Shown: piece by piece, positions 1 through 64,000 of the stretch
Numbering within the stretch: position 1 is the first letter of the stretch
How the letters are laid out: every line of letters starts with the position of its first letter
NCBI RefSeq assembly: GCF_005576615.1
Contig: NZ_CP040330.1
Location: 1,860,001-1,924,000, forward strand
Reading direction: 5' to 3'
DNA from: Natrinema versiforme
GTDB lineage: Archaea > Halobacteriota > Halobacteria > Halobacteriales > Natrialbaceae
Length of the DNA: 64,000 nucleotides
Notes under the pieces: generated by a model
Told to the model about the DNA's origin: nothing
Database searches by the model: none
The model's input: only the letters and a program-made list of their open reading frames with translations
Program-made: the position numbers and the translations under genes

Positions 1-428
1 TCGTCCGACTCGCGCGCGAGGCCGAACCCCACCTCCGCGACGGCGAGGGCACCATCGTGAACATAACCTCCCGAAGCGTCAAGGAAGCCATCGATAGCCT
101 CGTGCTGTCGAACTCGGTCCGAATGAGCGTTATCGGTCTCGAGAAGACCCTCTCGAAGGAGTTCGCTCCCGAGGTACGGACGAACGCCGTCCTCCCCGGT
201 CCCCACGAGACCGAGCGAATCGAGAGCCTCGTCGAGCAGGCGGTCGATCGCGGCGACTACGACTCCTACGAGGAGGGGCTCGACGACTGGGCGAGCAACC
301 CGCTCGATCGGATCGGCGATCCGATGGAACTCGGTAACACCGTCGCGTTCCTCTCGTCGCCGCTGTCGGGGTATATCAACGGCGAGAGCGTACTGATCGA
401 CGGTGGCTCCACGGGGGCGACCCTATGA
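1..428 (+). CDS. SDR family protein, 5' truncated, catalytic Tyr/Lys replaced
   Basis: The window cuts the 5' end; the reading frame is open from base 3 and ends at TGA 426-428 (about 141 residues). The visible part is the C-terminal half of a short-chain dehydrogenase/reductase: VNITS strand with the catalytic-Ser position, the helix ending VIGLEKTLSKE, then TNAVLPGPHET as the usual substrate-side loop, and a C-terminal SGYINGESVLIDGG. Counting from VNITS, the normal YxxxK positions hold Ser and Arg (SNSVR). Similar S/R replacements are known in a divergent BKR-like SDR subgroup, so it may bind NAD(P) with altered chemistry. It overlaps the cupin gene by ATGA, so the two are probably translationally coupled. 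Confidence 0.85.
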   Translation, partial: VRLAREAEPHLRDGEGTIVNITSRSVKEAIDSLVLSNSVRMSVIGLEKTLSKEFAPEVRTNAVLPGPHETERIESLVEQAVDRGDYDSYEEGLDDWASNPLDRIGDPMELGNTVAFLSSPLSGYINGESVLIDGGSTGATL

Positions 429-772
429 GGCCGGTCGACTTCGACGACGCGGAGACGTACGAACCCGACGACGGCTGGCGGCGCGTCTCGATGGCCGGCA
501 GCGACCAGTTCTCCTTCGAGTGGTTCGAGAAACCGCCCGGACACAGCTCACCGATGCACGACCACGAGAACGAGCAGGTCTGTCTCTGTCTCGAGGGCGA
601 ACTCACGGTCGCGACCGAGGACGACGAAGTGACCCTCGAGAAGTTCGACTCCGTCCTGCTCGAGTCCGATGAACCCCACCGCGTGGAGAACACGGGCGAC
701 GAACTGGCGGTCGGACTGGACGTCTTCGCGCCCGGCCGATCGTTCGACTTCTGGACCGACAGGGACGAATGA
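425..772 (+). CDS. Small single-domain cupin protein
   Basis: A 115-residue protein with one cupin beta-barrel. Metal-site motif 1 is MHDHENEQ (His45, His47, Glu50) after PPGHSSP, and motif 2 is EPHRVENTG with the fourth His. The length is normal for stand-alone cupins, which can be metal-dependent isomerases, dioxygenases or sugar-acid binding proteins. The start ATG overlaps the stop of the SDR gene (ATGA), and its own stop overlaps the start of the FAH gene in the same way, so the three genes look like one operon. The exact reaction cannot be read from sequence; a role on the same small carbonyl or acid substrate as its neighbours is inferred. Confidence 0.85.
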   Translation: MRPVDFDDAETYEPDDGWRRVSMAGSDQFSFEWFEKPPGHSSPMHDHENEQVCLCLEGELTVATEDDEVTLEKFDSVLLESDEPHRVENTGDELAVGLDVFAPGRSFDFWTDRDE

Positions 773-1590
773 AGTACCTCGCACGAACTGCCGATGGGCG
801 ACCGCTGCTCGGTGACGGCGAGGGGTTCGTCCCCCTTTCGTCGGCCGCTCCGGACGCCGAGACCGTCCGCGACGCGCTTCCCCGCGCTGCGAGCGGGACG
901 CTGCCCGACATCGACGATGCTCCCGCCGACCGGATCGACCGGGAGCACGTCCGGTTCGGACCGCCGCTTTCCCGGTTCGGGAAGCTCTGGGGAATCGGCC
1001 TGAACTACGCCGAACACGCCGGTGATCTGGACGAACAGCGGCCCGACGAACCGGCGAGCTTCCTGAAACCCGACAACGCCCTCACCGGGCCCGGTGGACC
1101 GATCCGGCTCCCACCGGCCGAGCAGACTGACGGCGTGACGGCAGAGGCCGAACTCGCCGTGTTGATCGGTCGAGAGTGTCGCAACGTCGACGAGGAGTCA
1201 GCCGACGACGTGATCGCCGGCTACCTCCCGGTCATCGACATGACCGCTGAGGATATTCTCCAGCGGAACCCGCGATTCCTGACGCGGGCCAAAAGTTTCG
1301 ACTCGTTCCTCGTCGTCGGACCGACGATCGCCGTGCCCGAGGAACCGCCGTCGCTCGAGGAGATAACGGTCCAGACGATCGTCAACGAGACGGTCGCGGC
1401 CGAGAACGAGGTCAGCAACATGCTGTTCCCGCCCCGAGAGATCGTCTCGTTCCATTCCGACGTGATGACGTTACGGCCGGGCGATCTCTTCAGCACGGGA
1501 ACGCCCGGAGCGGAGCAGATCGATCCGGGCGATCACGTTCGCGCGTCCGTCGAGACGATCGGCTCCGTCGACGCGCCGGTCGTCCGTTGA
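769..1590 (+). CDS. Fumarylacetoacetate hydrolase (FAH) family protein
   Basis: 273 residues. The catalytic FAH fold starts near GIGLNYAEHA (about residue 80). Metal ligands are visible as the Glu-x-Glu pair in TAEAELAVLIG and the Asp in VIDMTAED. RAKSFDSFLVVGP and LRPGDLFSTGTP are family-typical blocks. These Mg/Mn enzymes hydrolyse or decarboxylate beta-diketo or oxaloacetate-like acids; examples are diketo-deoxy sugar acid hydrolases and HpcE-like decarboxylases. Third gene of an SDR-cupin-FAH operon with ATGA overlaps. By analogy with diketo-hydrolase sugar-acid pathways, the SDR could oxidise a keto-deoxy acid and this enzyme cleave the diketo product; that is inference. Confidence 0.88.
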   Translation: MKYLARTADGRPLLGDGEGFVPLSSAAPDAETVRDALPRAASGTLPDIDDAPADRIDREHVRFGPPLSRFGKLWGIGLNYAEHAGDLDEQRPDEPASFLKPDNALTGPGGPIRLPPAEQTDGVTAEAELAVLIGRECRNVDEESADDVIAGYLPVIDMTAEDILQRNPRFLTRAKSFDSFLVVGPTIAVPEEPPSLEEITVQTIVNETVAAENEVSNMLFPPREIVSFHSDVMTLRPGDLFSTGTPGAEQIDPGDHVRASVETIGSVDAPVVR

Positions 1591-1685
1591 CTGCTGACGG
1601 GAGACCGATTCGGCGTCGACACGAACGAGTTCGGACGGACGTGACCGCCGCCCGACTCCAATTCCGGCCTCCGGCTGACAAAGCG

Positions 1686-1691
1686 TTTTAC
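1686..1691 (+). promoter_or_regulatory. TATA box for the threonine-synthase-like gene
   Basis: TTTTAC centred about 28 nt before ATG 1717, the spacing expected for a leaderless haloarchaeal transcript. It supports 1717 as the true start. Confidence 0.55.
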
Positions 1692-1716
1692 CGTCGCGGC
1701 GAGACCGATACGGCAA

Positions 1717-2895
1717 ATGGAGCGAACGGTCTCGTGTTACGATTGCGGGGAGGCGTATACGGCCGCCGAGCGAAAACGCTGTGACTGCGGCGAGCCGCTC
1801 TGGTTCGATGTCGATCCGGACGGACTCGAGTGGCCCGACGCCGGATCGATCGACGACATGTGGCGGTACGCCGACGTCCTCCCAGTGTCCGATTCGACCG
1901 GAATCGCGCCGGGCGGGACGCCGCTATTCCGCGCGAATCGCCTCGACGATTACGTCGGTTGTAATCTGTCCCTGAAAAACGAAGGGCAAAACCCGACGGG
2001 GAGCTTCAAGGACCGGGGGAGCGCGGTCGGAATCAGGGGGACGATCGAGGGCGGAGCGGAGTGGGTCGGCACCGTCTCCCACGGAAACATGGCGCTGAGT
2101 ACGAGCGCGTACGCCGCGAGCGCCGACCTCGAGTGTGCGGTGTTCGTCCCGGCGGACACGCCGCCGGAGCGACTCGAGTTGATCGCTCGTCACGATCCCC
2201 ACGTCTTCAGGGTCGACGGCGACTACGGGCGGCTCTACGCGGACACGCTCTCGCTCGACGTCGGCGTGAACTTCGTCAATGCCGATACGCCGCTCCGCGT
2301 CGCCGGACAGAAGACGGTCGCCTACGAGATTCTCGAGCGACTGGCACCGGCGGTGCCGGACGCGATCGCCCTCCCGATAAGCAGCGGCGGACAGGCGAGC
2401 TCGATCTGGAAGGCGCTCCGAGAACTCACTCGAGCGGGCGTGATCGACGAGGTCCCGCGGCTGATCCTCTGTCAGGCGGCCGCGTGCGATCCGATCGCGA
2501 CCGCCTATCGAAACGGCGAGGCGGCGGTGACACCCGTGACGCCGGCGGAGACGATCGCCGTGTCGATCGCGAACAGCGACCCGCCGAGCGGCACGCGTGC
2601 GCTGACGGCCGCTCGCGACACCGGCGGCGCGGTCGTCTCGGTGTCCGACGAGGACATCCGCGAGGCGATGGACCGGATCGCGACGAGAGCCGGCGTCTCC
2701 GTCGAGCCCTCGAGTGCCGTCGCAGTCGCCGGCGTTCGCCAGCTGTCACGGACGGGGGCTCTCGAGGCGAGTGACGACGTCGTCGCGATTCTGACCGGGT
2801 CGGGATACAAGGAGCGCTACGACACCGACATCCGGAGTCGAACGATCGGAGTCGCCGACATCGAAGGAGCGCTGACGTCCATCGTCGATACCTAA
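1717..2895 (+). CDS. Threonine synthase-like PLP enzyme with N-terminal zinc ribbon
   Basis: 392 residues. The N-terminus carries a Cys pair set (Cys7, Cys10, Cys22, Cys24) typical of archaeal threonine synthases. The PLP Schiff-base Lys is Lys98 in NPTGSFKDRG, and a phosphate-binding PISSGGQASS loop follows near residue 225. This is fold type II (tryptophan synthase beta superfamily); the likely reaction is O-phosphohomoserine to threonine. Haloarchaea often encode several ThrC paralogues, so a variant substrate is possible and the symbol is withheld. A well-placed TATA box and lack of overlap suggest its own transcription unit. Confidence 0.85.
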   Translation: MERTVSCYDCGEAYTAAERKRCDCGEPLWFDVDPDGLEWPDAGSIDDMWRYADVLPVSDSTGIAPGGTPLFRANRLDDYVGCNLSLKNEGQNPTGSFKDRGSAVGIRGTIEGGAEWVGTVSHGNMALSTSAYAASADLECAVFVPADTPPERLELIARHDPHVFRVDGDYGRLYADTLSLDVGVNFVNADTPLRVAGQKTVAYEILERLAPAVPDAIALPISSGGQASSIWKALRELTRAGVIDEVPRLILCQAAACDPIATAYRNGEAAVTPVTPAETIAVSIANSDPPSGTRALTAARDTGGAVVSVSDEDIREAMDRIATRAGVSVEPSSAVAVAGVRQLSRTGALEASDDVVAILTGSGYKERYDTDIRSRTIGVADIEGALTSIVDT

Positions 2896-2924
2896 CTCGG
2901 TTCTCGATCCGTCTCGAGTGCGCC

Positions 2925-3482
2925 TTACGACGAGAAGGGAGGTTCGTCCTCCGGCTGGACTTCGAACGCGTTTAACACGCACGCCAGCATGCTGTAATAC
3001 CCTATCGTCGCGGTTAGGTCCGTGATTCCCTGACTGCCGAAGTGAGCGGCGGCGCGCTGGAACGTCGTTTCGGAAACGGCGTGTTCGCGGAGCAACTCCC
3101 TGCCGTACCGGACGACGAGGGCGTCGGTATCGGCCAACTTGTCGAGAGACTCCTCGCGAGCGACGGCCTCGATCGCGTTCGCCGGAACACCCTCTCGCCG
3201 GGCGACCGGCTCGTGAAACGCCCACTCGTAGGCGCAATCGAACTCGCGGGCCGTCGTGAGAATCGCGAGTTCCCGCTCCCGTCCGGAGGGGCTGCTCTCG
3301 AATCGGACGTACGTCCCGAGATGGCCCACCCGTCCGGCCAGCTCCGGGCTGTTCAGGAGCACTGGAAACGGACCGCTGACTGTTTCGCGAGTGTCCGCGA
3401 TGCGGTCGTACTGTTCGTGCTGGTCTTCGGGCACCTGTGATCTCCGCGAGACCGTCGGTATCCTCGATGATTGGTCGCTCAT
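2925..3482 (-). CDS. Carboxymuconolactone decarboxylase (CMD/AhpD-like) family protein
   Basis: 185 residues from ATG 3482; a GTG directly upstream is less likely. The CMD domain spans roughly residues 40-170. The active-site-like set is Glu71 in RERELAIL followed by EFDCAYEWAFHEP with Cys83, Glu86 and His90. Members include gamma-carboxymuconolactone decarboxylases and AhpD-type alkylhydroperoxidases; the single Cys here argues against classical CxxC AhpD chemistry. It converges with the threonine-synthase-like gene and lies 93 nt downstream of the start side of nothing obvious; the MFS gene ends just beyond its 5' end, so it may be the second gene of that minus-strand unit. Confidence 0.8.
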   Translation of the reverse strand: MSDQSSRIPTVSRRSQVPEDQHEQYDRIADTRETVSGPFPVLLNSPELAGRVGHLGTYVRFESSPSGRERELAILTTAREFDCAYEWAFHEPVARREGVPANAIEAVAREESLDKLADTDALVVRYGRELLREHAVSETTFQRAAAHFGSQGITDLTATIGYYSMLACVLNAFEVQPEDEPPFSS

Positions 3483-3575
3483 CACACACCGTTTCGACGA
3501 CCCGAGTGTAATAGTTGACGCGTCGAGAGACGGTTCAGATTGGCTCGAGATTGGCGTTTCAACGCGGGACCGACG

Positions 3576-4865
3576 CTAATCGTCTCCAGGCTCCGCTGTG
3601 CCCTGACTCCCCCCGGTATAGCCGCTGGCGAGCAACGAATAGCTGAGTGCGGACGCGAGAAATGCGAAGCCGGCGAGCGTCGTAAACATCGCGAACGCAC
3701 CGAAACCGTCGTAGATAAGTCCGGTGATCGCGGCACCGAGCGCGCCGATTCCGAACGTCCCGACGTACGTGAATCCGTAGGAGAGGCCGCGAGCGTTCGC
3801 CGGGGAGTACTGTGCGATCGTCGCCTGATAGAGCGGCTGGATCATAAAGAGCAGAAATCCAAGCACTGCGCTGACCAGAGCGAGCAGGGCGATATTCGCC
3901 CGTGCAGCGGGAACGAAAACGAGTGCTGTGACCGCGAGCGATCCGAAGACGACCATCAGTCCTCGTTCGGTCGCTACTCGCTCGGTGAGGGTTCCGCCGA
4001 CGTACTGTCCACCGATGCCGACCATCAGGAGGCCCGTATAGACGTATCGGGACGGTTCGAACTCCGCCGCCATCGGGGAATCTGGGTCGAAGACCTGCAT
4101 ATCGCCGACGACCGGTTCGAGCATCGTGGTGAGTATCTCGGGGAGCAACGTCAATGCCCCGCGGTAAAACAGCCCGTTGAGCATCACGATGACGAAGACG
4201 ATGCTGAAACCGGTTGCAAACAGTGCCTTCGAGCCAGACCATAGTTCCGATAGCGACGATGCCGAGGTCGCGTTGCTCGAGTCGGCGTTCGCCTGCCGGT
4301 CCTTCGTGCCTGCGGTTTCGTCGAATCGAACCCACAGCGCGTACAGCGCGACGAGCAAGGCGGGAATCGCCAACAGGGCGGTGACGATCCGCCAGTCGAC
4401 GACGAGCAAGAGCAGTGCCGTCGCCAGCGGACCGAGTGCGATGCCGGCGTTCCCCGCCATCCCGTGATAGGCGAACGCGGATCCGCGGTCGACGACGCCC
4501 CTGCTAACGAGTGCGAGCCCCGCCGGATGGTAGATGCTCGCTGCGACGCCCCAGCAAACCAGCGCGAGCACGAGTACTGGAAGGGTCGGTGCCACGCTCA
4601 GGAGGAGAAACGACGCGCCCATACCGACGAGACAGCAGACGATCAGCGTTCGCGATCCGTAGATATCGGCGAGGATACCGCTCGGAAGCGCTCCTAACCC
4701 GAACATGGCGTAGCCCGCGGAAACGACGACGGCCAGGGAGCCGATCGAGATCGAGAACTCGCCGACCCACAGGAGCATCAGAATCGGGATAGAGAGCTCG
4801 TAGGTGTGTACCATCGCGTGGGATAGCATTACGAATTTGATGATAGACCGGTCGTTCGTATCCAT
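3576..4865 (-). CDS. MFS transporter
   Basis: 429 residues from ATG 4865 (MDTNDRSIIKF). The reading frame stays open for 39 more codons upstream, but that part is basic and unlike a membrane protein. About 12 hydrophobic helices are visible, with MFS loop motif GILADIYGSRTLIVCC between helices 2 and 3 and a large central loop near residues 185-210 (TAGTKDRQANADSSNATSAS). The substrate cannot be inferred. It may export or import a small organic molecule linked to the downstream CMD-family protein (93-nt gap, same strand). The long AT-rich spacer upstream (4866-5526) should contain its promoter. Confidence 0.88.
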   Translation of the reverse strand: MDTNDRSIIKFVMLSHAMVHTYELSIPILMLLWVGEFSISIGSLAVVVSAGYAMFGLGALPSGILADIYGSRTLIVCCLVGMGASFLLLSVAPTLPVLVLALVCWGVAASIYHPAGLALVSRGVVDRGSAFAYHGMAGNAGIALGPLATALLLLVVDWRIVTALLAIPALLVALYALWVRFDETAGTKDRQANADSSNATSASSLSELWSGSKALFATGFSIVFVIVMLNGLFYRGALTLLPEILTTMLEPVVGDMQVFDPDSPMAAEFEPSRYVYTGLLMVGIGGQYVGGTLTERVATERGLMVVFGSLAVTALVFVPAARANIALLALVSAVLGFLLFMIQPLYQATIAQYSPANARGLSYGFTYVGTFGIGALGAAITGLIYDGFGAFAMFTTLAGFAFLASALSYSLLASGYTGGSQGTAEPGDD

Positions 4866-5526
4866 AGCACTACTCGTCTGGCCATCGTCTCGGATGGTAA
4901 AAGCACGTCTTCCAGCAGCGTTTACACGATCGTGTCGGCTTCGCGGCAGCTCTGTGAAGCCGACCGAGTTCCGCTCCGTCAACAGGTGCGACCCGTGGAG
5001 TCAGCTGCGTCCCCGGTCCGATCGTTGTCTCAACACGTCCTATCATATTTAGATATGTGTCGGAAAGAGTAAAATAGATACACAGCCGGCACCCATATAC
5101 TAAATGTATGACACGACTGGTAGCTTAGGATATACAATAAGAAAGTAAAATTCCCGCTATAATAGCTAATAGTTTCTTATAACCCGAAAATATTTTCCTG
5201 AACAATATTATTCGTCCAGATCTTTTGGACAACTCGGAATGAATGGCGGGCTGCGGTTACGAGCCTCCTACACCAGATAAGTGCGGGATAAGTCACGCCA
5301 AGATACGCCTAGAAATCATATAACTCGTAGAATAGTCGTTTAGATAAGTATTCTTTATCTGGTAAATGCAAGATAGTACCAGATATAGTATCTATAGGAA
5401 GTAGGTATAGACGCCACCGCTAACGGAGTGCAGACTCGGTCGTAGTTGACAATTGAAGACATTCTCCGGAAGAAAACGTAGAAAGGTCAGCGTCCGACCG
5501 CCGACTGTTCGGTCTGTCGCAGAGCG
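4866..5526. other. 661-nt spacer with AT-rich core
   Basis: No convincing gene. The part nearest the MFS gene (to about 5040) has normal composition, while about 5041-5410 is strikingly AT-rich. It contains an inverted repeat (5356-5385) and a third half-site copy near 5272-5279. It lies upstream of the MFS gene and downstream of the J-domain gene. Confidence 0.6.
5356..5385. repeat. 9-bp inverted repeat TATCTGGTA/TACCAGATA
   Basis: TATCTGGTA at 5356-5364 and TACCAGATA at 5377-5385 are perfect inverted copies separated by 12 nt. ACCAGATA occurs again at 5272-5279. Such dyads can be operators, but no regulator is adjacent. Confidence 0.5.
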
Positions 5527-6846
5527 TTACCGGTCGAAGTGCTTTCTGATGGTCGCCCGCAGCGGCAGTCCCAGCGCGCCCGCGAGCGGGAGGATCACGA
5601 ACGCGGCGAGATCGATCGGGAGCGACGCGGCGCCGGCCGCGGCGACGCCGAATCCGGCGAGCGGCGCGAGGACCGGGAGGACGTAGCCGTAGGACGGCTT
5701 CCAGCCCGGGCCGCGTCTGGTCCGGCGGACGATCACGCCGAACAGCAACGGCATGAGCACCGCACCCGCGAGCAGGGGACCGCCGACCAACGTCGTCGTC
5801 GCCCCCAGCGCGAGCGCGACGACGATCGTCTCGTTGATCGTCAGCCGCCCCCACGTGTTCTCTCTGGTGACCGCACGAACGACGAGCAGGCTCACCAGCG
5901 CGAGCGCGACGACACCCGCCAGCGCGCCGTACCACAGCGTCGCCTCGAGCGGCGGCGCGACGAATTCGACGCCCTGAACGAACGCGAGCGTCGTCTCGAG
6001 CCCGTGGCGGCTCTCCGAGAGCAGCGTCCAGAGCCCGGCCGGGTCGGCACCGGTCGACCGGAGGTCGGTCCAGAGCGAGCCGAGACCGTCCTGATTCTCG
6101 AGGCCGAAGTGGCCGAGGCCGGCGGCGTAGACGAGGACGGAGAGCCAGATCAGCGGCAACGAGAAGTTCTGTCGCCGCCACCAGCGGGTGAGGTGGTTAC
6201 CGGCGGTATCAGCGGTTCCGGACCCGGAACCGGTCGCGGTCCCGCCGGATCGGGCGGTTCCGCGAGCGGACCCGCCGCCCGACCCACCGGTTCGGTTACT
6301 GGTTCCCGACCCGTTACTGCCGGCGGACCCCGTCCCCGTTCCGGATCCAGTTCCGGTACTTGCTGTACTCGAGGCACCGCTGGCGGTGCTAGCCGAGGCC
6401 GACGCCGTTCCGGCCGTCGACGTCGCCCCGCTCGAGCCGGCGGTCGACGACGACCGACCGCCGGTCGACGAACTGGACGCTGCGGCGCCAGCCGACGACG
6501 CGGTCGACGCTTCGGCGGACGCCGTCTCCGATTCCGAATAGCTCAGTTCCGTGCCGCTCGAGTCATCCTCGTCTCCGTCGTCGCTCTTCCAGACGTCGGG
6601 GGAGGGGAGGCCGCTGGTTCGCTTCGCGACGTAATCCTCGTGGCCGAGTCGGTCGTAGGCCTGCCGTTCGACCGGGTCACCGAGGATGTCGTAGGCCGTT
6701 TTGACCGCGGTGAACTGGGCCTGCGCGCGGTCGTCGTCGTTCAGATCGGGGTGGTAGACGCGGACCTGATCGCGATAGGCGTCCTTGATCTCGTCTTGGG
6801 AGGCGTCGGGCGGGATCTCGAGAAGGTCGTAAAAATCCTCTGTCAT
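5527..6846 (-). CDS. Membrane-anchored DnaJ-domain protein with long Ser/Thr/Gly linker
   Basis: 439 residues. The N-terminal J domain (about 4-70) has the HPD signature at His32-Asp34, so it should stimulate Hsp70/DnaK ATPase. There is no Gly/Phe-zinc-finger-CTD of true DnaJ. Residues about 90-220 are a low-complexity Ser/Ala/Thr/Gly linker, followed by about five hydrophobic helices (from LPLIWLSVLVYAAGLG onward) ending in a basic tail. The layout suggests a chaperone recruiter tethered to the membrane, perhaps with the J domain cytoplasmic. No dnaK is in the window. A TATA-like TTATAA lies about 50 nt upstream, so a short leader is likely. Confidence 0.85.
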   Translation of the reverse strand: MTEDFYDLLEIPPDASQDEIKDAYRDQVRVYHPDLNDDDRAQAQFTAVKTAYDILGDPVERQAYDRLGHEDYVAKRTSGLPSPDVWKSDDGDEDDSSGTELSYSESETASAEASTASSAGAAASSSSTGGRSSSTAGSSGATSTAGTASASASTASGASSTASTGTGSGTGTGSAGSNGSGTSNRTGGSGGGSARGTARSGGTATGSGSGTADTAGNHLTRWWRRQNFSLPLIWLSVLVYAAGLGHFGLENQDGLGSLWTDLRSTGADPAGLWTLLSESRHGLETTLAFVQGVEFVAPPLEATLWYGALAGVVALALVSLLVVRAVTRENTWGRLTINETIVVALALGATTTLVGGPLLAGAVLMPLLFGVIVRRTRRGPGWKPSYGYVLPVLAPLAGFGVAAAGAASLPIDLAAFVILPLAGALGLPLRATIRKHFDR

Positions 6847-6981
6847 ATGAGCATAGGGGCGATGTGTTCTGTGACGATAGTTATCGGGACGGGGTTATAA
6901 TTTCGGTGTTCTTTCCGGTTCGGTATACTGTTTGCTCGAGGACAGTGGCTGTTTCGGCCGAGCCGGCCCGCGAACCGCCGC

Positions 6982-8328
6982 TTACGAGAAATCCGCGAGA
7001 GACGTTTGGCCGACCAAGCGATCGCCACACGCCGGGTCCGGATCAGGATCGGGATCGGCGTCCGGTTCGGGCTCGGACTCGTCCGCGGACTCCCGTTCAA
7101 CCTCGGTCTCGGCCTCGGCCTCAACCTCGAGTTCGGTTTCGGGGTCGGATCCGGCGGCGGACTCCCAGCCCTCGAGGCTGGTCTGGTCGGCGGTCGCGAA
7201 CTCGAGATTGGCGACCCGGACGCCGAGCTTGCGGACCGGCTCGCGCTCGAACTCGGCGAACAGGTCGCGAGCGATACGGTCGACGAGGTCGGGGTCGTCG
7301 ATCGGGCCGGGAAGCGACTTCTCGCGGGTGTTGACGTCGTACGGCGGCGTGACGGCTTTGACGCCGATGGTCCGGTACAGCGCGCCCTCGCGCCGGGCGC
7401 GATCCGCGACGGCCGCCGCGAGCGTCTCGATCAGCTCGTACTTCGGGTCGGGGTCTTCGACGGGCTCGGCGAAAGCCGACTCCCGCGAGAAGCTTTTGGG
7501 ATCGCCCTTCGGCTCGACCCGGCGGTCGTCCTCGCCGCGCGCGCGGTCGTACAGCTCCCGGCCGCGCTCGCCGAACCGCTCGACCAGCGGCTCCGGGTCG
7601 GTCGCGGCCACGTCGCCCGCCGTCTCGAGCCCCATCTCTCGAAGCTCTCGAGCGGTAACGGGGCCGACGCCGTGGAGCAGGTCGACCTCGAGCGGCGCGA
7701 GAAAGTCCCGGATGTCGCCGGGCTCGACGACGGTGAGTCCGTCGGGTTTGTCGAAGTCGCTGGCGATCTTGGCCGCGCTCATCGTGGGGGCGACGCCGAC
7801 ACTGACGGTGACGCCGACCTCCCGGCGGATGCGGTCCCTGATGTGGCGGGCGAAGCCGTCCGCGACCTCCCACGCGGTCCGCTCGGTCACGTCGAGGTAG
7901 GCCTCGTCGATACTGACCTCGCGGACGACGCCGGCGCAGTCGTGGAGAATCTCGCGAACGTCGGCCGCGACGGACTCGTAATAGTCCATGTCGACGGGCC
8001 GGTAGTAGCCCGTTTCGTCGCGCTCGAGGTCGGAATCGTCGAGCGTCCCGTTTTCGAACGCCGCGCGTCTGGGGAGCCGCTCGAGAGCCGTCGAGATCGC
8101 CTGTGCGCTCTCGACGCCGAACTCGCGGGCCTCGTAGCTGGCGGTGGCGACGGCACCGATCGTCTCCCCCTCCTCGTAGCCCATACCGACGACGAGGGGT
8201 TCCTCGCGGAGTTCGGGCTCGCGCAACCGCTCGCAGGAGGCGTAGAAGCAGTCGGCGTCGACGTGGCAGACGATCCGGTCCTCGTCGGCCTCGCGCTCGA
8301 CGCCCGGCAGCCGCGGCCCGTCGGACAT
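6982..8328 (-). CDS. dinB: DNA polymerase IV (Y-family translesion polymerase)
   Basis: 448 residues. The palm has the catalytic Asp in CHVDADCFYASCE (Asp24, Asp26) and SIDEAYLDV (Asp141, Glu142). A steric-gate Tyr/Phe block, helix-hairpin-helix region (LLHGVGPVTARELREMG) and little-finger domain follow. The C-terminus has a very acidic Glu/Asp/Pro stretch and ends in QTSLADFS (441-448), a PCNA-interacting PIP-box-like motif. It performs error-prone bypass of lesions and is recruited by the sliding clamp. The acidic tail before the PIP box is longer than in Sulfolobus Dpo4 and is a common halophile embellishment. Confidence 0.95.
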   Translation of the reverse strand: MSDGPRLPGVEREADEDRIVCHVDADCFYASCERLREPELREEPLVVGMGYEEGETIGAVATASYEAREFGVESAQAISTALERLPRRAAFENGTLDDSDLERDETGYYRPVDMDYYESVAADVREILHDCAGVVREVSIDEAYLDVTERTAWEVADGFARHIRDRIRREVGVTVSVGVAPTMSAAKIASDFDKPDGLTVVEPGDIRDFLAPLEVDLLHGVGPVTARELREMGLETAGDVAATDPEPLVERFGERGRELYDRARGEDDRRVEPKGDPKSFSRESAFAEPVEDPDPKYELIETLAAAVADRARREGALYRTIGVKAVTPPYDVNTREKSLPGPIDDPDLVDRIARDLFAEFEREPVRKLGVRVANLEFATADQTSLEGWESAAGSDPETELEVEAEAETEVERESADESEPEPDADPDPDPDPACGDRLVGQTSLADFS

Positions 8329-8430
8329 TCGTCTACCGGTCGATTCGTCCGGACCGACGTGAACGTTGCGCCCGCGGTGCGGTCGCGGTCGGCGGTCCGA
8401 TAGGCGAACCGCCGCCGTCCAGCAACGGTG

Positions 8431-9162
8431 CTACAGTTCGCGCGCCATCATCACTTCGTCGACGTACTCGCCGTCGATCGTGTAGTGGTCCCGGCGGATC
8501 GCCTCGGTATCCCAGCCGTGTACGGTCAGGAACTCGAGCGCGGTGTCGTTGACGACCGGCACGCTATTGTAGAGTTTGCGGTAGCCGTTCGCTTCGGCCC
8601 ATTCGAGGCCGCGTTGCAGGAGTTTGCTACCGATCCCGCATCCCCGATGGGCCTCGCGGACGCCGACGGTCTGCCGGGCGACTTCCCGAACCGGATCGGT
8701 CTGCTCGCAATCGAGGTGCGTCCAGCCGACGACCTCGCCGTCGACGGTCGCGACGAAGAACGTCCGGGACTGCACCGGGTTGTGTCTGGTGACGGCGTCT
8801 TCGTACAGCAGTTGCTCGGCGATCGTCTCGGCGACGACGTAGGTCTCCTTGGCCGTGACGTCCCGGATAGTGTCGACGAGGCCGTCGAAGTCAGCCTGCC
8901 GAGCGGGGCGAACGGTGACGGTGAACTCGTCTAACTCGTGTTTCTCGACGGCGCCGAACTCGAGTGCGATCCGGAGCGTGCCGCCCTCTTCCTCGAGATA
9001 GCCGTCCGATTTCAGCCCCTCGAGCCGGGTTCGGAACTCCTCGGCGGGCAGGGAGAGGATGTCCAATACCTTGTGGCGCTCGACGGTTCCGTGGCGTTCG
9101 ACGTACTCGTAGATGCGTCTGCTGGCGTCGGACGCAAACGTCGGCCGTTCAATCGCGTCCAT
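8431..9162 (-). CDS. Winged-helix + GNAT N-acetyltransferase fusion (copy 1)
   Basis: 243 residues. The first about 70 residues look like a winged-helix unit (IYEYVERHGTVERHKVLDIL, then LKSDGYLEEEGGTLRIALE). A GNAT domain follows from about residue 80 (VTVRPARQADFDGLVDTIRD), with the acetyl-CoA loop RGCGIGSKLLQRGLEWA. It closely resembles the protein at 24192-24923 in both domains and in the ending YVDEVMMA-EL. The acceptor is unknown. The wHTH could read DNA or act as a dimerisation module, so it may be an acetyltransferase with regulatory function. 82 nt upstream of the Tat cupredoxin 3' end; no operon is evident. Confidence 0.88.
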   Translation of the reverse strand: MDAIERPTFASDASRRIYEYVERHGTVERHKVLDILSLPAEEFRTRLEGLKSDGYLEEEGGTLRIALEFGAVEKHELDEFTVTVRPARQADFDGLVDTIRDVTAKETYVVAETIAEQLLYEDAVTRHNPVQSRTFFVATVDGEVVGWTHLDCEQTDPVREVARQTVGVREAHRGCGIGSKLLQRGLEWAEANGYRKLYNSVPVVNDTALEFLTVHGWDTEAIRRDHYTIDGEYVDEVMMAREL

Positions 9163-9281
9163 ACTCCCGATATGCGGGCCGTCCGCTTAGTCCTTGTTCA
9201 TCGATATCGTATAGCACATCATTCACCGAGCCTGGATCGGAACAGATGTCGGACAGAGATGGAGTAGCCGCCCGACCGCTC

Positions 9282-10010
9282 TCACTCCGCCGGTGGCTCG
9301 GGGAACTCGACGAGGAGCTGTTTGCTCTCGGCCGCGAGGTCGTCCCAACTGACTGAACCGCGTTCCGCGATGGTCGCCGGATCCATAGTCGGATCGGCGT
9401 ACACCAGTTCGGCGGTGAGTTCCGGCGGGCGGAGTTCGACCTCACCGTCCTCGGTCTCGACGGCCCCTTCCGGGCCGAAATCGGCCGTCGGCTCCCCGAC
9501 GACGATGCGCATTACCATGCCGAAGATCTCGTGGGGCGAACACAGCACGTCGTAGACGCCGGGTTCGTCGAACCGGTACAGCCAGAACGTATCCATCCCC
9601 AACACCGGCGACGAAAACGGCGGGACGCCCTCCGGGACACGGCGCTGCCGGCCGTGCTGAGGGTGGTATGCGGTGACGGTGTGGTCGGGCGTCGCGAGCT
9701 GGAACTGGACCACGTCGCCGGGCTCGACGAAGAGTCCGGTCGGCTCGAAGAAGAACTCCGGAACCGGTCGTCCCTCCGTCGGCCGTGTTTCCAACTCGAC
9801 CGCGTGATCGGGCCGGAGTGATCCCGGCAGTTGCTCGTCGCCCTCGAGGCCCGAGTAGCCGAGCACCGGATGAATGCAGTCCGCCTGTGAACACGCTTGC
9901 TGCTCCCGCTCGCTGTGGTTTCCATTGTCACCGCTTGCTGCGCCCAGTCCGGTCGCGAGGGGAATCGTCGACGTTACGCCGGCCGCTTTCAGAACCTGTC
10001 TCCGGTCCAT
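9282..10010 (-). CDS. Tat-exported cupredoxin (halocyanin-like) domain protein
   Basis: 242 residues from ATG 10010. The alternative ATG at 10019 lies upstream of the TSS predicted from the TATA box at 10037. The N-terminus MDRRQVLKAAG is a twin-arginine signal followed by a short hydrophobic stretch. The blue-copper fold is indicated by the ligand set His110 (TPDHTVTAYH), Cys157, His160 and Met165 in VLCSPHEIFGM. A Cys-rich pre-domain (ACSQADC) and an acidic C-terminal segment of about 70 residues flank it. The likely role is extracytoplasmic electron transfer or copper handling. A second, unrelated-length protein with the same Cu motif is fused to a sugar dehydrogenase at 51356-53620. Confidence 0.85.
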   Translation of the reverse strand: MDRRQVLKAAGVTSTIPLATGLGAASGDNGNHSEREQQACSQADCIHPVLGYSGLEGDEQLPGSLRPDHAVELETRPTEGRPVPEFFFEPTGLFVEPGDVVQFQLATPDHTVTAYHPQHGRQRRVPEGVPPFSSPVLGMDTFWLYRFDEPGVYDVLCSPHEIFGMVMRIVVGEPTADFGPEGAVETEDGEVELRPPELTAELVYADPTMDPATIAERGSVSWDDLAAESKQLLVEFPEPPAE

Positions 10011-10036
10011 GACCGCCATCTATCGTCCGTCGAGAG

Positions 10037-10041
10037 TATAT
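10037..10041 (-). promoter_or_regulatory. TATA box for the cupredoxin gene
   Basis: TATAT in the context gagagTATATgtg, centred 29 nt from ATG 10010. It decides between the two in-frame ATGs in favour of the inner one. Confidence 0.5.
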
Positions 10042-10145
10042 GTGTGAGATCATTGCACGACCAATCTACTCTTGATGGTTGAGTGTCATTTGTACAGTTA
10101 TATTACCACCACTCAGGAGAGTGATCACAGCACCCCTCGAGAGCG

Positions 10146-10163
10146 GTTTCCGGCGTCGGAAAC
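10146..10163. other. Perfect 7-bp stem-loop downstream of an orphan TATA box
   Basis: GTTTCCG (10146-10152) and CGGAAAC (10157-10163) pair perfectly around a 4-nt loop. A TATA-like TTATATT lies at 10098-10104 on the plus strand with no gene following it, and the TFS gene ends at 10273 on the minus strand. It could be a small plus-strand RNA or a processing/termination hairpin for TFS. Confidence 0.35.
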
Positions 10164-10272
10164 GGAGAATTACGGGACGAAACTGAACCTCTGAGCGGAC
10201 GTCTCAGCGAGCCGACATCTCGAGAGTAATCACCGAGAACGATCACGCGACGGTATCGAAGCGAGACCGGAC

Positions 10273-10602
10273 TCAGTTGTACTCCCGCCAGCGGTTTCCA
10301 CAGTCGGTACACTTGAAAAAGCGCGTCGGCGGCTCGTCGGCCGAGGCGGTCTGCTTGAGCGTGTACCACGCCTCCTCCGCACCACACTCGTCGCAGATGA
10401 CGTCCGTGGCCTTCGGCTTGCCCTCGAAGTTGGCCTCCTCACTGGACTCGATCACGTCGCCGTCGGTCTGTGACTCCGTCGTGACGAACGCGTCCTCCTG
10501 TTCGCGGTCCCGCTCGTTCGAGGCCCCGCAGTCGTCGTTCGTACAGACCATGCGGTCGCCCTCGGCTTTCATCATCGAGCCGCAGTCGTCGCAGAATTGC
10601 AT
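10273..10602 (-). CDS. tfs: Transcription elongation factor S (TFS, RpoM/TFIIS-like)
   Basis: 109 residues, normal for archaeal TFS. Two zinc ribbons are present: Cys4/Cys7/Cys20/Cys25 and Cys70/Cys73/Cys98/Cys101. The C-terminal ribbon carries the invariant acidic hairpin ADEPPTRFF (Asp89, Glu90), which reaches the RNA polymerase active site and stimulates cleavage of backtracked transcripts. An acidic linker joins the ribbons, as expected in halophiles. Stand-alone gene with the GHMP-family gene downstream on the other side. Assignment is firm. Confidence 0.96.
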   Translation of the reverse strand: MQFCDDCGSMMKAEGDRMVCTNDDCGASNERDREQEDAFVTTESQTDGDVIESSEEANFEGKPKATDVICDECGAEEAWYTLKQTASADEPPTRFFKCTDCGNRWREYN

Positions 10603-10661
10603 ATCGGGCCGCTACGGGCTCGGCACGCAAAAACGCTCCACTTCGATCGACTCGAGCGTTG

Positions 10662-11639
10662 TCAGTCCGTCGTTCGGACTCGAGCCCCGGTCTCGGCCGG
10701 CTCCGCGAGGATAACCCGTCCGTCGAGCCCGCGGTCCGCGAGCGCGGCGGCGGCCGCGGCCTCGGCCTCGTCGGCGTGGGCGGTGTCGGTCACACCGTAG
10801 ACGACCGGGCCCCACGACGACTGGCCGACGCCGGAGAGGACCGGACAGTCCTCGAGCGTTTCGACGAGTTCGCCCGCGGGCGGCCGGAAGACGCCGCCTT
10901 GTGCATCGGCGTACCACGCCCCGTTCTTGCGGCCGATTTCGGCGATCGCCTCGCCGAAGGGTTCGAGGCGGCCCGCGGCGGCGGCCGGCAGCAGTTTCCG
11001 GGTGACGACGCCGGCGAGTTCGTCGGCGACGGCGGGATCGGCGCGTTCGACGACCGAGCGCATGCTCGCGTCCTCGTTGTCGCCGCTACGGCCGGGTTCG
11101 GCGTCGGGGACGACGACGAGGAACCGCCACTCCGGGGGCAGGTCGTGGCGGGCGACGACCGGCGGCACCGTCCAATCGCCCTCAGCCGGCGGCTCGGTGG
11201 TAAACCGGTTCGTCGGATGGCCGGCGTCGACGGCGAAGCCGCCGCCCTCGAAGGTCGCGACGCCGACGCCGCTGCGACCGCCCCTGCCCATCGCCGGCGC
11301 GCGCTCGCGAACTCGCGGCTCGAGGCCGTGGGCTCGTGCCGTCGCCGTGAGCACGGCGAGAGCGAGTTGGGTCCCGCTGCCAAGCCCGACGTGGCGCGGC
11401 AGGGACTCCTCGAGCGCGAGCGCGACGCCGGGAACCTCGAGGATGTCGACGGCGCGGTTCGCGTACGCCCGGACTAGGGGATCGGCGGCCTCGACGGCGG
11501 CGGCGGGCTCGGCCGTAACGGTCACTCGCGGCTCCGCGAGTCCGACGCCGATGCCGCCGTAGAGCCGCTCGCGAGCGAGCGAGAGGTTCTGGAAGCCGAC
11601 GTGGAGGCGCGCGCCCGCGCTGACGGTCGCGGTCGTCAT
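10662..11639 (-). CDS. Beta-ribofuranosylaminobenzene 5'-phosphate synthase family (GHMP fold)
   Basis: 325 residues from ATG 11639 (MTTATVSAGARLHVGF). The frame upstream is open but basic and low quality. The GHMP nucleotide loop appears as PRHVGLGSGTQLALAV (about residues 85-100), and the N-terminal SAGARLHVGFQNLS block is characteristic of the MptG/RFAP synthase family. In methanogens this enzyme joins PRPP and 4-hydroxybenzoate in methanopterin synthesis. Haloarchaea are not known to make methanopterin, so here it may serve a folate-like pterin or another PRPP-dependent reaction. Confidence 0.82.
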   Translation of the reverse strand: MTTATVSAGARLHVGFQNLSLARERLYGGIGVGLAEPRVTVTAEPAAAVEAADPLVRAYANRAVDILEVPGVALALEESLPRHVGLGSGTQLALAVLTATARAHGLEPRVRERAPAMGRGGRSGVGVATFEGGGFAVDAGHPTNRFTTEPPAEGDWTVPPVVARHDLPPEWRFLVVVPDAEPGRSGDNEDASMRSVVERADPAVADELAGVVTRKLLPAAAAGRLEPFGEAIAEIGRKNGAWYADAQGGVFRPPAGELVETLEDCPVLSGVGQSSWGPVVYGVTDTAHADEAEAAAAAALADRGLDGRVILAEPAETGARVRTTD

Positions 11640-11762
11640 GAATCGTGATCGTGCCCGGCTACGAACCCCCTCGGGAAGGGGGTTTCGACGGTGGCAACGA
11701 CTGAGACGGGGTACTGTACCGATTTCCCGGCGCAACCCCAGCGCGGTCGATAGACACAGCGG

Positions 11763-11769
11763 TTATATT
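11763..11769 (+). promoter_or_regulatory. TATA box for the glycosyltransferase gene
   Basis: TTATATT centred 27 nt before ATG 11793, indicating a leaderless transcript. Confidence 0.65.
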
Positions 11770-11792
11770 GCTCGCCCCGACAGTCCCCGACG

Positions 11793-12500
11793 ATGCCGGC
11801 AGCCGACGCCTCGGTCGTCGTCCCCGCTCGCGAGGAGGGCTCCCGCCTCGAGCGAACGTTGGACTCGCTCGCGGCCCAACTCTTCGACGGGCGACTCGAG
11901 GTGATCGTCGTCGCGAGCGATGCGACCACGGAGCGCGTCGCTCGAGCACATCCGGCGGTCGACCGCGTGGTGGTCGACGACCGCCGGGCGGGTCCCGGGC
12001 CGGCCAGAAATCTGGGTGCGGCGGTCGCCGGCGGCGAGGTGGTGTTGTTCACCGACGCCGATACGATCGTTCCGCCCTGCTGGGTGCGCCGTCACTACCG
12101 CCACTACGCGACTCCTGAGGTCGTCGGCGTCGGCGGCCCGCTCCGGCCGCTCGAGGGCGGACTCCGTCACCGTGCGCTCTTTCGGGTCCTCTCGGACTGG
12201 TGGTATCGCGCGTGCTGGCCGGTCGGATTCGTCCAGCAACCGGGCTGTAACTGCAGCGTCCGCCGGACGGCGTTCGAGGCGATCGGCGGGTTCGACGACG
12301 ACTTACAGTTTCTCGAGGACACCGACCTCTCCCTGCGGCTTGCCCGCGAGGGACCGGTCGTCTATGATCACACCTGTCCCGTCGAAACGTCGACCCGACG
12401 GCAGAACCGGGTCGGCTACGCGCGGCTCTTCTGGACCTATCTCGTCGGCTACCTCGAGTACGCACTGCCCGGATCGTCGCCGACTCGAGACTACTTTTGA
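11793..12500 (+). CDS. Family 2 glycosyltransferase
   Basis: 235 residues of GT-A fold. The start is VVVPAREEGSRLERTL, the nucleotide-sugar/metal motif is FTDADT (Asp88, Asp90), GGPLRPLEGG and the acceptor-side FLEDTDLSLRL (catalytic-base region) follow. A C-terminal hydrophobic/aromatic part (RLFWTYLVGYLEYALPG) may associate with membrane. Likely transfers a sugar to a lipid carrier, glycan or carotenoid-type acceptor. No other glycan gene is adjacent, so the substrate is open. Confidence 0.88.
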   Translation: MPAADASVVVPAREEGSRLERTLDSLAAQLFDGRLEVIVVASDATTERVARAHPAVDRVVVDDRRAGPGPARNLGAAVAGGEVVLFTDADTIVPPCWVRRHYRHYATPEVVGVGGPLRPLEGGLRHRALFRVLSDWWYRACWPVGFVQQPGCNCSVRRTAFEAIGGFDDDLQFLEDTDLSLRLAREGPVVYDHTCPVETSTRRQNRVGYARLFWTYLVGYLEYALPGSSPTRDYF

Positions 12501-12532
12501 CGGCAACTCGAGCCGATTCGGGCCAGAAGACA

Positions 12533-12538
12533 GATATT
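12533..12538 (+). promoter_or_regulatory. TATA-like box for the first CxxCDW miniprotein
   Basis: GATATT centred about 27 nt before ATG 12562; supports that this 53-codon frame is expressed. Confidence 0.5.
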
Positions 12539-12561
12539 GGGGTACTCTGGAGACGGAGACG

Positions 12562-12723
12562 ATGAACCGAACCGACGACCTCGATCACGGGCCGGATGGT
12601 GCGGTCGAACGGGGCTGTGACCGGTGTGACTGGTACGCGGTCGAGAGCTCTTATGCCGCGCTGGTCGAGCGGTATCAGGACCACCTCCGCGAGGCGCATC
12701 CGCGGCTCTGGCTCCGGACCTGA
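12562..12723 (+). CDS. C2H2-like mini zinc-finger protein (copy 1)
   Basis: 53 residues starting at ATG 12562. Cys19 and Cys22 (GCDRCDWYA) and His41 and His46 (HLREAH) form a C-x2-C-x18-H-x4-H arrangement typical of one small zinc finger. The CxxCDW signature and the His spacing match the protein at 14692-14847 on the other side of the dihydroxy-acid dehydratase gene. Such haloarchaeal zinc miniproteins are mostly uncharacterised and could bind nucleic acid or protein. TATA box and leaderless spacing support expression. Confidence 0.7.
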   Translation: MNRTDDLDHGPDGAVERGCDRCDWYAVESSYAALVERYQDHLREAHPRLWLRT

Positions 12724-12808
12724 CCGCCGCGAACGACAACCCCCCGCTCTCGGCCGAACTTGTTCGCCGGAATCAAAACCCCACGAACGATTGGCCGAGA
12801 AAGGGTGA

Positions 12809-12814
12809 CTTATG
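12809..12814 (+). promoter_or_regulatory. TATA box for ilvD
   Basis: CTTATG centred about 27 nt before ATG 12838; favours that ATG over the frame-open extension upstream. Confidence 0.45.
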
Positions 12815-12837
12815 CCCCTTCGACGCAAGGTCCGACC

Positions 12838-14565
12838 ATGAGCAGCGACGACGAGTTCGACTACGGAAAAGACGAGCAGTTGCGGAGCCGCGAGGTGACG
12901 GAAGGTCCGGACAAGGCCCCCCACCGCGCGATGTTCCGTGCGATGGGGTTCGACGACGAGGACTTCGGCTCGCCGATGATCGGCGTGCCGAACCCAGCAG
13001 CGGACATCACACCGTGTAACGTCCACCTCGACGACGTCGCCGATGCCGCCCTCGAGGGAATCGACGACTCCGGCGGCATGCCCATCGAGTTCGGGACGAT
13101 CACCATCTCCGACGCCATCTCGATGGGAACCGAGGGGATGAAGGCCTCGCTGATCTCCCGGGAACTCATCGCCGACTCCGTCGAACTGGTCTCGTTCGGC
13201 GAGCGCATGGACGGGCTGGTCACCATCGGCGGCTGCGACAAGAACATGCCCGGCATGATGATGGCCTCGATCCGAACGGATCTGCCCAGCGTCTTCCTCT
13301 ACGGCGGCTCGATCATGCCCGGCGAGCACGAGGGTCGGGAGGTCACGGTCCAGAACCTCTTCGAGGGCGTCGGTGCCGTCGCCGACGGCGAGATGGAAAG
13401 CGAGGAACTCGATGAGATGGAGCGCAACGCCTGTCCCGGTGCGGGCTCCTGTGGCGGGATGTTCACCGCAAACACGATGGCCTCGATCTCCGAGGCGCTC
13501 GGCTTCGCGCCGCTGGGCAGCGCCAGCCCGCCCGCCGAGGCCGAATCGCGCTACGACGTCGCCCGCGAGGCCGGCGAACTCGCCGTCGAGGTCGTCGAGG
13601 AGCAGCGCAAGCCCTCCGACTTCCTCAGCAAGGAATCGTTCGAGAACGCAATCGCGCTACAGGTCGCCGTCGGCGGCTCGACCAACGCCGTCCTCCACCT
13701 GCTGGCGATGGCCGCCGAGGCCGGCGTCGACCTCTCCATCGAGGAGTTCGACGAGATCAGCCGGCGCACCCCGAAGATCGCGAACCTCCAGCCCGGCGGC
13801 TCCCGAGTCATGCACGACCTCCACGAGGTCGGCGGCGTCCCGGTCGTCCTCAACGCCCTCTACGAGGCCGACCTGCTCCACGGCGACGCGCTGACGGTCA
13901 CGGGCGACACGATCGGCGAGGAACTCGAGGCGCTCGACCCGCCGGCGATCGAGGACCTCGACGCGGACTTCCTCTACACCGTCGACGAGCCGAAAGACGA
14001 GCAGGGCGCGATCCGCATCCTGACGGGCAACCTCGCGCCCGGCGGCTCCGTCCTCAAGGTCACCGGCGACAACGACCTCCACCACGAGGGCCCCGTCCGG
14101 GTCTTCGAGAACGAGGAAAACGCCATGGCGTACGTCCAGGAGGGACGCGTCGAGAGCGGCGACGTGATCGTCATCCGCAACGAGGGGCCACAGGGCGGCC
14201 CCGGCATGCGCGAGATGCTCGGCGTCACGAGCGCGGTCGCCGGACAGGGCCACGCCGAAGACGTGGCGCTCATCACGGACGGCCGCTTCTCCGGCGCGAC
14301 TCGCGGGTTCTCGATCGGCCACGTCGCTCCCGAGGCGTTCGCCGGCGGCCCCATCGGCCTCATCGAGGACGGCGACGTGATCACCATCGACATCGAGGAC
14401 CGGACCCTCGCGGTCGACCTGAGCGAGGAGGAACTCGAGGCCCGCCGGGAGGAGTGGGAGCAGCCCGACCCCAACTACGAGAGCGGCGTGCTGGCGAAGT
14501 TCGGCCGCGCGTTCGGCTCGGCGGCCAACGGCGCAGTGACGAACCCCGGCGTCAAAGACGAGTAG
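12838..14565 (+). CDS. ilvD: Dihydroxy-acid dehydratase
   Basis: 575 residues from ATG 12838. An open extension of 26 codons upstream has unsuitable sequence and would precede the predicted TSS. Cluster ligands of the IlvD/Edd family are visible: Cys60 in ADITPCNVHL, Cys133 in GGCDKNMPGM and Cys205 in PGAGSCGGMFTANTM. The C-terminal half contains GRFSGATRGFSIGHVAPEA. It dehydrates 2,3-dihydroxy-3-methylbutanoate and -pentanoate in valine/isoleucine (and via this, leucine/CoA) synthesis in the cytoplasm. Other ilv genes are absent. It lies between two related mini-zinc-finger genes. Confidence 0.95.
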   Translation: MSSDDEFDYGKDEQLRSREVTEGPDKAPHRAMFRAMGFDDEDFGSPMIGVPNPAADITPCNVHLDDVADAALEGIDDSGGMPIEFGTITISDAISMGTEGMKASLISRELIADSVELVSFGERMDGLVTIGGCDKNMPGMMMASIRTDLPSVFLYGGSIMPGEHEGREVTVQNLFEGVGAVADGEMESEELDEMERNACPGAGSCGGMFTANTMASISEALGFAPLGSASPPAEAESRYDVAREAGELAVEVVEEQRKPSDFLSKESFENAIALQVAVGGSTNAVLHLLAMAAEAGVDLSIEEFDEISRRTPKIANLQPGGSRVMHDLHEVGGVPVVLNALYEADLLHGDALTVTGDTIGEELEALDPPAIEDLDADFLYTVDEPKDEQGAIRILTGNLAPGGSVLKVTGDNDLHHEGPVRVFENEENAMAYVQEGRVESGDVIVIRNEGPQGGPGMREMLGVTSAVAGQGHAEDVALITDGRFSGATRGFSIGHVAPEAFAGGPIGLIEDGDVITIDIEDRTLAVDLSEEELEARREEWEQPDPNYESGVLAKFGRAFGSAANGAVTNPGVKDE

Positions 14566-14691
14566 TCGCCGGCTCCCGTCCGGCCGTCCCGATTCACCCG
14601 CTCGCGGGTAACGGTTTCGCGATCCCGCCGCCTTCGATTTCCTGCACGAGTCTTTCCCGCCTATGTGACCGACTACCGGATAGACAGACGA

Positions 14692-14847
14692 ATGTGTAAA
14701 TACTGCCTCGAGTGTGACTGGCAGATCAGCACTGCCGACGGCTACACGGAAAAGGAGGTGTCCGAGAAAGCGATCGAGCACTTCGTCGAGACGGGGCACA
14801 CGGTCGATTCGCTCCGGCTGCCGCCGCCGGTCGTCCTCGAGAACTGA
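14692..14847 (+). CDS. C2H2-like mini zinc-finger protein (copy 2)
   Basis: 51 residues from ATG 14692; an upstream alternative start at 14665 would add nine residues. Cys5 and Cys8 in KYCLECDWQ with His30 and His36 (IEHFVETGH) give C-x2-C-x21-H-x5-H. The CxxCDW core and the helical H...H part resemble the protein at 12562-12723. It probably folds around one zinc. Function unknown; it follows ilvD on the same strand after 126 nt. Confidence 0.72.
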   Translation: MCKYCLECDWQISTADGYTEKEVSEKAIEHFVETGHTVDSLRLPPPVVLEN

Positions 14848-14963
14848 TCGAATCGAGTCGTCGATCGAGCCATCAATTGGGCCGGTATCGGCCCCGATTA
14901 CGATTTCTCGACGGAGCCATCGTCCGCGAACGGCCCGCGAGACGATTCTACTCCCTCACTGCC

Positions 14964-15401
14964 TCACCCGCGACGCTCGAGGATCCGATCGATGATCAGC
15001 CGCGTCGAGAGCAGTTGTTCGTCGGCGTCGTCGCCCGCCTCCCGAGCGCTCGCCCGGCGGACCTCGCAGTCGATCCCGCGGGCCTCGAGTTCGGCCGCGA
15101 TAGCGTCGTCGTCGTGGTGCTGGTCGTGGCCCAGCGCGATCACGTCCGGATCGATCGCCTCGATCGGAACGAAGATGTCCTCCTCGTGGCCGAGTCGGGC
15201 CTCGTCGACGGCCTCGAGCGCGCCGACGACGTCCCGGCGCTGGCTCGCCGGACAGATCGGGGCCGCCTTGTGGTCGACGTTGGTCGTCCGCGCGACGATG
15301 ACGTGGAGCTCGTCGCCCATCGCGGCGGCCTCCTCGAGGTAGTGGACGTGGCCGGGGTGGAGGATGTCGAAGGTTCCCTGCGCGATGACTGTCCGGCTCA
15401 T
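14964..15401 (-). CDS. ribL: Archaeal FAD synthase (FMN adenylyltransferase)
   Basis: 145 residues. Nucleotidyltransferase fold with [17 protein letters not shown] (HxGH) near residue 9 and the terminal STRLIIDRI block replacing the ISSTR motif. Length and sequence fit archaeal RibL, which makes FAD from FMN and ATP. It is related to glycerol-3-phosphate cytidylyltransferases, which would be the main alternative. No riboflavin genes adjoin. 104 nt separate it from the JAMM gene upstream on the same strand. Confidence 0.88.
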
Positions 15402-15504
15402 GGCTGCCTCGCCGTCGATCCGGCGGCGTGCGGTTTCCGTGGCGATCCCGTCGTCGGTCGTGTGGTAGTCACTGATAGCATCGTCTCGAGAGGCGAACGT
15501 CGCG

Positions 15505-15999
15505 TCATCGCAGTTCCTCGTCGATATCCGCCTGCGTGAAATCGAAGAACTCCTCGGTCTCGGGCAGGTCGACGTCGATCACGTTCAGCTGGGTCGGTTT
15601 CCCCTGTGAATCGAACGCCTTCCAGTCCGTCTGGCGGTAGGGTGCCCCGATGATGACGTGGACGCTCCCGCGACCGAACGTGTCCAGATCCGCGTTACTG
15701 GGCTTGATCACCCCGTTGGGATGGGAGTGGATGCTCCCCAGCGCCTTCACGTCGTTCGGAATCTGATTCGTCTTGACGGTCGCGCTGACGCTGTTGGACT
15801 CGGTGCCGGGCACCACGAGAATATCCGTGATGACCAGCCCCTCCCGGTCCAGATCCAGGCGTTCGGCCTCGGTCCCACGGAGGAACCCCATGTACTCGTT
15901 CGGGTGGGTCGCCTCCGAGGACTCGAGCGCGAACTCGAGGGTTTCCTCGGCGATGCCGAGAATCTCGCTCGAGCGAAACAGCGCGTCGAACAGCCCCAT
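15505..15999 (-). CDS. JAMM/MPN metalloprotease (desampylase-like)
   Basis: 164 residues. A complete JAMM signature is present: Glu35 (HPNEYMGFL) and [14 protein letters not shown], which fits HxH-x7-S-x2-D with His91, His93, Ser101 and Asp104, so a zinc peptidase is expected. Archaeal JAMM proteins such as HvJAMM1 remove ubiquitin-like SAMPs from proteins and cleave MoaD/SAMP fusions. Whether this is the JAMM1 or JAMM2 orthologue cannot be decided here. A MoaD/SAMP-type Ubl is encoded at 62654-63052. Confidence 0.88.
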
Positions 16000-16070
16000 A
16001 TCCCCACCTGCGGCCTTGCGGTTGCTAAACGTTCCGATGCACCGGTTCGGCTCGGGAGACGATCACTGCC

Positions 16071-16478
16071 TCACTCGTCCGAAACGGCGTCTTTCGGAAT
16101 GATGCCGTCGATGTCGGCTCGCAGCACGTCCTCGCCGTCTTCGTTCGTACAGACCGCGGTGCTCTGGATGTCGTAGTACTCGTCGCACTCGGTGACCGAC
16201 TCGAGGCGACAGGTGCAGGTGATCCGCTCGCCGGTGTGGACCGGTTGCACGAACTCGAACTCCATCCCGCGGGCGATGTAGTTCAGATCGCCGCCGATCT
16301 TCGTCGGCAGCGTCGCGGTGAGCAGCCCCTGTACGGTCAGTCGGCCCGCCTCGTCCGGCTCGGTGTGGATCGGCTGCTGGTCGCCCGATAGCTCGCCGAA
16401 CTCGCGGACATTCTCGTGATCGAAGGTCCGTTCGACGGTGTACTCGTCGCCCTCCTCGGGCGGGTGTGAAACGTCCAT
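16071..16478 (-). CDS. MaoC-like hot-dog dehydratase family protein
   Basis: 135 residues, single hot-dog domain. FGELSGDQQPIHTEP corresponds to the MaoC/hydratase-2 catalytic segment, with a Gln in place of the common Asn and His retained, followed by TVQGLLTATLPTKIGG. Typical members hydrate enoyl-CoAs (R-specific) in fatty acid or PHA metabolism, and some lack activity. It is transcribed divergently from the DHH gene over a 151-nt spacer and shows no linked acyl-CoA genes. Confidence 0.83.
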   Translation of the reverse strand: MDVSHPPEEGDEYTVERTFDHENVREFGELSGDQQPIHTEPDEAGRLTVQGLLTATLPTKIGGDLNYIARGMEFEFVQPVHTGERITCTCRLESVTECDEYYDIQSTAVCTNEDGEDVLRADIDGIIPKDAVSDE

Positions 16479-16597
16479 GCTATAACTGGTCCCGACGATT
16501 CCTTTTGTAGCTACTGCTCACGCTGTTGTCACTCGAGACCGGCGACCGCTTCGATGAGAACTCGGCCGCTCGAGTCCCCATCGCTTCTTGACAAGGG

Positions 16598-16603
16598 TTA
16601 TAC
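16598..16603 (+). promoter_or_regulatory. TATA box for the RecJ-like DHH gene
   Basis: TTATAC centred about 29 nt before ATG 16630; supports this ATG over the TTG at 16588, which precedes the TATA box. Confidence 0.6.
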
Positions 16604-16629
16604 GCGACCACCTCAAACAGCGAACCAAG

Positions 16630-18534
16630 ATGACGCGTGACTCCGCCGGGGACCCCGGCGCAGACGACGGGGATTCCGTCGTCTACGATCTCGCTTCCGA
16701 TTGTACCGCCGACGATGTCGAGCAAGGCCGCTACTATCTCGCCGAGATCAACGGTATCGTCGACTACGGCGTCTTCGTCGATCTCTCCGACTCCGTCTCC
16801 GGACTCGTCCACGAATCCGTCCTCGAGGGCACCTTCGCCGTCGGCGACGAACTCGTCGTCGAACTCGAAAGCGTTCGCGAGAACGGCGACATGGCCTTCG
16901 AGCCGGTCGACATCGACGACTACGAGGTCGAAGCGGTCGGCCACGACTACTCGCTGACCGGGACCGACCGACTCGAGGGCGCCATCGGCGAACAGATCCA
17001 CCTCGAGGGGACGGTCACGCAGGTCAAACAGACCGGCGGCCCGACGATCTTCCACGTCTCCGACGAACAGGGCGTCGTGCCCTGTGCCGCCTTCGAGGAG
17101 GCCGGCGTCCGCGCCTATCCCACCATCGAAGTCGGCGACGTCGTCCGGGTCACCGGCATGCCGGAACACCGCGAGGGGTCGGTCCAAATTGAGGTCGACG
17201 GCCTCTCGAAACTCGAGGGCGAGGACGCCGCCGAGGCCCGCGAGCGACTCGAGGACGCGCTCGACGCCCGCGCCGAATCCCACGACGTCGAACCGCTGAT
17301 CGACTGGCCGGCCTTCGAGAAACTCCGCCCGGACTTGGAGGAAGTCGCCCGACTGCTCCGCCGGACGGTCCTCGAGGGGCGGCCGATCCGCGTGCGCCAC
17401 CACGCCGACGGCGACGGGATGTGTGCCGCCGTCCCCGTCCAGATCGCGCTCCAGCGCTTTATCGCCGACGTCCACGAGGACGAGGACGCGCCGCGCCACC
17501 TCATCAAACGGCTGCCCGCGAAAGCGCCGTTCTACGAGATGGAAGACGCTACGCGGGACCTCAATTTCGCGCTCGAGGACCGCGAGAAACACGGCCAGCA
17601 GCTCCCACTCCTGCTGATGCTCGACAACGGCTCGACGGCCGAGGACGTCCCGGCCTACGAGACGCTGGCCCACTACGACATCCCGATCGTTACGGTCGAC
17701 CACCACCACCCCGACCCGGACGCGGTCGAGGACCTGCTCGACGCCCACGTCAATCCCTACCTCCACGACGAGGACTACCGGATCACGACCGGGATGCTCT
17801 GTGTCGAGCTCGCGCGGATGATCTACCCAGATCTGGGCGAGGAACTCCGCCACGTCCCCGCCGTCGCCGGCCTCTCGGACCGCTCGAAGGCCGACGCGAT
17901 GGACGACTACATCGAGCTCGCCGCCGAGGAGGGCTACGACGAGGACCGGCTGCAAGACGTCAGCGAGGCGCTGGACTACGCCGCCTTCTGGCTGCGCTAC
18001 AACTCCGGCGACCAGCTGATTCAGGACCTGCTGCAGGTCGACAGCGACGACGAACAGCGCCACCGCGAACTCGTGGACTTCTTCGCCGACCGCGGACGCG
18101 AGGAAGTCGACGAGCAACTCGAGGCCGCGATGCCCCACCTCGAACACGAGACCCTCGAGAACGGCGCTCACCTCTACCGGATCGACGTCGAGAACTACGC
18201 CCACCGGTTTACCTACCCCGCGCCGGGGAAGACCACCGGCGAGATCCACGATCGCAAGATCGAGGAGACCGGCGACCCGGTCATCACGGTCGGCTACGGT
18301 CCGGACTTCGCCGTGCTCCGCAGTGACGGCGTCCGACTGGACATCCCGAACATGGTCTCCGAACTCGAGGCCGAAATCGCGGGCGGCGGCGTCTCCGGCG
18401 GCGGGCACCTCGTCGTCGGCTCGATCAAGTTCGTCACCGGCAAGCGCGAGGAAGTGATCGACGCCCTCGTCGAGAAGATGGCCGAGGCCGACATCGACGA
18501 AGCGCTCTCGAGTGCGGCCCCGATCGACGACTAA
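16630..18534 (+). CDS. DHH-family phosphoesterase with S1/OB domains (archaeal RecJ-like)
   Basis: 634 residues from ATG 16630. An N-terminal S1-like RNA-binding domain (ARYYLAEINGIVDYGVFVDL type) is followed by an OB fold (HLEGTVTQVKQTGGPTIFHV). Then come DHH motifs HHADGDGMCAA, LDNGSTAED and VTVDHHHPD, and a C-terminal DHHA1-like block with SGGGHLVVGS. It should be a Mn-dependent 5'-3' exonuclease of the RecJ/GAN group; haloarchaea carry several such paralogues with roles in repair or RNA turnover. The first motif has HHADGDG rather than DHDADG, a usual archaeal variation. Monocistronic. Confidence 0.9.
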   Translation: MTRDSAGDPGADDGDSVVYDLASDCTADDVEQGRYYLAEINGIVDYGVFVDLSDSVSGLVHESVLEGTFAVGDELVVELESVRENGDMAFEPVDIDDYEVEAVGHDYSLTGTDRLEGAIGEQIHLEGTVTQVKQTGGPTIFHVSDEQGVVPCAAFEEAGVRAYPTIEVGDVVRVTGMPEHREGSVQIEVDGLSKLEGEDAAEARERLEDALDARAESHDVEPLIDWPAFEKLRPDLEEVARLLRRTVLEGRPIRVRHHADGDGMCAAVPVQIALQRFIADVHEDEDAPRHLIKRLPAKAPFYEMEDATRDLNFALEDREKHGQQLPLLLMLDNGSTAEDVPAYETLAHYDIPIVTVDHHHPDPDAVEDLLDAHVNPYLHDEDYRITTGMLCVELARMIYPDLGEELRHVPAVAGLSDRSKADAMDDYIELAAEEGYDEDRLQDVSEALDYAAFWLRYNSGDQLIQDLLQVDSDDEQRHRELVDFFADRGREEVDEQLEAAMPHLEHETLENGAHLYRIDVENYAHRFTYPAPGKTTGEIHDRKIEETGDPVITVGYGPDFAVLRSDGVRLDIPNMVSELEAEIAGGGVSGGGHLVVGSIKFVTGKREEVIDALVEKMAEADIDEALSSAAPIDD

Positions 18535-18619
18535 AACGCGACTCGACAAGGGTTGGATCGGCGAAAAATTCGTTTTCTAGCAGTACTGGACATCTGTCTC
18601 GAGGAGCCGACGAGTCGGC

Positions 18620-18748
18620 TCAGTCAGCGCCGTGACGCGGCGTGTAGCCGCAGTCGTCACAGGCGAGTGACTCGTATCGGGCCGAGAGCGAGCCCGAACA
18701 TTCGGGACAATGATATTCGGATTCGAGTGAATGTTGACTGATTGCCAT
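18620..18748 (-). CDS. 42-residue zinc-ribbon miniprotein
   Basis: Short frame starting at ATG 18748 (MAISQHSLES). Two Cys pairs, HCPECSG (Cys14, Cys17) and ACDDCGY (Cys30, Cys33), make a rubredoxin/zinc-ribbon knuckle pair with 12 residues between. A TATA box 26 nt upstream gives a leaderless start. The longer frame upstream is not supported. Function unknown; similar tiny zinc proteins are common in haloarchaea. Confidence 0.75.
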   Translation of the reverse strand: MAISQHSLESEYHCPECSGSLSARYESLACDDCGYTPRHGAD

Positions 18749-18771
18749 ATGTGACTCGAGGAACTGAGCAC

Positions 18772-18777
18772 TGATAA
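18772..18777 (-). promoter_or_regulatory. TATA box for the zinc-ribbon miniprotein
   Basis: TTATCA on the minus strand, centred 26-27 nt upstream of ATG 18748. Confidence 0.5.
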
Positions 18778-18993
18778 GTTCGCCTATTATGGCGATTCGA
18801 GACTGCATAGTGCTAGAATGCGTCGGCATATCACGACCGAACTATCGTTGAGAATTTCTGTTCGCCGGCGAGTCGCCGACGGTCGCGAGCGGTAGCAGTA
18901 GATAGTAGTACGGTTTCTGTCTATAAACTCGTGAAACTCGCGATAAGTACAGGACAAATAGTGACCAGTCACGATGTGATTTGTGACGACTAT

Positions 18994-19341
18994 CTACTCA
19001 TCAATTTCTTCATGAATTGATTCACCAGTACCGGGTTTTGATTCCCACTCCCACTCATCTTCAACTCTCACACGCCCATCGTCAAGGAGTTCGACATCAC
19101 CAACAGAGTGGCCAGTCGCGGTTTCGTTATCTGTATTTATTTGGGTGTATCTGATGTCCCACTGCTCCCCATCAAACGTGCCAACCAAGTGACCATCTGC
19201 AATATCGCCACCAGAGTAGTTTGCATAGATTCGTTCACCGGTCTGCTCAAAGTGGAAAACTGTATCTGCTCCCACTTCACCATCTTCGTCATTCGCAACG
19301 CCAGCAAGTGTTAGACCATCAAATGAGATTTTGTCTCCCAT
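18994..19341 (-). CDS. N-acetylglutamate-synthase-like hypothetical (bacterial-type small beta protein)
   Basis: 115 residues rich in beta strands: TVFHFEQTGERIYANYSGG, HLVGTFDGEQWDIRYTQIN, then GRVRVEDEWEWESKPGTGES. This resembles a small family in Firmicutes and Bacteroidetes that databases loosely call n-acetylglutamate synthase; real catalytic evidence for that name is weak. The gene is about 50% G+C by hand count of two 60-nt lines, well below its neighbours. That, with its family spread, suggests acquisition from bacteria. A leaderless TATA box lies 26 nt upstream. Confidence 0.75.
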   Translation of the reverse strand: MGDKISFDGLTLAGVANDEDGEVGADTVFHFEQTGERIYANYSGGDIADGHLVGTFDGEQWDIRYTQINTDNETATGHSVGDVELLDDGRVRVEDEWEWESKPGTGESIHEEIDE

Positions 19342-19364
19342 ACATCAGATGTCCCAATTGGGTC

Positions 19365-19369
19365 AATAA
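19365..19369 (-). promoter_or_regulatory. TATA box for the 115-residue protein
   Basis: TTATT on the minus strand, centred 26 nt upstream of ATG 19341. Confidence 0.5.
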
Positions 19370-19464
19370 CACTTCTGGTGTTCAGTTCGCAGATGCACTT
19401 ATCGGATCGAGCATATCAGCTTCGCGCCCAATTCCGAATAAAGAAATCGTAGGACCAACGACTG

Positions 19465-19788
19465 TTAGAACTGGTAGCGGCGCTCGTCGTCCATTGACGG
19501 ATACTGATCCGCGCCGGTCATCTCCTCGAAGGTCATCCCCGAGAGGTACTCGTCGTAGGTCACGTCGTAGGCCGACCGCAACTGGAAGTCGAGTTTACCG
19601 GTGTCGACGGTCGATTGAAAGAGCATGTGGATCGCCCGGCGGACGAGTTCGTCCGTCTCCTCGGGCTCGAGGGCGGACTCGAGCAGGGCGAGTTCGTTGC
19701 GCGTCTCGCGGTCGAGCGACAGCGACAACTCGTCGCCGATGTCGGTGTACGACGCCGTCACGTCATCGTTGAGATCGTCGAGGCTCAT
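19465..19788 (-). CDS. Conserved haloarchaeal hypothetical, possible RHH-like regulator
   Basis: 107 residues from ATG 19788 (MSLDDLNDDVTASY). The segment LSLSLDRETRNELALLESAL followed by two helices (DELVRRAIHMLFQ) has the strand-helix-helix look of ribbon-helix-helix proteins. The C-terminal LSGMTFEEMTGADQYP segment is not recognised. The frame extends upstream, overlapping the next gene, but that part is poor coding sequence. The start of the 89-residue membrane zinc protein lies upstream on the same strand. DNA binding is only a guess. Confidence 0.65.
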   Translation of the reverse strand: MSLDDLNDDVTASYTDIGDELSLSLDRETRNELALLESALEPEETDELVRRAIHMLFQSTVDTGKLDFQLRSAYDVTYDEYLSGMTFEEMTGADQYPSMDDERRYQF

Positions 19789-19864
19789 ACGGGAGGGGAC
19801 TCGAGCCGGTCGGATAGACCTTTCGTGGTCGCCTCGAGCCGCGGCGTCGCGCACCGGGCGTCGG

Positions 19865-20134
19865 TCAGCGGTCAGTACCGCAATGCGTGCAAGCGTGAGA
19901 GCCGTCGTAGATGCATCTCCCACAGTTGTCGCAGTTCGTCCACGTTCGGCGATCGGACCCGTCCGAACGGGCGTTCTCCCACAGAGAGACGAGGGCCCCG
20001 ACGACGATCAGCGATCCGCCGAGGAGCACCCACCCGGCGGGTCCGATCGTCAGGAAGAACAGGACGATGAACGGACCGACGAGTATCGCGAACCCGAGGA
20101 GGATCAGCACCGATCCGAGCGAGTACGAACTCAT
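19865..20134 (-). CDS. Two-TM protein with C-terminal zinc ribbon
   Basis: 89 residues. Hydrophobic segments at about 7-28 and 33-51 are followed by a basic/acidic linker and a Cys cluster NCDNCGRC...CTHC (Cys68, Cys71, Cys82, Cys85, with an extra Cys74). Orientation probably places the zinc ribbon in the cytoplasm. Function unknown. A TATTTTT element about 29 nt before ATG 20134 suggests independent transcription. Confidence 0.75.
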   Translation of the reverse strand: MSSYSLGSVLILLGFAILVGPFIVLFFLTIGPAGWVLLGGSLIVVGALVSLWENARSDGSDRRTWTNCDNCGRCIYDGSHACTHCGTDR

Positions 20135-20295
20135 GTGGAATACCTATCCTTTTGGCGCGAAAAATACTGTGATTCGGCTCGTCTCGAGCATCGCCGACGG
20201 ATCTCGCGCTCCCGAATGGCGGGCGGCGTGACAGTCCCGGACGCGGGCCGCCGAATTGCGACACTGACTTACAGCCGACGGCGTAACCTTCGCCG

Positions 20296-21216
20296 ATGAC
20301 AGCAGGGGACGGGGCGCAGTTACCCGACGACCACGGGGCGGTGCGCGAGGCGCTGATCGAGTGGTACGAGGACGACCACCGCGAGTTCCCGTGGCGACGT
20401 ACGGACGACCCCTACGAAATCCTCGTCAGCGAGGTCATGAGCCAGCAGACCCAACTCGGCCGCGTCGTCGAGGCCTGGGAGGGGTTCCTCGAGCGGTGGC
20501 CGACCACCGCTGAACTGGCCGACGCCGACCGCGCTGATGTCGTCGGGTTCTGGACCGACCACAGTCTGGGATACAACAACCGGGCGAAGTACCTCCACGA
20601 GGCGGCGGGCCAGGTCGAAGACGAGTACGGCGGCGAGTTCCCCGAGACGCCGGCGGAACTACAGGAGCTGATGGGCGTCGGTCCGTACACCGCCAACGCG
20701 GTGGCGAGCTTCGCGTTCAACAACGGCGACGCGGTCGTCGACACGAACGTCAAACGGGTCCTCTACCGCGCCTTCGACGTGCCGGACGACGACGCGGCCT
20801 TCGAGGACGCCGCGAGCGACCTCATGCCAGCGGGCCGCTCGCGGGTCTGGAACAACGCGATCATGGAACTGGGCGGGGTCGCCTGTGAGCAGACGCCCCG
20901 TTGCGACGAGGTCGGCTGTCCGTGGCGCGAATGGTGTGGCGCCTACGCCAGCGGCGATTTCACCGCCCCCGACGTGCCGACCCAACCGAGTTTCGAAGGG
21001 AGCCGCCGGCAGTTCCGCGGCCGCGTGATCGGCACCCTCCGGGAGTACGACGAACTCGAGTTGGACACTCTGGGCCACCGCATCCGTGTCGACTACGCCC
21101 CCGACGGCGAGTACGGCCGCGAGTGGCTCACGGACCTCCTCACGGACCTCGAGTCGGACGGGCTGGTCGAATTCGACGACGATGGAGCGGAGCCAGTCGC
21201 ACGGCTCCAGCGCTAA
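20296..21216 (+). CDS. mutY: A/G-specific adenine glycosylase
   Basis: 306 residues. HhH-GPD fold: general-acid Glu46 in VSEVMSQQTQ, hairpin LMGVGPYTANAVAS and catalytic Asp149 in VVDTNVKRVL. Four cluster cysteines (Cys197, Cys203, Cys208, Cys214) are spaced x5-x4-x5 rather than the canonical x6-x2-x5. It removes adenine opposite 8-oxoguanine in base-excision repair. The C-terminal domain is short and ends in a winged-helix-like block (EWLTDLLTDLESDGLVEF) instead of the bacterial NUDIX-like domain, as in other haloarchaea. Confidence 0.92.
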   Translation: MTAGDGAQLPDDHGAVREALIEWYEDDHREFPWRRTDDPYEILVSEVMSQQTQLGRVVEAWEGFLERWPTTAELADADRADVVGFWTDHSLGYNNRAKYLHEAAGQVEDEYGGEFPETPAELQELMGVGPYTANAVASFAFNNGDAVVDTNVKRVLYRAFDVPDDDAAFEDAASDLMPAGRSRVWNNAIMELGGVACEQTPRCDEVGCPWREWCGAYASGDFTAPDVPTQPSFEGSRRQFRGRVIGTLREYDELELDTLGHRIRVDYAPDGEYGREWLTDLLTDLESDGLVEFDDDGAEPVARLQR

Positions 21217-21715
21217 CGGAGCGGTTCAGCGACGGGGTCGATTCTCTCTGCCGCGTTCTCTCGAGTCGGAAAATCAGCTCGCACAGCGACGAGCGAGTCG
21301 GTCCGCCGCCGGGGGTGCAGCCGTCGCCGACTGCACCGGCGAACGCACCGGTCGGCGGTCGTCGTGCATTCCCTGTCGGTCAGTTTCCGCCGGTGACCGG
21401 TCGAAAAAAAAAGGTTGCGATGCTACTTGTATCTGATCGGGAGTTTCACAGGTTGAGAACGGTTCCGTTCGACAGGAGGTTGGCTCGATTCGGACATCCA
21501 CTCCCGTACTGGAGACGAATCCGAGACACTCCACCGCGAATGCGGATGCAACCGTCACGGCTCGAGCGACGGACGATACCGACGATACGACACACGCAGA
21601 CCGATAGATTACCCCAGTGAACTGTCGGCTGAAAGTGATAGTCGTCGGAATTGGGTGGCGGGAAAGGCTACCGGAAACCAAATCCGTCTATACGTCTCTG
21701 TGGTGGACTTCGGTG
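21217..21715. other. 499-nt intergenic region
   Basis: No convincing gene; the 135-codon minus-strand frame here has atypical composition and no promoter. A run of nine A at 21404-21412 is the longest homopolymer noticed in the window; on the minus strand it would be a T9 terminator-like tract. The TATA box of the next gene lies at its right end. Confidence 0.5.
21688..21693 (+). promoter_or_regulatory. TATA box for the HTH-10 regulator
   Basis: CTATAC centred 26 nt before ATG 21716; supports the short form of the protein. Confidence 0.6.
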
Positions 21716-22414
21716 ATGACCACAGTCGTCGAACTCGGGATTCCGGCCGACCGACTCGGATTCGCTCGCACGTTCGATCGAGCGCCGACGTTCGAGTTTC
21801 AGGTCGGCGGAATGATCGGTGGCTCGCCACCGCTCGTCTGGACGAGCGGCTCGGACCGTGACACCGTTTACCGGGCACTCGAGGCGGATCCGTCGGTCGA
21901 CGTGATCGCGAGCGTAGCCGACGACAGCGGGGAGTCTTCGGCGGACAACGGGACCGACATCAGCCGGAGCGACCGCTGGCTGTTCCGCCTCGAGTTCGGA
22001 GACGGCGTGAAACTGTTCGAGGAGATCGTCACCGAAAACGACGGGGCGATCCTGACGGCCAGGGGCCACGAGGGCCAGTGGGCGGTGAAACTGCTCTTTC
22101 ACGATCGGGACTCGGTCTCGGCGTGTCACGAACTCCTCGAGCAGTACGAGTTCCGGGCCGATGTCACCCGAATCAGCGGAGTGGACGACCTCGAGAGCGC
22201 ACGGACGCCCCTGACCGAGACGCAGTACGAGACGATTCACAAGGCCCACGAACTCGGCTATTTCGACGTTCCGAGAGGGGTGACGCTCAAGGAGTTGGCC
22301 GCGGAGTTAGACGTCTCACATCAGGCGCTCTCGGAACGGCTCCGGCGGAGCCACGCCGCCCTCGTCAGCGCGGAACTGTCCGATCGGACCGCGCCGATGG
22401 AGATCGATCCCTGA
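21716..22414 (+). CDS. Bacterio-opsin-activator-type HTH-10 regulator
   Basis: 232 residues from ATG 21716 (MTTVVELGIPADRLGF). The N-terminal about 150 residues form the GAF/PAS-like sensor-type module seen in Bat-family haloarchaeal regulators. The C-terminus holds the HTH-10 domain: LTETQYETIHKAHELGYFDVPRGV then LKELAAELDVSHQALSERLRRS. No receiver or redox ligand is evident. Its target is unknown; the AT-rich spacer downstream leading to a DUF7344 gene is a candidate. Confidence 0.87.
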   Translation: MTTVVELGIPADRLGFARTFDRAPTFEFQVGGMIGGSPPLVWTSGSDRDTVYRALEADPSVDVIASVADDSGESSADNGTDISRSDRWLFRLEFGDGVKLFEEIVTENDGAILTARGHEGQWAVKLLFHDRDSVSACHELLEQYEFRADVTRISGVDDLESARTPLTETQYETIHKAHELGYFDVPRGVTLKELAAELDVSHQALSERLRRSHAALVSAELSDRTAPMEIDP

Positions 22415-22862
22415 GCCGACCGCCGCTCGTCGGCTCGAGTCACGCGCCTGATGGAATTCACCGGTGCTCCGCACTATCGCTCTACCGCTCCCCCACCCCT
22501 ACACCAATACCATAGTGGTCGTCCATCTAATGACTGGCCAATTTTAATTCCTATGTCCACAATATCACTCGTGATTGGAGCTATTTGAGCCAACAGATAG
22601 CTTTATTACTGGACAGTCCAATAATATGATGTCGGCGTGGTGCCGACCGCCCGACGCACTCTACGTCGCTGCGAGCGCCGGTGGATCACCCGTGCTCAGA
22701 TACCGATTCGCGGTCATTCGTGGCTGTGTGGCCGCGTCCCAATCGGACCACCGACGGGCCGTCTCACGGCCCGAAATCGGCTTTTTGCGATCGGTCGAAT
22801 CTCAGCCGAACCAGTGCCTAGTTTTATCTGTTGGTCGGGAATACAGTCAGGCGAGAGTTGAA
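22415..22862. other. 448-nt intergenic region with short AT-rich patch
   Basis: No convincing gene. The patch around 22530-22630 is AT-rich and includes the 11-nt dyad TGGACAGTCCA near 22611-22621. A frame is open through the right part from a TTG at 22575, but its sequence does not look like protein. Confidence 0.45.
22822..22827 (+). promoter_or_regulatory. TATA box for the DUF7344 membrane protein
   Basis: TTTTAT; the predicted TSS near 22851 leaves a short leader to GTG 22863 and excludes upstream starts. Confidence 0.5.
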
Positions 22863-23432
22863 GTGATCGGACGCAGCCGGACGGACAGCGTCGACGTGTC
22901 GCCTCGAGCGTCCGATACAGGCGACGCCCCGTCGGACCTCTCGCTGGACGATATCTACCACCTCCTCCAGACGAAGCGCCGTCGAGACGTGCTCCGCTAT
23001 CTCCGCGCGGCAGACGGCCCGGTCCGGTTGCGCGAACTCGCCGAGCAGGTCGCCGCGTGGGAGCAAGAGACGACCGTCGAACAGCTCAATTCCAGCGAAC
23101 GCCAGCGCGTCTATATCTCGCTGTACCAGTCCCATCTGCCGAAACTCGACAACCACGGGATCGTCGACTACGACAAGGACCGCGGCTGGGTCGAGGCGAC
23201 GCCGCTGACGGCACAGCTCGATTCGTATCTCGAGCCGTCTCGGGGAACCGGTTCGTCCGAGCTGTGGCTCCGGCGGTACGTCGGGACAGTCGCTCTCTGT
23301 ACGCTCTTGGTCGGCGCGATCGCGGCGGGGCTCGTTCCGATCCCCGGGCTCGTCGGCGCGGGGATCGTTCTCGGCTCGTTTGCGGTCGTCACGGGCGCAC
23401 ACGCGTGGTCGACCGACGCATACTGCCGGTAG
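22863..23432 (+). CDS. DUF7344 winged-helix domain protein with C-terminal TM hairpin
   Basis: 189 residues from GTG 22863. Residues about 25-115 form a DUF7344-type domain: LDDIYHLLQTKRRRDVLRYL, RLRELAEQVAAWE, then RVYISLYQSHLPKLDNHGIVDYD, a winged-helix-like fold found in haloarchaea. Two hydrophobic segments end the protein (VALCTLLVGAIAAGLV and GIVLGSFAVVTGAHA). It looks like a membrane-tethered DNA-binding or sensory protein. Two other proteins in the window carry this domain type in different layouts. Confidence 0.8.
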   Translation: MIGRSRTDSVDVSPRASDTGDAPSDLSLDDIYHLLQTKRRRDVLRYLRAADGPVRLRELAEQVAAWEQETTVEQLNSSERQRVYISLYQSHLPKLDNHGIVDYDKDRGWVEATPLTAQLDSYLEPSRGTGSSELWLRRYVGTVALCTLLVGAIAAGLVPIPGLVGAGIVLGSFAVVTGAHAWSTDAYCR

Positions 23433-23503
23433 GTCGGTTCTCGGTCCGCAGTCCTCACTCGTCGAATCAGGGTCTCGTCCGAGCGGCAGCCAAACGACGA
23501 CCG

Positions 23504-23953
23504 TCAGTCGGCGCGGGAAGGGGCTGCCGCGTTCGGCTCGGCGGACCGCTCGAGGAGCCGATGGGCGTGAAAGGCGACCGAGAAGTCCTGCGGGCTCGGG
23601 AGCGCACAGGCGAGCCAGCCGATGGCCGCCGCGGCGACGACCGGCGTGTCGGTCGTCACGTAGCCGGCGGCGGCGAGCCCGAAGACGGGAATCGCGAGGA
23701 GGAACGGCGCGAGCGCCGCGAGGCGGAGCGTCCAGGGCGGTTCGCCGCCGGTCGGACGGGGGTAGACGGCGGCCCACGGACGGGTCGTCAGGAGCGCGAT
23801 GATCCCGTCGGGACGGCCGGGGAAATAGGAGACGGAGTACTCGACGCGTGCCAGTCGAAGGACCGCCGCGTGCATCCACTCGTGGGCCACCAGTCCGACC
23901 GCTACCGCGACGGCGAGCGCGCAGCCAGCAACCACCACGTTCGATCCGATCAT
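23504..23953 (-). CDS. DUF3267-like integral membrane metalloprotease
   Basis: 149 residues. HEWMH (about residues 24-28) inside the first hydrophobic helix is an HExxH zinc motif, and two or three more helices follow. The size and early motif resemble DUF3267/M50-like proteins. A third zinc ligand could be the Asp in the C-terminal SPQDFSVAFHAH block. It would act in the membrane; the substrate is unknown. It converges with the DUF7344 gene and has no obvious operon partner. Confidence 0.72.
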   Translation of the reverse strand: MIGSNVVVAGCALAVAVAVGLVAHEWMHAAVLRLARVEYSVSYFPGRPDGIIALLTTRPWAAVYPRPTGGEPPWTLRLAALAPFLLAIPVFGLAAAGYVTTDTPVVAAAAIGWLACALPSPQDFSVAFHAHRLLERSAEPNAAAPSRAD

Positions 23954-24191
23954 TGCGACGCGAGATGCCCACTGCCGACATCGATCGGGCGGCGTTCACC
24001 TCGCGTACTCAGCCGAAGAACTACCTGCGGAAGGCCCTCCGCCTGTACCAGTTGTCGCCTTAAGGGTGAATTCCGAACGTCTCACCGGGAGATTCCGGAG
24101 CGTCGCACCGGGACGACGGGGAAGACGGGCCAGTTGCGACGAGGCATTGGACCGGCCAAGGACTAAGTATTGTTGGGTGGTATCTTATACC

Positions 24192-24923
24192 ATGGAATCG
24201 ACTGAGACGCTCGAGTTCGGTCACGCGGACCGCAAAGGGATCTACGAGTACGTCGAGCGCCACGGTGCGGTCGACCCCGAGGAAACCCGGGAGCGACTCG
24301 ATCTCGATCCGAGCGGATTCCGCCACCACATCGCGATCCTCAAACGTGACGGTCGACTCGAGGAAGCCGACGGCAAACTACGGGTCACGATCGACGCGGG
24401 GGCCGAGGAGGAGTACGTCGCCGAGGACCTCGAGTTCCACATCCGACCGGCACGACAGGAGGATCTGGCGGGAATCGTCGGCGCGATCCGGCAGGTCGCA
24501 GAGGAGAAGACGTACATCGAGGCCGAGAGCGTTGCCGACGAGATCGACCACGAGAACGCCTTGCTCCGGCACAACGAACTCCAGTCGCGGATGTTCTTCG
24601 TCGCCACGGTCGAGGACGAGGTCATCGGCTGGGTCCACCTCCACGCCCCGGAGTTAGAGAAGTTGAGCCACACCGCCGAACTCACCGTCGGCGTCCTCGA
24701 AGACTACCGCGGCCACGGCATCGGCTCGCACCTCCTCTCGCGGGGCCTCGAGTGGGCCGGCTCGAACCGCTACGAGAAGGTCTACCAGAGCGTGCCCTCG
24801 ACCAACGAGGAGGCGATCGCCTTCCTCGAGGAACACGACTGGGAGACCGAGGCGATCCGGGAAGATCACTACAAGCTCAACGGTCACTACGTCGACGAGG
24901 TGATGATGGCTGTCGAACTCTGA
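24192..24923 (+). CDS. Winged-helix + GNAT N-acetyltransferase fusion (copy 2)
   Basis: 243 residues from ATG 24192; the open upstream extension is basic and rejected. Same architecture and length as the protein at 8431-9162: wHTH (GIYEYVERHGAVDPEETRERL, LKRDGRLEEADGKLRVTID), then GNAT from about residue 80 with RGHGIGSHLLSRGLEWA and a shared C-terminus YVDEVMMAVEL. The two are clearly paralogues, diverged across their length. AAGTAT about 25 nt upstream may be its TATA box. Substrate unknown. Confidence 0.88.
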   Translation: MESTETLEFGHADRKGIYEYVERHGAVDPEETRERLDLDPSGFRHHIAILKRDGRLEEADGKLRVTIDAGAEEEYVAEDLEFHIRPARQEDLAGIVGAIRQVAEEKTYIEAESVADEIDHENALLRHNELQSRMFFVATVEDEVIGWVHLHAPELEKLSHTAELTVGVLEDYRGHGIGSHLLSRGLEWAGSNRYEKVYQSVPSTNEEAIAFLEEHDWETEAIREDHYKLNGHYVDEVMMAVEL

Positions 24924-24966
24924 GTTGACAGTTCGATTTATGTAACCGTCCCTGAAACGGACGGGT

Positions 24967-26088
24967 ATGCGCTACGTGACCCCCGTCGGGTTCGAGCCCG
25001 AGGGATGGGGGGAATCGACCGCGGCCATCGTCGGGATGGGACTCGTTCTCTCGATCGCCGGCATCGTCCAGACGCTCGGCACGCCCGCCGCCCGGCCGAT
25101 CGTCGCGTTCGAACTGTTCGTCTCGTTGCTCGTCCCGACCGGGCTGGCCACCGGCGGCTACTGGCTGGCCGATCGAAACGTCTCGTCGGCCGATCGCTGG
25201 CGGGCCGTGACACAGGTGTCGGCCGGGATCGTCCTCGCTTGCGCGCTCGCGCTCTGGCTGACGGGATATGTCACCCTCGAGAGCAGTGCGGTCCGTGACC
25301 CGCTGGGGCTGACGACGACGCTGGCCGGCGTCGGCGGTGCGACCGGCTTCGTGAGCGCCGTCCGGGAGCTGCCCGACGAGTCGATCGGCTCGAGCGGACC
25401 GCCGAGAGCGGCCGGTGTCGCGCTGCCGGCACCGACTGAGCCGTCCGACTCGAGGGCGACGACCACGGCGTCGAGCGAATCGGCGACGACCACTGCGCTC
25501 CCGTCGACCGCGCTCGAGTCGCAACGCGACGTGCCGGCGATACCTGAGACGACGACCCCGCTCTGGACCGACGTCGATCCGCTCGGCCGGACCGGCGCTC
25601 CCGCGCAACCCGTGGAACCGTCCGAAGGGAGCGGGGTCGACGGTACTCTCCCCAACGCGTTCGAGGCGTCCGCCCGCGATGTCTCGGCCGATCCCGTCGG
25701 CTCACACGACCCGCTCGAGTCGCCGACACCGGCGCGGGATCCCGGTGTCGACACCGTCGCGGCCGTTCCGTCGACGGCCGAGACGGTCCTCGACGTCCTC
25801 CGGCGCGAGCGCGCCCGCATCGCCCTCGCGGTCTTGTACCACGAGTGGGACGGCGCGGACCGATCGGTCGACGCCCTCGCTCGCGCCGTCTCGTATCACG
25901 TGGACGACTCGGCCGACGCCGTCGCAATCGGACTGCGACACGCGACGCTGCCCGAGTTAGCGGAGATTCGAGCCGTCGACTGGGACCCACACACCGATCG
26001 CGTCTCGGCGTCCGACCACGCCGTCTTCGAAGAGGGCGTCCGCGAAGCGGCGGCGCTGCTCGAGTCGTTCGAACCGGGGACGAGATAG
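24967..26088 (+). CDS. Membrane protein with disordered linker and C-terminal DUF7344-like domain
   Basis: 373 residues. Four hydrophobic segments lie in about the first 130 residues (IVGMGLVLSIAGIVQTLG; LFVSLLVPTGLATGGYW; VSAGIVLACALALWLTGY; LAGVGGATGFVSAV). About 150 Pro/Ser/Thr/Asp-rich residues follow. The last about 95 residues (RARIALAVLYHEWDGADRSV ... DAVAIGLRHATLPELAEIRAVDWD) have the pattern of a DUF7344 winged helix. The order is inverted compared with 22863-23432. Follows the GNAT gene by 43 nt and may be cotranscribed. Confidence 0.75.
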   Translation: MRYVTPVGFEPEGWGESTAAIVGMGLVLSIAGIVQTLGTPAARPIVAFELFVSLLVPTGLATGGYWLADRNVSSADRWRAVTQVSAGIVLACALALWLTGYVTLESSAVRDPLGLTTTLAGVGGATGFVSAVRELPDESIGSSGPPRAAGVALPAPTEPSDSRATTTASSESATTTALPSTALESQRDVPAIPETTTPLWTDVDPLGRTGAPAQPVEPSEGSGVDGTLPNAFEASARDVSADPVGSHDPLESPTPARDPGVDTVAAVPSTAETVLDVLRRERARIALAVLYHEWDGADRSVDALARAVSYHVDDSADAVAIGLRHATLPELAEIRAVDWDPHTDRVSASDHAVFEEGVREAAALLESFEPGTR

Positions 26089-26183
26089 CGCTCGGGGGAC
26101 TGCCGGCCGCTCGAGCGGGTCGTGCGGTCGGCGAGGTCGGTCGAATCGAAAGACAATTCCTCCGGACGGCGCTACCGAAAGGC

Positions 26184-27362
26184 ATGCTTTCGATCGCGCT
26201 TGCCGGGAAACCGAACGCCGGCAAGTCAACGTTCTACACGGCGGCGACGATGGCGGAGGTAGACGTCGCCAACTATCCGTTCACGACGATCGACGCCAAC
26301 CGCGGGGTGAGCTACGTCCGGACCGACTGTCCCTGCCTCGAGCGCGACGAGCGGTGTAACGCGGACAACTGCGAGGACGGCAAGCGCTACGTCCCGATCG
26401 AACTGCTCGACGTGGCGGGGCTCGTCCCCGGCGCTCACGAGGGGAAGGGACTGGGCAACCAGTTCCTCGACGAACTCACGAACGCGGACGTGATCGTCAA
26501 CGTCGTCGACGCCTCCGGCGGCACGAACGAGAAGGGCGAGCCCGTCGATATCGGCGACCACGACCCGCTCGAGGACATCGACTTCATCGAGGAGGAGATG
26601 GACCTCTGGCTGGCCGGCATCGTCGAGAACAACTGGGAGTCAGTCGAGCGAAAGTCCCGCTCGCCCGATTTCGACATCGACGACGCGCTGGCGGACATGC
26701 TCTCCGGCTTCGGCGCGTCCCCGAAACAGATCGCGATGACCCTCCGGGATCTCGACTACCCCGACGACCCCATCCAGTGGGAGGACGACCACCGCGAGGC
26801 GCTCGCACGCGACGTTCGCCGGCGGACCAAGCCGATCGTCGTCGCGGCGAACAAGATCGACGTCGCCCCCGAGGAGAACGTCGAGCGCCTGCTCGAGCTG
26901 GACAAGCCCGTCATCCCGACCACCGCGGAGGGCGAACTCGCGCTCCGCCGGGCCGCCGACAACGGCCTCATCGAGTACGACCCCGGCGACGAGACGATCG
27001 CAATCGGCGACGACGTCAACGACGCCCAGCGCGAGGCCCTCGAGGGCCTCGCGGACACGATGGCCGAGTGGGGCGGCACAGGCGTCCAGACGGCGCTCGA
27101 TCACGCGGTCTACGACCTGCTCGATCACCTCACCGCCTATCCGGTCGAGGACGCCTCGAAGTGGTCCGACGGGAGCGGTAACGTCCTCCCCGACGCCTTC
27201 CTGCTGCCCGATGGCTCGACGCCCGTCGACCTCGCCTACAGCGTCCACTCCGACATCGGCGACGGCTATCTGCACGCTGTTAATGCCAAGTCGAACCGGG
27301 AAATCGGCGAGGAGTACGAACTCGAGGAGGGCGACGTGATCAAGATCGTGAGTACTAATTAA
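26184..27362 (+). CDS. ychF: Redox-regulated ATPase YchF (Obg-like GTPase family)
   Basis: 392 residues from ATG 26184. G1 LAGKPNAGKST, G3 DVAGLVPGAHEGKGLG and ANKID are visible. The A-domain lies between, and a C-terminal TGS domain ends LEEGDVIKIVSTN. A Cys cluster TDCPCLERDERCNADNC (about residues 46-62) is typical of archaeal YchF. It associates with ribosomes and hydrolyses ATP/GTP in stress and translation control. Immediately downstream the base composition falls sharply, marking the edge of the 27.4-29.4 kb AT-rich island. Confidence 0.93.
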   Translation: MLSIALAGKPNAGKSTFYTAATMAEVDVANYPFTTIDANRGVSYVRTDCPCLERDERCNADNCEDGKRYVPIELLDVAGLVPGAHEGKGLGNQFLDELTNADVIVNVVDASGGTNEKGEPVDIGDHDPLEDIDFIEEEMDLWLAGIVENNWESVERKSRSPDFDIDDALADMLSGFGASPKQIAMTLRDLDYPDDPIQWEDDHREALARDVRRRTKPIVVAANKIDVAPEENVERLLELDKPVIPTTAEGELALRRAADNGLIEYDPGDETIAIGDDVNDAQREALEGLADTMAEWGGTGVQTALDHAVYDLLDHLTAYPVEDASKWSDGSGNVLPDAFLLPDGSTPVDLAYSVHSDIGDGYLHAVNAKSNREIGEEYELEEGDVIKIVSTN

Positions 27363-27493
27363 ATTATTTCCAATCTTCTATCCATTAGTTTTAGTTTATC
27401 ACAGCAATCAATATGGGTCACGTAGGTAACGGTAGGTGGAAAACACACGAGACGCTGGTAGCCAAAATTCATCCCTCGTATCTTCGTGTCCCA

Positions 27494-27922
27494 CTACTCC
27501 TCGGTATCCGTATGACACCGTGGCGACCCGACAGGGCACTCAGAGGAGTTATGAAGGTACAGTGGCGGTTGCTGTTCACGTACCTCGACTAGTAGACTCA
27601 GACAACCGTCTTCATCTGACGTGGTGAAACTAGTCCGTCAATTGTCATTAATGTGGTTAACTACTACTGTGATGGGTTCATCCGGCCAGACGCAATCGGG
27701 ATACCAGTCCGTTTCTGGCGAGATTTCACGTTCCTCTGTATGCAATATGTCTTCGGTATTTTCGTTCTCGACACTGAGTTCCACCGTTACAGGACTGCTA
27801 TGGACATTAATAAAATACATCTCCTGCAACGTCGCATACTCCTCGCTATCAGCGAACAGACAGCCTGCCGTTGTACTGATTCCACCTCCCGCAGCAAAAC
27901 CGATAAACTCGCGCCGGTTCAT
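27494..27922 (-). pseudogene. Tat lipoprotein gene interrupted by an in-frame TGA
   Basis: ATG 27922 begins MNRREFIGFAAGGGISTTAGC, a twin-Arg signal with lipobox Cys. The frame runs 94 codons to TGA 27638-27640. Beyond it the same frame continues 47 codons to TAG 27494-27496 with no further stop. That continuation contains TSDEDGCLSLLVEV, which lines up with DEDFCLQVSF near the C-terminus of the neighbouring lipoprotein at 28191-28604. The N-terminal halves also match in outline: LQE plus beta strands, then PITVVV versus PVALHG. The simplest reading is a nonsense mutation; expression of the 94-residue form remains possible. Confidence 0.6.
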
Positions 27923-28008
27923 ATTAACGGCCTAATTTCTGATGATAAGTAATTTCTTGTTCATAATCTCGTGACAGGTTCGTACGTGCAGTGACCGCAC
28001 AGAGTGGC

Positions 28009-28078
28009 GTAGATCAAGATGGATTTATACGTTGTGTACACTGTGTGGACTCAGTATCGGTAATCAAAATTTCAGTTC
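28009..28078. repeat. Diverged upstream repeat, copy 1
   Basis: GTAGATCAAGATGG...GTTGTGTACAC...GTGGACTC...AAAATTTCAG in the region upstream of the interrupted lipoprotein gene; partly matches 28794-28860 upstream of the intact one in the same order. Confidence 0.5.
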
Positions 28079-28190
28079 TAACTAATATCGAATTAACAAA
28101 CTAGATACTGTATTTTAAGCAGGTGTGGCGACCAGTACAGGTGGTACAGTTACCGTAACAACACTTCGTCTCTCTGGTTGCTATCAAATA

Positions 28191-28604
28191 TCAACATCTA
28201 ATATCGGCTGATTGTGCAAGTTGAGTGAGTTGACCATTGCCAAGCTGATACCAGAAGGATACTTGGAGACAAAAATCTTCATCCAAGCCGTCAACTCCAA
28301 GGAACTCAACATCATCTGCAAAGTCATCAACAGTTCCATGTAACGCTACGGGTGATGAATCCTCAAGCGGCGTGATCACGACCTGTTTTGCGGTTTCTGC
28401 ATCGACAGAGTACGACTCCCATTCCATGATTTCGGTTTCGAGTTCGAGAGCAAGATGAAACGTGTGAGTTTCGTCATCTCCGTTATGGAGATCAACTTGT
28501 ACTTCCTGAAGTGAGCCAGTTGTTCTGAATGTATCCAGACAGCCAGCGAACGTCGAACTCAGAAGGGTTCCGCCAGCGAGGAGTGTTTCGCGTCGGGAGG
28601 GCAT
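28191..28604 (-). CDS. Tat-type lipoprotein, small haloarchaeal family
   Basis: 137 residues from ATG 28604 (MPSRRETLLAGGTLLSSTF then AGC lipobox). After the signal come beta-rich segments LQEVQVDLHNGDDETHTFHL and LELETEIMEWESYSVDAETA, and the end DEDFCLQVSFWYQLGNG...SADIRC with two Cys. Probably a secreted, lipid-anchored Ig-like/carboxypeptidase-regulatory-like fold protein. G+C is near 47% in the line checked. It is the intact relative of the interrupted gene next to it, oriented the same way 268 nt away. Confidence 0.75.
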   Translation of the reverse strand: MPSRRETLLAGGTLLSSTFAGCLDTFRTTGSLQEVQVDLHNGDDETHTFHLALELETEIMEWESYSVDAETAKQVVITPLEDSSPVALHGTVDDFADDVEFLGVDGLDEDFCLQVSFWYQLGNGQLTQLAQSADIRC

Positions 28605-28793
28605 AGCATAAACCATGCTGTTCCTCTGAGAAAACTATTACCTCTTGCGGGACGTCCGAGTTGCGTGATCTAATCGCTCCTCATGAGAAAAATGAGGTGT
28701 CACGACGAAATGACGGCTCCATATACTCCAATTATTTTCAGTTTCTATATATTCTGCTGACATATTCGTATCTGTAATGATCGCAAAATCAGG

Positions 28794-28860
28794 GTAGACC
28801 GGAATGGGATCTGACTGTTGTGCTACACGTGGACTCGGTCAGTGACCAAGATTTTGAGTG
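28794..28860. repeat. Diverged upstream repeat, copy 2
   Basis: GTAGACCGGAATGGGATC...GTTGTGCTACAC...GTGGACTCGG...AGATTTTGAG; collinear with 28009-28078. Confidence 0.5.
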
Positions 28861-28918
28861 TAGCTGAATACTGATATAAGAGAATTCACAACCCCGTAAA
28901 ATGATTTAGAACCAATAG

Positions 28919-28926
28919 TTATTTAG
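28919..28926 (+). promoter_or_regulatory. TATA box for the small two-TM protein
   Basis: TTATTTAG centred about 28 nt before ATG 28950. Confidence 0.5.
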
Positions 28927-28949
28927 TAACATGATGTATTAAATGTTGT

Positions 28950-29171
28950 ATGAAATATTTATGCGAATCATTCTTATTCACTATTGGAGTACTGCTGATG
29001 GCTGTAACGAGTCACTACGTACTAGCAACACTGGTCAAACAGGCTTCACCAAATACTGTCATTGTGAGCAATAGCAGTTCCGATGCGGTTTTTACGGCGC
29101 TTCTTTTCTGTTTTGGATGCTTTCTTGCCATCCATTCCCTATTTATGGGGATAGGATCGAAGGGTGGGTAA
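28950..29171 (+). CDS. Small two-TM hypothetical protein
   Basis: 73 residues. Two hydrophobic segments (SFLFTIGVLLMAVTSHYVL and AVFTALLFCFGCFLAIHSLF) are joined by a short polar loop with SNSSSD. Codon use is AT-rich like the surrounding island. A leaderless TATA placement supports expression. I do not recognise the family. A spurious frame is possible at this length, but the clean hairpin topology argues for a real gene. Confidence 0.5.
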   Translation: MKYLCESFLFTIGVLLMAVTSHYVLATLVKQASPNTVIVSNSSSDAVFTALLFCFGCFLAIHSLFMGIGSKGG

Positions 29172-29347
29172 TAAGATGGTGTGTGAGAGGGTTGCCGTCT
29201 AAGTAGTACAATTTGTGAAACGAGAAGATACCCTCTCCTGAGAGTACGGACAAATCAGGTTGAATGAAACTATCTCTCGAGTTATTCTCACGCCCCAAAA
29301 CCGATTGATAGTCCGCTTCCACCAATATAACGTCGTTAGGGGGACGA

Positions 29348-29353
29348 TTTATT
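29348..29353 (+). promoter_or_regulatory. TATA box for the amphi-Trp gene
   Basis: TTTATT centred 27-28 nt before ATG 29378. Confidence 0.6.
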
Positions 29354-29377
29354 CCGGGGCTCGTGGTAGGTCGTCCC

Positions 29378-29653
29378 ATGGTGGATAAGACACTCTCCGC
29401 CGACAAAGTAACGCGCGAAGAGGCCGCCGAACACCTCCGTGAGCTGGCCGACGAACTCGAGGGCGAGGGAGAGGCGACGGTTCGAACGGGGAACAAGACG
29501 GTCGATCTGCGGCCGTCGGAGTCGATCGCCTACGAGGTCGGCGTCCGCGAGCGATCGTCGATCCTGCGCGGGAACCGCGAGACGGTGACGGTCAAGCTGG
29601 ACTGGAAACCGCCGAACGTCTCCGAGGGGTCCACAGAGGCCGAGGCCGAATAG
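29378..29653 (+). CDS. Amphi-Trp domain protein
   Basis: 91 residues from ATG 29378 (MVDKTLSADKVTREEAAEHL). The sequence has the amphi-Trp pattern: an amphipathic helix REEAAEHLRELADELEGEG, strands DLRPSESIAYEVGVRER and the terminal ETVTVKLDWKP with its Trp. These small proteins are widespread in haloarchaea and some bacteria; their function is not established. G+C returns to normal here, ending the AT-rich island. Confidence 0.82.
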   Translation: MVDKTLSADKVTREEAAEHLRELADELEGEGEATVRTGNKTVDLRPSESIAYEVGVRERSSILRGNRETVTVKLDWKPPNVSEGSTEAEAE

Positions 29654-29803
29654 CGAGCGGCGGCGGGCCGCTCGAGCGGTCGAGCATCCGAACGAACCGC
29701 GGTCAGCGACGGCTCGGCCCGGACCTATCCGATGGAATTTCGCATTTTCACGGCCGCTGTCGGGTGGAGATGTGCTTTTCGTCGCTGGCGACGTAGACGG
29801 CTC

Positions 29804-30055
29804 ATGGCACCCCATCCGTCCCGCGTTTCACAGCCCCGGCGCGATCGAACGATCCCGGCGCAGTTGGCCGCCCTGAGCGAGCGACTCGAGGCGGCCGAGC
29901 GCCAGCAACGGCTGTTGAAGAACACGGTCGCTGCGCTCGGGACCGAGGTAGGCGTCTCGGTAGGCTGTCCGTGCGGCCGCTGTAACGAGAGCTACACACT
30001 CGTCAAAGCAGGGAGCATGTACTGTCCGCGGTGTGGCTTCCGGGAATCGCTGTAA
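29804..30055 (+). CDS. Coiled-coil + zinc-ribbon small protein
   Basis: 83 residues from ATG 29804; a longer frame from 29732 is very basic at its N-terminus and less likely. Residues about 17-48 (AQLAALSERLEAAERQQRLL) form a short coiled coil. The C-terminus has GCPCGRCNESYT (Cys55, Cys57, Cys60) and MYCPRCGF (Cys74, Cys77) forming a zinc ribbon. Likely a dimeric zinc protein of unknown role. Confidence 0.7.
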   Translation: MAPHPSRVSQPRRDRTIPAQLAALSERLEAAERQQRLLKNTVAALGTEVGVSVGCPCGRCNESYTLVKAGSMYCPRCGFRESL

Positions 30056-30101
30056 GGTCGGCTCGGGTTTTCGGCGGCGGTCGACGAACTCACACTCGCA
30101 T

Positions 30102-30962
30102 TCACACGAGCGCGGCGAGCGGATCGAATCGAACGGCGGCCACGAGCACGGCGAGGAAGACGTACGAGCCGCGGATGAGTAACATGGTCGCGAGTTCGGG
30201 GTCGGCCCGCCGCGAGATCGCGGCGACCGCGGCGAACGCGGCGGCTGCGAGCAGCGCCGTCAGGGGGAAGATGCGGGCGATAGCGAAGCCGACGACGGCG
30301 ACTAATGCGACGGCCATCAGCCCGTAGGCGACGCCGTAGGCACGGTCGGGGCCGACCGCCACCGCGACGGTCCGCTTTCGGATCGACCGGTCGTAGGCGT
30401 AGTCCTGGGCGTCGTCGATCACCTTGATCCCCGAGAGGAGCGCGAGGAAGACGACGGCGAAGCCGAGGGGCACGGCGGTGATCGTCCCGGCCTGCACGTA
30501 GAACCCGCCGAGTACCGACAGCGCGATGCCGAGCGGGTAGCCTGTCGTCGCCGTCACGGGATTCATGTCGAGCTGTGGCGCGTGGTGGTAGGCGATCAGC
30601 CACGTCGGGAGCACCAGCGCGACCGCGAACGGACCGACGAGAAAACCGAGAGCGACACAGCACAGCGCGAACGCCACCGTCGACAGGGCGAGTGCGATCC
30701 GACAGCCGCTCGCGGTCAGCGGATGGTCGTCGTCCTCGCCGCGGACGTGAAAATCGACGTAGCCGTCTTTCACGTGGGCCGTGTAGACCGCCGCGAACAT
30801 CGCGAGGACGTGGACCGCGGCGAGCAGCGGATCGACGCTTCCCGCGAGGATCGCCCCGAACAGCGACGCGGCCAGCGGCGGCGTCATGAAGACGGGATGG
30901 ATCTGTGACCGGAGCGCTCGAGCCGTCGCGCCGATACCCGACCCGTCTCTCGCGAGGCGCAT
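30102..30962 (-). CDS. UbiA-family prenyltransferase
   Basis: 286 residues from ATG 30962. Eight or nine hydrophobic helices are present. The first Asp-rich site is HVKDGYVDFHVRGEDDDHP, in place of the classic NDxxD, and the second is KVIDDAQDYAYDRSIRKRT. UbiA enzymes transfer isoprenoid diphosphates to aromatic or polyol acceptors (quinones, archaeal lipids, haem). The first motif is unusual but still offers several Asp for Mg-diphosphate. It is divergent from the ThDP enzyme with a 130-nt spacer. Confidence 0.85.
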   Translation of the reverse strand: MRLARDGSGIGATARALRSQIHPVFMTPPLAASLFGAILAGSVDPLLAAVHVLAMFAAVYTAHVKDGYVDFHVRGEDDDHPLTASGCRIALALSTVAFALCCVALGFLVGPFAVALVLPTWLIAYHHAPQLDMNPVTATTGYPLGIALSVLGGFYVQAGTITAVPLGFAVVFLALLSGIKVIDDAQDYAYDRSIRKRTVAVAVGPDRAYGVAYGLMAVALVAVVGFAIARIFPLTALLAAAAFAAVAAISRRADPELATMLLIRGSYVFLAVLVAAVRFDPLAALV

Positions 30963-31092
30963 GCCTCGAGTGACAACGAACTGCTGTATAATACCCGGGT
31001 CGGGGCCGCACGCGCTGGAACGGATCGCGGAACCGAGCCGGGCGGCTTCCGAAACACACAATTTGATGTGCTGTGCCGTGCCACGAGGGTGC

Positions 31093-32784
31093 ATGACGGA
31101 TGGCTACACCGGTGCGGACCTCTTCACTGACGCTCTGGAATCCTACGGCGTCGACTACGTCTTCGGCAACCCGGGGACGACCGAACTGCCGATCGTCGAC
31201 GCGATCGGCGAGAGCGACCTCGAGTACCGGCTCGGGCTCCACGAGGACATCGCGGTCGGGATGGCGGGCGGCTACGCCCAGCGACGGCGGTACCACGCCC
31301 ATCACGACGAGTCGATCACGCCGGTCGGCGTCGCGAACCTCCACATCGCGCCGGGACTGGCCCACGGACTGGGCAACCTCTACGCGGCCAAGATCGCCGG
31401 CGCGCCGCTGGTCGTGACCGCGGGCAACCACAGCACCGACTTCCGCCACGAGGAGCCGATCCTCTCGGGTGATCTGGTCGACATGGCAGAGCAGTTCTGC
31501 AAGTGGTCCGACGAGGTGCTCGATGTCTCGGCGCTGCCGACGATGCTCCGGCGGGCGTTCCGAGTCGCGATGACGCCGCCGACCGGTCCGGTCTTTCTCG
31601 GGCTTCCCCTCGACGTGATGCTCGCCGAAACCGACGCCGAACCCGAACGGCTCGGCCCGATTCCCAACGCCGGCAGCGGCGATCCCGCCCAGCTCGAGCG
31701 CGCTGCCGACCTGCTGGCCGAGGCCGACGAACCGGTGCTGGTCGTCGGCGATCACGTCGCTCGCTCGGGCGCCGACGCCGTCGCCGCGGCGGTCGAACTC
31801 GCGGAGGCGACGGGGGCCCGCGTCCACGGCGAGATCCTCTCCTCGGAGGTGGACTTCCCGACGGACCACGACCAGTGGGTGTCCCACCTCCCGACCAGCG
31901 AGGGCTTGGCGTCGATGCTGATGGACACCGATACGATCTGCTTCGCCGGAGTGTCGACGAACACGACGCTGACACGCCACGACGAGGCGCTGGTCGATTC
32001 CGACACGACCTGCATCCACCTGAGCGACGACAGCTGGCAGGTCGGCAAGAACCAGCCCGCCGACGCGGCCGTGATCGGCGATCCGGGACTCGTCCTGCAG
32101 GGCCTCACCGAGCGCGTCCAGCAGCGGCTCTCGGACGATACCGTGGCTGATCGGATCGAGGTCGTCGCCGAGGTCAAAGAGACGGTCGAGGCCCAGATGG
32201 CCGGCTACGGCGAGGGCGACGAGGCGGACGATCCACGCTCCTCGAAGGCCGAACTGGTCGACGCCATGGAGCGAGTTGCGGGTGACGCCGCCATCGTCGA
32301 CGAGGGCGTCACCTCGAAGTACGCCATGCTGGTGCGGTGGGAGCTCGCACCCGAGCAGTACACGTCGAACAAGGGCGGCGGCCTCGGCTACGGGCTCCCG
32401 GCGTCGGTCGGTGCCGCCGTCGCCGAAGCGCAACTGGACGACCCGCGCGACGTGGTCGGCTTCATCGGTGACGGCTCCTACCAGTACTACCCGCACTCGA
32501 TCTACAGCGCCGCCCGCTACGATCTGGATCTCACCGTCGTCATCTCCGACAACCGCAACTACCGCATCCTGAAGGATAACACGCTCAAAATCATGGGCGG
32601 CGAGGAAGACGACTACGACTTCGTCGGCATGGACTTCGATCCCGCCGTCGATCTCGTGAAAAACGCCGAGAGCCACGGCGCTCGCGCCGAACGCATCGAA
32701 ACACCCGACGGGATCGAGGACCCCCTCGAGGACGCCCTCGAGCGCGACGGCCCCGACGTGCTCGACGTGTTGGTCCACGACTGA
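31093..32784 (+). CDS. Thiamine diphosphate-dependent enzyme (benzoylformate decarboxylase/acetolactate synthase-like)
   Basis: 563 residues from ATG 31093. PYR domain with conserved Glu51 (LHEDIAVGMAGGYA), a central nucleotide-like domain (about 190-340), and a C-terminal PP domain with ThDP motif GDGSYQYYPHS...VISDNRNYR. The GNPGTTELPI start is typical of benzoylformate/phenylpyruvate decarboxylases and related carboligases. The AHHDESITP insert near residue 70 replaces the usual ALVNLH-type loop. The substrate is not determinable; a keto acid is expected. An upstream open extension is rejected because it is basic and Cys-rich. Confidence 0.88.
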   Translation: MTDGYTGADLFTDALESYGVDYVFGNPGTTELPIVDAIGESDLEYRLGLHEDIAVGMAGGYAQRRRYHAHHDESITPVGVANLHIAPGLAHGLGNLYAAKIAGAPLVVTAGNHSTDFRHEEPILSGDLVDMAEQFCKWSDEVLDVSALPTMLRRAFRVAMTPPTGPVFLGLPLDVMLAETDAEPERLGPIPNAGSGDPAQLERAADLLAEADEPVLVVGDHVARSGADAVAAAVELAEATGARVHGEILSSEVDFPTDHDQWVSHLPTSEGLASMLMDTDTICFAGVSTNTTLTRHDEALVDSDTTCIHLSDDSWQVGKNQPADAAVIGDPGLVLQGLTERVQQRLSDDTVADRIEVVAEVKETVEAQMAGYGEGDEADDPRSSKAELVDAMERVAGDAAIVDEGVTSKYAMLVRWELAPEQYTSNKGGGLGYGLPASVGAAVAEAQLDDPRDVVGFIGDGSYQYYPHSIYSAARYDLDLTVVISDNRNYRILKDNTLKIMGGEEDDYDFVGMDFDPAVDLVKNAESHGARAERIETPDGIEDPLEDALERDGPDVLDVLVHD

Positions 32785-32890
32785 GACGCCGCCGACCACT
32801 CCGCGACTCCGGTCGTCGATCCGGCCCTGATTCGCCGCCGCGCGGCCGGTAGACACTTGGATATCCTCGCCGCAGAAAGCGTATTCACGG

Positions 32891-34698
32891 ATGGGATGGG
32901 TGATCAACCCCTACAGCGTCGTCCTCTTGCTCTCGTTGGTCGTCGCCGTCGGCACCGCAGTCGCGGCGGCGCGGTCGCGTCCAGCCGCCGGCTCGGTTCC
33001 TCTGACCATGCTCATGGCGAGCGTCGCGCTCTGGCTGGGCGCACACGTCCTCGAGATCGAATCGGCGACGTTCCTCTGGAAGGCCCGCTGGGCGGACCTC
33101 CAGTGGCTGCCCGCCGCCGTCATCCCGACGCTGTTTCTCGTGTTTGCCCTCGAGTACACGGGCAGGGATCGGTGGCTCACCCGTCGTCGGCTGGGACTGC
33201 TCGTGATCGAGCCGGCCGTTATGATCGGCCTGTTGGCGACAAACGACCGGATGCGGCTGCTGTGGGGCACGCCGGTTGAGGCGACGGTCGCGCTGGATAT
33301 CCCGTGGGGCAGTCGGCGACCGTCGTCACCGCGACGCCGAAAATCGGGCTGTTCGCCCACCTCGGGTACGCGACGCTCTGTCTCGCGGCCACCGCGATTA
33401 TCGTCTTGGAACTCGTCGTCCGGAGCAACCGCCTCCACCGCTGGCAGGGGCTCGCCGTCCTGATCGCAGTCGCGGTCCCGTGGACGACGGCCGTCGTCGC
33501 GTCGTCGTCGCTCGAGATCATCGGCACGACGCCGATTGGTCTGACGGTCACCGGCCTCGCGCTCACGGTCGGCCTCTACCGATACCGGCTCCTCGAGATC
33601 ACGCCGATCGCCCGAAACGAGGTCGTTGCGAACCTCGAGGACGGCGTCCTCGTCGTCGACTCGAACCGGCGGATCGTCGACAGCAACCCGGTTGCGCGGT
33701 CTCGCTTCGGCCGCGACGAACTCGTCGGCGAGCGGATCGATACCGTCCTGCCGGTCGATTTCAACGCGGTGATCGACGCGTCGGACCGCTGCGACGGCAG
33801 CGAGGGGGCAGCCGACGAGACCGGCGACGACGCCGCCCAGTTCTCGCTCGCGGACGGCGGCGATCGGTCCTACTACGAACTCTCGGCCGCGCCGATCGAC
33901 GACGGCCGCGGCCGCCCGATCGGCTGGACCGTCATCGTCCACGACGTGACCGAACGGGTCCGCCGTGAACGCGAACTCGAGCGGAAGAACCGCAAGTTAG
34001 ACGAGTTCGCGAGCGTCGTCAGCCACGACCTGCGGAACCCGCTTTCGGTCTCGAAGGGCTACCTCGAACTGCTCGAGGAGGAGTACGATCCGGAGCACGT
34101 CGAAACGATCGCGGACGCCCACGAGCGGATGGAACGGCTGATCGACGATGTCCTCGCGCTCGCCCGGGAGGGGCGAGCCGCACTCGAGGTGCGGCCGGTC
34201 GCGCTCGCCGACGTCGCGACCGAAGCGTGGTCGACGGTGGAAACCGGCGGGGCGTCCCTCTCGATCGACGACGAGCGAACGGTCGACGCGGACCGAACGC
34301 AGCTCCGGCAATTGCTCGAGAACCTGTTTCGAAACGCGGTCGACCACGGATCGCCGGCTCGAGACGTGCGATCGGACGGAAGCGAGACGTGTGACGAGAC
34401 GCCGATCACCGTCACGGTCGGGACGCTCGAGGACGGGTTCTACGTCGCCGATTCGGGGACCGGGTTCGAGGGTGATCCGGCGGCGGTCTTCGAGGCGGGG
34501 TACACGACGAGCGAACACGGGACGGGGCTCGGGCTCTCGATCGTCGCGGACATCTGTGCCGACCACGGCTGGTCCGTGACGGCGACCGAAGCCGCGACCG
34601 GCGGCGCGAGGTTCGAGATCACCGGCGTCGAGGTTTCCGAGTCGACGCCGGAGATGGCGGACCGACCGTCGGCGGCTCCGGCCGCCGACCGCGAGTAA
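32891..34698 (+). pseudogene. 7TM-PAS sensor histidine kinase, frameshifted near 33305
   Basis: Two overlapping frames make one protein of about 602 residues. Frame 2 from ATG 32891 gives the first transmembrane helices of a HisK N-terminal 7TM domain (NPYSVVLLLSLVVAVGTAV ... ALDIPWG). Frame 1 from about 33304 gives the last helices (IGLFAHLGYATLCLAATAII onward), a PAS domain (NLEDGVLVVDSNRRIVDSN), the H box SHDLRNPL, N box LLENLFRNAVDHGS and G box GTGLGLSIVAD. Adding one G to the run at 33305-33308 restores P-W-G-Q-S and joins them. Sequencing error or real mutation cannot be told apart here. Converges with trkH. Confidence 0.8.
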
Positions 34699-34704
34699 TC
34701 GGCG

Positions 34705-36252
34705 CTACGAGCGCCAGTACGCCGGCGTCAGGATGACCAGCACGGAGAGGATCTCCAGCCGGCCGATCCACATCAGAAAGACCATGTACAGCTTCGCGGC
34801 ATCGGAGAACGGCTCGTAGCTGTTCATCGGCCCGACGACGCCGACGCCGGGGCCGACGTTTCCGAGCGTCGCGATCGTCGCGCTCGTCGCCTCGAGCGCC
34901 GACAGCGAGAGGTCGGGGGTGCGGTGTGCGTCGAGGAACAGCACTACCGTCGAGACGACGAACAGCGTCAGAAAGAGCGCCATGAAGACGAAGATGCTGT
35001 GGATCGTCTCCTCGTCGACGACGTCCCCGGTCCCGCCCATTCGAACCGGGCGGACGGCTTGGGGATGGATCGTCCTGAACAGTTCGCGACGGATGGATTT
35101 CCCGACGACGTACCAGCGGACGATCTTGATCGAGCCGGCCGCAGAGCCCGCCGACCCGCCCAGAAACATCGCGAAGAGCAAGATTGCCTGCGCCGACTCG
35201 CTCCACGTATTGAAGTCCATGCTGGCGTAGCCGGTCGTGGTCACGATCGCGAGCGTCTGGAAGAGCCCGTGGCGAAGCGAGCGCTCGAGGCTGCCCGGGA
35301 TCGCGGCGATGCCGTCGGGGACGGTCGCGAGGCCGACACCGAGGAACAACAGCACGGAGAGGAGGCCCCCGACGATCCCCATCGACAGCAGGTACGATCG
35401 GAACTCCGCGTTGCCGGTCAGGCGCTCGGGCCGGCCGCGCCACGCGTACCAGTAGAGCGCGAAGTTCGTCCCGGCGATGACCATAAACGGCATGACCGCC
35501 CACTGGACGATCGGTTCGAAGGCCTCGATGCTGCGCCCTTCCGGCGAGAATCCGCCGGTCGGCAGGCTCGTAAGCGCGTGGGCGACGGCGTTGTAAAACG
35601 TCATGTTCGGAGCCAGCCCGACGAGGTTGAGGCCATAGTAGACGACCACGGCGGCGAGGGTAAACCACGCGTAGAGCAGCCAGAGCGCCCGCGCCGTCTG
35701 CTTGATCCGCGGCGTGAGCTTCTCGACTTGCACCCCCGGCGCTTCCTCCCGGATGAGCTGCGTGCCGCCCACGGAGAGCTCCGAGAGGATCGCGACCATG
35801 AGCACGAGGATCCCCATCCCGCCGAGCCACTGGGTGACTTGTCGCCACATCAGCACGGATCGGGAGTGGGTGTCGACGGAAATCTCGCCCATGACCGTCG
35901 CGCCGGTGGTCGTAAAGCCGCTCACGCTCTCGAACAGCGCGTTAACTGGATCGGCGATCGTCCCCGTGCCGGCGACGAGATACGGAATCATTCCGATGGC
36001 CGGCACGACGAGCCACGTCAGCGCGACCATCAGAAACGCCTCGCGGTGCTCGAGTTTGGGCTCCGACTCGAGGCGCTCGAGTCCCATGCCCACGGCGACT
36101 GCGACGGCGAGTGCGACGAGGAACGGCAGCGGAGACTCCCGGTAGTACAGCGCGACGACCGTCGGAAACAGGAGCGTCAGCGAGAGATACTTCAACACCG
36201 TTCCGACGAGGCTACAACTGGATCGAACGTCGACGCGAATCCGACCTATCAT
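34705..36252 (-). CDS. trkH: TrkH/KtrB-type potassium transporter
   Basis: 515 residues from ATG 36252. Four P-loop/selectivity segments are visible: SVSGFTTTGATV, LTSLPTGGFSP, AIVTTTGYASM and SATIATLGNVGPG. MPM repeats and about ten other hydrophobic helices are in normal order. It forms the K+ channel-like subunit that supplies the molar potassium needed by halophiles, gated by TrkA/KtrA-type RCK proteins, none of which is in the window. Ends 6 nt from the histidine kinase gene on the opposite strand. Confidence 0.94.
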   Translation of the reverse strand: MIGRIRVDVRSSCSLVGTVLKYLSLTLLFPTVVALYYRESPLPFLVALAVAVAVGMGLERLESEPKLEHREAFLMVALTWLVVPAIGMIPYLVAGTGTIADPVNALFESVSGFTTTGATVMGEISVDTHSRSVLMWRQVTQWLGGMGILVLMVAILSELSVGGTQLIREEAPGVQVEKLTPRIKQTARALWLLYAWFTLAAVVVYYGLNLVGLAPNMTFYNAVAHALTSLPTGGFSPEGRSIEAFEPIVQWAVMPFMVIAGTNFALYWYAWRGRPERLTGNAEFRSYLLSMGIVGGLLSVLLFLGVGLATVPDGIAAIPGSLERSLRHGLFQTLAIVTTTGYASMDFNTWSESAQAILLFAMFLGGSAGSAAGSIKIVRWYVVGKSIRRELFRTIHPQAVRPVRMGGTGDVVDEETIHSIFVFMALFLTLFVVSTVVLFLDAHRTPDLSLSALEATSATIATLGNVGPGVGVVGPMNSYEPFSDAAKLYMVFLMWIGRLEILSVLVILTPAYWRS

Positions 36253-36418
36253 ACGTATCAATTACTCACTGCGAACGGCTCGGAGCGACGAAACGGCAGC
36301 TACTTCCGACAGATTCCGTGTTCGGCAATAAAGACTGTGTCTCGGTCGCACTCGCGTACGCCGTCGCCCGCGTCGCCCGCCGTCGGCAGCGAGCGAAGCC
36401 GCGGGTTCGACCGGCCGC

Positions 36419-37843
36419 TCAGCGCTCGAGGCCCCGAACCCGCTCGCCGTCGGCCGTCTCGGGGAAGATCTTCCCCGGATTGAGCGTGTCGGTCGGATCG
36501 AGCGCCCGCTTGATCGCCCGCATGGTCTCGACCGCGCCGGCGCCGTGTTCGGGCTCGAGGTACTGCTGTTTCCCCTCGCCGATACCGTGTTCGCCCGTTG
36601 CGGTCCCGCCCAGTCCGATCGCGAGTTCGACGATGTCCCGGTAGAGGCGCTCGCCGCGCTCGACCTGTTCGGGATCGTCGGGGTCGGCGAGCACGCCGTA
36701 GTGGAGGTTGCCGTCGCCCGCGTGGCCGTAGCAGGGGACGAGGAGATCGTAGTCGTCGGCGAGCCGTTTCGTCTCGCGGACGACCTCGGGGTAGGAACTG
36801 ATCGGGACCGTCACGTCGCCGGGGTGGAGCGGCTCGAGGTCGGAATCGTACGTCGAGACGGCGTAGGCCATTTCCCGGCGCGCTTTCCAGAGTGTCGCCA
36901 TGTCGGCGTCGTCGTCGCTCATCTCGAAGCGGACGACGTCGCGGTCCTCGAAGATCGACCGGCAGAGGTCGATCTCCTCGTCGACGCCGTGGTTGGCGTG
37001 GAACTCGAGGAAGACCATCGGCGCGTCGGGCAGGTCGCTGCCGAGGTAGTCGTTCGCCATCGTCGCGCTCAGCCCGTCAACGAGTTCGATCCGGGCGACG
37101 TCGATGTCGGTCCGGACCGCGTCGAAGACGGCCTCAGCCGCGTCGTCGAGGGTCTCGAAGATCGCCCGGCCGCCGCGGATCTGCTCGGGGCGGCCCGCGA
37201 GTTCGAGCGTCGCCTCGGTGACCACCGCGAGGGTGCCCTCGCTGCCGACGATGAGATCGGTCAGGTTGTAGCCGCTCGAGGTCTTGCTCGCTCGCGAGCC
37301 CGTCTCGATGACGGTGCCGTCGGCGAGCACCGCCTCGAGGCCGAGCACCCAGTCGGCGATCTCGCCGTACCGGACCGTCTTCATGCCGCTGGCGTCCGTC
37401 GCGATCATCCCGCCGATCGTCGAGATGTCGCCCGAGGAGGGCAGCGGCGGGAAGAACAGGCCGTCGCCGGCGACGTACTCGTCGACGTCCGAGCCGATGA
37501 TCCCCGGGCCGACATCGATCTGGAAGTCGTCGGGCCGGTAGTCGACCACGTCGTCCATGCGCGTGAGATCGAGGCTGATTCCCCCGTGGGCCGGCACGGC
37601 GTTTCCCTCGAGTCCCGTCCCCGCGGCGTAGGGGGTCACCGGGACGCCGCGGTCGGTCGCGGCGGCGAGGACCGCCGACACGTCGGCCGTGGACTCGGGC
37701 CAGACGACGGCGTCCGGGAGCGTCCCCTCGTCGGTTCGCTCCGTCCCGAAATCGGTGGCGTGGGATTCCAGTCGTCCGGGAGCGAACGAGACCTGATCGT
37801 CCGCGAGGGCGATCTCCTCGAGAAACGAACAGTCGTGTGTCAT
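36419..37843 (-). CDS. FAD-linked oxidase (GlcD/D-lactate dehydrogenase-like)
   Basis: 474 residues. FAD-PCMH domain: PYAAGTGLEGNAVPAHGGIS and LPSSGDISTIGGMIATDASGMK, with SSGYNLTDLIVGSEGTLAVV. The C-terminal FAD-oxidase domain has CYGHAGDGNLHYG and GEHGIGEGKQQYL. It oxidises a 2-hydroxy acid (glycolate or D-lactate) and passes electrons to the respiratory chain. No glcE/F partners are adjacent, so it is probably a stand-alone D-2-hydroxyacid dehydrogenase. Confidence 0.9.
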   Translation of the reverse strand: MTHDCSFLEEIALADDQVSFAPGRLESHATDFGTERTDEGTLPDAVVWPESTADVSAVLAAATDRGVPVTPYAAGTGLEGNAVPAHGGISLDLTRMDDVVDYRPDDFQIDVGPGIIGSDVDEYVAGDGLFFPPLPSSGDISTIGGMIATDASGMKTVRYGEIADWVLGLEAVLADGTVIETGSRASKTSSGYNLTDLIVGSEGTLAVVTEATLELAGRPEQIRGGRAIFETLDDAAEAVFDAVRTDIDVARIELVDGLSATMANDYLGSDLPDAPMVFLEFHANHGVDEEIDLCRSIFEDRDVVRFEMSDDDADMATLWKARREMAYAVSTYDSDLEPLHPGDVTVPISSYPEVVRETKRLADDYDLLVPCYGHAGDGNLHYGVLADPDDPEQVERGERLYRDIVELAIGLGGTATGEHGIGEGKQQYLEPEHGAGAVETMRAIKRALDPTDTLNPGKIFPETADGERVRGLER

Positions 37844-37947
37844 ATGCCCACGTTAGTCACTGGCAGCATCAACGTTTCCCACTGGCTCGCGCGCTGAACG
37901 CGAGGTGTAGCGGGACGGAACGAGCCGCCGACCGCGGCTCGAGTCGC

Positions 37948-38364
37948 TCAGTCGAATACGACAGCCGCCGCGAGCGAAACGACGACCGCGACCGCGAGGG
38001 CGACGAGGATCCCGAAGACTGGGTCCGGCTCGTCGAGGGCGAACCCGGCGGCGAGCATTCCGATGCCGCCGAGTTCGAGTCCGAGGCCGACCACGCCCGT
38101 TCGCGCGCTGCCGTCCGCGCGACTGGCGGCGTCGGAGACGCCTCCCTCCTCGCTCGCCTCGTTCTGGGCGGCGGTAACGCGGAGAAACCACGGGAGGAAC
38201 AGCGACGCCCCAGCGCCCGCGAAGACGCCCGCGATCGCGCCGTAGACGATACTGTCCAGCGCGATCATACCCACGGCGGTGAACGCGACGGCGTTCATCA
38301 CCGCCGATCCGCCGCCGATGACTTTGAATACGCGATCGTCGACGTCCGAATTCGAGACCGACAT
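37948..38364 (-). CDS. Four-TM hypothetical membrane protein
   Basis: 138 residues. Hydrophobic segments: about 15-33 (GGGSAVMNAVAFTAVGMIAL), 38-62, 91-107 (VVGLGLELGGIGMLAAGFAL) and 114-136, with a soluble Ser/Asp-rich loop (EASEEGGVSDAASRADGSAR) in the middle. Family not recognised. Located between a GlcD-like gene and an LLM oxidoreductase, not overlapping either. Confidence 0.7.
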   Translation of the reverse strand: MSVSNSDVDDRVFKVIGGGSAVMNAVAFTAVGMIALDSIVYGAIAGVFAGAGASLFLPWFLRVTAAQNEASEEGGVSDAASRADGSARTGVVGLGLELGGIGMLAAGFALDEPDPVFGILVALAVAVVVSLAAAVVFD

Positions 38365-38602
38365 GGATAGGGGATTTACTGTTAGTAAGAAAGAACGTTC
38401 CGGTTTTGGAAATCTCCGTGAGCGAGTGCGTGAGGCAGTCCAGCGGCGGTATGTCGTACCCTCAAGCGGCGAAGAATCGTCTCAACGACGACTCCCTCGC
38501 ACGAACGGACGGAAACGGTCCAATTTTATGTGAGTGCATAACGCTATCAATGATGATGACAGTTTGCCGCGCGACTCGAGGGCGATCGCGGAGGGGAGCA
38601 CT

Positions 38603-39610
38603 GTGACCGCCGAACTGGATCTGTTGGTGCGCCTCGGTGACTACGACCGGCCACAGGAGGTCGCCGAGCGGGCCATACAGGCCGAAGAACTGGGCTTCGA
38701 CCGGCTCACGGTCGGCGAGACGACCGGCTGGAACATCGTCCCGCCGCTGACGCTGGCGGCCGACCGCACCGAGGAACTGGGCATCTCCAACGATGTCATC
38801 TCGCCGTACGGGCGCACGCCGTCGATGCTCGCCCAGACCGCGCTCACGATGCAAGCCGCCGCCGACGGGCGGTACCGGTTCGGGATCGGACCGAGCTCGC
38901 CCGCGATCACCGAGCGCTGGCACGGCCAGGCGTTCGACCGCCCGCTCCGGCGCACCCGCGAGGTGATCGAGATCATGCGCAACGTCTACGAGGAGGGCAC
39001 CCCCTCCTACGAGGGCGATATCTTCGAGATCCCCGGGCTGGGGTACGAACGCGGCCCCTCGGAGAACCCGCCGCCGATCGACGTGGGAACTCTCGGTCCC
39101 AAAGCCACCGAGATGGCCGGCCGCTTCGGCGACGGCTGGGCACCCCAACTGTTTACGAAAGACGGTCTGCGGGATCGCCTCGATGATCTGGAACGCGGTG
39201 CCGAACTCGGCGGGAAGGAGCTCTCTGACCTGCGGGTCGCGCCGATCGTTCGCGGCGTCGCGAGCGAGGACCGCGAGGAAGCGCGCGCGAAGGCTCGCGG
39301 CACGATCGCGTTCATGCTCGGGGCCTACGGCCCCTACTACGGCGATTCGGTCGCCGGACAGGGCTACCCCGACGTGGTCGAGGAGATCCGGGCCGCGTGG
39401 GACGACCGGAACACGGACGCGATGGCTGACGCCCTGCCCGACGACGTACTCGACGAACTGGCCCCCGCGGGCACTCCCGAGGAGGTCCGCGAGTGGGTCC
39501 GCGACTACGGCCAGATCGAGGCCGTCGACGCCGTTCGGGTCGGCTTCGTCGACGGCATGACCGAGGCGGACAAGCGGACGACGATGGAAGCGATCGCCGA
39601 ACTCGCTTGA
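38603..39610 (+). CDS. F420-dependent LLM-class oxidoreductase (TIGR04024-like)
   Basis: 335 residues from GTG 38603 (V/MTAELDLLVRLGDYDRP). The in-frame ATG at 38534 adds 23 polar residues and lies about where the TSS of the TTTTAT box at 38524-38529 would be or earlier, so the GTG is preferred. TIM-barrel luciferase-like fold: EELGFDRLTVGETTGWN, YRFGIGPSSPAITERWHG and MAGRFGDGWAPQLF. Uses reduced F420 or flavin; the substrate is unknown. Close relatives are restricted to haloarchaea. Confidence 0.86.
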   Translation: MTAELDLLVRLGDYDRPQEVAERAIQAEELGFDRLTVGETTGWNIVPPLTLAADRTEELGISNDVISPYGRTPSMLAQTALTMQAAADGRYRFGIGPSSPAITERWHGQAFDRPLRRTREVIEIMRNVYEEGTPSYEGDIFEIPGLGYERGPSENPPPIDVGTLGPKATEMAGRFGDGWAPQLFTKDGLRDRLDDLERGAELGGKELSDLRVAPIVRGVASEDREEARAKARGTIAFMLGAYGPYYGDSVAGQGYPDVVEEIRAAWDDRNTDAMADALPDDVLDELAPAGTPEEVREWVRDYGQIEAVDAVRVGFVDGMTEADKRTTMEAIAELA

Positions 39611-39721
39611 TCGGCGATTTCCGCCGTCTCCGACCAGCGAGCCGGTGCGATGGACTCCGTCCCCGCCCCGCTTCGTCCGGGGACACTCGCGGGAGTGTTT
39701 CGATCGGACTCACACGTCGCA

Positions 39722-39727
39722 TATATA
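39722..39727 (+). promoter_or_regulatory. TATA box for the soluble DUF7344 gene
   Basis: TATATA centred 25-26 nt before ATG 39750, a textbook leaderless arrangement; it argues for 39750 over the out-of-frame ATG at 39746. Confidence 0.7.
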
Positions 39728-39749
39728 CGGTCCGGCGCGTATCCGATGT

Positions 39750-40145
39750 ATGATCCCACTACTGAGTTCGCCCGAGAGTCTCACCGCGTTCGGCGAGACG
39801 GAGTCCGACGCCGTGGATACGGCGATGGACCTGTTGGCGGATCACCGCCGTCGCGCGGTATTGCAGTACCTCGCCGAGACCGACGGCTCCGCCGCGCTCA
39901 CGGAACTGGCAGTAGAGATCGCAGCGCAGGAAGCGGGCGCGGAACCGAACGCGATTTCGGACCACGGCGACGTCTCAGCGAGGGATCGCCGGGCCGTCCG
40001 CATCTCGCTGCACCACACGCACATACCGAAGTTAGCCAACGCGGACGTGGTCGATTACGAAACCGAGACGGAAACGGTCACGCTCCGCGACCGCGGACGA
40101 GCGCTGCTGTCCCGACAGGACGCCGTCAACGAACCCCCGAAGTAA
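39750..40145 (+). CDS. Soluble DUF7344-domain protein
   Basis: 131 residues from ATG 39750. The DUF7344 core is clear: AMDLLADHRRRAVLQYLAE, ALTELAVEIAAQEAG, RRAVRISLHHTHIPKLANAD, then VVDYETETETVTL. No membrane segments. This is the most compact of three proteins with this domain type in the window. A DNA-binding transcription role is inferred from the winged-helix pattern, not shown. Confidence 0.83.
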   Translation: MIPLLSSPESLTAFGETESDAVDTAMDLLADHRRRAVLQYLAETDGSAALTELAVEIAAQEAGAEPNAISDHGDVSARDRRAVRISLHHTHIPKLANADVVDYETETETVTLRDRGRALLSRQDAVNEPPK

Positions 40146-40234
40146 GCCGGATAGCCGGATTGTCACCGGCGTCTCTCATCCGTCTCCGGTTCCCATTCCC
40201 ATCTCCGTTTCTCGAGCATCGACCGACCGTTCGG

Positions 40235-41200
40235 TTACGGCTCGATGACGAGTTTTCCGAGGAAGCTATCGTTCATGACTGCCCGCTGGGCCGCCGCGGC
40301 CTCCTCGAGGTCGTACGACTGTGCGACGTCGATCGAGAGGTTGCCGACGTTCATGAGGTGGGCGACGCCGCGCAGCGGTACGCGCAGGTCCGGCGTGTTG
40401 AACATGCTCATGAACTGGTAGCTAACGTCCTTCGACCGGGCGGCACCGTCGTTCGTGAAGCCGGGGTCCGGACTGTTTTCGCCGATTCCGATGACGCGTG
40501 CGCCGGTCGCGGCAACGTCGGCGTCGAACTGCAGGTAGTCGTCCAGCCGGTGGTCGAGCACCACGTCGACGCCGCCGTCGGAAGCGTCGCGGACGGCGTC
40601 GGCGAGGTCGTCGCGCGCGTAGTCGAGGACCGTCTCGGCCCCGTAGTCGGCGAGTCCGTCGTGGTACTCCTCGGACGCAGTGGTGATGACCCGCGCGCTC
40701 ACGGCGGCCCCGATCTGGACCGCGGCGTGTCCGACGCCGCCGGAGCCGCCGTGGACCAGACAGTACTCCGCGGGCTCGAGGTCGGCGTGATCGACCAGCG
40801 CGCGCCACGCGGTGACGGTGGCGACGCCCGCGCCGCCGGCTTCGGTCAGGTCCGCGCCGTCGGGGAGGTGGACGACGCGGTCGGTCGGGACCGTCGCGTA
40901 CTCCGCGTAGGCCCCCTGTGAGGAGCCGTTCCCGATACCGGTGCCGTAGACGCGGTCGCCCGCCTCGAAGCCGTCGACGGCGGCTCCCGTCTCGGCGACG
41001 GTGCCCGCGAGGTCGACGCCGGGAGTGAACGGAACGTCGACCGGCGTGTAGGAACCGTCTCGGAAATAGGTGTCGACGGGGTTGACGCCGGCCGAAGCCA
41101 CCTCGACCAGTAGTTCGTCCGCGGCGGGCTCCGGGCGGTCGATTTCGTCTACCTGCAGTACGTCCGCGTCGCCGTGCTCGTGAAGGCGTACAGCTCGCAT
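40235..41200 (-). CDS. Quinone oxidoreductase-like MDR alcohol dehydrogenase family
   Basis: 321 residues from ATG 41200 (MRAVRLHEHGDADVLQV). GroES-like N-domain with GVNPVDTYFRDGSY and Rossmann domain VHGGSGGVGHAAVQIG. The catalytic-zinc and structural-zinc cysteines of true ADHs are missing, so it is of the zinc-independent quinone oxidoreductase (QOR/CurA-like) type using NADPH. Substrate could be quinones, enones or acryloyl derivatives. Its promoter may be TTTTA near 41228-41232. Confidence 0.88.
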   Translation of the reverse strand: MRAVRLHEHGDADVLQVDEIDRPEPAADELLVEVASAGVNPVDTYFRDGSYTPVDVPFTPGVDLAGTVAETGAAVDGFEAGDRVYGTGIGNGSSQGAYAEYATVPTDRVVHLPDGADLTEAGGAGVATVTAWRALVDHADLEPAEYCLVHGGSGGVGHAAVQIGAAVSARVITTASEEYHDGLADYGAETVLDYARDDLADAVRDASDGGVDVVLDHRLDDYLQFDADVAATGARVIGIGENSPDPGFTNDGAARSKDVSYQFMSMFNTPDLRVPLRGVAHLMNVGNLSIDVAQSYDLEEAAAAQRAVMNDSFLGKLVIEP

Positions 41201-41433
41201 CCTACTCGGTAGCACGCAGCGGGACCGTAAAACGGTATACGTGACGGCAGAGCGGACACCCCCAACGGGCGGCCCGCTCCCGTCGGGGCCCCGACTGCCG
41301 ATAGTCGTCACTGGAAGTCACTGCACACCCGATCGCATGCCGGCTTCGCGATCGGTGTGTAAATCGTTCCAGTGGCGACTATGTTGCACCAGCAAGTACA
41401 ATCCTTGTCTGCACGAGCCCCCTCGCTGTCGAT

Positions 41434-42000
41434 ATGAGCGAATCCGATCAGCAACCGCTCGAGGACACCACAGTGGGAATCTTCCTCGCCGCGGAAGGCA
41501 CCGAAGAAGTCGAGTTCACCGAGCCGAAGGCGACCGTCACCGACGCCGGCGCGACCGTCGACGTGCTCGGCAGTGAGTCCGGCGAGGCCCAAACTGTGAA
41601 CAACGACCTCGAGGAGAGCGACAGCTACGAGATCGAGAAATCGTTCGAAGACGTCTCGGCCGACGACTACGACGCGCTGATCGTCCCGGGCGGGACCGTC
41701 GGCGCAGACACGCTCCGGACGAGCGAGGCCGGGGTGGACCTCCTGCGACAGCACGTCGAGGCTGGCAAGCCGGCGGGCGTGATCTGTCACGGCCCGTGGA
41801 CGCTGATCGAGGCAGACGTGGTCGACGGACGGCAGCTAACGTCCTACCACAGCCTGCAGACCGACGTTCGCAATGCCGGCGGTGAGTGGGTCGACGAGGA
41901 GGTCGTCGTCGACGACGGATTGGTGACGAGCCGGAATCCGGGTGACCTCGAGGCGTTCTGTGAAACGATCGTCGACGAGTTCGCGACGGCGAGCAGCTAA
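41434..42000 (+). CDS. DJ-1/PfpI family protein
   Basis: 188 residues. The nucleophile elbow is VICHGPW with Cys118 followed by His119, and an acidic partner is in EGTEEVEFTEP. PfpI/DJ-1 members act as deglycases, chaperones or, rarely, peptidases; this subgroup is usually annotated type 1 glutamine amidotransferase-like. Length is normal. Divergent from the quinone oxidoreductase-like gene by 233 nt; both could respond to carbonyl stress, which is inference. Confidence 0.9.
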   Translation: MSESDQQPLEDTTVGIFLAAEGTEEVEFTEPKATVTDAGATVDVLGSESGEAQTVNNDLEESDSYEIEKSFEDVSADDYDALIVPGGTVGADTLRTSEAGVDLLRQHVEAGKPAGVICHGPWTLIEADVVDGRQLTSYHSLQTDVRNAGGEWVDEEVVVDDGLVTSRNPGDLEAFCETIVDEFATASS

Positions 42001-42185
42001 CTGTCCGTTTTCGTCGCCATTCGGGCGGCACCCGTTCCCGGTAGTCGTTCGGTGACGAGTCGCTCGAGTCGAGTCGCGAACGGACGCGGACGCTGTTCCA
42101 TTCGCAGCGAACGCGGTGGGACTCCCACTGTCCAGAACAGTGGAAGTACCTAACACTGATACATTTTGACTGTCTACGTATCAGA

Positions 42186-42371
42186 GTGGAGATAAAACGG
42201 AAGGGAGATCGGAAGTGGCACTTCGCAGAAAACACTCGTTGTGGGTGGGCAGACCACTACGCGACCCACGATCACTTCACTTCAGAGAAGCATATCAGTT
42301 CGGTATCGGACCTCTCCGCGAACTTTTGTGGAGAGTGTGAGAAACGCAGGGGGATAGACACTGATCGCTAA
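42186..42371 (+). CDS. Small Cys/His-rich hypothetical protein
   Basis: 61 residues from GTG 42186. Contains RKWHFAENTRCGWADHYATH with Cys19, then His-rich HDHFTSEKHISS and NFCGECEKRR with Cys48 and Cys51. The pattern looks like a zinc-binding miniprotein. A possible TATA (GATACATTTT) lies about 25 nt upstream. Moderately AT-rich. Neither family nor function is recognised. Confidence 0.5.
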   Translation: MEIKRKGDRKWHFAENTRCGWADHYATHDHFTSEKHISSVSDLSANFCGECEKRRGIDTDR

Positions 42372-42587
42372 CGGGTTCAAGAACGACTATCGGTAGTATA
42401 TTTCCCCGAAGAATCAAATCGCAACAGAGCTATCTCCCCGGCCGATTCGCTCGCCGCAACCCAGCGCGCACCACAATCAGTGATGACCCAGAGAGTGATC
42501 GCTCTTCGAACGCCGAGACAGCGACGGCCACTGATCCGGACCGCGGACTCGAGGAGCAGCGTTAACCGAAAGCACAGAAGGGACCGA

Positions 42588-43757
42588 TTATCGAACCGCC
42601 TGCGTCGCGGCGTCCATGATCTCGAGCGCTTCCTTCAACTCCTCCGTGCCGGTCGCGTAGGAGAGTCGCGCGTAGCCCTCGCCGTTCGCGCCGAAGGCGT
42701 CGCCGGGGACGACCACCACGCCGCGCTCGAGCACTTCGTCACACCAGCCGTCGGGGACCTTCGGCATCGCGTAGAAGGCGCCTTCGGGTGTGGGGACCTC
42801 GAGTCCGGCGTCGGTGAGCCCGTCCAGGACGAGGTCCCGCCGCTGTTCGAACGTCTCGACCATCTCCTGGACCGGCTCCTGCGGACCGGTCAGGGCGGCC
42901 TCGGCGGCGAACTGCGCGGGCGCGGAGGCACAGGCCTGTCCGTACTGGTGGACCCGGAGCATGCGCTCGATGCGGCGATTGGTCTGCGTCGCGCCGTCGG
43001 CGCGACGAGGCGAAGGCGGCGAAGCCGCCCCAGCGACGACCCAGCCGAGCCGCCAGCCGGTCATCGAGTAGGTCTTCGAGCAGGCGCTGATGACGACCAC
43101 GTTGTCCGTGTCGGCGAATTTCAGCGGCGAGTGGTGCTCGCCCTCGAAGACGATGTGTTCGTAGACTTCGTCGGAGAGACAGAGCACGTCGTGCTCGTCG
43201 GCGATGCGGGCGAACTCGCGCATGTCGGCCTCGCTCTGGACGGCCCCCGTCGGGTTCGCGGGGCTGTTGACGATAAACGCCGCCGTCTCCTCGGTGATGG
43301 CGTCCTCGACAGTGGCGGGATCGAGGGTGAGATCCTCCCGGAGCCCGACCGGCTTCGGCGTGCCGTCGGCGATGTGAGTCAGCGCGTCGTAGGAGACGAA
43401 GCCGGGATCCGGGAAGATGACCTCCTCGCCGGGATCGACGTGGGCCTCGAGCGCGAGGTGCAACGCCTCGCTGCCGCCGGACGTGGCGATCACGTCACCG
43501 GGATCGACCTCGAGACCGTAGTCGCGGTCGTACTTCGCCGAAATTGCCTCCCGGAGCTGTTGGGTGCCCTTGTTGGAGGTGTAGGCGTCGGCCCGGCCGG
43601 ATTCGATCGCTTCGATCGCGCCGCGGCGAGCGTGGGCGGGGGTCGGGAAATCGGGCTGTCCGAGCCCGAGGTTGATCGCGTCGTCGCCCGCGGCCTCGAA
43701 CACTTCGCGGATGCCGCTGATCGACACCTGCTCGACTCGCCGTGCGAATTCGGTCAT
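42588..43757 (-). CDS. Class I/II aminotransferase (aspartate aminotransferase-like) with palindromic insertion
   Basis: 389 residues from ATG 43757; the frame is open far upstream but only this part matches. NLGLGQPDFPTP, NSPANPTGAV, SDEVYEHIVFEG and the PLP Lys228 in SACSKTYSMTGWRLGW are typical of subgroup I-gamma aminotransferases. After GWVV the sequence has about 15-18 extra residues (AASPPSPRRADGATQTNR, about 243-261) before RRIERMLRVHQYGQACASA. The DNA there is palindromic (42988-43029). The insertion keeps the frame, so the enzyme may still fold if the loop is external. Confidence 0.9.
   Translation of the reverse strand: MTEFARRVEQVSISGIREVFEAAGDDAINLGLGQPDFPTPAHARRGAIEAIESGRADAYTSNKGTQQLREAISAKYDRDYGLEVDPGDVIATSGGSEALHLALEAHVDPGEEVIFPDPGFVSYDALTHIADGTPKPVGLREDLTLDPATVEDAITEETAAFIVNSPANPTGAVQSEADMREFARIADEHDVLCLSDEVYEHIVFEGEHHSPLKFADTDNVVVISACSKTYSMTGWRLGWVVAGAASPPSPRRADGATQTNRRIERMLRVHQYGQACASAPAQFAAEAALTGPQEPVQEMVETFEQRRDLVLDGLTDAGLEVPTPEGAFYAMPKVPDGWCDEVLERGVVVVPGDAFGANGEGYARLSYATGTEELKEALEIMDAATQAVR
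42988..43029. repeat. Palindromic mini-insertion inside the aminotransferase gene
   Basis: Two adjacent dyads: GTCGCGCC(42988-42995)/GGCGCGAC(42999-43006) around a 3-nt loop, and GGCGGC(43015-43020)/GCCGCC(43024-43029) around GAA. They coincide with extra residues not expected in the aminotransferase fold. Confidence 0.6.
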
Positions 43758-43898
43758 GGCTACACGGGGGTTGTCGACCCCGATAACTCTTGATGTGTTC
43801 GCCAGTCGCGTCAAACGGCTATCAGAAGCCGTGAGACTCTTGTCTGCGAGACTAACAGTGCCACAAGGAATATGCCCTCCCTCTCGAATTCTGGGATA

Positions 43899-44561
43899 AT
43901 GACGACATCTCGACGATCGCTGCTCGCCGCGGGCGCGACCGGGACGCTCGCACTGACAGCAGGCTGTCTCGACTTCGTCCTCGGCAACGGACCGCTCGAG
44001 TTCAGTTCCGACCGCGTCGCACCGACCGACGAGGCCCTCGAGGAGACCGGCTACGACGAGAAAGAGGTTACCGAGGAGACGATCGATCGAACCGTCGAAC
44101 TCCCCGCCGGCATCGAACGCGACGTGGAGGCCTCGATCTGGACCTCGGTCTACTCCAAACAGCTCGAATACAAGGGGCAAGAGCGCGAGGGCAGCGCCTT
44201 CGCGGCCGTCTCGATCCCGGGGATGGAGGTCGCCGGCCGCTCGGTCAACCCGCTCGACGACATGTCGAACGAGGAGTTGCTCGCGGAGTTCCTGAACCAG
44301 ATCGACGGCGGCGAGATCCGCAACATCCAGCACGAGGAGTCGTTCGAACTCCCGATTCTGGACGAGCAACGCGAAACCGACGTCTTCATGGGCGAATCCG
44401 ACCTCGCGGGCGAGCCGATCGACATCGAGATCAAGATCACGTCGTTCACCCACGAGGACGATCTGCTCGTCTTGCTCGGAACCCTCCCGAAGATGAATAC
44501 GAAGGAATCCGCGAACGTCGAAGTGCTGATGGAGTCCGTCGAGCACCCGTTCGATAGCTAA
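43899..44561 (+). CDS. Tat lipoprotein, DUF6517-like
   Basis: 220 residues from ATG 43899, giving the compact signal MTTSRRSLLAAGATGTLALT then AGC lipobox; an ATG at 43872 would add nine residues before the twin Arg. The mature part has LEFSSDRVAPTDEALEETGY, NPLDDMSNEELLAEFLNQ and a late strand-rich half, as I remember for the haloarchaeal DUF6517 family. Probably anchored to the outer face of the membrane. Function unknown; adjacent genes give no clue. Confidence 0.72.
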   Translation: MTTSRRSLLAAGATGTLALTAGCLDFVLGNGPLEFSSDRVAPTDEALEETGYDEKEVTEETIDRTVELPAGIERDVEASIWTSVYSKQLEYKGQEREGSAFAAVSIPGMEVAGRSVNPLDDMSNEELLAEFLNQIDGGEIRNIQHEESFELPILDEQRETDVFMGESDLAGEPIDIEIKITSFTHEDDLLVLLGTLPKMNTKESANVEVLMESVEHPFDS

Positions 44562-44687
44562 AGTCATCTCGAGCCGGTAGGTAGGCAAACGCGTCTGCGT
44601 TCTCTCGAGCGCTCATCGCGTAGCGCCGCGGCTCTCGGTCACTGAAAATGGCTGAAATGGGGAACTGCGCCGAACGGCGACGCGGCG

Positions 44688-45554
44688 TTAGTAGAACTCG
44701 CGGACGAGATCCATCGCGTCCTCGGGCGCGCCGTCGGGGATCTCGGACATGTCCTCGGTAACGCCGTGCTGTTCGTGATACGGCACGGAGTTTTCGTCCT
44801 GATACATCACGCCTTGGTATTCCTTATCACTGTCGAGGATGACTTCCTTGGCGGCCTCGTAGTCGTTCGGATCGTGGTCCTCGTCCTCCTGCAGGTCGAC
44901 GAGGTTGTCGCGGAAGTAGTCGTAGGTGTCGACGTCGTTGAACGTGACACAGGGACTGAAGACGTTGACGAAGCCGAAGCCGTCGTGCTCGATGGCTTCC
45001 TGCACGATCTCGGCGTGGCGCATCGCGTCGGAACTGAACGACTGCGCGATGAAGGACGCGCCGGAGGCCAGCGCCAGTGCGAGCGGGTTGACCGGCGGCT
45101 GTTTGGGGCCCTCGGGGGTCGTGCTGGTCTCGAAGTCCGAGCGCGAGGTCGGCGAGGCCTGTCCCTTCGTCAGGCCGTAGATGCGGTTGTCCATGACCAC
45201 GTAGGTCATGTCGACGTTCCGGCGGACCGCGTGGACGAAGTGACCGGCACCGATCGAGTAGCCGTCACCGTCGCCGCCGGCGACCATGACCTCGACGTCG
45301 GGCCGGGCCATCTTGACGCCGGTTCCGACCGGCAGGGCGCGACCGTGGACTCCGTGCAGCGCGTAGCTGTGCATGTAGGTCCCGATCTTGCCGGAACAGC
45401 CGATCCCGGCCACCACGAAGGTGTTGTCGGGATCGTTGCCGGTGTTCGCGAGGGCTTTCATCATGCCGTTCATCGTCCCGAAGTCGCCGCATCCGGGACA
45501 CCACGTCGGCTGCTTGTCGGACTTGAAGTCGGTAAATCGTACGTCGGAGCTCAT
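44688..45554 (-). CDS. korB: 2-oxoacid:ferredoxin oxidoreductase beta subunit (KorB-type)
   Basis: 288 residues. ThDP site GGDGDGYSIGAGHFVHA...VMDNRIYGLTKGQ and [4Fe-4S] ligands Cys19, Cys22 (TWCPGCGDFG), Cys53 (GCSGKIG) and a later Cys in NVFSPCVTFND. It decarboxylates a 2-oxoacid with CoA and reduces ferredoxin, replacing NAD-linked dehydrogenase complexes in haloarchaea. Size favours the 2-oxoglutarate (Kor) over the pyruvate (Por) enzyme. It overlaps the alpha gene by ATGA and is surely cotranscribed. Confidence 0.88.
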   Translation of the reverse strand: MSSDVRFTDFKSDKQPTWCPGCGDFGTMNGMMKALANTGNDPDNTFVVAGIGCSGKIGTYMHSYALHGVHGRALPVGTGVKMARPDVEVMVAGGDGDGYSIGAGHFVHAVRRNVDMTYVVMDNRIYGLTKGQASPTSRSDFETSTTPEGPKQPPVNPLALALASGASFIAQSFSSDAMRHAEIVQEAIEHDGFGFVNVFSPCVTFNDVDTYDYFRDNLVDLQEDEDHDPNDYEAAKEVILDSDKEYQGVMYQDENSVPYHEQHGVTEDMSEIPDGAPEDAMDLVREFY

Positions 45555-47308
45555 TGTGCTGGCACCTCTTCGGTGAGTTTGTCGGTAATGTCGTCTGCGA
45601 GTTCGTCCGCCTTGAATCGAACGCCCGTATACTTGTTAATGCGCTTCACGCGGGTAAGCACGTCGTGTTCGATCACGTCGGCGAACTGCCCGGTCGCGTT
45701 ACACTCGACGACGATCGTCTCCTCGGCAGCCTCGATCTCCTCGGTCAGATCTGGCCGCGGGAAGATGTAGGGCACCGAGATGACGCGGACGTCGATCCCG
45801 TCGTCCTCGAGGTAGTCGAGCGCTTCGATGAGCGCGCCTTCGTTCGACCCCCACGAGATGATGAGGTTGTCCGCGTCCGGGTTGCCGAACTCGCGGTAGT
45901 CCCAGTCCTCGTTCTCTCGTGCGGTTTCGACTTTGCGGTTTCGTTTGTTGACCTGATGGACGCGCTCGTCTTCTTCCTCCGTCCGACGGCCGAGTTCGTC
46001 GTGCTCGAGGCCGGTGGACATGTGGGCGGCGTCGGTCGTGCCGGGGATGGCACGCGGGCTGACGCCGTCTTCGGTGACGGCGTGGGCGCGGAAGTGGCCC
46101 TGCGCGTCGAGCCACTCGTCGACCTCGTCCTCGTCGACGAGCTTGCCGCGGTCGATCTCGACCTCGTCCATGTCGAAGGCCTCCGGCGGGAACGTCTGTT
46201 CGGTGACCGACATCGCCAGATCGGAGACCAGGAAGACCGGCGTCTGATACTTCTCCGCGAGGTTGAACGCCTCGACCGTCTTCCAGAAACACTCGGTGAT
46301 CGAGGTGGGGGCGACGACGAATCGCGGGACCTCGCCGTGGCCGCCGTAGAGCGCCATATTGAGGTCGCCCTGTTCCTGTTTCGTCGGCATCCCCGTGGAG
46401 GGACCGGAGCGCTGGATGTCGGCGATGACGAGCGGCGTCTCGCTGGTCGCGACCAGCCCGAAGGTTTCGGTCATGAGGTCGATCCCGGCACCCGACGTGG
46501 CGGTCATCGATCGGGCACCGGCGCGTGCGGCCCCGAGTGACATGTTGATCGCCGACAGCTCGTCTTCGGCCTGCACGACGTGGCCGCCGTAGTCCTCGAT
46601 CCGTTCGGTGAGATACTCCATGATCGACGTCGCGGGCGTGATCGGATAGCCGGCGTAGAACCGACAGCCGGCCGCGAGTGCCCCCATCCCGACGGCCTCG
46701 TTCCCGTTGAGGAGGACGTAATCGTTGTCCGTCGTGTCGATGTTGTAGCCGAGGTGGTCCAGATCGTAGTTCTCCTGGACGTATTCCTGTCCCGCGCGGG
46801 CGGCTTCCTTGTTGTTCTCGACGATCTTCGATCCCTTGCCACCGAAGCGCTTCTCGAGGGCTTCGTCCAGATATTCGACATCGAAGCCGGTGATCTCACA
46901 CGCGGCACCGAGCGCGACGATGTTGCGCATGATCGCGCCGCCGGCCTCCTCGGCCAGCGACTTCAGCGGGACGTCGACCGCCGTCATCTCCTCGGGAATC
47001 TCGGCGTCCCACGAGCGCTCGCCGTCGTAGATGATGGCGCTGCCCTCGTGGAGTTCGTCCAAGTTCTCGTCGATCGTCCGCTGGGTGAGCGCGACCAGGA
47101 TGTCGAGTCGGTCGACGACGCTCTGGACCTTGTCGACGGAGGTCCGAATCTTGTAGGCCGTGTACCCGCCGCGGATACGCGACGCGAAGTCTTTGGAGGT
47201 GAATACGTGCCGTCCGGCTCGGGCGAGTGCCTGAGCGAAGATCTTACCCGTGGAGTCGATGCCGTCCCCGGCCTCGCCTCCGACCGCCCAGTTGAGGTCC
47301 TCAGCCAT
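45551..47308 (-). CDS. korA: 2-oxoacid:ferredoxin oxidoreductase alpha subunit with fused gamma domain (KorA-type)
   Basis: 585 residues from ATG 47308; an open upstream extension is rejected because the TATA box lies within it. Residues about 1-180 are the gamma domain (NWAVGGEAGDGIDSTGKIFA, ASRIRGGYTAYKIRT). From about 210 the alpha domain follows (AGCRFYAGYPITPATSIMEY, TATSGAGIDLMTETFGL, PSTGMPTKQEQGDLNMALYG), ending in a CoA-side domain. Together with the beta gene it forms the two-subunit haloarchaeal enzyme. Pyruvate specificity cannot be excluded. Confidence 0.9.
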   Translation of the reverse strand: MAEDLNWAVGGEAGDGIDSTGKIFAQALARAGRHVFTSKDFASRIRGGYTAYKIRTSVDKVQSVVDRLDILVALTQRTIDENLDELHEGSAIIYDGERSWDAEIPEEMTAVDVPLKSLAEEAGGAIMRNIVALGAACEITGFDVEYLDEALEKRFGGKGSKIVENNKEAARAGQEYVQENYDLDHLGYNIDTTDNDYVLLNGNEAVGMGALAAGCRFYAGYPITPATSIMEYLTERIEDYGGHVVQAEDELSAINMSLGAARAGARSMTATSGAGIDLMTETFGLVATSETPLVIADIQRSGPSTGMPTKQEQGDLNMALYGGHGEVPRFVVAPTSITECFWKTVEAFNLAEKYQTPVFLVSDLAMSVTEQTFPPEAFDMDEVEIDRGKLVDEDEVDEWLDAQGHFRAHAVTEDGVSPRAIPGTTDAAHMSTGLEHDELGRRTEEEDERVHQVNKRNRKVETARENEDWDYREFGNPDADNLIISWGSNEGALIEALDYLEDDGIDVRVISVPYIFPRPDLTEEIEAAEETIVVECNATGQFADVIEHDVLTRVKRINKYTGVRFKADELADDITDKLTEEVPAQ

Positions 47309-47330
47309 GTTGTCCTGAGCCTTACCCCCC

Positions 47331-47335
47331 ATAAA
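47331..47335 (-). promoter_or_regulatory. TATA box for the KorAB operon
   Basis: TTTAT on the minus strand, centred 25 nt upstream of ATG 47308. Confidence 0.5.
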
Positions 47336-47552
47336 TGAAAAGGCTTCTGAAACCCCAACCGACAGATTGCGACGACGAATGATATATTCGGCATAGACAA
47401 ACACGACGATTAGTCGTTATTAATTACGAAGACGGCGATATCTCGAGAAAGAAACGGCGACGCGGAGAATTTGTAATTGAGTTCCGAGTAATACTCCGGA
47501 GCATCGAATAGGTACGCAAGTCGACCCGTCGTCAGTGGCGGAACGGAACGCC

Positions 47553-47559
47553 TTTTCAA
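47553..47559 (+). promoter_or_regulatory. TATA-like box for the FNR-like gene
   Basis: TTTTCAA centred 26 nt before ATG 47582. Confidence 0.45.
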
Positions 47560-47581
47560 CCGGCCGCCGAACGAATTCGAC

Positions 47582-48220
47582 ATGGAAGGGACCCCAGTCA
47601 CTGTCGAATCGGTCAGCGAAGTCGGCCCCGATACCGTCACGCTCGAGCTCGCGACGCCCGAGGGGTTCGACGCCCTGCCGGGACAGTTCGTCCTGCTCCG
47701 GGCCCGGCCCGACGACGAGGTGCTCTCGCGCCACTACACGCTCTCGTCGCCCGCCGTCGGCGAGACGTTCGAACTCACCGTCGGCGTCGACCCGGACGGC
47801 GACCTCTCGCCGTGGCTCGCTGCCCTCGAGGGCGGCGAGACCGTCCACGTCGACGGACCGTTCGGCCGGATCACCTACGAGGGCGAGGACGACGTCGTCG
47901 CGGTCGCCGGCGGCCCGGGGGTCGGCCCCGCGGTTGCGATCGCCGAAGCGGCCCACGACGCCGGACACGACGCCGTCGTGATCTATCAGGCCGACGAACC
48001 CGCCCACACCGAGCGCCTCGAGGCGCTCGAGGACGCGGGCGCGACGGTCGTCTTCGTTGACGGTGACGCGGCCGACGAACTGGCGGACGCGATCGCGTCC
48101 CACCGCGAGGACGGGCAGCTGTACGCCTTCGGCTTCGACGGCTTCGTCACGGCCGTCGCCGACGCGATCGAGGACGCCGGCGGCGACGCCGACGAGGCGC
48201 TGATCGAGAACTTCGGCTGA
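47582..48220 (+). CDS. Ferredoxin reductase-like FAD/NAD-binding flavoprotein
   Basis: 212 residues. FAD motif SRHYTLSSP near residue 50 (RxYT/S) and dinucleotide loop VAVAGGPGVGPAVAIAEAA near residue 107 identify the FNR superfamily. No Cys cluster is present, unlike PyrK, so it is likely a simple reductase for ferredoxin or another carrier. It lies divergent from the KorAB operon (273 nt), a suggestive but unproven link to ferredoxin reoxidation. Confidence 0.82.
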   Translation: MEGTPVTVESVSEVGPDTVTLELATPEGFDALPGQFVLLRARPDDEVLSRHYTLSSPAVGETFELTVGVDPDGDLSPWLAALEGGETVHVDGPFGRITYEGEDDVVAVAGGPGVGPAVAIAEAAHDAGHDAVVIYQADEPAHTERLEALEDAGATVVFVDGDAADELADAIASHREDGQLYAFGFDGFVTAVADAIEDAGGDADEALIENFG

Positions 48221-48278
48221 CGACGGCGGCGGCCGCGCTATCGGATCGGCCTCGAGTCGCCGACCGACGGACTCGCTC

Positions 48279-48749
48279 TTACTCTCGAGGATCCTCGGAC
48301 AGTCCCAGTTTCACGAACACGAGCGCCGCCCCCAGCAGCGCGGCATTTTTCGCGAAGTGGAAGAACTCCTGTTGTCGCAGTTCGGGGTCGTCGACCGTCC
48401 AGAAGTCGTGCATCACCGGCGTCGCACCGGCGAAAAATCCCGCGACCGCGGCGGCCGACGCGGCGGGGACTCGCCACAGCGCCACGCCGAGACCGCCGAA
48501 CAGGAGCCCGCCGCTCGTCGCCGGCACCGACAGCGACGGGATCGGCGCGTTCTTCGACTCGGCGTACTGGATCCGCGCCTCGAGGTTCCGGAGGTTGTCC
48601 ATTGCCATGAACGCGAGGACGGCACCGAACAGGACCCGCCCGAGCCGGGACGGCCCGCTCTCGGCGACCGAGTTCTCGTCCGCTTCCGCCCGGCGGAGCG
48701 TTCCACGCTCGCTACTGTGTTGCGTCTCGCGCTGGAAGGGGCTACGCAT
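48279..48749 (-). CDS. DoxX-family membrane protein
   Basis: 156 residues from ATG 48749; upstream open sequence is rejected. After a polar N-terminus, four hydrophobic helices appear (LGRVLFGAVLAFMAMDNL; SGGLLFGGLGVALWRVP; ASAAAVAGFFAGATPVMHDF; KNAALLGAALVFVKLG). The HDFW...EFFHFAKNAALLGAAL block is typical of DoxX/SURF4-like proteins. Role unclear; some members associate with thiosulfate or redox enzymes. Confidence 0.8.
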   Translation of the reverse strand: MRSPFQRETQHSSERGTLRRAEADENSVAESGPSRLGRVLFGAVLAFMAMDNLRNLEARIQYAESKNAPIPSLSVPATSGGLLFGGLGVALWRVPAASAAAVAGFFAGATPVMHDFWTVDDPELRQQEFFHFAKNAALLGAALVFVKLGLSEDPRE

Positions 48750-48856
48750 ACGGTGGCGTAGACGCGCGACGGGTTTCAGTACGGCCGTGACATTTGCGTG
48801 TCTCGCGAGCGCTGACAGTCTCTGAAAAACACAGGTTAGAGCCCGTGACAAAGGTG

Positions 48857-48861
48857 TTTAT
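48857..48861 (+). promoter_or_regulatory. TATA box for the acidic Tat lipoprotein
   Basis: TTTAT centred 26 nt before ATG 48885; decides for this ATG over one 15 nt upstream. Confidence 0.5.
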
Positions 48862-48884
48862 CCCTCACCGTGGTGGGATCGCGT

Positions 48885-49844
48885 ATGCGACGACGAGACC
48901 TCCTCGCCGGCACGACCGGCGCGATCTGTGGACTGGCCGGTTGTACGGGCTCGACGTTCGAACGGCTCCAGTCGGAGCGTCCGGATATCGATGACGAATC
49001 CGCCGACTCGAGCGACGGAACCGACCGGGACGCCGCCGAACCGGAAGCGGACGACCCGATCGTCGTCGGCGACCCCGACGAGGTGCCGTTCCTCGCCGCG
49101 CACCCGCCACACGAACTCGAGTTACGGAACGAGGGCGAGACGGATCGAACGATCTCCGTTGAGATTACGACCGACGGCGGCGATGGCGGCGGGAGCGACG
49201 GTGGCGATAGCGAGGACAGTAGCGACGAGCGAGATGATAACGCACTGCTCGAGCGCGATCTCGACATCGCGGCGGGCGAGGCGCTCGAACTCGTCCTCGT
49301 CGAGCCGCGGTCGTACACGGTCACCGTGGCCACGAGTAGCGACGACGGCACGAGTCAGTCGACCGTGACCGACGGCGTCGACCGGCGGCCGTTCGACTGT
49401 ACTCGCTCTCGAACGAGCATCGCGCTCAGCGAATCCGGCGTGCAGACCGAATCGACCTCGACGTCGATCCCCTGTCCAGTGCCCGAAGTCACGGACGCGT
49501 CGCTCGCGGTCGGCGAGGGGGAGTGTGCGGGCCGGACCGACGGCGACGGTGCGACCGTCGAGTTCGCGGACGAGGCCGTCGTCGTCGACGGCGACATCGG
49601 AACGCCGACGCCCTGTCACGGCCTGTCGCTCGCGGACGCGGCCTACGACGAGGGCGGTGACGTTCTCACGGTGACCGTCGCCGTCGGCGAACAGGAAGCC
49701 GACAACTGTACCGACTGCCTCGGCGTCGTCGACTACGAGGCGCGGATCGACCTCTCGGGGCGCTATCCGAACCGCGTCGAAGTCCATCATCGGAGCGACG
49801 AGGAGGACCAGCAGATCACCGCGGCCGAGTATTCGGCGGACTAA
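48885..49844 (+). CDS. Large acidic Tat lipoprotein, unknown family
   Basis: 319 residues from ATG 48885: MRRRDLLAGTTGAICGLAGC is a twin-Arg lipoprotein signal. The mature N-terminus is very acidic with a Gly/Asp/Ser-rich stretch near residue 100 (DGGDGGGSDGGDSEDSSDER). A beta-rich domain follows with several Cys (DCTRSRTS; IPCPVPEV; TPCHGLSLADAAYDE; NCTDCLGVV) and the sequence VTVAVGEQEADNCTDCLG. Probably a surface protein with disulfides; function unknown. Confidence 0.75.
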   Translation: MRRRDLLAGTTGAICGLAGCTGSTFERLQSERPDIDDESADSSDGTDRDAAEPEADDPIVVGDPDEVPFLAAHPPHELELRNEGETDRTISVEITTDGGDGGGSDGGDSEDSSDERDDNALLERDLDIAAGEALELVLVEPRSYTVTVATSSDDGTSQSTVTDGVDRRPFDCTRSRTSIALSESGVQTESTSTSIPCPVPEVTDASLAVGEGECAGRTDGDGATVEFADEAVVVDGDIGTPTPCHGLSLADAAYDEGGDVLTVTVAVGEQEADNCTDCLGVVDYEARIDLSGRYPNRVEVHHRSDEEDQQITAAEYSAD

Positions 49845-49899
49845 CGGCCAAAAAGGGGCCGAAAGCGGCGGCAAATCGACCCGATATCGGCGGCTCGAA

Positions 49900-50283
49900 T
49901 CAGTGCTCGACGAGTTCGACCAGAATCCCGCCGGTGTCCGCCGGGTGCAAGAATGCCACCGAGTGGCCCCACGCGCCCGGTCGCGGCTCCTCGTCGATCA
50001 GCGTCACGTCGTGGTCGCGGACCGTCTCGAGGGCACCCTCGAGGTCGTCCGTCGCGAGCGCGAGGTGATGGACGCCCGCCCCGTCGTCCTCGAGGTAGCG
50101 CGAAATCGTCCCCTCCTCGAGCGGCTCGAGCAGTTCGAAATAGCCGTCGCCGCAGTCGAGGAAGACGACTCGCATGCCGTCGAACGCCTCCTCGTGGGCG
50201 ACCTCGAGGCCGAAAAGGTCGCCGTACAGTGCCGCGAGGTCCGCTGCGTCGTCGGTCGCGATCCCGGCGTGATCGAAGTGCAT
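49900..50283 (-). CDS. mce: Methylmalonyl-CoA epimerase
   Basis: 127 residues from ATG 50283. VOC (glyoxalase) fold in two beta-alpha-beta-beta-beta units with metal ligands His5 (MHFDHAGIATDD), Glu in GYFELLEP, His in GVHHLALATDD and Glu in GGILVELVEH. It interconverts (S)- and (R)-methylmalonyl-CoA in propionyl-CoA metabolism. The mutase large subunit lies at 53917-55599, separated by two unrelated genes on the same strand. Confidence 0.9.
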   Translation of the reverse strand: MHFDHAGIATDDAADLAALYGDLFGLEVAHEEAFDGMRVVFLDCGDGYFELLEPLEEGTISRYLEDDGAGVHHLALATDDLEGALETVRDHDVTLIDEEPRPGAWGHSVAFLHPADTGGILVELVEH

Positions 50284-50377
50284 CGTAATCGTACTGCGTG
50301 GAGGGGCCGTGTTACTGTTATGATTTTTCGTTGGATTCGATCCGGATCGAGCGACGGACTGTGGCGTCAGCGGCCGA

Positions 50378-51211
50378 TCACTCGAGCCCCAACTGCGCGG
50401 CCAGTCGATCCGAAACCCCGCCGCCGAGGTCGAACACGGCGCGCATCTCCTCGGGCGAGAGTTCGAAGTCGAAGATATCGGCGTTCGCCTCGATGTGTTC
50501 CCGACTCGCCGCCTTCGGAATGGCCGCGACGAAGGGGTGCTGGACGAGCCATCGCAACGCGACCTGTGCCGCCGACTTGCCGTATGGCTCCCCGATCGCC
50601 GCCAGCCGCTCGTCGCCGACGACATCGCCCTCCGCGAGTGGGCTGTACGCCGTCAGGAGGACCTCGTTCTCGAGACAGTACGCGAGGAGGTCATCGCGCC
50701 GGTGGAAGGGATGGTACTCCACCTGATTCGTGATGATCGGCGTTTCGGAACGGGCGATCGCGTCCTCGAGCCCGTCGACCCCGAAGTTGCTAATGCCGAT
50801 GTGGTCGACCAGCCCGTCACGTTGCAGGTCGTTCATCGCACCGATCGTCTCCGCGAGCGGCGCTTCGTCGCTCGGTCCGTGTAACAACAGGAGGTCGACG
50901 GTTTGGAGTTCGAGCCGCTCGAGGCTCGCCTGCGTGGATTCGCGCACGTCTGCGGGGGCCGCGTTGTCGGGGTGGACCTTCGTCACGACGAAGACGTCCT
51001 CGCGGTCGACCTCGCTTTCGGCGATCGCCCGGCCGACCGCGGCCTCGTTGTCGTACAGCTGGGCGGTGTCGACGTGTCGGTAGCCGACCGCCAGTGCGGT
51101 TTCGACGGCTCGCCGGCAGTCGTCGCCGGTCATGCGCGCAGTACCGAGCCCGAGCGCCGGGACCTCGGCCCCTTGCGCGATGACGGTCCCCGTCGTCGTA
51201 TTCGTGCTCAT
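50378..51211 (-). CDS. Aldo/keto reductase
   Basis: 277 residues from ATG 51211. The full catalytic tetrad is visible: Asp48 and Tyr53 (RHVDTAQLYDNEAAVG), Lys78 (VTKVHPDN) and His111 (LLLLHGPSD). NADPH site near residues 215-240 (AIPKAASREHIEANADIF). Reduces aldehydes, keto esters or sugars; 2,5-diketo-gluconate reductase-like. Lies between mce and the sugar dehydrogenase on the same strand with short gaps, but without evidence for a shared pathway. Confidence 0.92.
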   Translation of the reverse strand: MSTNTTTGTVIAQGAEVPALGLGTARMTGDDCRRAVETALAVGYRHVDTAQLYDNEAAVGRAIAESEVDREDVFVVTKVHPDNAAPADVRESTQASLERLELQTVDLLLLHGPSDEAPLAETIGAMNDLQRDGLVDHIGISNFGVDGLEDAIARSETPIITNQVEYHPFHRRDDLLAYCLENEVLLTAYSPLAEGDVVGDERLAAIGEPYGKSAAQVALRWLVQHPFVAAIPKAASREHIEANADIFDFELSPEEMRAVFDLGGGVSDRLAAQLGLE

Positions 51212-51295
51212 GGACGGCCGTACACCGCCGCTCGGTATCAAGGTCACCCCGGCGAGGAACGACCGCCGACCGATATCGCTGCTCGGCGGATTCCG

Positions 51296-51302
51296 AAAAA
51301 AA
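51296..51302 (-). terminator. T-tract terminator after the sugar dehydrogenase gene
   Basis: Seven consecutive T on the minus strand about 55 nt past the TAA at 51356; oligo-T tracts end archaeal transcription. Confidence 0.45.
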
Positions 51303-51355
51303 TCGTCGACGGCGCGAGTCGATCGGCTCTCCGTCGCGGGTGACGACTCGAGGCG

Positions 51356-53620
51356 TTACGCGTCGGTCGCGTTGGCGTCGGCCTCGGTGTCGTTGGTCGC
51401 GGTATCGTTCATCCCGGTTTCGTTGTCCGCAGTCTCGTTGCCCTCGGCGATGGGCTCGTCCTGCGTGTCCTCCGTCGCGTTCTCGTCGGCTTCCTGCTCT
51501 TCGGGAGCCGCCTCGTCGTCCGTCTCGGGTGCCGAGAGGGAATCGCCCTCGTCCGGCGGGACGATCTGCATGACCGCGCCCGTGTCGCCTTCGGGAACGC
51601 CCTCCTGATTCGCGAGCACGTAGACGTTCCCGTCGTCGTCGTGACCGAACTGCCGGACGAAGTAGGGGAACGAGCCGTCCTCGGTGCCCGAAACTTGGAG
51701 GGCCTCCATGTCCCAGAGTTCGTCTCGAGGGACGACCTCCTGATCCGCGGCGTCCGCTCCGCCGCCATCTCCTGCGGTCTCGTTCATGCCGGCCGACTCG
51801 TTCATGCCGGCCGACTCGTTCATACCGGCCGACTCGTTCATACCGGCCGTTTCGTTCCCCTCGTCGATGGGCTCGTCCTGCGTGTCCTCCGTCGCGTTTT
51901 CGGGGGCTTCCGACTCGTTGGGGCTCATCCCTTCGGTCTCGTTGCCGCCGGCGTCGCCGCCCATCGATTCGCCGCCGTCTTCGGGCTCCGAGGCGGCGAG
52001 GAGCCGACCCGCGGGTTCCTGACGGGCCGGGTCGGCCGTCCAGTCACCGAAGACGTACTTGCCGTCTAGTTCCTCGATATCACCGGCTTCGTACACGTGG
52101 CCGCCGATGATCGTGATCCCGACCGGCTCGCCGTCGTAGACGTGCGGGTACTCGACGATCGGGTCCTGAAGCTCCTGTCCGTCGTAGGGCGCTTCGTCGG
52201 GGGCCGAGTCGGGACAGTCCTCCGGCGGATCGCTCGGGCTGTCCGTGCTAAAGCAGTGGGTCCCCTCCTTGATGTTCCAGCCGTAGTTGCCGCCGGCCTC
52301 GACGATGTTCGCCTCCTCGAAGAGGTCCTGCCCGGCGTCGGAGACGAACAGCCGGCCGTCGCTGTCGAACGAGATGCCGAACGGGTTTCGCATCCCCCAC
52401 GCGTAGTACTCGTCGCGGGCGTCGTCGACGTCGACCAGCGGGTTGTCGTCCGGAATGCCGTACGGCCGCTCGTCGCTCTCGACGTCGACGTCGATCCGGT
52501 GGACGCCGCCGAGCAGATTCTCGCTGACGTCCTGTCCGTTCCCGCCCGCGTTGTCGTCGTACCAGTCCTCGACGTGGCCCTCCATGTCGTCGTTCGCCCC
52601 GCCGCCGTCGCCCATCGGGACGTAGAGGTAGCCGTCGGGGCCGAACGCCATCGGCCCGGCGTCGTGGTTGTACTGGGGCTTCTGGAACTCCATCAGGACC
52701 CGTTCGGAGTCGGGGTCGGCCTGACTCATGTCCCCGTTCGCCTGATACTCGGAGACGACTTCGACGTGGCTCCAGCCCTCGGGCGTCTCGTCGTTCGGCG
52801 GGGCGCTGTAGTGGATGAAGAAGCGGCCGTTCTCCGCGAAGTCGGGGTGGAACTCGACGCCGAGCAGCCCCCGCTCGTCGTAGTCCTGATTCGGGTCCGC
52901 ATAGTCGCCCTCGAACGTCCCGAGTTCGACGAGCTGGTCGCTGACATCGAGGAACGGCTCGTCCTGCAGGCCGTCGTCAGTGACGACCCAGAGCTCGCCG
53001 GTCTGGTCGGCGACGAAGTACCGGTCCTCGTCTTCGTCCGCCACGGCGAAGTCCGTCGGCGCGGTCATTCCCTCCGCGAGCGTCTGGACGCCGATCTCCG
53101 TTCCCGGCTCGAAGAAGGCCTCCGCCTCACCGTCTCCGGACTCTTCGGCCGCTCCGTTACCGCCACCGCCGACCGAGACATCTCCGCGCATCGTCGCTCG
53201 ATGGGGCTCGCAGTAGTACTCGGCCATCTCGCTCGTCGCCTCGAACTCGAGGGACTGCGTCTCTCCCTGCTCGCTCATGAGTTCGGTCCGCTCGAGGTCC
53301 TCGCCCTCGCTGTCAACGATGACGAGGTTGTGGGCGGCACCGTCGAGGTTCTCCCACGTGATCTCGTAGGTGGTTCCCTCCTCGAGTTCCAGCGTCGGGT
53401 TCGTTTCGTCCGCGATTTCCTCGGGTGCGACGCCGATCCAGCCGCTCGTCTCGCCGCCGAGCTCGATCGACTCGGTCTCCTGGGCGAGTGCGACGTTGCC
53501 CAGACCGACGACCCCACCCGCGGCCGCGGCGGCTTGCAGTACGCGGCGGCGGGACGTCGATGGATAGTTGCCGGCCGACTCCGTTCCGGGGGTCGATCGC
53601 TCGTCGGGTTGCTCGCTCAT
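51356..53620 (-). CDS. Tat-exported cupredoxin-PQQ-type sugar dehydrogenase fusion with sequon repeats
   Basis: 754 residues. Tat signal TSRRRVLQAAAAAGGVVGLG (about 23-42). A cupredoxin-like domain (about 52-152) follows, with His in AAHNLVIV and Cys/His/Met in YYCEPHRATM. A six-bladed aldose/sorbosone dehydrogenase propeller (GSDH) starts near residue 175 (TAPTDFAVAD...), with ERGLLGVEFHPDF, AFGPDGYLYVPMGDGG and WGMRNPFGISFD. Residues about 560-625 insert repeats with N-E-S/T sequons (four 6-residue units AGMNES/T), and the tail (about 707-754) is again Asn-x-Thr-rich. The tandem 18-nt units are at 51781-51852. It likely oxidises sugars outside the cell and passes electrons to its own copper site. 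Confidence 0.88.
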   Translation of the reverse strand: MSEQPDERSTPGTESAGNYPSTSRRRVLQAAAAAGGVVGLGNVALAQETESIELGGETSGWIGVAPEEIADETNPTLELEEGTTYEITWENLDGAAHNLVIVDSEGEDLERTELMSEQGETQSLEFEATSEMAEYYCEPHRATMRGDVSVGGGGNGAAEESGDGEAEAFFEPGTEIGVQTLAEGMTAPTDFAVADEDEDRYFVADQTGELWVVTDDGLQDEPFLDVSDQLVELGTFEGDYADPNQDYDERGLLGVEFHPDFAENGRFFIHYSAPPNDETPEGWSHVEVVSEYQANGDMSQADPDSERVLMEFQKPQYNHDAGPMAFGPDGYLYVPMGDGGGANDDMEGHVEDWYDDNAGGNGQDVSENLLGGVHRIDVDVESDERPYGIPDDNPLVDVDDARDEYYAWGMRNPFGISFDSDGRLFVSDAGQDLFEEANIVEAGGNYGWNIKEGTHCFSTDSPSDPPEDCPDSAPDEAPYDGQELQDPIVEYPHVYDGEPVGITIIGGHVYEAGDIEELDGKYVFGDWTADPARQEPAGRLLAASEPEDGGESMGGDAGGNETEGMSPNESEAPENATEDTQDEPIDEGNETAGMNESAGMNESAGMNESAGMNETAGDGGGADAADQEVVPRDELWDMEALQVSGTEDGSFPYFVRQFGHDDDGNVYVLANQEGVPEGDTGAVMQIVPPDEGDSLSAPETDDEAAPEEQEADENATEDTQDEPIAEGNETADNETGMNDTATNDTEADANATDA
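51449..51481. repeat. 33-nt dispersed repeat, copy 1 (in the sugar dehydrogenase tail)
   Basis: Identical over 33 nt to 51866-51898; both encode N-A-T-E-D-T-Q-D-E-P-I. Marks duplication of the sequon-rich segment within the gene. Confidence 0.75.
51781..51852. repeat. Four tandem 18-nt units (sequon repeat)
   Basis: Unit ctcgttcatgccggccga, with a g-to-a change in units three and four. Encodes the hexapeptide repeat N-E-S-A-G-M on the minus strand. Confidence 0.85.
51866..51898. repeat. 33-nt dispersed repeat, copy 2 (in the sugar dehydrogenase insert)
   Basis: Identical to 51449-51481, about 0.4 kb away in the same gene and orientation. Confidence 0.75.
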
Positions 53621-53916
53621 GTTGGGCTCACACCAGCGCCGTTGCCCGATACGAGGATAAACCGGTTCGACTGTTTCCCCGAATTCCTAGCCCAATAGTA
53701 GATTGTCTCCGAATCGCCCGACGGAGTCGGGTGTAAAACGGTATTACTCGAGAGACATCGGCGATGTTACTCGAGTCTAATTCGAGATTCAACCGCTCGG
53801 ACTGCGCTCTCGGGCTTCTATTTGGGAATTGGTCACACAGGATCGGCACGGATCCGCTGGGGAGTCTCGCCGACCGATTCGACTTCGACGCCGAGGGCCG
53901 AATCCCGACGAGGTTC

Positions 53917-55599
<1,683 letters not shown>

Positions 55600-55686
55600 T
55601 ATGGTTATCGTGGACGGGCCGGGGCTTCAACTTTGATGAACACGTCAAGCTTTCCCGTTCGTCTCGCCGGGACGGTTGAAATCGCC

Positions 55687-56016
55687 TCAGACGTTGTCGT
55701 CCGGGTCGTGTCGGTCGGCCATCCGCGACGCCTCCTCGGCGTAGCGCTCCCGCATCGCCGGGTCGTCGACGGTTCCGAGCGCGTCCGTCGAGACGCGGAG
55801 ACCGGCCTTCGTCTCTCGAGCGGGGCCGGTAAAGCTCGTGAGCGCGCGCTCGCGGCGGTGGTACCGGCGGCCGTCTTCGGTCGCGTAGACGAGGATGACG
55901 AGATTGAGTTCGTCGTCCCCGTAGGTTCGTTCGACGAGCCAGACGCACACCGCGTCGTCCTCGCCGTCGGCTGATTCGCCGCCCTCGACCGTCGAATCGG
56001 GTTTATTCGAAGTCAT
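55687..56016 (-). CDS. Conserved haloarchaeal hypothetical protein
   Basis: 109 residues from ATG 56016 (MTSNKPDSTVEGGESADGED). An acidic N-terminal tail is followed by a compact beta-rich core: AVCVWLVERTYGDDELNLVILVYAT then RRYHRRERALTSFTG, and an alpha-helical end with DPAMRERYAEEASRMADRHD. I do not recognise a named domain. It lies just upstream of the mutase gene on the same strand (87 nt), so cotranscription is possible. Confidence 0.7.
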   Translation of the reverse strand: MTSNKPDSTVEGGESADGEDDAVCVWLVERTYGDDELNLVILVYATEDGRRYHRRERALTSFTGPARETKAGLRVSTDALGTVDDPAMRERYAEEASRMADRHDPDDNV

Positions 56017-56072
56017 GACTGTCACTCGGATCGCCACTACCGCTTATGTCTCGAGGCGTCGACGGCCCGCCT

Positions 56073-56330
56073 ATGACCGCGGATTCGTCGGGATTGTCGG
56101 AGCCGCCGGGGCGGGCGGACGACGCGGGCGACCGCCGCCGTGCCGCCCGCTACGTCGCGCCGTTTCTGGCGCTCGGATTGGTGAACCTTGGGCTCTTGCT
56201 CCGCTGGGGACTGGACCCGCTGTGGGCGTTCGCGATCCTCCCGCCGATGCTCTTTCTCTCGGGAATCGGCTGGATCGCGTTCCGTCACGGCTTCGACCAG
56301 CGGCCCGCCGGAGCGGGATCGGACCGGTGA
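56073..56330 (+). CDS. Two-TM small membrane protein
   Basis: 85 residues from ATG 56073; an in-frame ATG at 56046 would add nine residues but precedes the likely TSS set by TTATG at 56044-56048. A polar N-terminus, then hydrophobic hairpin YVAPFLALGLVNLGLLLRWG and FAILPPMLFLSGIGWIAF, and a basic/acidic tail. Haloarchaea contain many such small hairpin proteins of unknown function. Divergent from the 55687-56016 gene. Confidence 0.65.
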   Translation: MTADSSGLSEPPGRADDAGDRRRAARYVAPFLALGLVNLGLLLRWGLDPLWAFAILPPMLFLSGIGWIAFRHGFDQRPAGAGSDR

Positions 56331-56363
56331 GACGGACCGAACGACCGGTGTCATCCGCGTCGG

Positions 56364-56951
56364 TTACCGGCCCGTATCGTACTTGTACGTGGCCGAGTCG
56401 GGATCGATGCCGAAGTCCTCCGGCGACTCCTCGTCGTCCGTCTCGTCGCGCCCCTCCGGCGCGCGCTTGAACGCTTCCCGGAACCGGTCGGGCATCCGGA
56501 ACTCGTCGACGTCGATCGTCAGCGGCACCGCGTCGGGATCGGTACCCTCCCGTTTGTCCTCGAGGCGCTCCTGCAGAACCGCCGGCAGTTCGGACTCCTC
56601 GAGCCGCTGGAAGCCGAACTGGGCGAGGTAGGCACCCGTCCCGGTCAGGACGTAGACGGTCTCGAACCCCTGATCCCCGGCGTACTCCACGAGCCGTTCG
56701 ACGATGTGGGCCCCGACGCCCTGCTCGCGCCAGCCCTCGAGGACGCCGATACTGGTCAGTTCGCAGACGGACTCGTCACCGTCGTCGGTCTTGTGGATGC
56801 GGATGCGGCCGAACCCGGCCTTCTCACCGGATTCCTCGTCGACGGCGATGACGTAGTCACGGGAGCGAAACGCCGTCTCGTCGAGTCCCATCGACTCGAT
56901 GTGATCCAGCAACCAGACCTCTTCCCTGTTTTTCGCGTCCCGCACGTACAT
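56364..56951 (-). CDS. GNAT N-acetyltransferase
   Basis: 195 residues from ATG 56951 (MYVRDAKNREEVWLLDHI). GNAT core: YVIAVDEESGEKAGFGRIRI, CELTSIGVLEGWREQGVGAHIVERLVEYA (acetyl-CoA loop REQGVG), GTGAYLAQFGFQRLEE. A C-terminal acidic extension of about 40 residues (KRAPEGRDETDDEESPEDFG). The likely acceptor is a small amine or protein N-terminus; not determinable. A CTTTTGG element 27 nt upstream may be its TATA box. Confidence 0.85.
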   Translation of the reverse strand: MYVRDAKNREEVWLLDHIESMGLDETAFRSRDYVIAVDEESGEKAGFGRIRIHKTDDGDESVCELTSIGVLEGWREQGVGAHIVERLVEYAGDQGFETVYVLTGTGAYLAQFGFQRLEESELPAVLQERLEDKREGTDPDAVPLTIDVDEFRMPDRFREAFKRAPEGRDETDDEESPEDFGIDPDSATYKYDTGR

Positions 56952-56974
56952 GATGCGACGTAGGAGGTGTGCAG

Positions 56975-56981
56975 CCAAAAG
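56975..56981 (-). promoter_or_regulatory. TATA-like box for the GNAT gene
   Basis: CTTTTGG on the minus strand, centred 27 nt upstream of ATG 56951. Confidence 0.4.
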
Positions 56982-57204
56982 CGTTTGTGGGTTGCCAGTA
57001 ACTCGTCAGTGCCGCGCTGTCGCCGCTGTGACGGCGGCGACGCGCTCGCTCGAGACACTATCAGACAAATAATCTATTTTGGCACCATATATCCATGAAT
57101 GATGTTTTATACTCGAGTTAGGATAGATAGTGATCCCATATATCTCAGTATATCCGAACACGTGGGAAATACTTTTCACCCATCGTGTTCATTGTTGGCA
57201 TATC

Positions 57205-57474
57205 ATGGCCGAATGCGAACGCTGCGGCGACGAGGTGGCTCGACGGTTCACGCACCGAATCCGAACTGAGACCATGACGCACAGACGGACCCAGCGCGTC
57301 TGTGCGGCGTGTCACCCGTCCCTTCCGGACTTGCTCGAGGCCGATCGGTCGTCGGACCGGGTCGTCGCCGACGGCGGCACCCTCGCGACCGACTGTCCGG
57401 TCTGTACCGGGTACACGGTACCCGACGGCGAATCCGACGTCTGCGTCGATTGTGGCTGGACCAACGTCCGGTAG
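57205..57474 (+). CDS. Double zinc-ribbon small protein
   Basis: 89 residues from ATG 57205. The first Cys set is AECERCGDE (Cys4, Cys7) and VCAACH (Cys33, Cys36). The second is TDCPVCTGY (Cys64, Cys67) and VCVDCGW (Cys80, Cys83). Two independent zinc ribbons are joined by an acidic linker. Haloarchaeal proteins like this may bind RNA, DNA or partners; the role is unknown. The AT-rich spacer upstream (from about 57060) may hold regulatory sites. Confidence 0.75.
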   Translation: MAECERCGDEVARRFTHRIRTETMTHRRTQRVCAACHPSLPDLLEADRSSDRVVADGGTLATDCPVCTGYTVPDGESDVCVDCGWTNVR

Positions 57475-57541
57475 CGACGAACGATCCGCGACCGCGGGCG
57501 GTGCCGGTGATCGGACCGACTCCGAGACCGGACAGCATCGC

Positions 57542-58504
57542 TCATCGAATCGATTCTCGAGACGAATCACGAGCGGCGGTTCGCGTTCGCTCGAGCAGCC
57601 GTTCGATCCGGTCGTCGGTCGAGGGATGGGTCGAGAGGAGTCGGGTCAACTCGTCTTCGTCCGCTTCGGTGTGGACGTACAGGGTCGAGAGCAACCCCTG
57701 TGCGGGCTCGGCGGTGCGCTGGATCGTCCGGAGCGCGCGAGCGAGTGCGACCGGCTTGCCGGTGACCGCGGCGGCGCGGTCGTCGGCGGCGTACTCCCGC
57801 CGGCGCGAGTGTGCGCGGACGGCGAGGGTCACGAGGAGAAAGCAGGCCACGACGCCGCCCTCGACGACCTGCAGCAGTCGGCCGAACGCCGTCCGCGACC
57901 ACGACGCCGGATCGCCGCGCGCCCACGCGACCGCTCGAGCGATCCCGGCCAGCGGGAGCAAGAACGGAGCCAGCACCAGAACGACCAGCCCCGCGACGGT
58001 CCGGAAGACGCTGTAGGCGAGCGTCTGTATGAACGCGTCGTAGCGCTCGAGGTGGGCGAGTTCGTGGGCGGCGAGTGCCTCGAGTTCGTCGAGCGACAGC
58101 ACCCGGAGGAGCGAGCGGTCGAGGACGACGACGCCGTTTCGCTTGCTGCCCAGCGCGAAGGCGTTGGGCATTGGCAGCCGGGCGATCAGGATCGTGGGCG
58201 AATCGACGGCCATGCGGGACTCGAGTGTGTCGATCCGCCGGTAGAACCCGGGCGCGTGTGAACGCGGCAGTTCGACCGCCTCGAGGCTCGAGAGGAGTTG
58301 TTTCGTGCCGAGCCGATAGCTCAGGTAGCCGCCGAGGAGCCCAACCGCGACGATCAACAGGACCGCCGTCGCAGGGTCGGGCGCCGAGGCCCGGAGCACC
58401 GACAGCGCCCAGTAACAGACAGCCGCCAGTCCGAGATACCACACCAACAGCAGGCAGCCGACCAGTGCCATCAGGAGCCGGGTCCCCGCGGGACGAGCAG
58501 ACAT
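57542..58504 (-). CDS. M48-family membrane metalloprotease (HtpX-like)
   Basis: 320 residues. Two hydrophobic helices at the N-terminus, then the zinc motif AHELAHLERYD near residue 147, and two further helices. The third ligand Glu is in RRREYAADDRAA. Gluzincin fold of HtpX/Ste24 type; acts on misfolded membrane proteins. The sequence PMPNAFALGSKRNGVVVLDRSLL before the zinc site is typical. Haloarchaea have several such proteases. Stand-alone. Confidence 0.9.
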   Translation of the reverse strand: MSARPAGTRLLMALVGCLLLVWYLGLAAVCYWALSVLRASAPDPATAVLLIVAVGLLGGYLSYRLGTKQLLSSLEAVELPRSHAPGFYRRIDTLESRMAVDSPTILIARLPMPNAFALGSKRNGVVVLDRSLLRVLSLDELEALAAHELAHLERYDAFIQTLAYSVFRTVAGLVVLVLAPFLLPLAGIARAVAWARGDPASWSRTAFGRLLQVVEGGVVACFLLVTLAVRAHSRRREYAADDRAAAVTGKPVALARALRTIQRTAEPAQGLLSTLYVHTEADEDELTRLLSTHPSTDDRIERLLERTRTAARDSSRESIR

Positions 58505-58773
58505 CGGTGTCGAACCGACCTACGGGCGGCCGGTTGAAACGGGTATCGAACTCACTCCGATTCTCTCCCCATCAACACCGTGTAAAGCGTCCAACTAGCT
58601 TGATATAGCTGTATGGCAAGTGCTTGTTCACCTCGCAGTCATCCCCTGCTCGACGAATATGATGTAGTAGCATCGATCCCGCAGACTTCGATCGGAGTTA
58701 CGTCTTGAAGCACTACACGAGGTGGGCGAAACTAACGATCCAACAGTTGAAAGTCACGTTGCGTGTGGGTATC

Positions 58774-58989
58774 TCACGACCGTCTGTTCAGATGCACCGC
58801 ACGTACGAGTAAGCCAACAGCTACCGCGAACCACAGGACTGCCCACACATCTGATGGGATCGGGTCCTCGATGATGTCGGTCAGTACCGCCACAAGATAC
58901 ACCGAACTAAGCAGTGCAATTCCGAGTTGTACTCTGAACGGGAGTCTGGCATAGAGGCCACCGCCAGCGGTAGTTTCATCGGGCGACAT
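58774..58989 (-). CDS. Small two-TM hypothetical protein
   Basis: 71 residues from ATG 58989 (MSPDETTAGGGLYARLPF). Two hydrophobic segments: VQLGIALLSSVYLVAVLTDI and VWAVLWFAVAVGLLVRAVHL, and a short basic tail. A longer frame upstream is less likely because it is basic with no promoter. Family not recognised. Confidence 0.6.
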   Translation of the reverse strand: MSPDETTAGGGLYARLPFRVQLGIALLSSVYLVAVLTDIIEDPIPSDVWAVLWFAVAVGLLVRAVHLNRRS

Positions 58990-59163
58990 AAATTGCTGTA
59001 GGTGATTTCGATGGATAACCTTTCGGATGATCAACCTGTTCTGATAGACTTGCATACTCACCTAACTGTTGTTCTAACAATGGAAGTGTCGAATCGTGAA
59101 TGTTTTAAACCGATCGAACTCGGAATGTGACATGGCTGTCAGCCAGCATTGCTTCTCGAGCAA

Positions 59164-60090
59164 TCAGCCGGCCGATAGCGCCTCTTCGAGTTGCTCCTCG
59201 ATGGCGTCCAGTTCGTCGCGTAATTCCTCGCCCTCGGCACCCTCGAGGTCGTCGATCCGGTCGGCGATCCCCTGTAGCCGCGAGTACTTCTCGTCCTCGT
59301 CGACGCTGGTCTTTTGGACGTAGACATCCTCGTCGACGTCGTAGACCTCGCTCTCCTCGAGATCGGTCACGGCGAGGACGACATCCAGTTTGTCCCGGTC
59401 GACGCCCGTCACCCACTCGCGGGGGATGCCGCGCTCGTCGAGGGCGGCGAAGATCGTTTCGGCGTCTTTGGGCTGGCGTCGCTCCCGGGTCGTCCGTCGG
59501 ACGGTTCCGTAGCGGCCGTGGAGTTCCTGGTCCGGCCCGAGTCGCTCGAGCAGCGGGTCTCGAGCCGATCGCCGGACCCGGTTGGAGCCGTGCTGGAGGT
59601 CGGACGCGAGCACGTAGAGGTCCGTCAGCGAGTCGGTATCGAGGGCCGCGGGATCGTCGGCGTCGAGTTCCTCGAGCAAGGCGGCCAGCAACAGGGCGTC
59701 GTCGTGGACGCGTTCGGGCGGGTTTCGGGCGTCCGACGCGGGAACGAGAAACGGACTGTCCCCGGCGGTCCCGTCGGCGTCGTACCTGATCGTTTCGTCG
59801 TCGGCAGCGTACTCGTCGGCGAGGGTCACGACGCTGGCGTGCGGTTCGACCCCCGGCTGGAGGTGGTCGATCGAAACCTCGCCCTCGTCGAGTCGCTCGA
59901 GGAAGACGACGAACTGCTCGCGCCAGAGCGGTCGCGTCTCCCCGCTGTCGCCGAACCGGACGACGATCCGGTCGTCGTCGGTCCGCTCGACCTCGAACGG
60001 CCGCTCGGAGACGGGCGTCAGCAGTTCGGTACCCGGCTCGAGGGCCTCACACTGCTGCCGGAGGCTCGCCCACGTATCGTCGGGTTCCAT
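59164..60090 (-). CDS. Conserved haloarchaeal protein of unknown function
   Basis: 308 residues from ATG 60090 (MEPDDTWASLRQQCEALEPG). An N-terminal beta-rich part with ELLTPVSERPFEVERTDDDR and FVVFLERL. A middle helical region DALLLAALLEELDADDPAAL and DLYVLASDLQHGSNRVRRSA follows. The end has VYDVDEDVYVQKTSVDEDEK and a coiled coil DRIDDLEGAEGEELRDELDA. No named domain is recognised. A CTTTTTC element lies about 26 nt upstream. Confidence 0.72.
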   Translation of the reverse strand: MEPDDTWASLRQQCEALEPGTELLTPVSERPFEVERTDDDRIVVRFGDSGETRPLWREQFVVFLERLDEGEVSIDHLQPGVEPHASVVTLADEYAADDETIRYDADGTAGDSPFLVPASDARNPPERVHDDALLLAALLEELDADDPAALDTDSLTDLYVLASDLQHGSNRVRRSARDPLLERLGPDQELHGRYGTVRRTTRERRQPKDAETIFAALDERGIPREWVTGVDRDKLDVVLAVTDLEESEVYDVDEDVYVQKTSVDEDEKYSRLQGIADRIDDLEGAEGEELRDELDAIEEQLEEALSAG

Positions 60091-60178
60091 ACGCTGGCTA
60101 CGACGAGCGGGCGGAAAAAGCGCGACCACGAATCTGCCACCGGCCCGCGATCACGGTCTCGCTGGCGGAAAGGGCGGG

Positions 60179-60835
60179 CTACTCGAGGACCGAGGGAAGC
60201 CGCGAGAGCGACGGGAGGTGGTAGGTCGGGGTCACGTCCGACTCGAGTCGCGCGTCGTCGTCGGATCGCGAGAGCAACACCGAGTCGATGCCCGCGTTGT
60301 CGGCCGCCCGCACGTCGACGGCTCGGTCGCCGACGTACAGCGCGTCGTCGGCCTCGAGGGAGTCCATCGCGGTCTCGATGTTCGTCGGATCGGGCTTGCG
60401 CCGGGCGAGCCCGTCGGGGGTCAGCGGACAGCCGTAGACGGTCTCGAACAGCGACCGGAGTCCGAACCGGTCGAGCAGCGTCGAGACCACGGACGGGTGG
60501 TTGTCGCTGACGATGCCGAGGGGCAACTCGAGCGACCGAACGGCGGCCACGTCGTCGTAGGCCGAGCGCAGCCCGCGCTCGACTTCCTCACACTGGGCAC
60601 GGACCATCTCGCGGGCGGCCTGCGCACAAAACGCGTCGGTCTCGATGCCGAGGCTGCGACAGCGCTCGGCGATCGATTCGAAGTCGCCCCGGAGGAGCGC
60701 CTGTAGCGTCTCGGTCGCCGGTTCGGACCGGCCGAGTTGCTCGTACGTTCGGTCGAGGGCAGCGGACAGCCGCTGGGACGACGGGCTCTCGACGACGACC
60801 CCGTCGAAGTCGAACAGGACCGCATCGTACGTCAT
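60179..60835 (-). CDS. HAD-superfamily hydrolase
   Basis: 218 residues. HAD motif I FDFDGVVVE (Asp nucleophile near 9), motif II ser in IVSDNHP, motif III Lys in RKPDPTNIE, motif IV YVGDRAVDVRAAD. A helical cap (residues about 20-90) suggests a phosphoglycolate phosphatase-like C1 enzyme acting on small phosphorylated metabolites. Separated by 118 nt from the AOR gene, divergently. Exact substrate cannot be read. Confidence 0.9.
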   Translation of the reverse strand: MTYDAVLFDFDGVVVESPSSQRLSAALDRTYEQLGRSEPATETLQALLRGDFESIAERCRSLGIETDAFCAQAAREMVRAQCEEVERGLRSAYDDVAAVRSLELPLGIVSDNHPSVVSTLLDRFGLRSLFETVYGCPLTPDGLARRKPDPTNIETAMDSLEADDALYVGDRAVDVRAADNAGIDSVLLSRSDDDARLESDVTPTYHLPSLSRLPSVLE

Positions 60836-60859
60836 ACTGGCACGGGTATTTCCGGCGGG

Positions 60860-60867
60860 ATTATAAT
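60860..60867 (-). promoter_or_regulatory. TATA box for the HAD hydrolase gene
   Basis: ATTATAAT on the minus strand, centred 28-29 nt upstream of ATG 60835. Confidence 0.55.
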
Positions 60868-60953
60868 TCTGTTGCGATCATCGGCTCGGCAGCCCGCGAT
60901 CGCCGCGGCGGTCGGGGCCCAGAGCTAAGGCGATCGCCGTGGTGTGTGGTCCC

Positions 60954-62621
60954 ATGCTACACGCGGAAGGACCGCTTCTCACCGTCGACGTGGGCGACCG
61001 AACGGCGACCGAGACGAGCATCGACGACACGCTCGAGGCGGCGGTCGGCGGGCGGGCGGTCGCGACGGCGCTCGCCCACGAACGGATCCCGTTCGACGCG
61101 GACCCGTTCGGTCCCGAGAACCGCGCCTATCTCGCACCGGGACCGCTCCAGCAGTCCCGGATGTCCTTTACCGGCCGGCTGAACATGACCGCCCTCTCGC
61201 CGCTGACCGACGGGCTGGTCTCGAGCAACGCCGGCGGCTACCTCTCGCGGAACGTCGTCGGGACGGGGATCGGCGTCCTCGAACTCGCGGGGGCGAGCGA
61301 CGAGCTGCTGGCCGTCCACGTCACCGACAGCGGCGTCGAGTTCGAGGAAGTGCCCGTACTCGAGGGTGCAACGGTGCCCGAAACGTCCGAGTACATGGCC
61401 GAACGCCACGACCTCGGGCCGGACAACTGTATCGCGATCGGGCCGGCCGGCGAGAACCGGGTCCGGTTCGCCTCGGCGATGACCTTCGACTCGCGGGCGT
61501 TCGGTCGCGGCGGACTGGGTGCCGTTCTCGGATCGAAGAACGTCAAGTGCGTCACGTTCGAGGGCGATGCGGAGCCGCCGGTCGAAATCCCGAACCCGCC
61601 GGAGATGGAGATCCACCGGGAGGCAGCGCAATCGGACGACCTACTGCGGCGACAGGGGACGACGGGCAGCACCGAGTTCATCAACGACAACTTCGCGCTT
61701 CCGACCCGGTACTTCGAGGAGTACGGGTTCGAACACGCAGACCGGATCGGCGGCAACGCCGTCGAAGCGAAGAAGTACGAGAAAGGCGCGTGCTCGGCGT
61801 GTGCCTACGCCTGTAAGCTCCCGACGCGTGACGAGGAGGCCGGCGTCGAAACCGAGGGCCCGGAGTTCGAAACCGTCTACGCGTTCGGCTCGAGCCAGGG
61901 CGTCGGGGACATCGTCGACGTGATGAAGGCGAACGAACTGTGTGACTCCCTCGGGATGGACACGATCTCCGCCGGGGTCACCGTCGCGGCCTACCTCGCG
62001 AGCGAAGACGAGTTCGGCAACGCCGACCTCGCGCGGGAACTCACCGAGAAGATCGCCTATCGCGAGGGGATCGGCGACCGCCTCGCGGAGGGCGTCGACC
62101 GCTGTCACGACGACCTCGGCGTCGACAACTACACCGTCAAGGGCACCGAGTTCGCCGCCCACGACGGGCGCGTCCTCCACGGGCAGGGGCTCTCCTATGC
62201 CGTCGCGAACCGCGGTGCGGACCACATGTACGCCGGCATGCTGACTCCCGAGTACAGCGGCGAACTCGATCCGGAGGGCACCCTCGGGAAGGCCGAGCGA
62301 CTCGTCCACGAGGAAAACGCCTCGGCGTTCCGGGACACCGGCATCGTCTGTGCGTTCGGCAGCGACTACGTCACCCCGGATCGGCTCGAGACGCTGTTCG
62401 ACGCCGACTACGCCGCCCTCATGGAAATCGGCGCGCGGACCGTTCGCCGCGAGCGCCACTTCAACAACCAGCGGGGGTTCGACCGGAGCGACGACGGCCT
62501 CCCCTACGAGATCCCCGACCTCGAGGCGGCGATCGACGAGTACTACGCGGCGCGGGGCTGGACCGAGGACGGCGTCGTTCCGGATAGGGCCCTCGAGCCG
62601 ATCGCACCGTCGGCGGACTGA
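60954..62621 (+). CDS. Aldehyde ferredoxin oxidoreductase family (tungsten enzyme)
   Basis: 555 residues from ATG 60954. The N-domain is typical of AOR (LSSNAGGYLSRNVVGTGIG and FGRGGLGAVLGSKNVKCV bind the bis-pterin). Cluster Cys are in GACSACAYACK (C-x2-C-x3-C) and a later Cys in DTGIVCAFGSDYV. Oxidises aldehydes to acids with ferredoxin as acceptor. Divergent from the HAD hydrolase. The convergent hydrolase-MoaD pair downstream could be linked through pterin cofactor, but the strands differ, so this is only suggestive. Confidence 0.92.
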   Translation: MLHAEGPLLTVDVGDRTATETSIDDTLEAAVGGRAVATALAHERIPFDADPFGPENRAYLAPGPLQQSRMSFTGRLNMTALSPLTDGLVSSNAGGYLSRNVVGTGIGVLELAGASDELLAVHVTDSGVEFEEVPVLEGATVPETSEYMAERHDLGPDNCIAIGPAGENRVRFASAMTFDSRAFGRGGLGAVLGSKNVKCVTFEGDAEPPVEIPNPPEMEIHREAAQSDDLLRRQGTTGSTEFINDNFALPTRYFEEYGFEHADRIGGNAVEAKKYEKGACSACAYACKLPTRDEEAGVETEGPEFETVYAFGSSQGVGDIVDVMKANELCDSLGMDTISAGVTVAAYLASEDEFGNADLARELTEKIAYREGIGDRLAEGVDRCHDDLGVDNYTVKGTEFAAHDGRVLHGQGLSYAVANRGADHMYAGMLTPEYSGELDPEGTLGKAERLVHEENASAFRDTGIVCAFGSDYVTPDRLETLFDADYAALMEIGARTVRRERHFNNQRGFDRSDDGLPYEIPDLEAAIDEYYAARGWTEDGVVPDRALEPIAPSAD

Positions 62622-62653
62622 GCCGGAGAAACAACGGGAACGGAACTGCCCGC

Positions 62654-63052
62654 TCATCCGCCGTACACCGACGGCACCAGCCGGATCACGGCACCGTCTT
62701 CGAGGGCCGTCTCGAGGCCGTCGATGTGGACGACGTGCTTCGCGTCCTTCGTGACGACCGTGTCCCCCGCCAGCCCGTCGTCCTCGGCCGCGAGTTCGCC
62801 CTCGAGGCCCGGATACGCCGCCTCGAGTTCGCCCTCGAGGCCCGGATACGCCGCCTCGAGTTCGTCCAAGAGGTCGCCGACGGTGTCGGCGTCCGTCTCG
62901 TACCTGACCGTCTTCTCGCCGACGGCGTCGCGAAACGGGCCGAAGAAGACGCACTCGAGTTGCACACCGTCTCGTTCGACGCGGCGTCCCTTGTAATCGA
63001 GGGAGGCGAGGAGGCGAGCGACTAGCGGCGGGTCGGCGAATCGGCGGCTCAC
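62654..63052 (-). CDS. MoaD/ThiS/SAMP-type ubiquitin-like protein with internal duplication
   Basis: Up to 132 residues from GTG 63052, whose GTGA overlaps the stop of the upstream hydrolase. An alternative GTG at 62965 (VQLECVFFGPF) gives about 103 residues, closer to normal Ubl length. Beta-grasp core: LECVFFGPFRDAVGEKTV, DTVGDLLDELEAAYPGLE, HVVHIDGLETALEDGAVIRL, ending in Gly-Gly (PSVYGG). It resembles SAMP3/MoaD2 and could serve sulfur transfer for molybdopterin or protein tagging. An 11-residue block L-E-A-A-Y-P-G-L-E-G-E is repeated in tandem. Confidence 0.88.
   Translation of the reverse strand: MSRRFADPPLVARLLASLDYKGRRVERDGVQLECVFFGPFRDAVGEKTVRYETDADTVGDLLDELEAAYPGLEGELEAAYPGLEGELAAEDDGLAGDTVVTKDAKHVVHIDGLETALEDGAVIRLVPSVYGG
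62791..62856. repeat. Perfect 33-bp tandem duplication inside the MoaD/SAMP gene
   Basis: Copies 62791-62823 and 62824-62856 are identical, followed by 8 nt of a third start (cgagttcg). They encode the doubled L-E-A-A-Y-P-G-L-E-G-E segment. The frame is kept. Confidence 0.9.
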
Positions 63053-63870
63053 CGCTCGAGAAACGAGCGAACTCGCGAGTCGAACGTCAGTTTTCGCTCG
63101 TGGAAGGCGGCGTGTTTCGATCCGGGCGCGAGCGTCACGGTGCCGTCGGGAATTCGGACCGCGATCTCTCTCGTGAGCGGCGGCGGGAAAATCGGGTCGC
63201 GGCCGCCGCCGAAAACGAGTGTCGGTCGATCGATCTCCTCGAGCCGGTCCCGGCTATCGAACTCGTGCGCGAACTCGAGCGAGCGCCAGACGTCGGCGGG
63301 CTCCGCGGGTCGCGGTTGAAGGAATCGGCCGACGGTCTGGATGGTCGGCGGGTAGGTGATCGCTCGAGCGTCGGAAAACATCACGGCGGCGAGCCCCGAG
63401 CGGATCGACGCCCAGTCGTGCTCGCGGGCGTGGCGTTCGAACTCCCGAACCGTCGACTCCGCGTCGTCAGCGATGCGGGCGGTGCTGTTCGCGAGGACGA
63501 GGCGGTCGACGAGATCCGGCCGCCGGCGGGCCAGTTCCTGCGCGATCAGTCCGCCCATCGAGACGCCGATCACGTCGACCGCCTCGTTCCCGTCCGCGAT
63601 CTCCGCGAACGCCCGTTCGTGCGAGTCGACGGCGTCGTCCGGATCGTACCCCGCCGGGAGCCCGCGCGGCCGGCTGAGGACGTAGACCGTATACTCGTCG
63701 AGGTATCGCGCGAAGTACGGCGCGAGTCCCCAGCCCGAAAACGACGGATAGGTCCCCGAAAACATCGCGTCGCCGATGCCCGGGAGGACGACGAGCGCTC
63801 GCGAACTGCGCCCGGTCCCGGTACGCACGTAGGGGTGAGACCCGGGGAGTTCCCCGGTATCGCTTCGCAT
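63049..63870 (-). CDS. Alpha/beta hydrolase
   Basis: 273 residues from ATG 63870; a GTG directly before is possible. Nucleophile elbow GVSMGGLIAQ (Ser near 103), acid in GGGRDPIFPPP and His in PGSKHAAFHER form the catalytic triad. The oxyanion region is LPGIGDAM. Serine hydrolase or esterase with unknown substrate. Its stop overlaps the GTG of the MoaD-like gene (GTGA), so the two are probably translationally coupled. Confidence 0.88.
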   Translation of the reverse strand: MRSDTGELPGSHPYVRTGTGRSSRALVVLPGIGDAMFSGTYPSFSGWGLAPYFARYLDEYTVYVLSRPRGLPAGYDPDDAVDSHERAFAEIADGNEAVDVIGVSMGGLIAQELARRRPDLVDRLVLANSTARIADDAESTVREFERHAREHDWASIRSGLAAVMFSDARAITYPPTIQTVGRFLQPRPAEPADVWRSLEFAHEFDSRDRLEEIDRPTLVFGGGRDPIFPPPLTREIAVRIPDGTVTLAPGSKHAAFHERKLTFDSRVRSFLER

Positions 63871-63880
63871 CACGCTCGGT

Positions 63881-64000
63881 TCACGACGGGGTCAGGCGAT
63901 CCCACAGCGACTTCATGTCCTTCGCCGTCGCCATCGTCTCGAGTTCGCGGAAGGCGGACTTCTCCTCGTCGTAGTTCGACTCGAGGGGCTGTTGCACGTT
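63881..64000 (-). CDS. C-terminal fragment of an unidentified gene
   Basis: The frame continues beyond the window end and stops at TGA 63881-63883. The last 39 residues include NVQQPLESNYDEEKSAFREL and ATAKDMKSLWDRLTPS. Too short to identify; the same strand and an 11-nt spacing to the alpha/beta hydrolase suggest it is the upstream operon partner. Confidence 0.6.
   Translation of the reverse strand, partial: NVQQPLESNYDEEKSAFRELETMATAKDMKSLWDRLTPS

Follow-up and report, generated by a model that had tools for sequence, protein, structure and literature searches.

A Tat-type fusion of a type-1 copper domain and a sugar dehydrogenase-like propeller in Natrinema versiforme and related archaea

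The window analyzed here is a 64,000-nucleotide stretch of Natrinema versiforme DNA (contig NZ_CP040330.1, positions 1,860,001 to 1,924,000), and all coordinates refer to it. On the minus strand, it contains a gene for a protein that combines an export signal, a cupredoxin domain and a GSDH-type propeller (Table 1). Haloarchaea commonly carry this fusion family, which already bears the annotation 'PQQ-dependent sugar dehydrogenase'. Chance or an annotation artefact was rejected as the source of the fusion, given that both domains score above the Pfam cut-offs and that the copper ligands are conserved in 39 rows of the alignment. This conservation alignment comprises 49 rows, 48 with the propeller columns and 39 to 40 with the copper-domain columns; a 45-row version (A1) excludes L058, L062 and both fragments of the broken L021 gene, and a further alignment (A2) is restricted to the copper-domain proteins (39 rows).

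Table 1. Features of the fusion gene and its product, with window coordinates; row counts refer to the conservation alignment.
Feature	Coordinates	Strand	Basis
Cupredoxin-GSDH fusion gene	51356..53620	minus	ORF present, 754 aa; Pfam domains
Tat signal region, residues 1-46 (SRRRVLQ...ALAQ)	53483..53620	minus	NCBIfam TIGR01409; conserved R24/R25
Cupredoxin domain, residues 48-152	53165..53479	minus	Pfam, model, structure match
Copper ligand H97	53330..53332	minus	39/40 rows with that column
Copper loop C137-x2-H140-x3-M144	53189..53212	minus	C, H and M each 39/39 rows
Linker, residues 153-167	53120..53164	minus	Model pLDDT <50
GSDH propeller, first part, residues 168-545	51986..53119	minus	Pfam; structural matches, Z ~37
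H319, equivalent of sGDH catalytic His144	52664..52666	minus	48/48 rows
R411-N412, equivalents of sGDH Arg228-Asn229 (at quinone oxygens)	52385..52390	minus	48/48 rows
G430-Q431, at calcium-binding backbone Gly247-Pro248 position	52328..52333	minus	Both 48/48 rows
C456 and C469, invariant cysteine pair	52214..52255	minus	48/48 rows each
T528, at sGDH Lys377 position (PQQ-binding)	52037..52039	minus	Sequence alignment
Disordered insert inside propeller, residues 549-628	51737..51976	minus	pLDDT <50; N-x-S/T sequons, GMNESA repeats
GSDH propeller, last part, residues 634-690	51551..51721	minus	Model strands 637-687; structural matches to ~690
F654-V655-R656, at Arg406-x-Arg408 position	51653..51661	minus	Sequence alignment
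Disordered C-terminal tail, residues 701-754	51359..51520	minus	pLDDT, sequon count

The initial annotation, made from the sequence, described a cupredoxin joined to a GSDH propeller in one Tat-exported protein, and this architecture is borne out by the Pfam matches (PF00127 and PF07995) and by the whole-protein model, in which a beta-sandwich (residues ~50-151) is followed by a propeller (~172-690). Structure prediction, proposed with that annotation as a check, yields both folds, and the copper domain predicted alone reaches a mean pLDDT of 97.4. The placement of the two domains relative to each other is loosely defined by the model (pTM 0.66, linker pLDDT below 50). The Tat signal model TIGR01409 matches residues 22-46 (19.4 bits, cut-off 16.7), and R24 and R25 are kept in 47/47 rows. 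The term 'surface' was not sustained: the protein has a Tat signal, but neither a lipobox nor a C-terminal membrane segment was seen when its sequence was read by eye. Eight of its 14 sequons lie at residues 560-613 and the remaining six in the C-terminal tail. C137, C456 and C469 are its only cysteines, and the latter two likely form a disulfide.

The copper domain matches PF00127 (Copper-bind) at residues 85-150 with 39.3 bits (cut-off 21.2, E 8.9e-10). In sequence and model, it combines the cupredoxin fold with the His, Cys, His and Met ligands of a type-1 copper site. The ligands named initially are therefore those that are conserved, whereas the spacing given for them (Cys-x2-His-x4-Met) has to be corrected by one residue: the eight-residue loop C137-EP-H140-RAT-M144 has the same length in all 39 loop-bearing rows of the 49. 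Among the solved chains compared, the best match is 2dv6, residues 25-132 (Z 16.2, rmsd 1.6 over 100 residues, 28% identity). This is the extra N-terminal cupredoxin of the Hyphomicrobium three-domain copper nitrite reductase (2dv6, 6tfo, 6tfd), so that the best of these matches is itself attached to an enzyme, which counts in favor of a tethered electron carrier; the partner there is a copper nitrite reductase, whereas here it is a propeller. Haloarchaeal halocyanins contain the same kind of copper domain, although the halocyanin model TIGR03102 scores 35.3 bits, below its curated cut-off of 93.8. According to the available part of PMC3403918, halocyanins are carriers that occur alone or fused to an oxidase subunit, in contrast to the fusion with a propeller described here.

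The propeller belongs to the GSDH family by its Pfam score (PF07995, residues 191-454, 103.7 bits, cut-off 25, E 1.6e-29) and by its six-bladed fold, with Z ~37 to solved members. It falls outside TIGR03606, the model for glucose/sorbosone family PQQ-dependent dehydrogenases (71 bits, curated cut-off 434.55). Superposition on sugar dehydrogenases yields Z 37.3 for 7cgz (rmsd 2.6, 335 residues), Z 37.1 for 2ism (2.5, 318) and Z 36.7 for 2g8s (2.9, 338), and the six-bladed propeller is shared with sGDH, E. coli YliI/Asd and P. aerophilum Asd (Z 30 to 37). HHIP, a signaling antagonist, ties with the sugar dehydrogenases (7pgm, Z 37.0, rmsd 2.9, 354 residues), and is both the best solved sequence match (E 2.5e-26) and the top Foldseek match (6.6e-25). 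These matches, along with the partial loss of the PQQ clamp in this branch described below, would fit a propeller that is a non-enzymatic, HHIP-like module binding a ligand such as a surface glycan, next to a copper domain acting alone. We consider such a module unlikely: it would not need the His and the Arg-Asn pair that are invariant in all 48 rows, HHIP itself has His-Asp where the family has Arg-Asn, and the propeller is repeatedly associated with a redox domain.

Residue equivalences with sGDH were derived from the sequence alignment to E. coli Asd, in which H319 aligns with the NH of that protein; a comparison of two propeller segments with solved structures aligned only designed propellers and HHIP, and was of no help for the mapping. 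The catalytic His (for the role of His144, see the available portions of PMC6881789 and PMC6881810), the Arg-Asn pair and the calcium-loop Gly are found at the same alignment positions in sGDH/Asd and in the window protein. In the calcium loop, G430 is retained and Q431 replaces Pro, at a site where, in sGDH, the ligands are backbone atoms. The window family differs from sGDH/Asd in lacking equivalents of Lys377 and Arg406. In sGDH, Lys377 serves the C-7 carboxylate of PQQ; its column contains Thr in 34, Ser in 12, Asn in one and Ala in one of the 48 rows, and Lys in none; at the Arg406 position, occupied by F654 in the window protein, Arg occurs in 0/47 rows. The third basic residue, Arg408, has its counterpart in R656, which is kept in 34/46 rows. 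Twenty further homologs read by eye showed no equivalent of Lys377 or Arg406, and one of Arg408 in three. R656 was considered as a marker of copper-fused proteins and discarded, since it is present in 25/37 fused and 7/7 scorable unfused rows. The window protein further differs from sGDH/Asd in the invariant cysteine pair and the fused cupredoxin, and its segment GHVEDWYD..GGNGQD is largely missing from E. coli Asd. Thus, the designation as a PQQ-type propeller holds for the His/Arg/Asn core but not for Lys377 and Arg406, whose equivalents are gone in every scorable row; judging from the aligned residues, PQQ binding is plausible.

A further difference from sGDH/Asd concerns the host, in which PqqC, PqqB and PqqE were not found above the cut-offs. 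In profile searches of 243 genomes of the order, including that of N. versiforme, no PqqC exceeded the cut-off; two weak matches (19 bits), neither in N. versiforme, were judged to be spurious, and PqqC was also missing from 20 genomes of the same phylum outside the order. As a control, the PqqC model scored 428 bits on S. meliloti pSymB and had no match in 14 control genomes. PqqB and PqqE likewise exceeded their cut-offs in 0/243 genomes, and in no other genome searched. Weaker PqqB matches occur in 232 of the 243 genomes (41 bits in N. versiforme, cut-off 245), with 97-124 bits in eight others; in two neighborhoods of PqqB matches (L039, L043), no other pqq-like genes were seen by eye. Weaker PqqE matches, present in 161/243 genomes and twice in N. 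versiforme (106 and 102 bits, cut-off 381), are in our judgment other radical-SAM enzymes. A non-homologous PQQ pathway in these archaea is possible. The problem of the cofactor source, raised in the initial annotation, is therefore real.

The reading that we prefer, with a probability of about one half, is that of an exported two-domain, copper-wired dehydrogenase. The propeller would oxidize an extracellular sugar or a related compound and give electrons one by one to the tethered plastocyanin-like copper domain, which would pass them to diffusible halocyanins or to a haem-copper oxidase. As its cofactor, PQQ together with calcium is the most likely; since none of the known genes for PQQ synthesis turned up, the PQQ would be acquired from outside. 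The term 'oxidase' used initially does not apply: neither domain found is oxygen-reducing, so the protein would be a dehydrogenase that has to pass its electrons on. A similar layout is documented in a fungus, where a cytochrome is fused to a PQQ propeller (PMC6881789, available portion): like the window protein, CcPDH (AA8 cytochrome b, AA12 PQQ propeller and CBM1) combines an N-terminal one-electron carrier with a PQQ-type propeller. Its carrier, however, is haem b rather than copper, its host is eukaryotic, and its PQQ domain (6jt5) shares 14% identity with the window propeller over 327 residues (Z 24.7). For a cupredoxin-GSDH fusion, we found neither a description nor activity measurements in the open-access literature with narrow search terms, as far as the texts were available, and one may exist elsewhere; the authors of PMC4766312 state in the accessible part of their paper that, to their knowledge, the enzyme had not been characterized in Halobacteria.

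Both the missing Lys377/Arg406 equivalents and the missing Pqq genes count against the copper-wired PQQ dehydrogenase. The same observations, namely the loss of two of the three basic residues that bind the PQQ carboxylates in every row scored and the empty searches within and outside the order, would be accounted for if the propeller worked as proposed but used some cofactor different from PQQ, the whole HHIP-like branch being PQQ-independent. A non-PQQ cofactor has been suggested likewise for other predicted PQQ-domain proteins, in Methanosarcina barkeri (PMC6315138, available portion). Nevertheless, we regard it as rather improbable. The His, Arg and Asn that touch the reactive quinone are invariant; the fungal AA12 propeller binds PQQ without Lys377, so that other residues can form a clamp in its place; and PQQ could be scavenged, as stated for E. 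coli (for both points, the accessible text of PMC6881789).

The pairing of a copper domain with the propeller is also present in archaea of the same phylum that possess methyl-coenzyme M reductase (found in 19 of the 20 tested genomes of these relatives), and it occurs there in both orders, which is new here: among 13 loci read, three have the copper domain at the N-terminus and three at the C-terminus. A quick tree was built from 64 propellers; several of its branches are long, and its change counts are therefore approximate. In it, the states N-terminal, C-terminal and none require at least six changes, and the starred branches alone force four for N-terminal and five for none. This tree omits the L021 halves, L058, L062 and L096 and does not include E. 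coli Asd. Copper states were assigned by motif search; Pfam confirmed the domain for L077, L078, L084 and L085 and its lack in L083, L086, L088 and L093, and for L080 and L081 the assignment relies on the motif together with their close similarity to L084. Genome counts in the two family surveys are lower bounds, with up to four and up to three candidates scored per genome. Within this approximation, the pairing was acquired or lost more than once, an argument for a functional link between the domains, and its recurrence in both orders fits electron transfer between them.

Several further points count against the copper-wired dehydrogenase: many relatives in the tree lack the copper domain, the model places the two domains loosely, and archaea that possess methyl-coenzyme M reductase would not be expected to run a copper/PQQ chain of high potential. 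The presence of relatives in such hosts, which have no evident oxidant, might point to a reversed flow, with the copper domain accepting electrons from outside and the propeller serving as a reductase or relay. A role of this kind has been proposed for cupredoxins in direct interspecies electron transfer, and separate cupredoxin and PQQ-domain genes are upregulated in M. barkeri during such growth (PMC6315138, in the portion seen). The known potentials of cupredoxins and PQQ are too positive for methanophenazine, although cupredoxins are tunable (same source and portion), and the N. versiforme genome encodes members of the haem-copper oxidase family (seven places above the PF00115 cut-off), which also favors the copper-wired dehydrogenase; we deem reversed flow highly improbable.

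Returning to the copper-wired dehydrogenase, a broader and more tentative proposal, doubtful as it stands, is that such enzymes were assembled repeatedly within one archaeal phylum, in aerobic haloarchaea as well as in archaea of the methanogen kind, and operate without PQQ of the host's own making, using either scavenged PQQ or another cofactor. With another cofactor, the rebuilt pocket would keep only the His/Arg/Asn core. If the proposal is true, the archaea of the methanogen kind would be anaerobes with a copper redox enzyme outside the cell, and their copper fusions pose the same cofactor question for anaerobes. The label 'PQQ-dependent sugar dehydrogenase' on many haloarchaeal proteins stands against the lack of a PqqC above the cut-off in all 243 genomes and the partly missing clamp of this branch. 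The attached copper offers a direct test, as its blue color should bleach with the right substrate and cofactor, and the answer would point either to PQQ scavenging in these archaea or to an entire annotated GSDH branch that uses something else.

In favor of the copper-wired dehydrogenase, the N. versiforme genome encodes two PQQ-alcohol-dehydrogenase-like proteins, one adjoined by a second copy of the fusion and the other followed by a copper-domain protein. Conserved neighbors were discarded as a clue to function, as no biochemical link was seen, and were treated as inherited gene order. The comparison covered 19 named loci, including paralog loci and loci with short flanks; in 10 of them the fusion sits between genes recognized by eye as those of methylmalonyl-CoA mutase and epimerase.

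The window encodes a protein in which a cupredoxin and a GSDH propeller follow a Tat signal, the arrangement that the initial annotation had described: the copper-binding domain (residues 85-150) and the GSDH domain (residues 191-454) both score over the Pfam cut-offs, and the Tat signal (residues 22-46) over that of NCBIfam. Structure prediction upheld both domains. A whole-protein model built from a 45-sequence alignment has a mean pLDDT of 72.3, with the sandwich and the propeller well predicted and values below 50 at residues 1-47, 153-167, 351-362, 530-535, 549-628 and 701-754; modelled alone, the copper domain reaches 97.4. The protein contains 189 Asp and Glu versus 23 Lys and Arg, and all 14 N-x-S/T sequons lie within the disordered insert and tail. 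Of its three cysteines, C137 is the copper ligand; the other two, C456 and C469, are a pair that never varies across the 48 rows scored in the conservation alignment.

The previously proposed copper ligands stand, but the Met is preceded by three residues rather than four (C-x2-H-x3-M). H97 is conserved in 39 of the 40 rows having that column, and C137, H140, M144 and the loop length in 39 of 39. The best match to the copper domain among 999 aligned solved chains is the N-terminal cupredoxin part of 2dv6, the three-domain nitrite reductase of Hyphomicrobium (Z 16.2, rmsd 1.6, 100 residues, 28% identity), with rusticyanin (Z ~12) and azurins (Z ~11) well below. Therefore, both the fold and its role as an extra enzyme-attached domain have precedents.

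By sequence, the solved proteins nearest to the propeller are HHIP, the Hedgehog-interacting protein (E 2.5e-26), and soluble PQQ glucose dehydrogenase, sGDH (1.9e-14); in structural comparison, 7cgz, 2ism, 7cdy and 2g8s, all of them sugar dehydrogenases, tie with HHIP (Z ~37), and sGDH scores 30-31. Residue equivalences were drawn from alignment to the E. coli aldose sugar dehydrogenase and from roles given in the accessible portions of PMC6881789 and PMC6881810. H319, R411-N412 and G430 occupy the His144, Arg228-Asn229 and Gly247 positions and are invariant (48/48); at the R-N site, HHIP has H-D instead. The expected PQQ-binding residues are retained in part only, as the Lys377 and Arg406 equivalents are lost in all rows scored: the former position holds Thr (34), Ser (12), Asn (1) or Ala (1) in 48 rows, and the latter Phe, Leu or Tyr, with Arg in 0 of 47. 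The Arg408 equivalent, R656, is retained in 34 of 46 rows. Among 20 further homologues read by eye (4 on bacterial plasmids, the rest archaeal: 3 within the order and 13 elsewhere in the phylum), all keep the His and Arg-Asn, none has a Lys377 or Arg406 equivalent, and 3 have that of Arg408. Given these retentions and losses, PQQ binding is plausible from sequence. According to the part of PMC6881789 consulted, a fungal cytochrome-PQQ propeller fusion binds PQQ without Lys377, so the PQQ clamp can be rebuilt. We treat the label "PQQ-dependent" as a hypothesis.

The source of the cofactor, already questioned in the initial annotation, was addressed by a search for PQQ biosynthesis genes. Neither PqqC, PqqB nor PqqE scored over its cut-off in any of the 243 genomes of the order, including that of N. 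versiforme (99.97% complete). Judging by the named records among the matches, this order corresponds to the haloarchaea. The absence of PqqC is meaningful because the model finds the gene of S. meliloti (428 bits); those of PqqB and PqqE come without such a control. Sub-cut-off PqqB-like and PqqE-like matches, present in 232 and 161 genomes, respectively, N. versiforme included, were taken as related enzymes. Eight genomes (loci L039-L044, genomes G108 and G171) encode a PqqB-like protein at 97-124 bits (cut-off 245), and no PqqC match was found in these eight. If PQQ is used, scavenging would be the simplest source.

The window protein is matched in 178 of the 243 genomes at E 1e-10. In about 120 of these genomes (hand count), the best E falls below 1e-60; we take this as a propeller match because copper-domain-only matches in the N. 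versiforme genome reach 4e-23 at best; among the matches listed, a single match covers both domains in at least 47 genomes. Fusions from the plasmid collection (H1, Halostagnicola larsenii) already carry the annotation "PQQ-dependent sugar dehydrogenase". The fusion is real, widespread and already annotated. Our search of open-access literature found no characterization of a cupredoxin-GSDH fusion, and PMC4766312, in the portion consulted, calls the enzyme uncharacterized in Halobacteria to its authors' knowledge. By eye, a probable methylmalonyl-CoA mutase gene (53917-55599) and an epimerase gene (within 49900-50625) flank the fusion (window region 49900-55599); a comparison of 19 named loci showed both neighbours in 10. 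In the two Natrialba fusions (L053, L054), the propeller contains a further insertion of roughly 70-90 residues, and Halostagnicola sp. A-GB9-2 (L059) has two tandem copies. At L021 (1459-3294), copper domain and propeller occupy two successive ORFs, with a TGA stop inside the match; this is a broken or split fusion gene.

A phylum-wide search of 294 genomes gave matches at 1e-30 in 50, of which 22 lie beyond the order. Methyl-coenzyme M reductase alpha is present in 19 of the 20 tested among these 22, which identifies these 19 as methanogens or relatives; PqqC has no match in the 20. We read 13 outside-order GSDH loci, one per genome, all from genomes with the reductase gene. The copper domain is N-terminal in three (L077, L078, L085), C-terminal in three (L080, L081, L084) and absent by motif search in seven; in the six that have it, the loop reads C-x2-H-x2-M and has one residue fewer than its haloarchaeal counterpart. 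Contamination is unlikely in G353 and G457, where fusion and reductase gene share a contig. Mapping the three copper states onto a quick 64-propeller tree takes at least six changes, and the C-terminal-copper group forms one clade. The pairing recurs with the copper domain at either end and with differing copper loops, which would be hard to account for if the two parts did not cooperate. Against this, the copper domain is missing from many relatives, and the tree cannot separate gains from losses. In L077 and L085, a DUF7282 domain sits between copper domain and propeller, and L085 ends in a PGF-CTERM sorting motif.

The fusion is a variant of the theme "dehydrogenase plus attached one-electron carrier"; the "oxidase" of the initial annotation is not borne out, and the word should be dropped. 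Exported via Tat, the protein would use its H319/R411/N412 centre to oxidize a substrate outside the cell and pass electrons in one-electron steps to the attached copper, with either free halocyanins or an oxidase of the haem-copper type as the next acceptor; substrate, cofactor and direction of electron flow are what we infer. The N. versiforme genome has seven places over the cut-off of PF00115 (haem-copper oxidase). In the parts consulted, PMC3403918 predicts halocyanins as carriers to terminal oxidases, and PMC6657660 counts cupredoxins, not as fusions, among possible GSDH acceptors in ammonia-oxidizing archaea. What would oxidize a copper-wired propeller in archaea with methyl-coenzyme M reductase is not obvious. 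According to the accessible part of PMC6315138, cupredoxins and PQQ-domain proteins, as separate proteins, are induced in interspecies electron transfer; PQQ genes were not found in that methanogen, and a different cofactor is suggested. The interest of the fusion lies in the cofactor puzzle and in its recurrence beyond haloarchaea.

Quinoprotein-like enzymes adjoining or fused to cupredoxins are a recurring theme of the N. versiforme genome. It encodes two proteins of the PQQ alcohol dehydrogenase kind (loci L069 and L071), both under the curated TIGR03075 cut-off (three matches, two being pieces of one gene); one adjoins a second cupredoxin-GSDH fusion, and the gene of the other is followed by one whose product has a single Pfam copper domain plus a second cupredoxin-like stretch in which, by eye, the Cys ligand is missing.

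Coordinates of the fusion gene and of the PQQ-alcohol-dehydrogenase-like genes with their upstream neighbours in N. versiforme
Feature	Location	Strand	Remarks
Cupredoxin-GSDH fusion ORF	window 51356-53620	minus	encodes 754 residues
PQQ-alcohol-dehydrogenase-like protein	L069 8347-10449	+	WDYD motif; outside window
PQQ-alcohol-dehydrogenase-like protein	L071 2498-4207	+	WDYD motif and adjacent Cys pair; outside window
Conserved ~300-aa protein	L069 7393-8331	+	directly upstream of PQQ-alcohol-dehydrogenase-like gene
Similar protein (by eye)	L071 1589-2491	+	directly upstream of PQQ-alcohol-dehydrogenase-like gene

The WDYD motif is the lanthanide-type pattern of XoxF enzymes, and the two proteins are candidates for lanthanide-dependent dehydrogenases in a haloarchaeon. 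The ~300-aa protein of L069 has no Pfam or NCBIfam match at 0.001. By eye, it has a Tat-like start, and the neighbouring dehydrogenases seem to be without signals; homologues occur in L050, L064 and L065.
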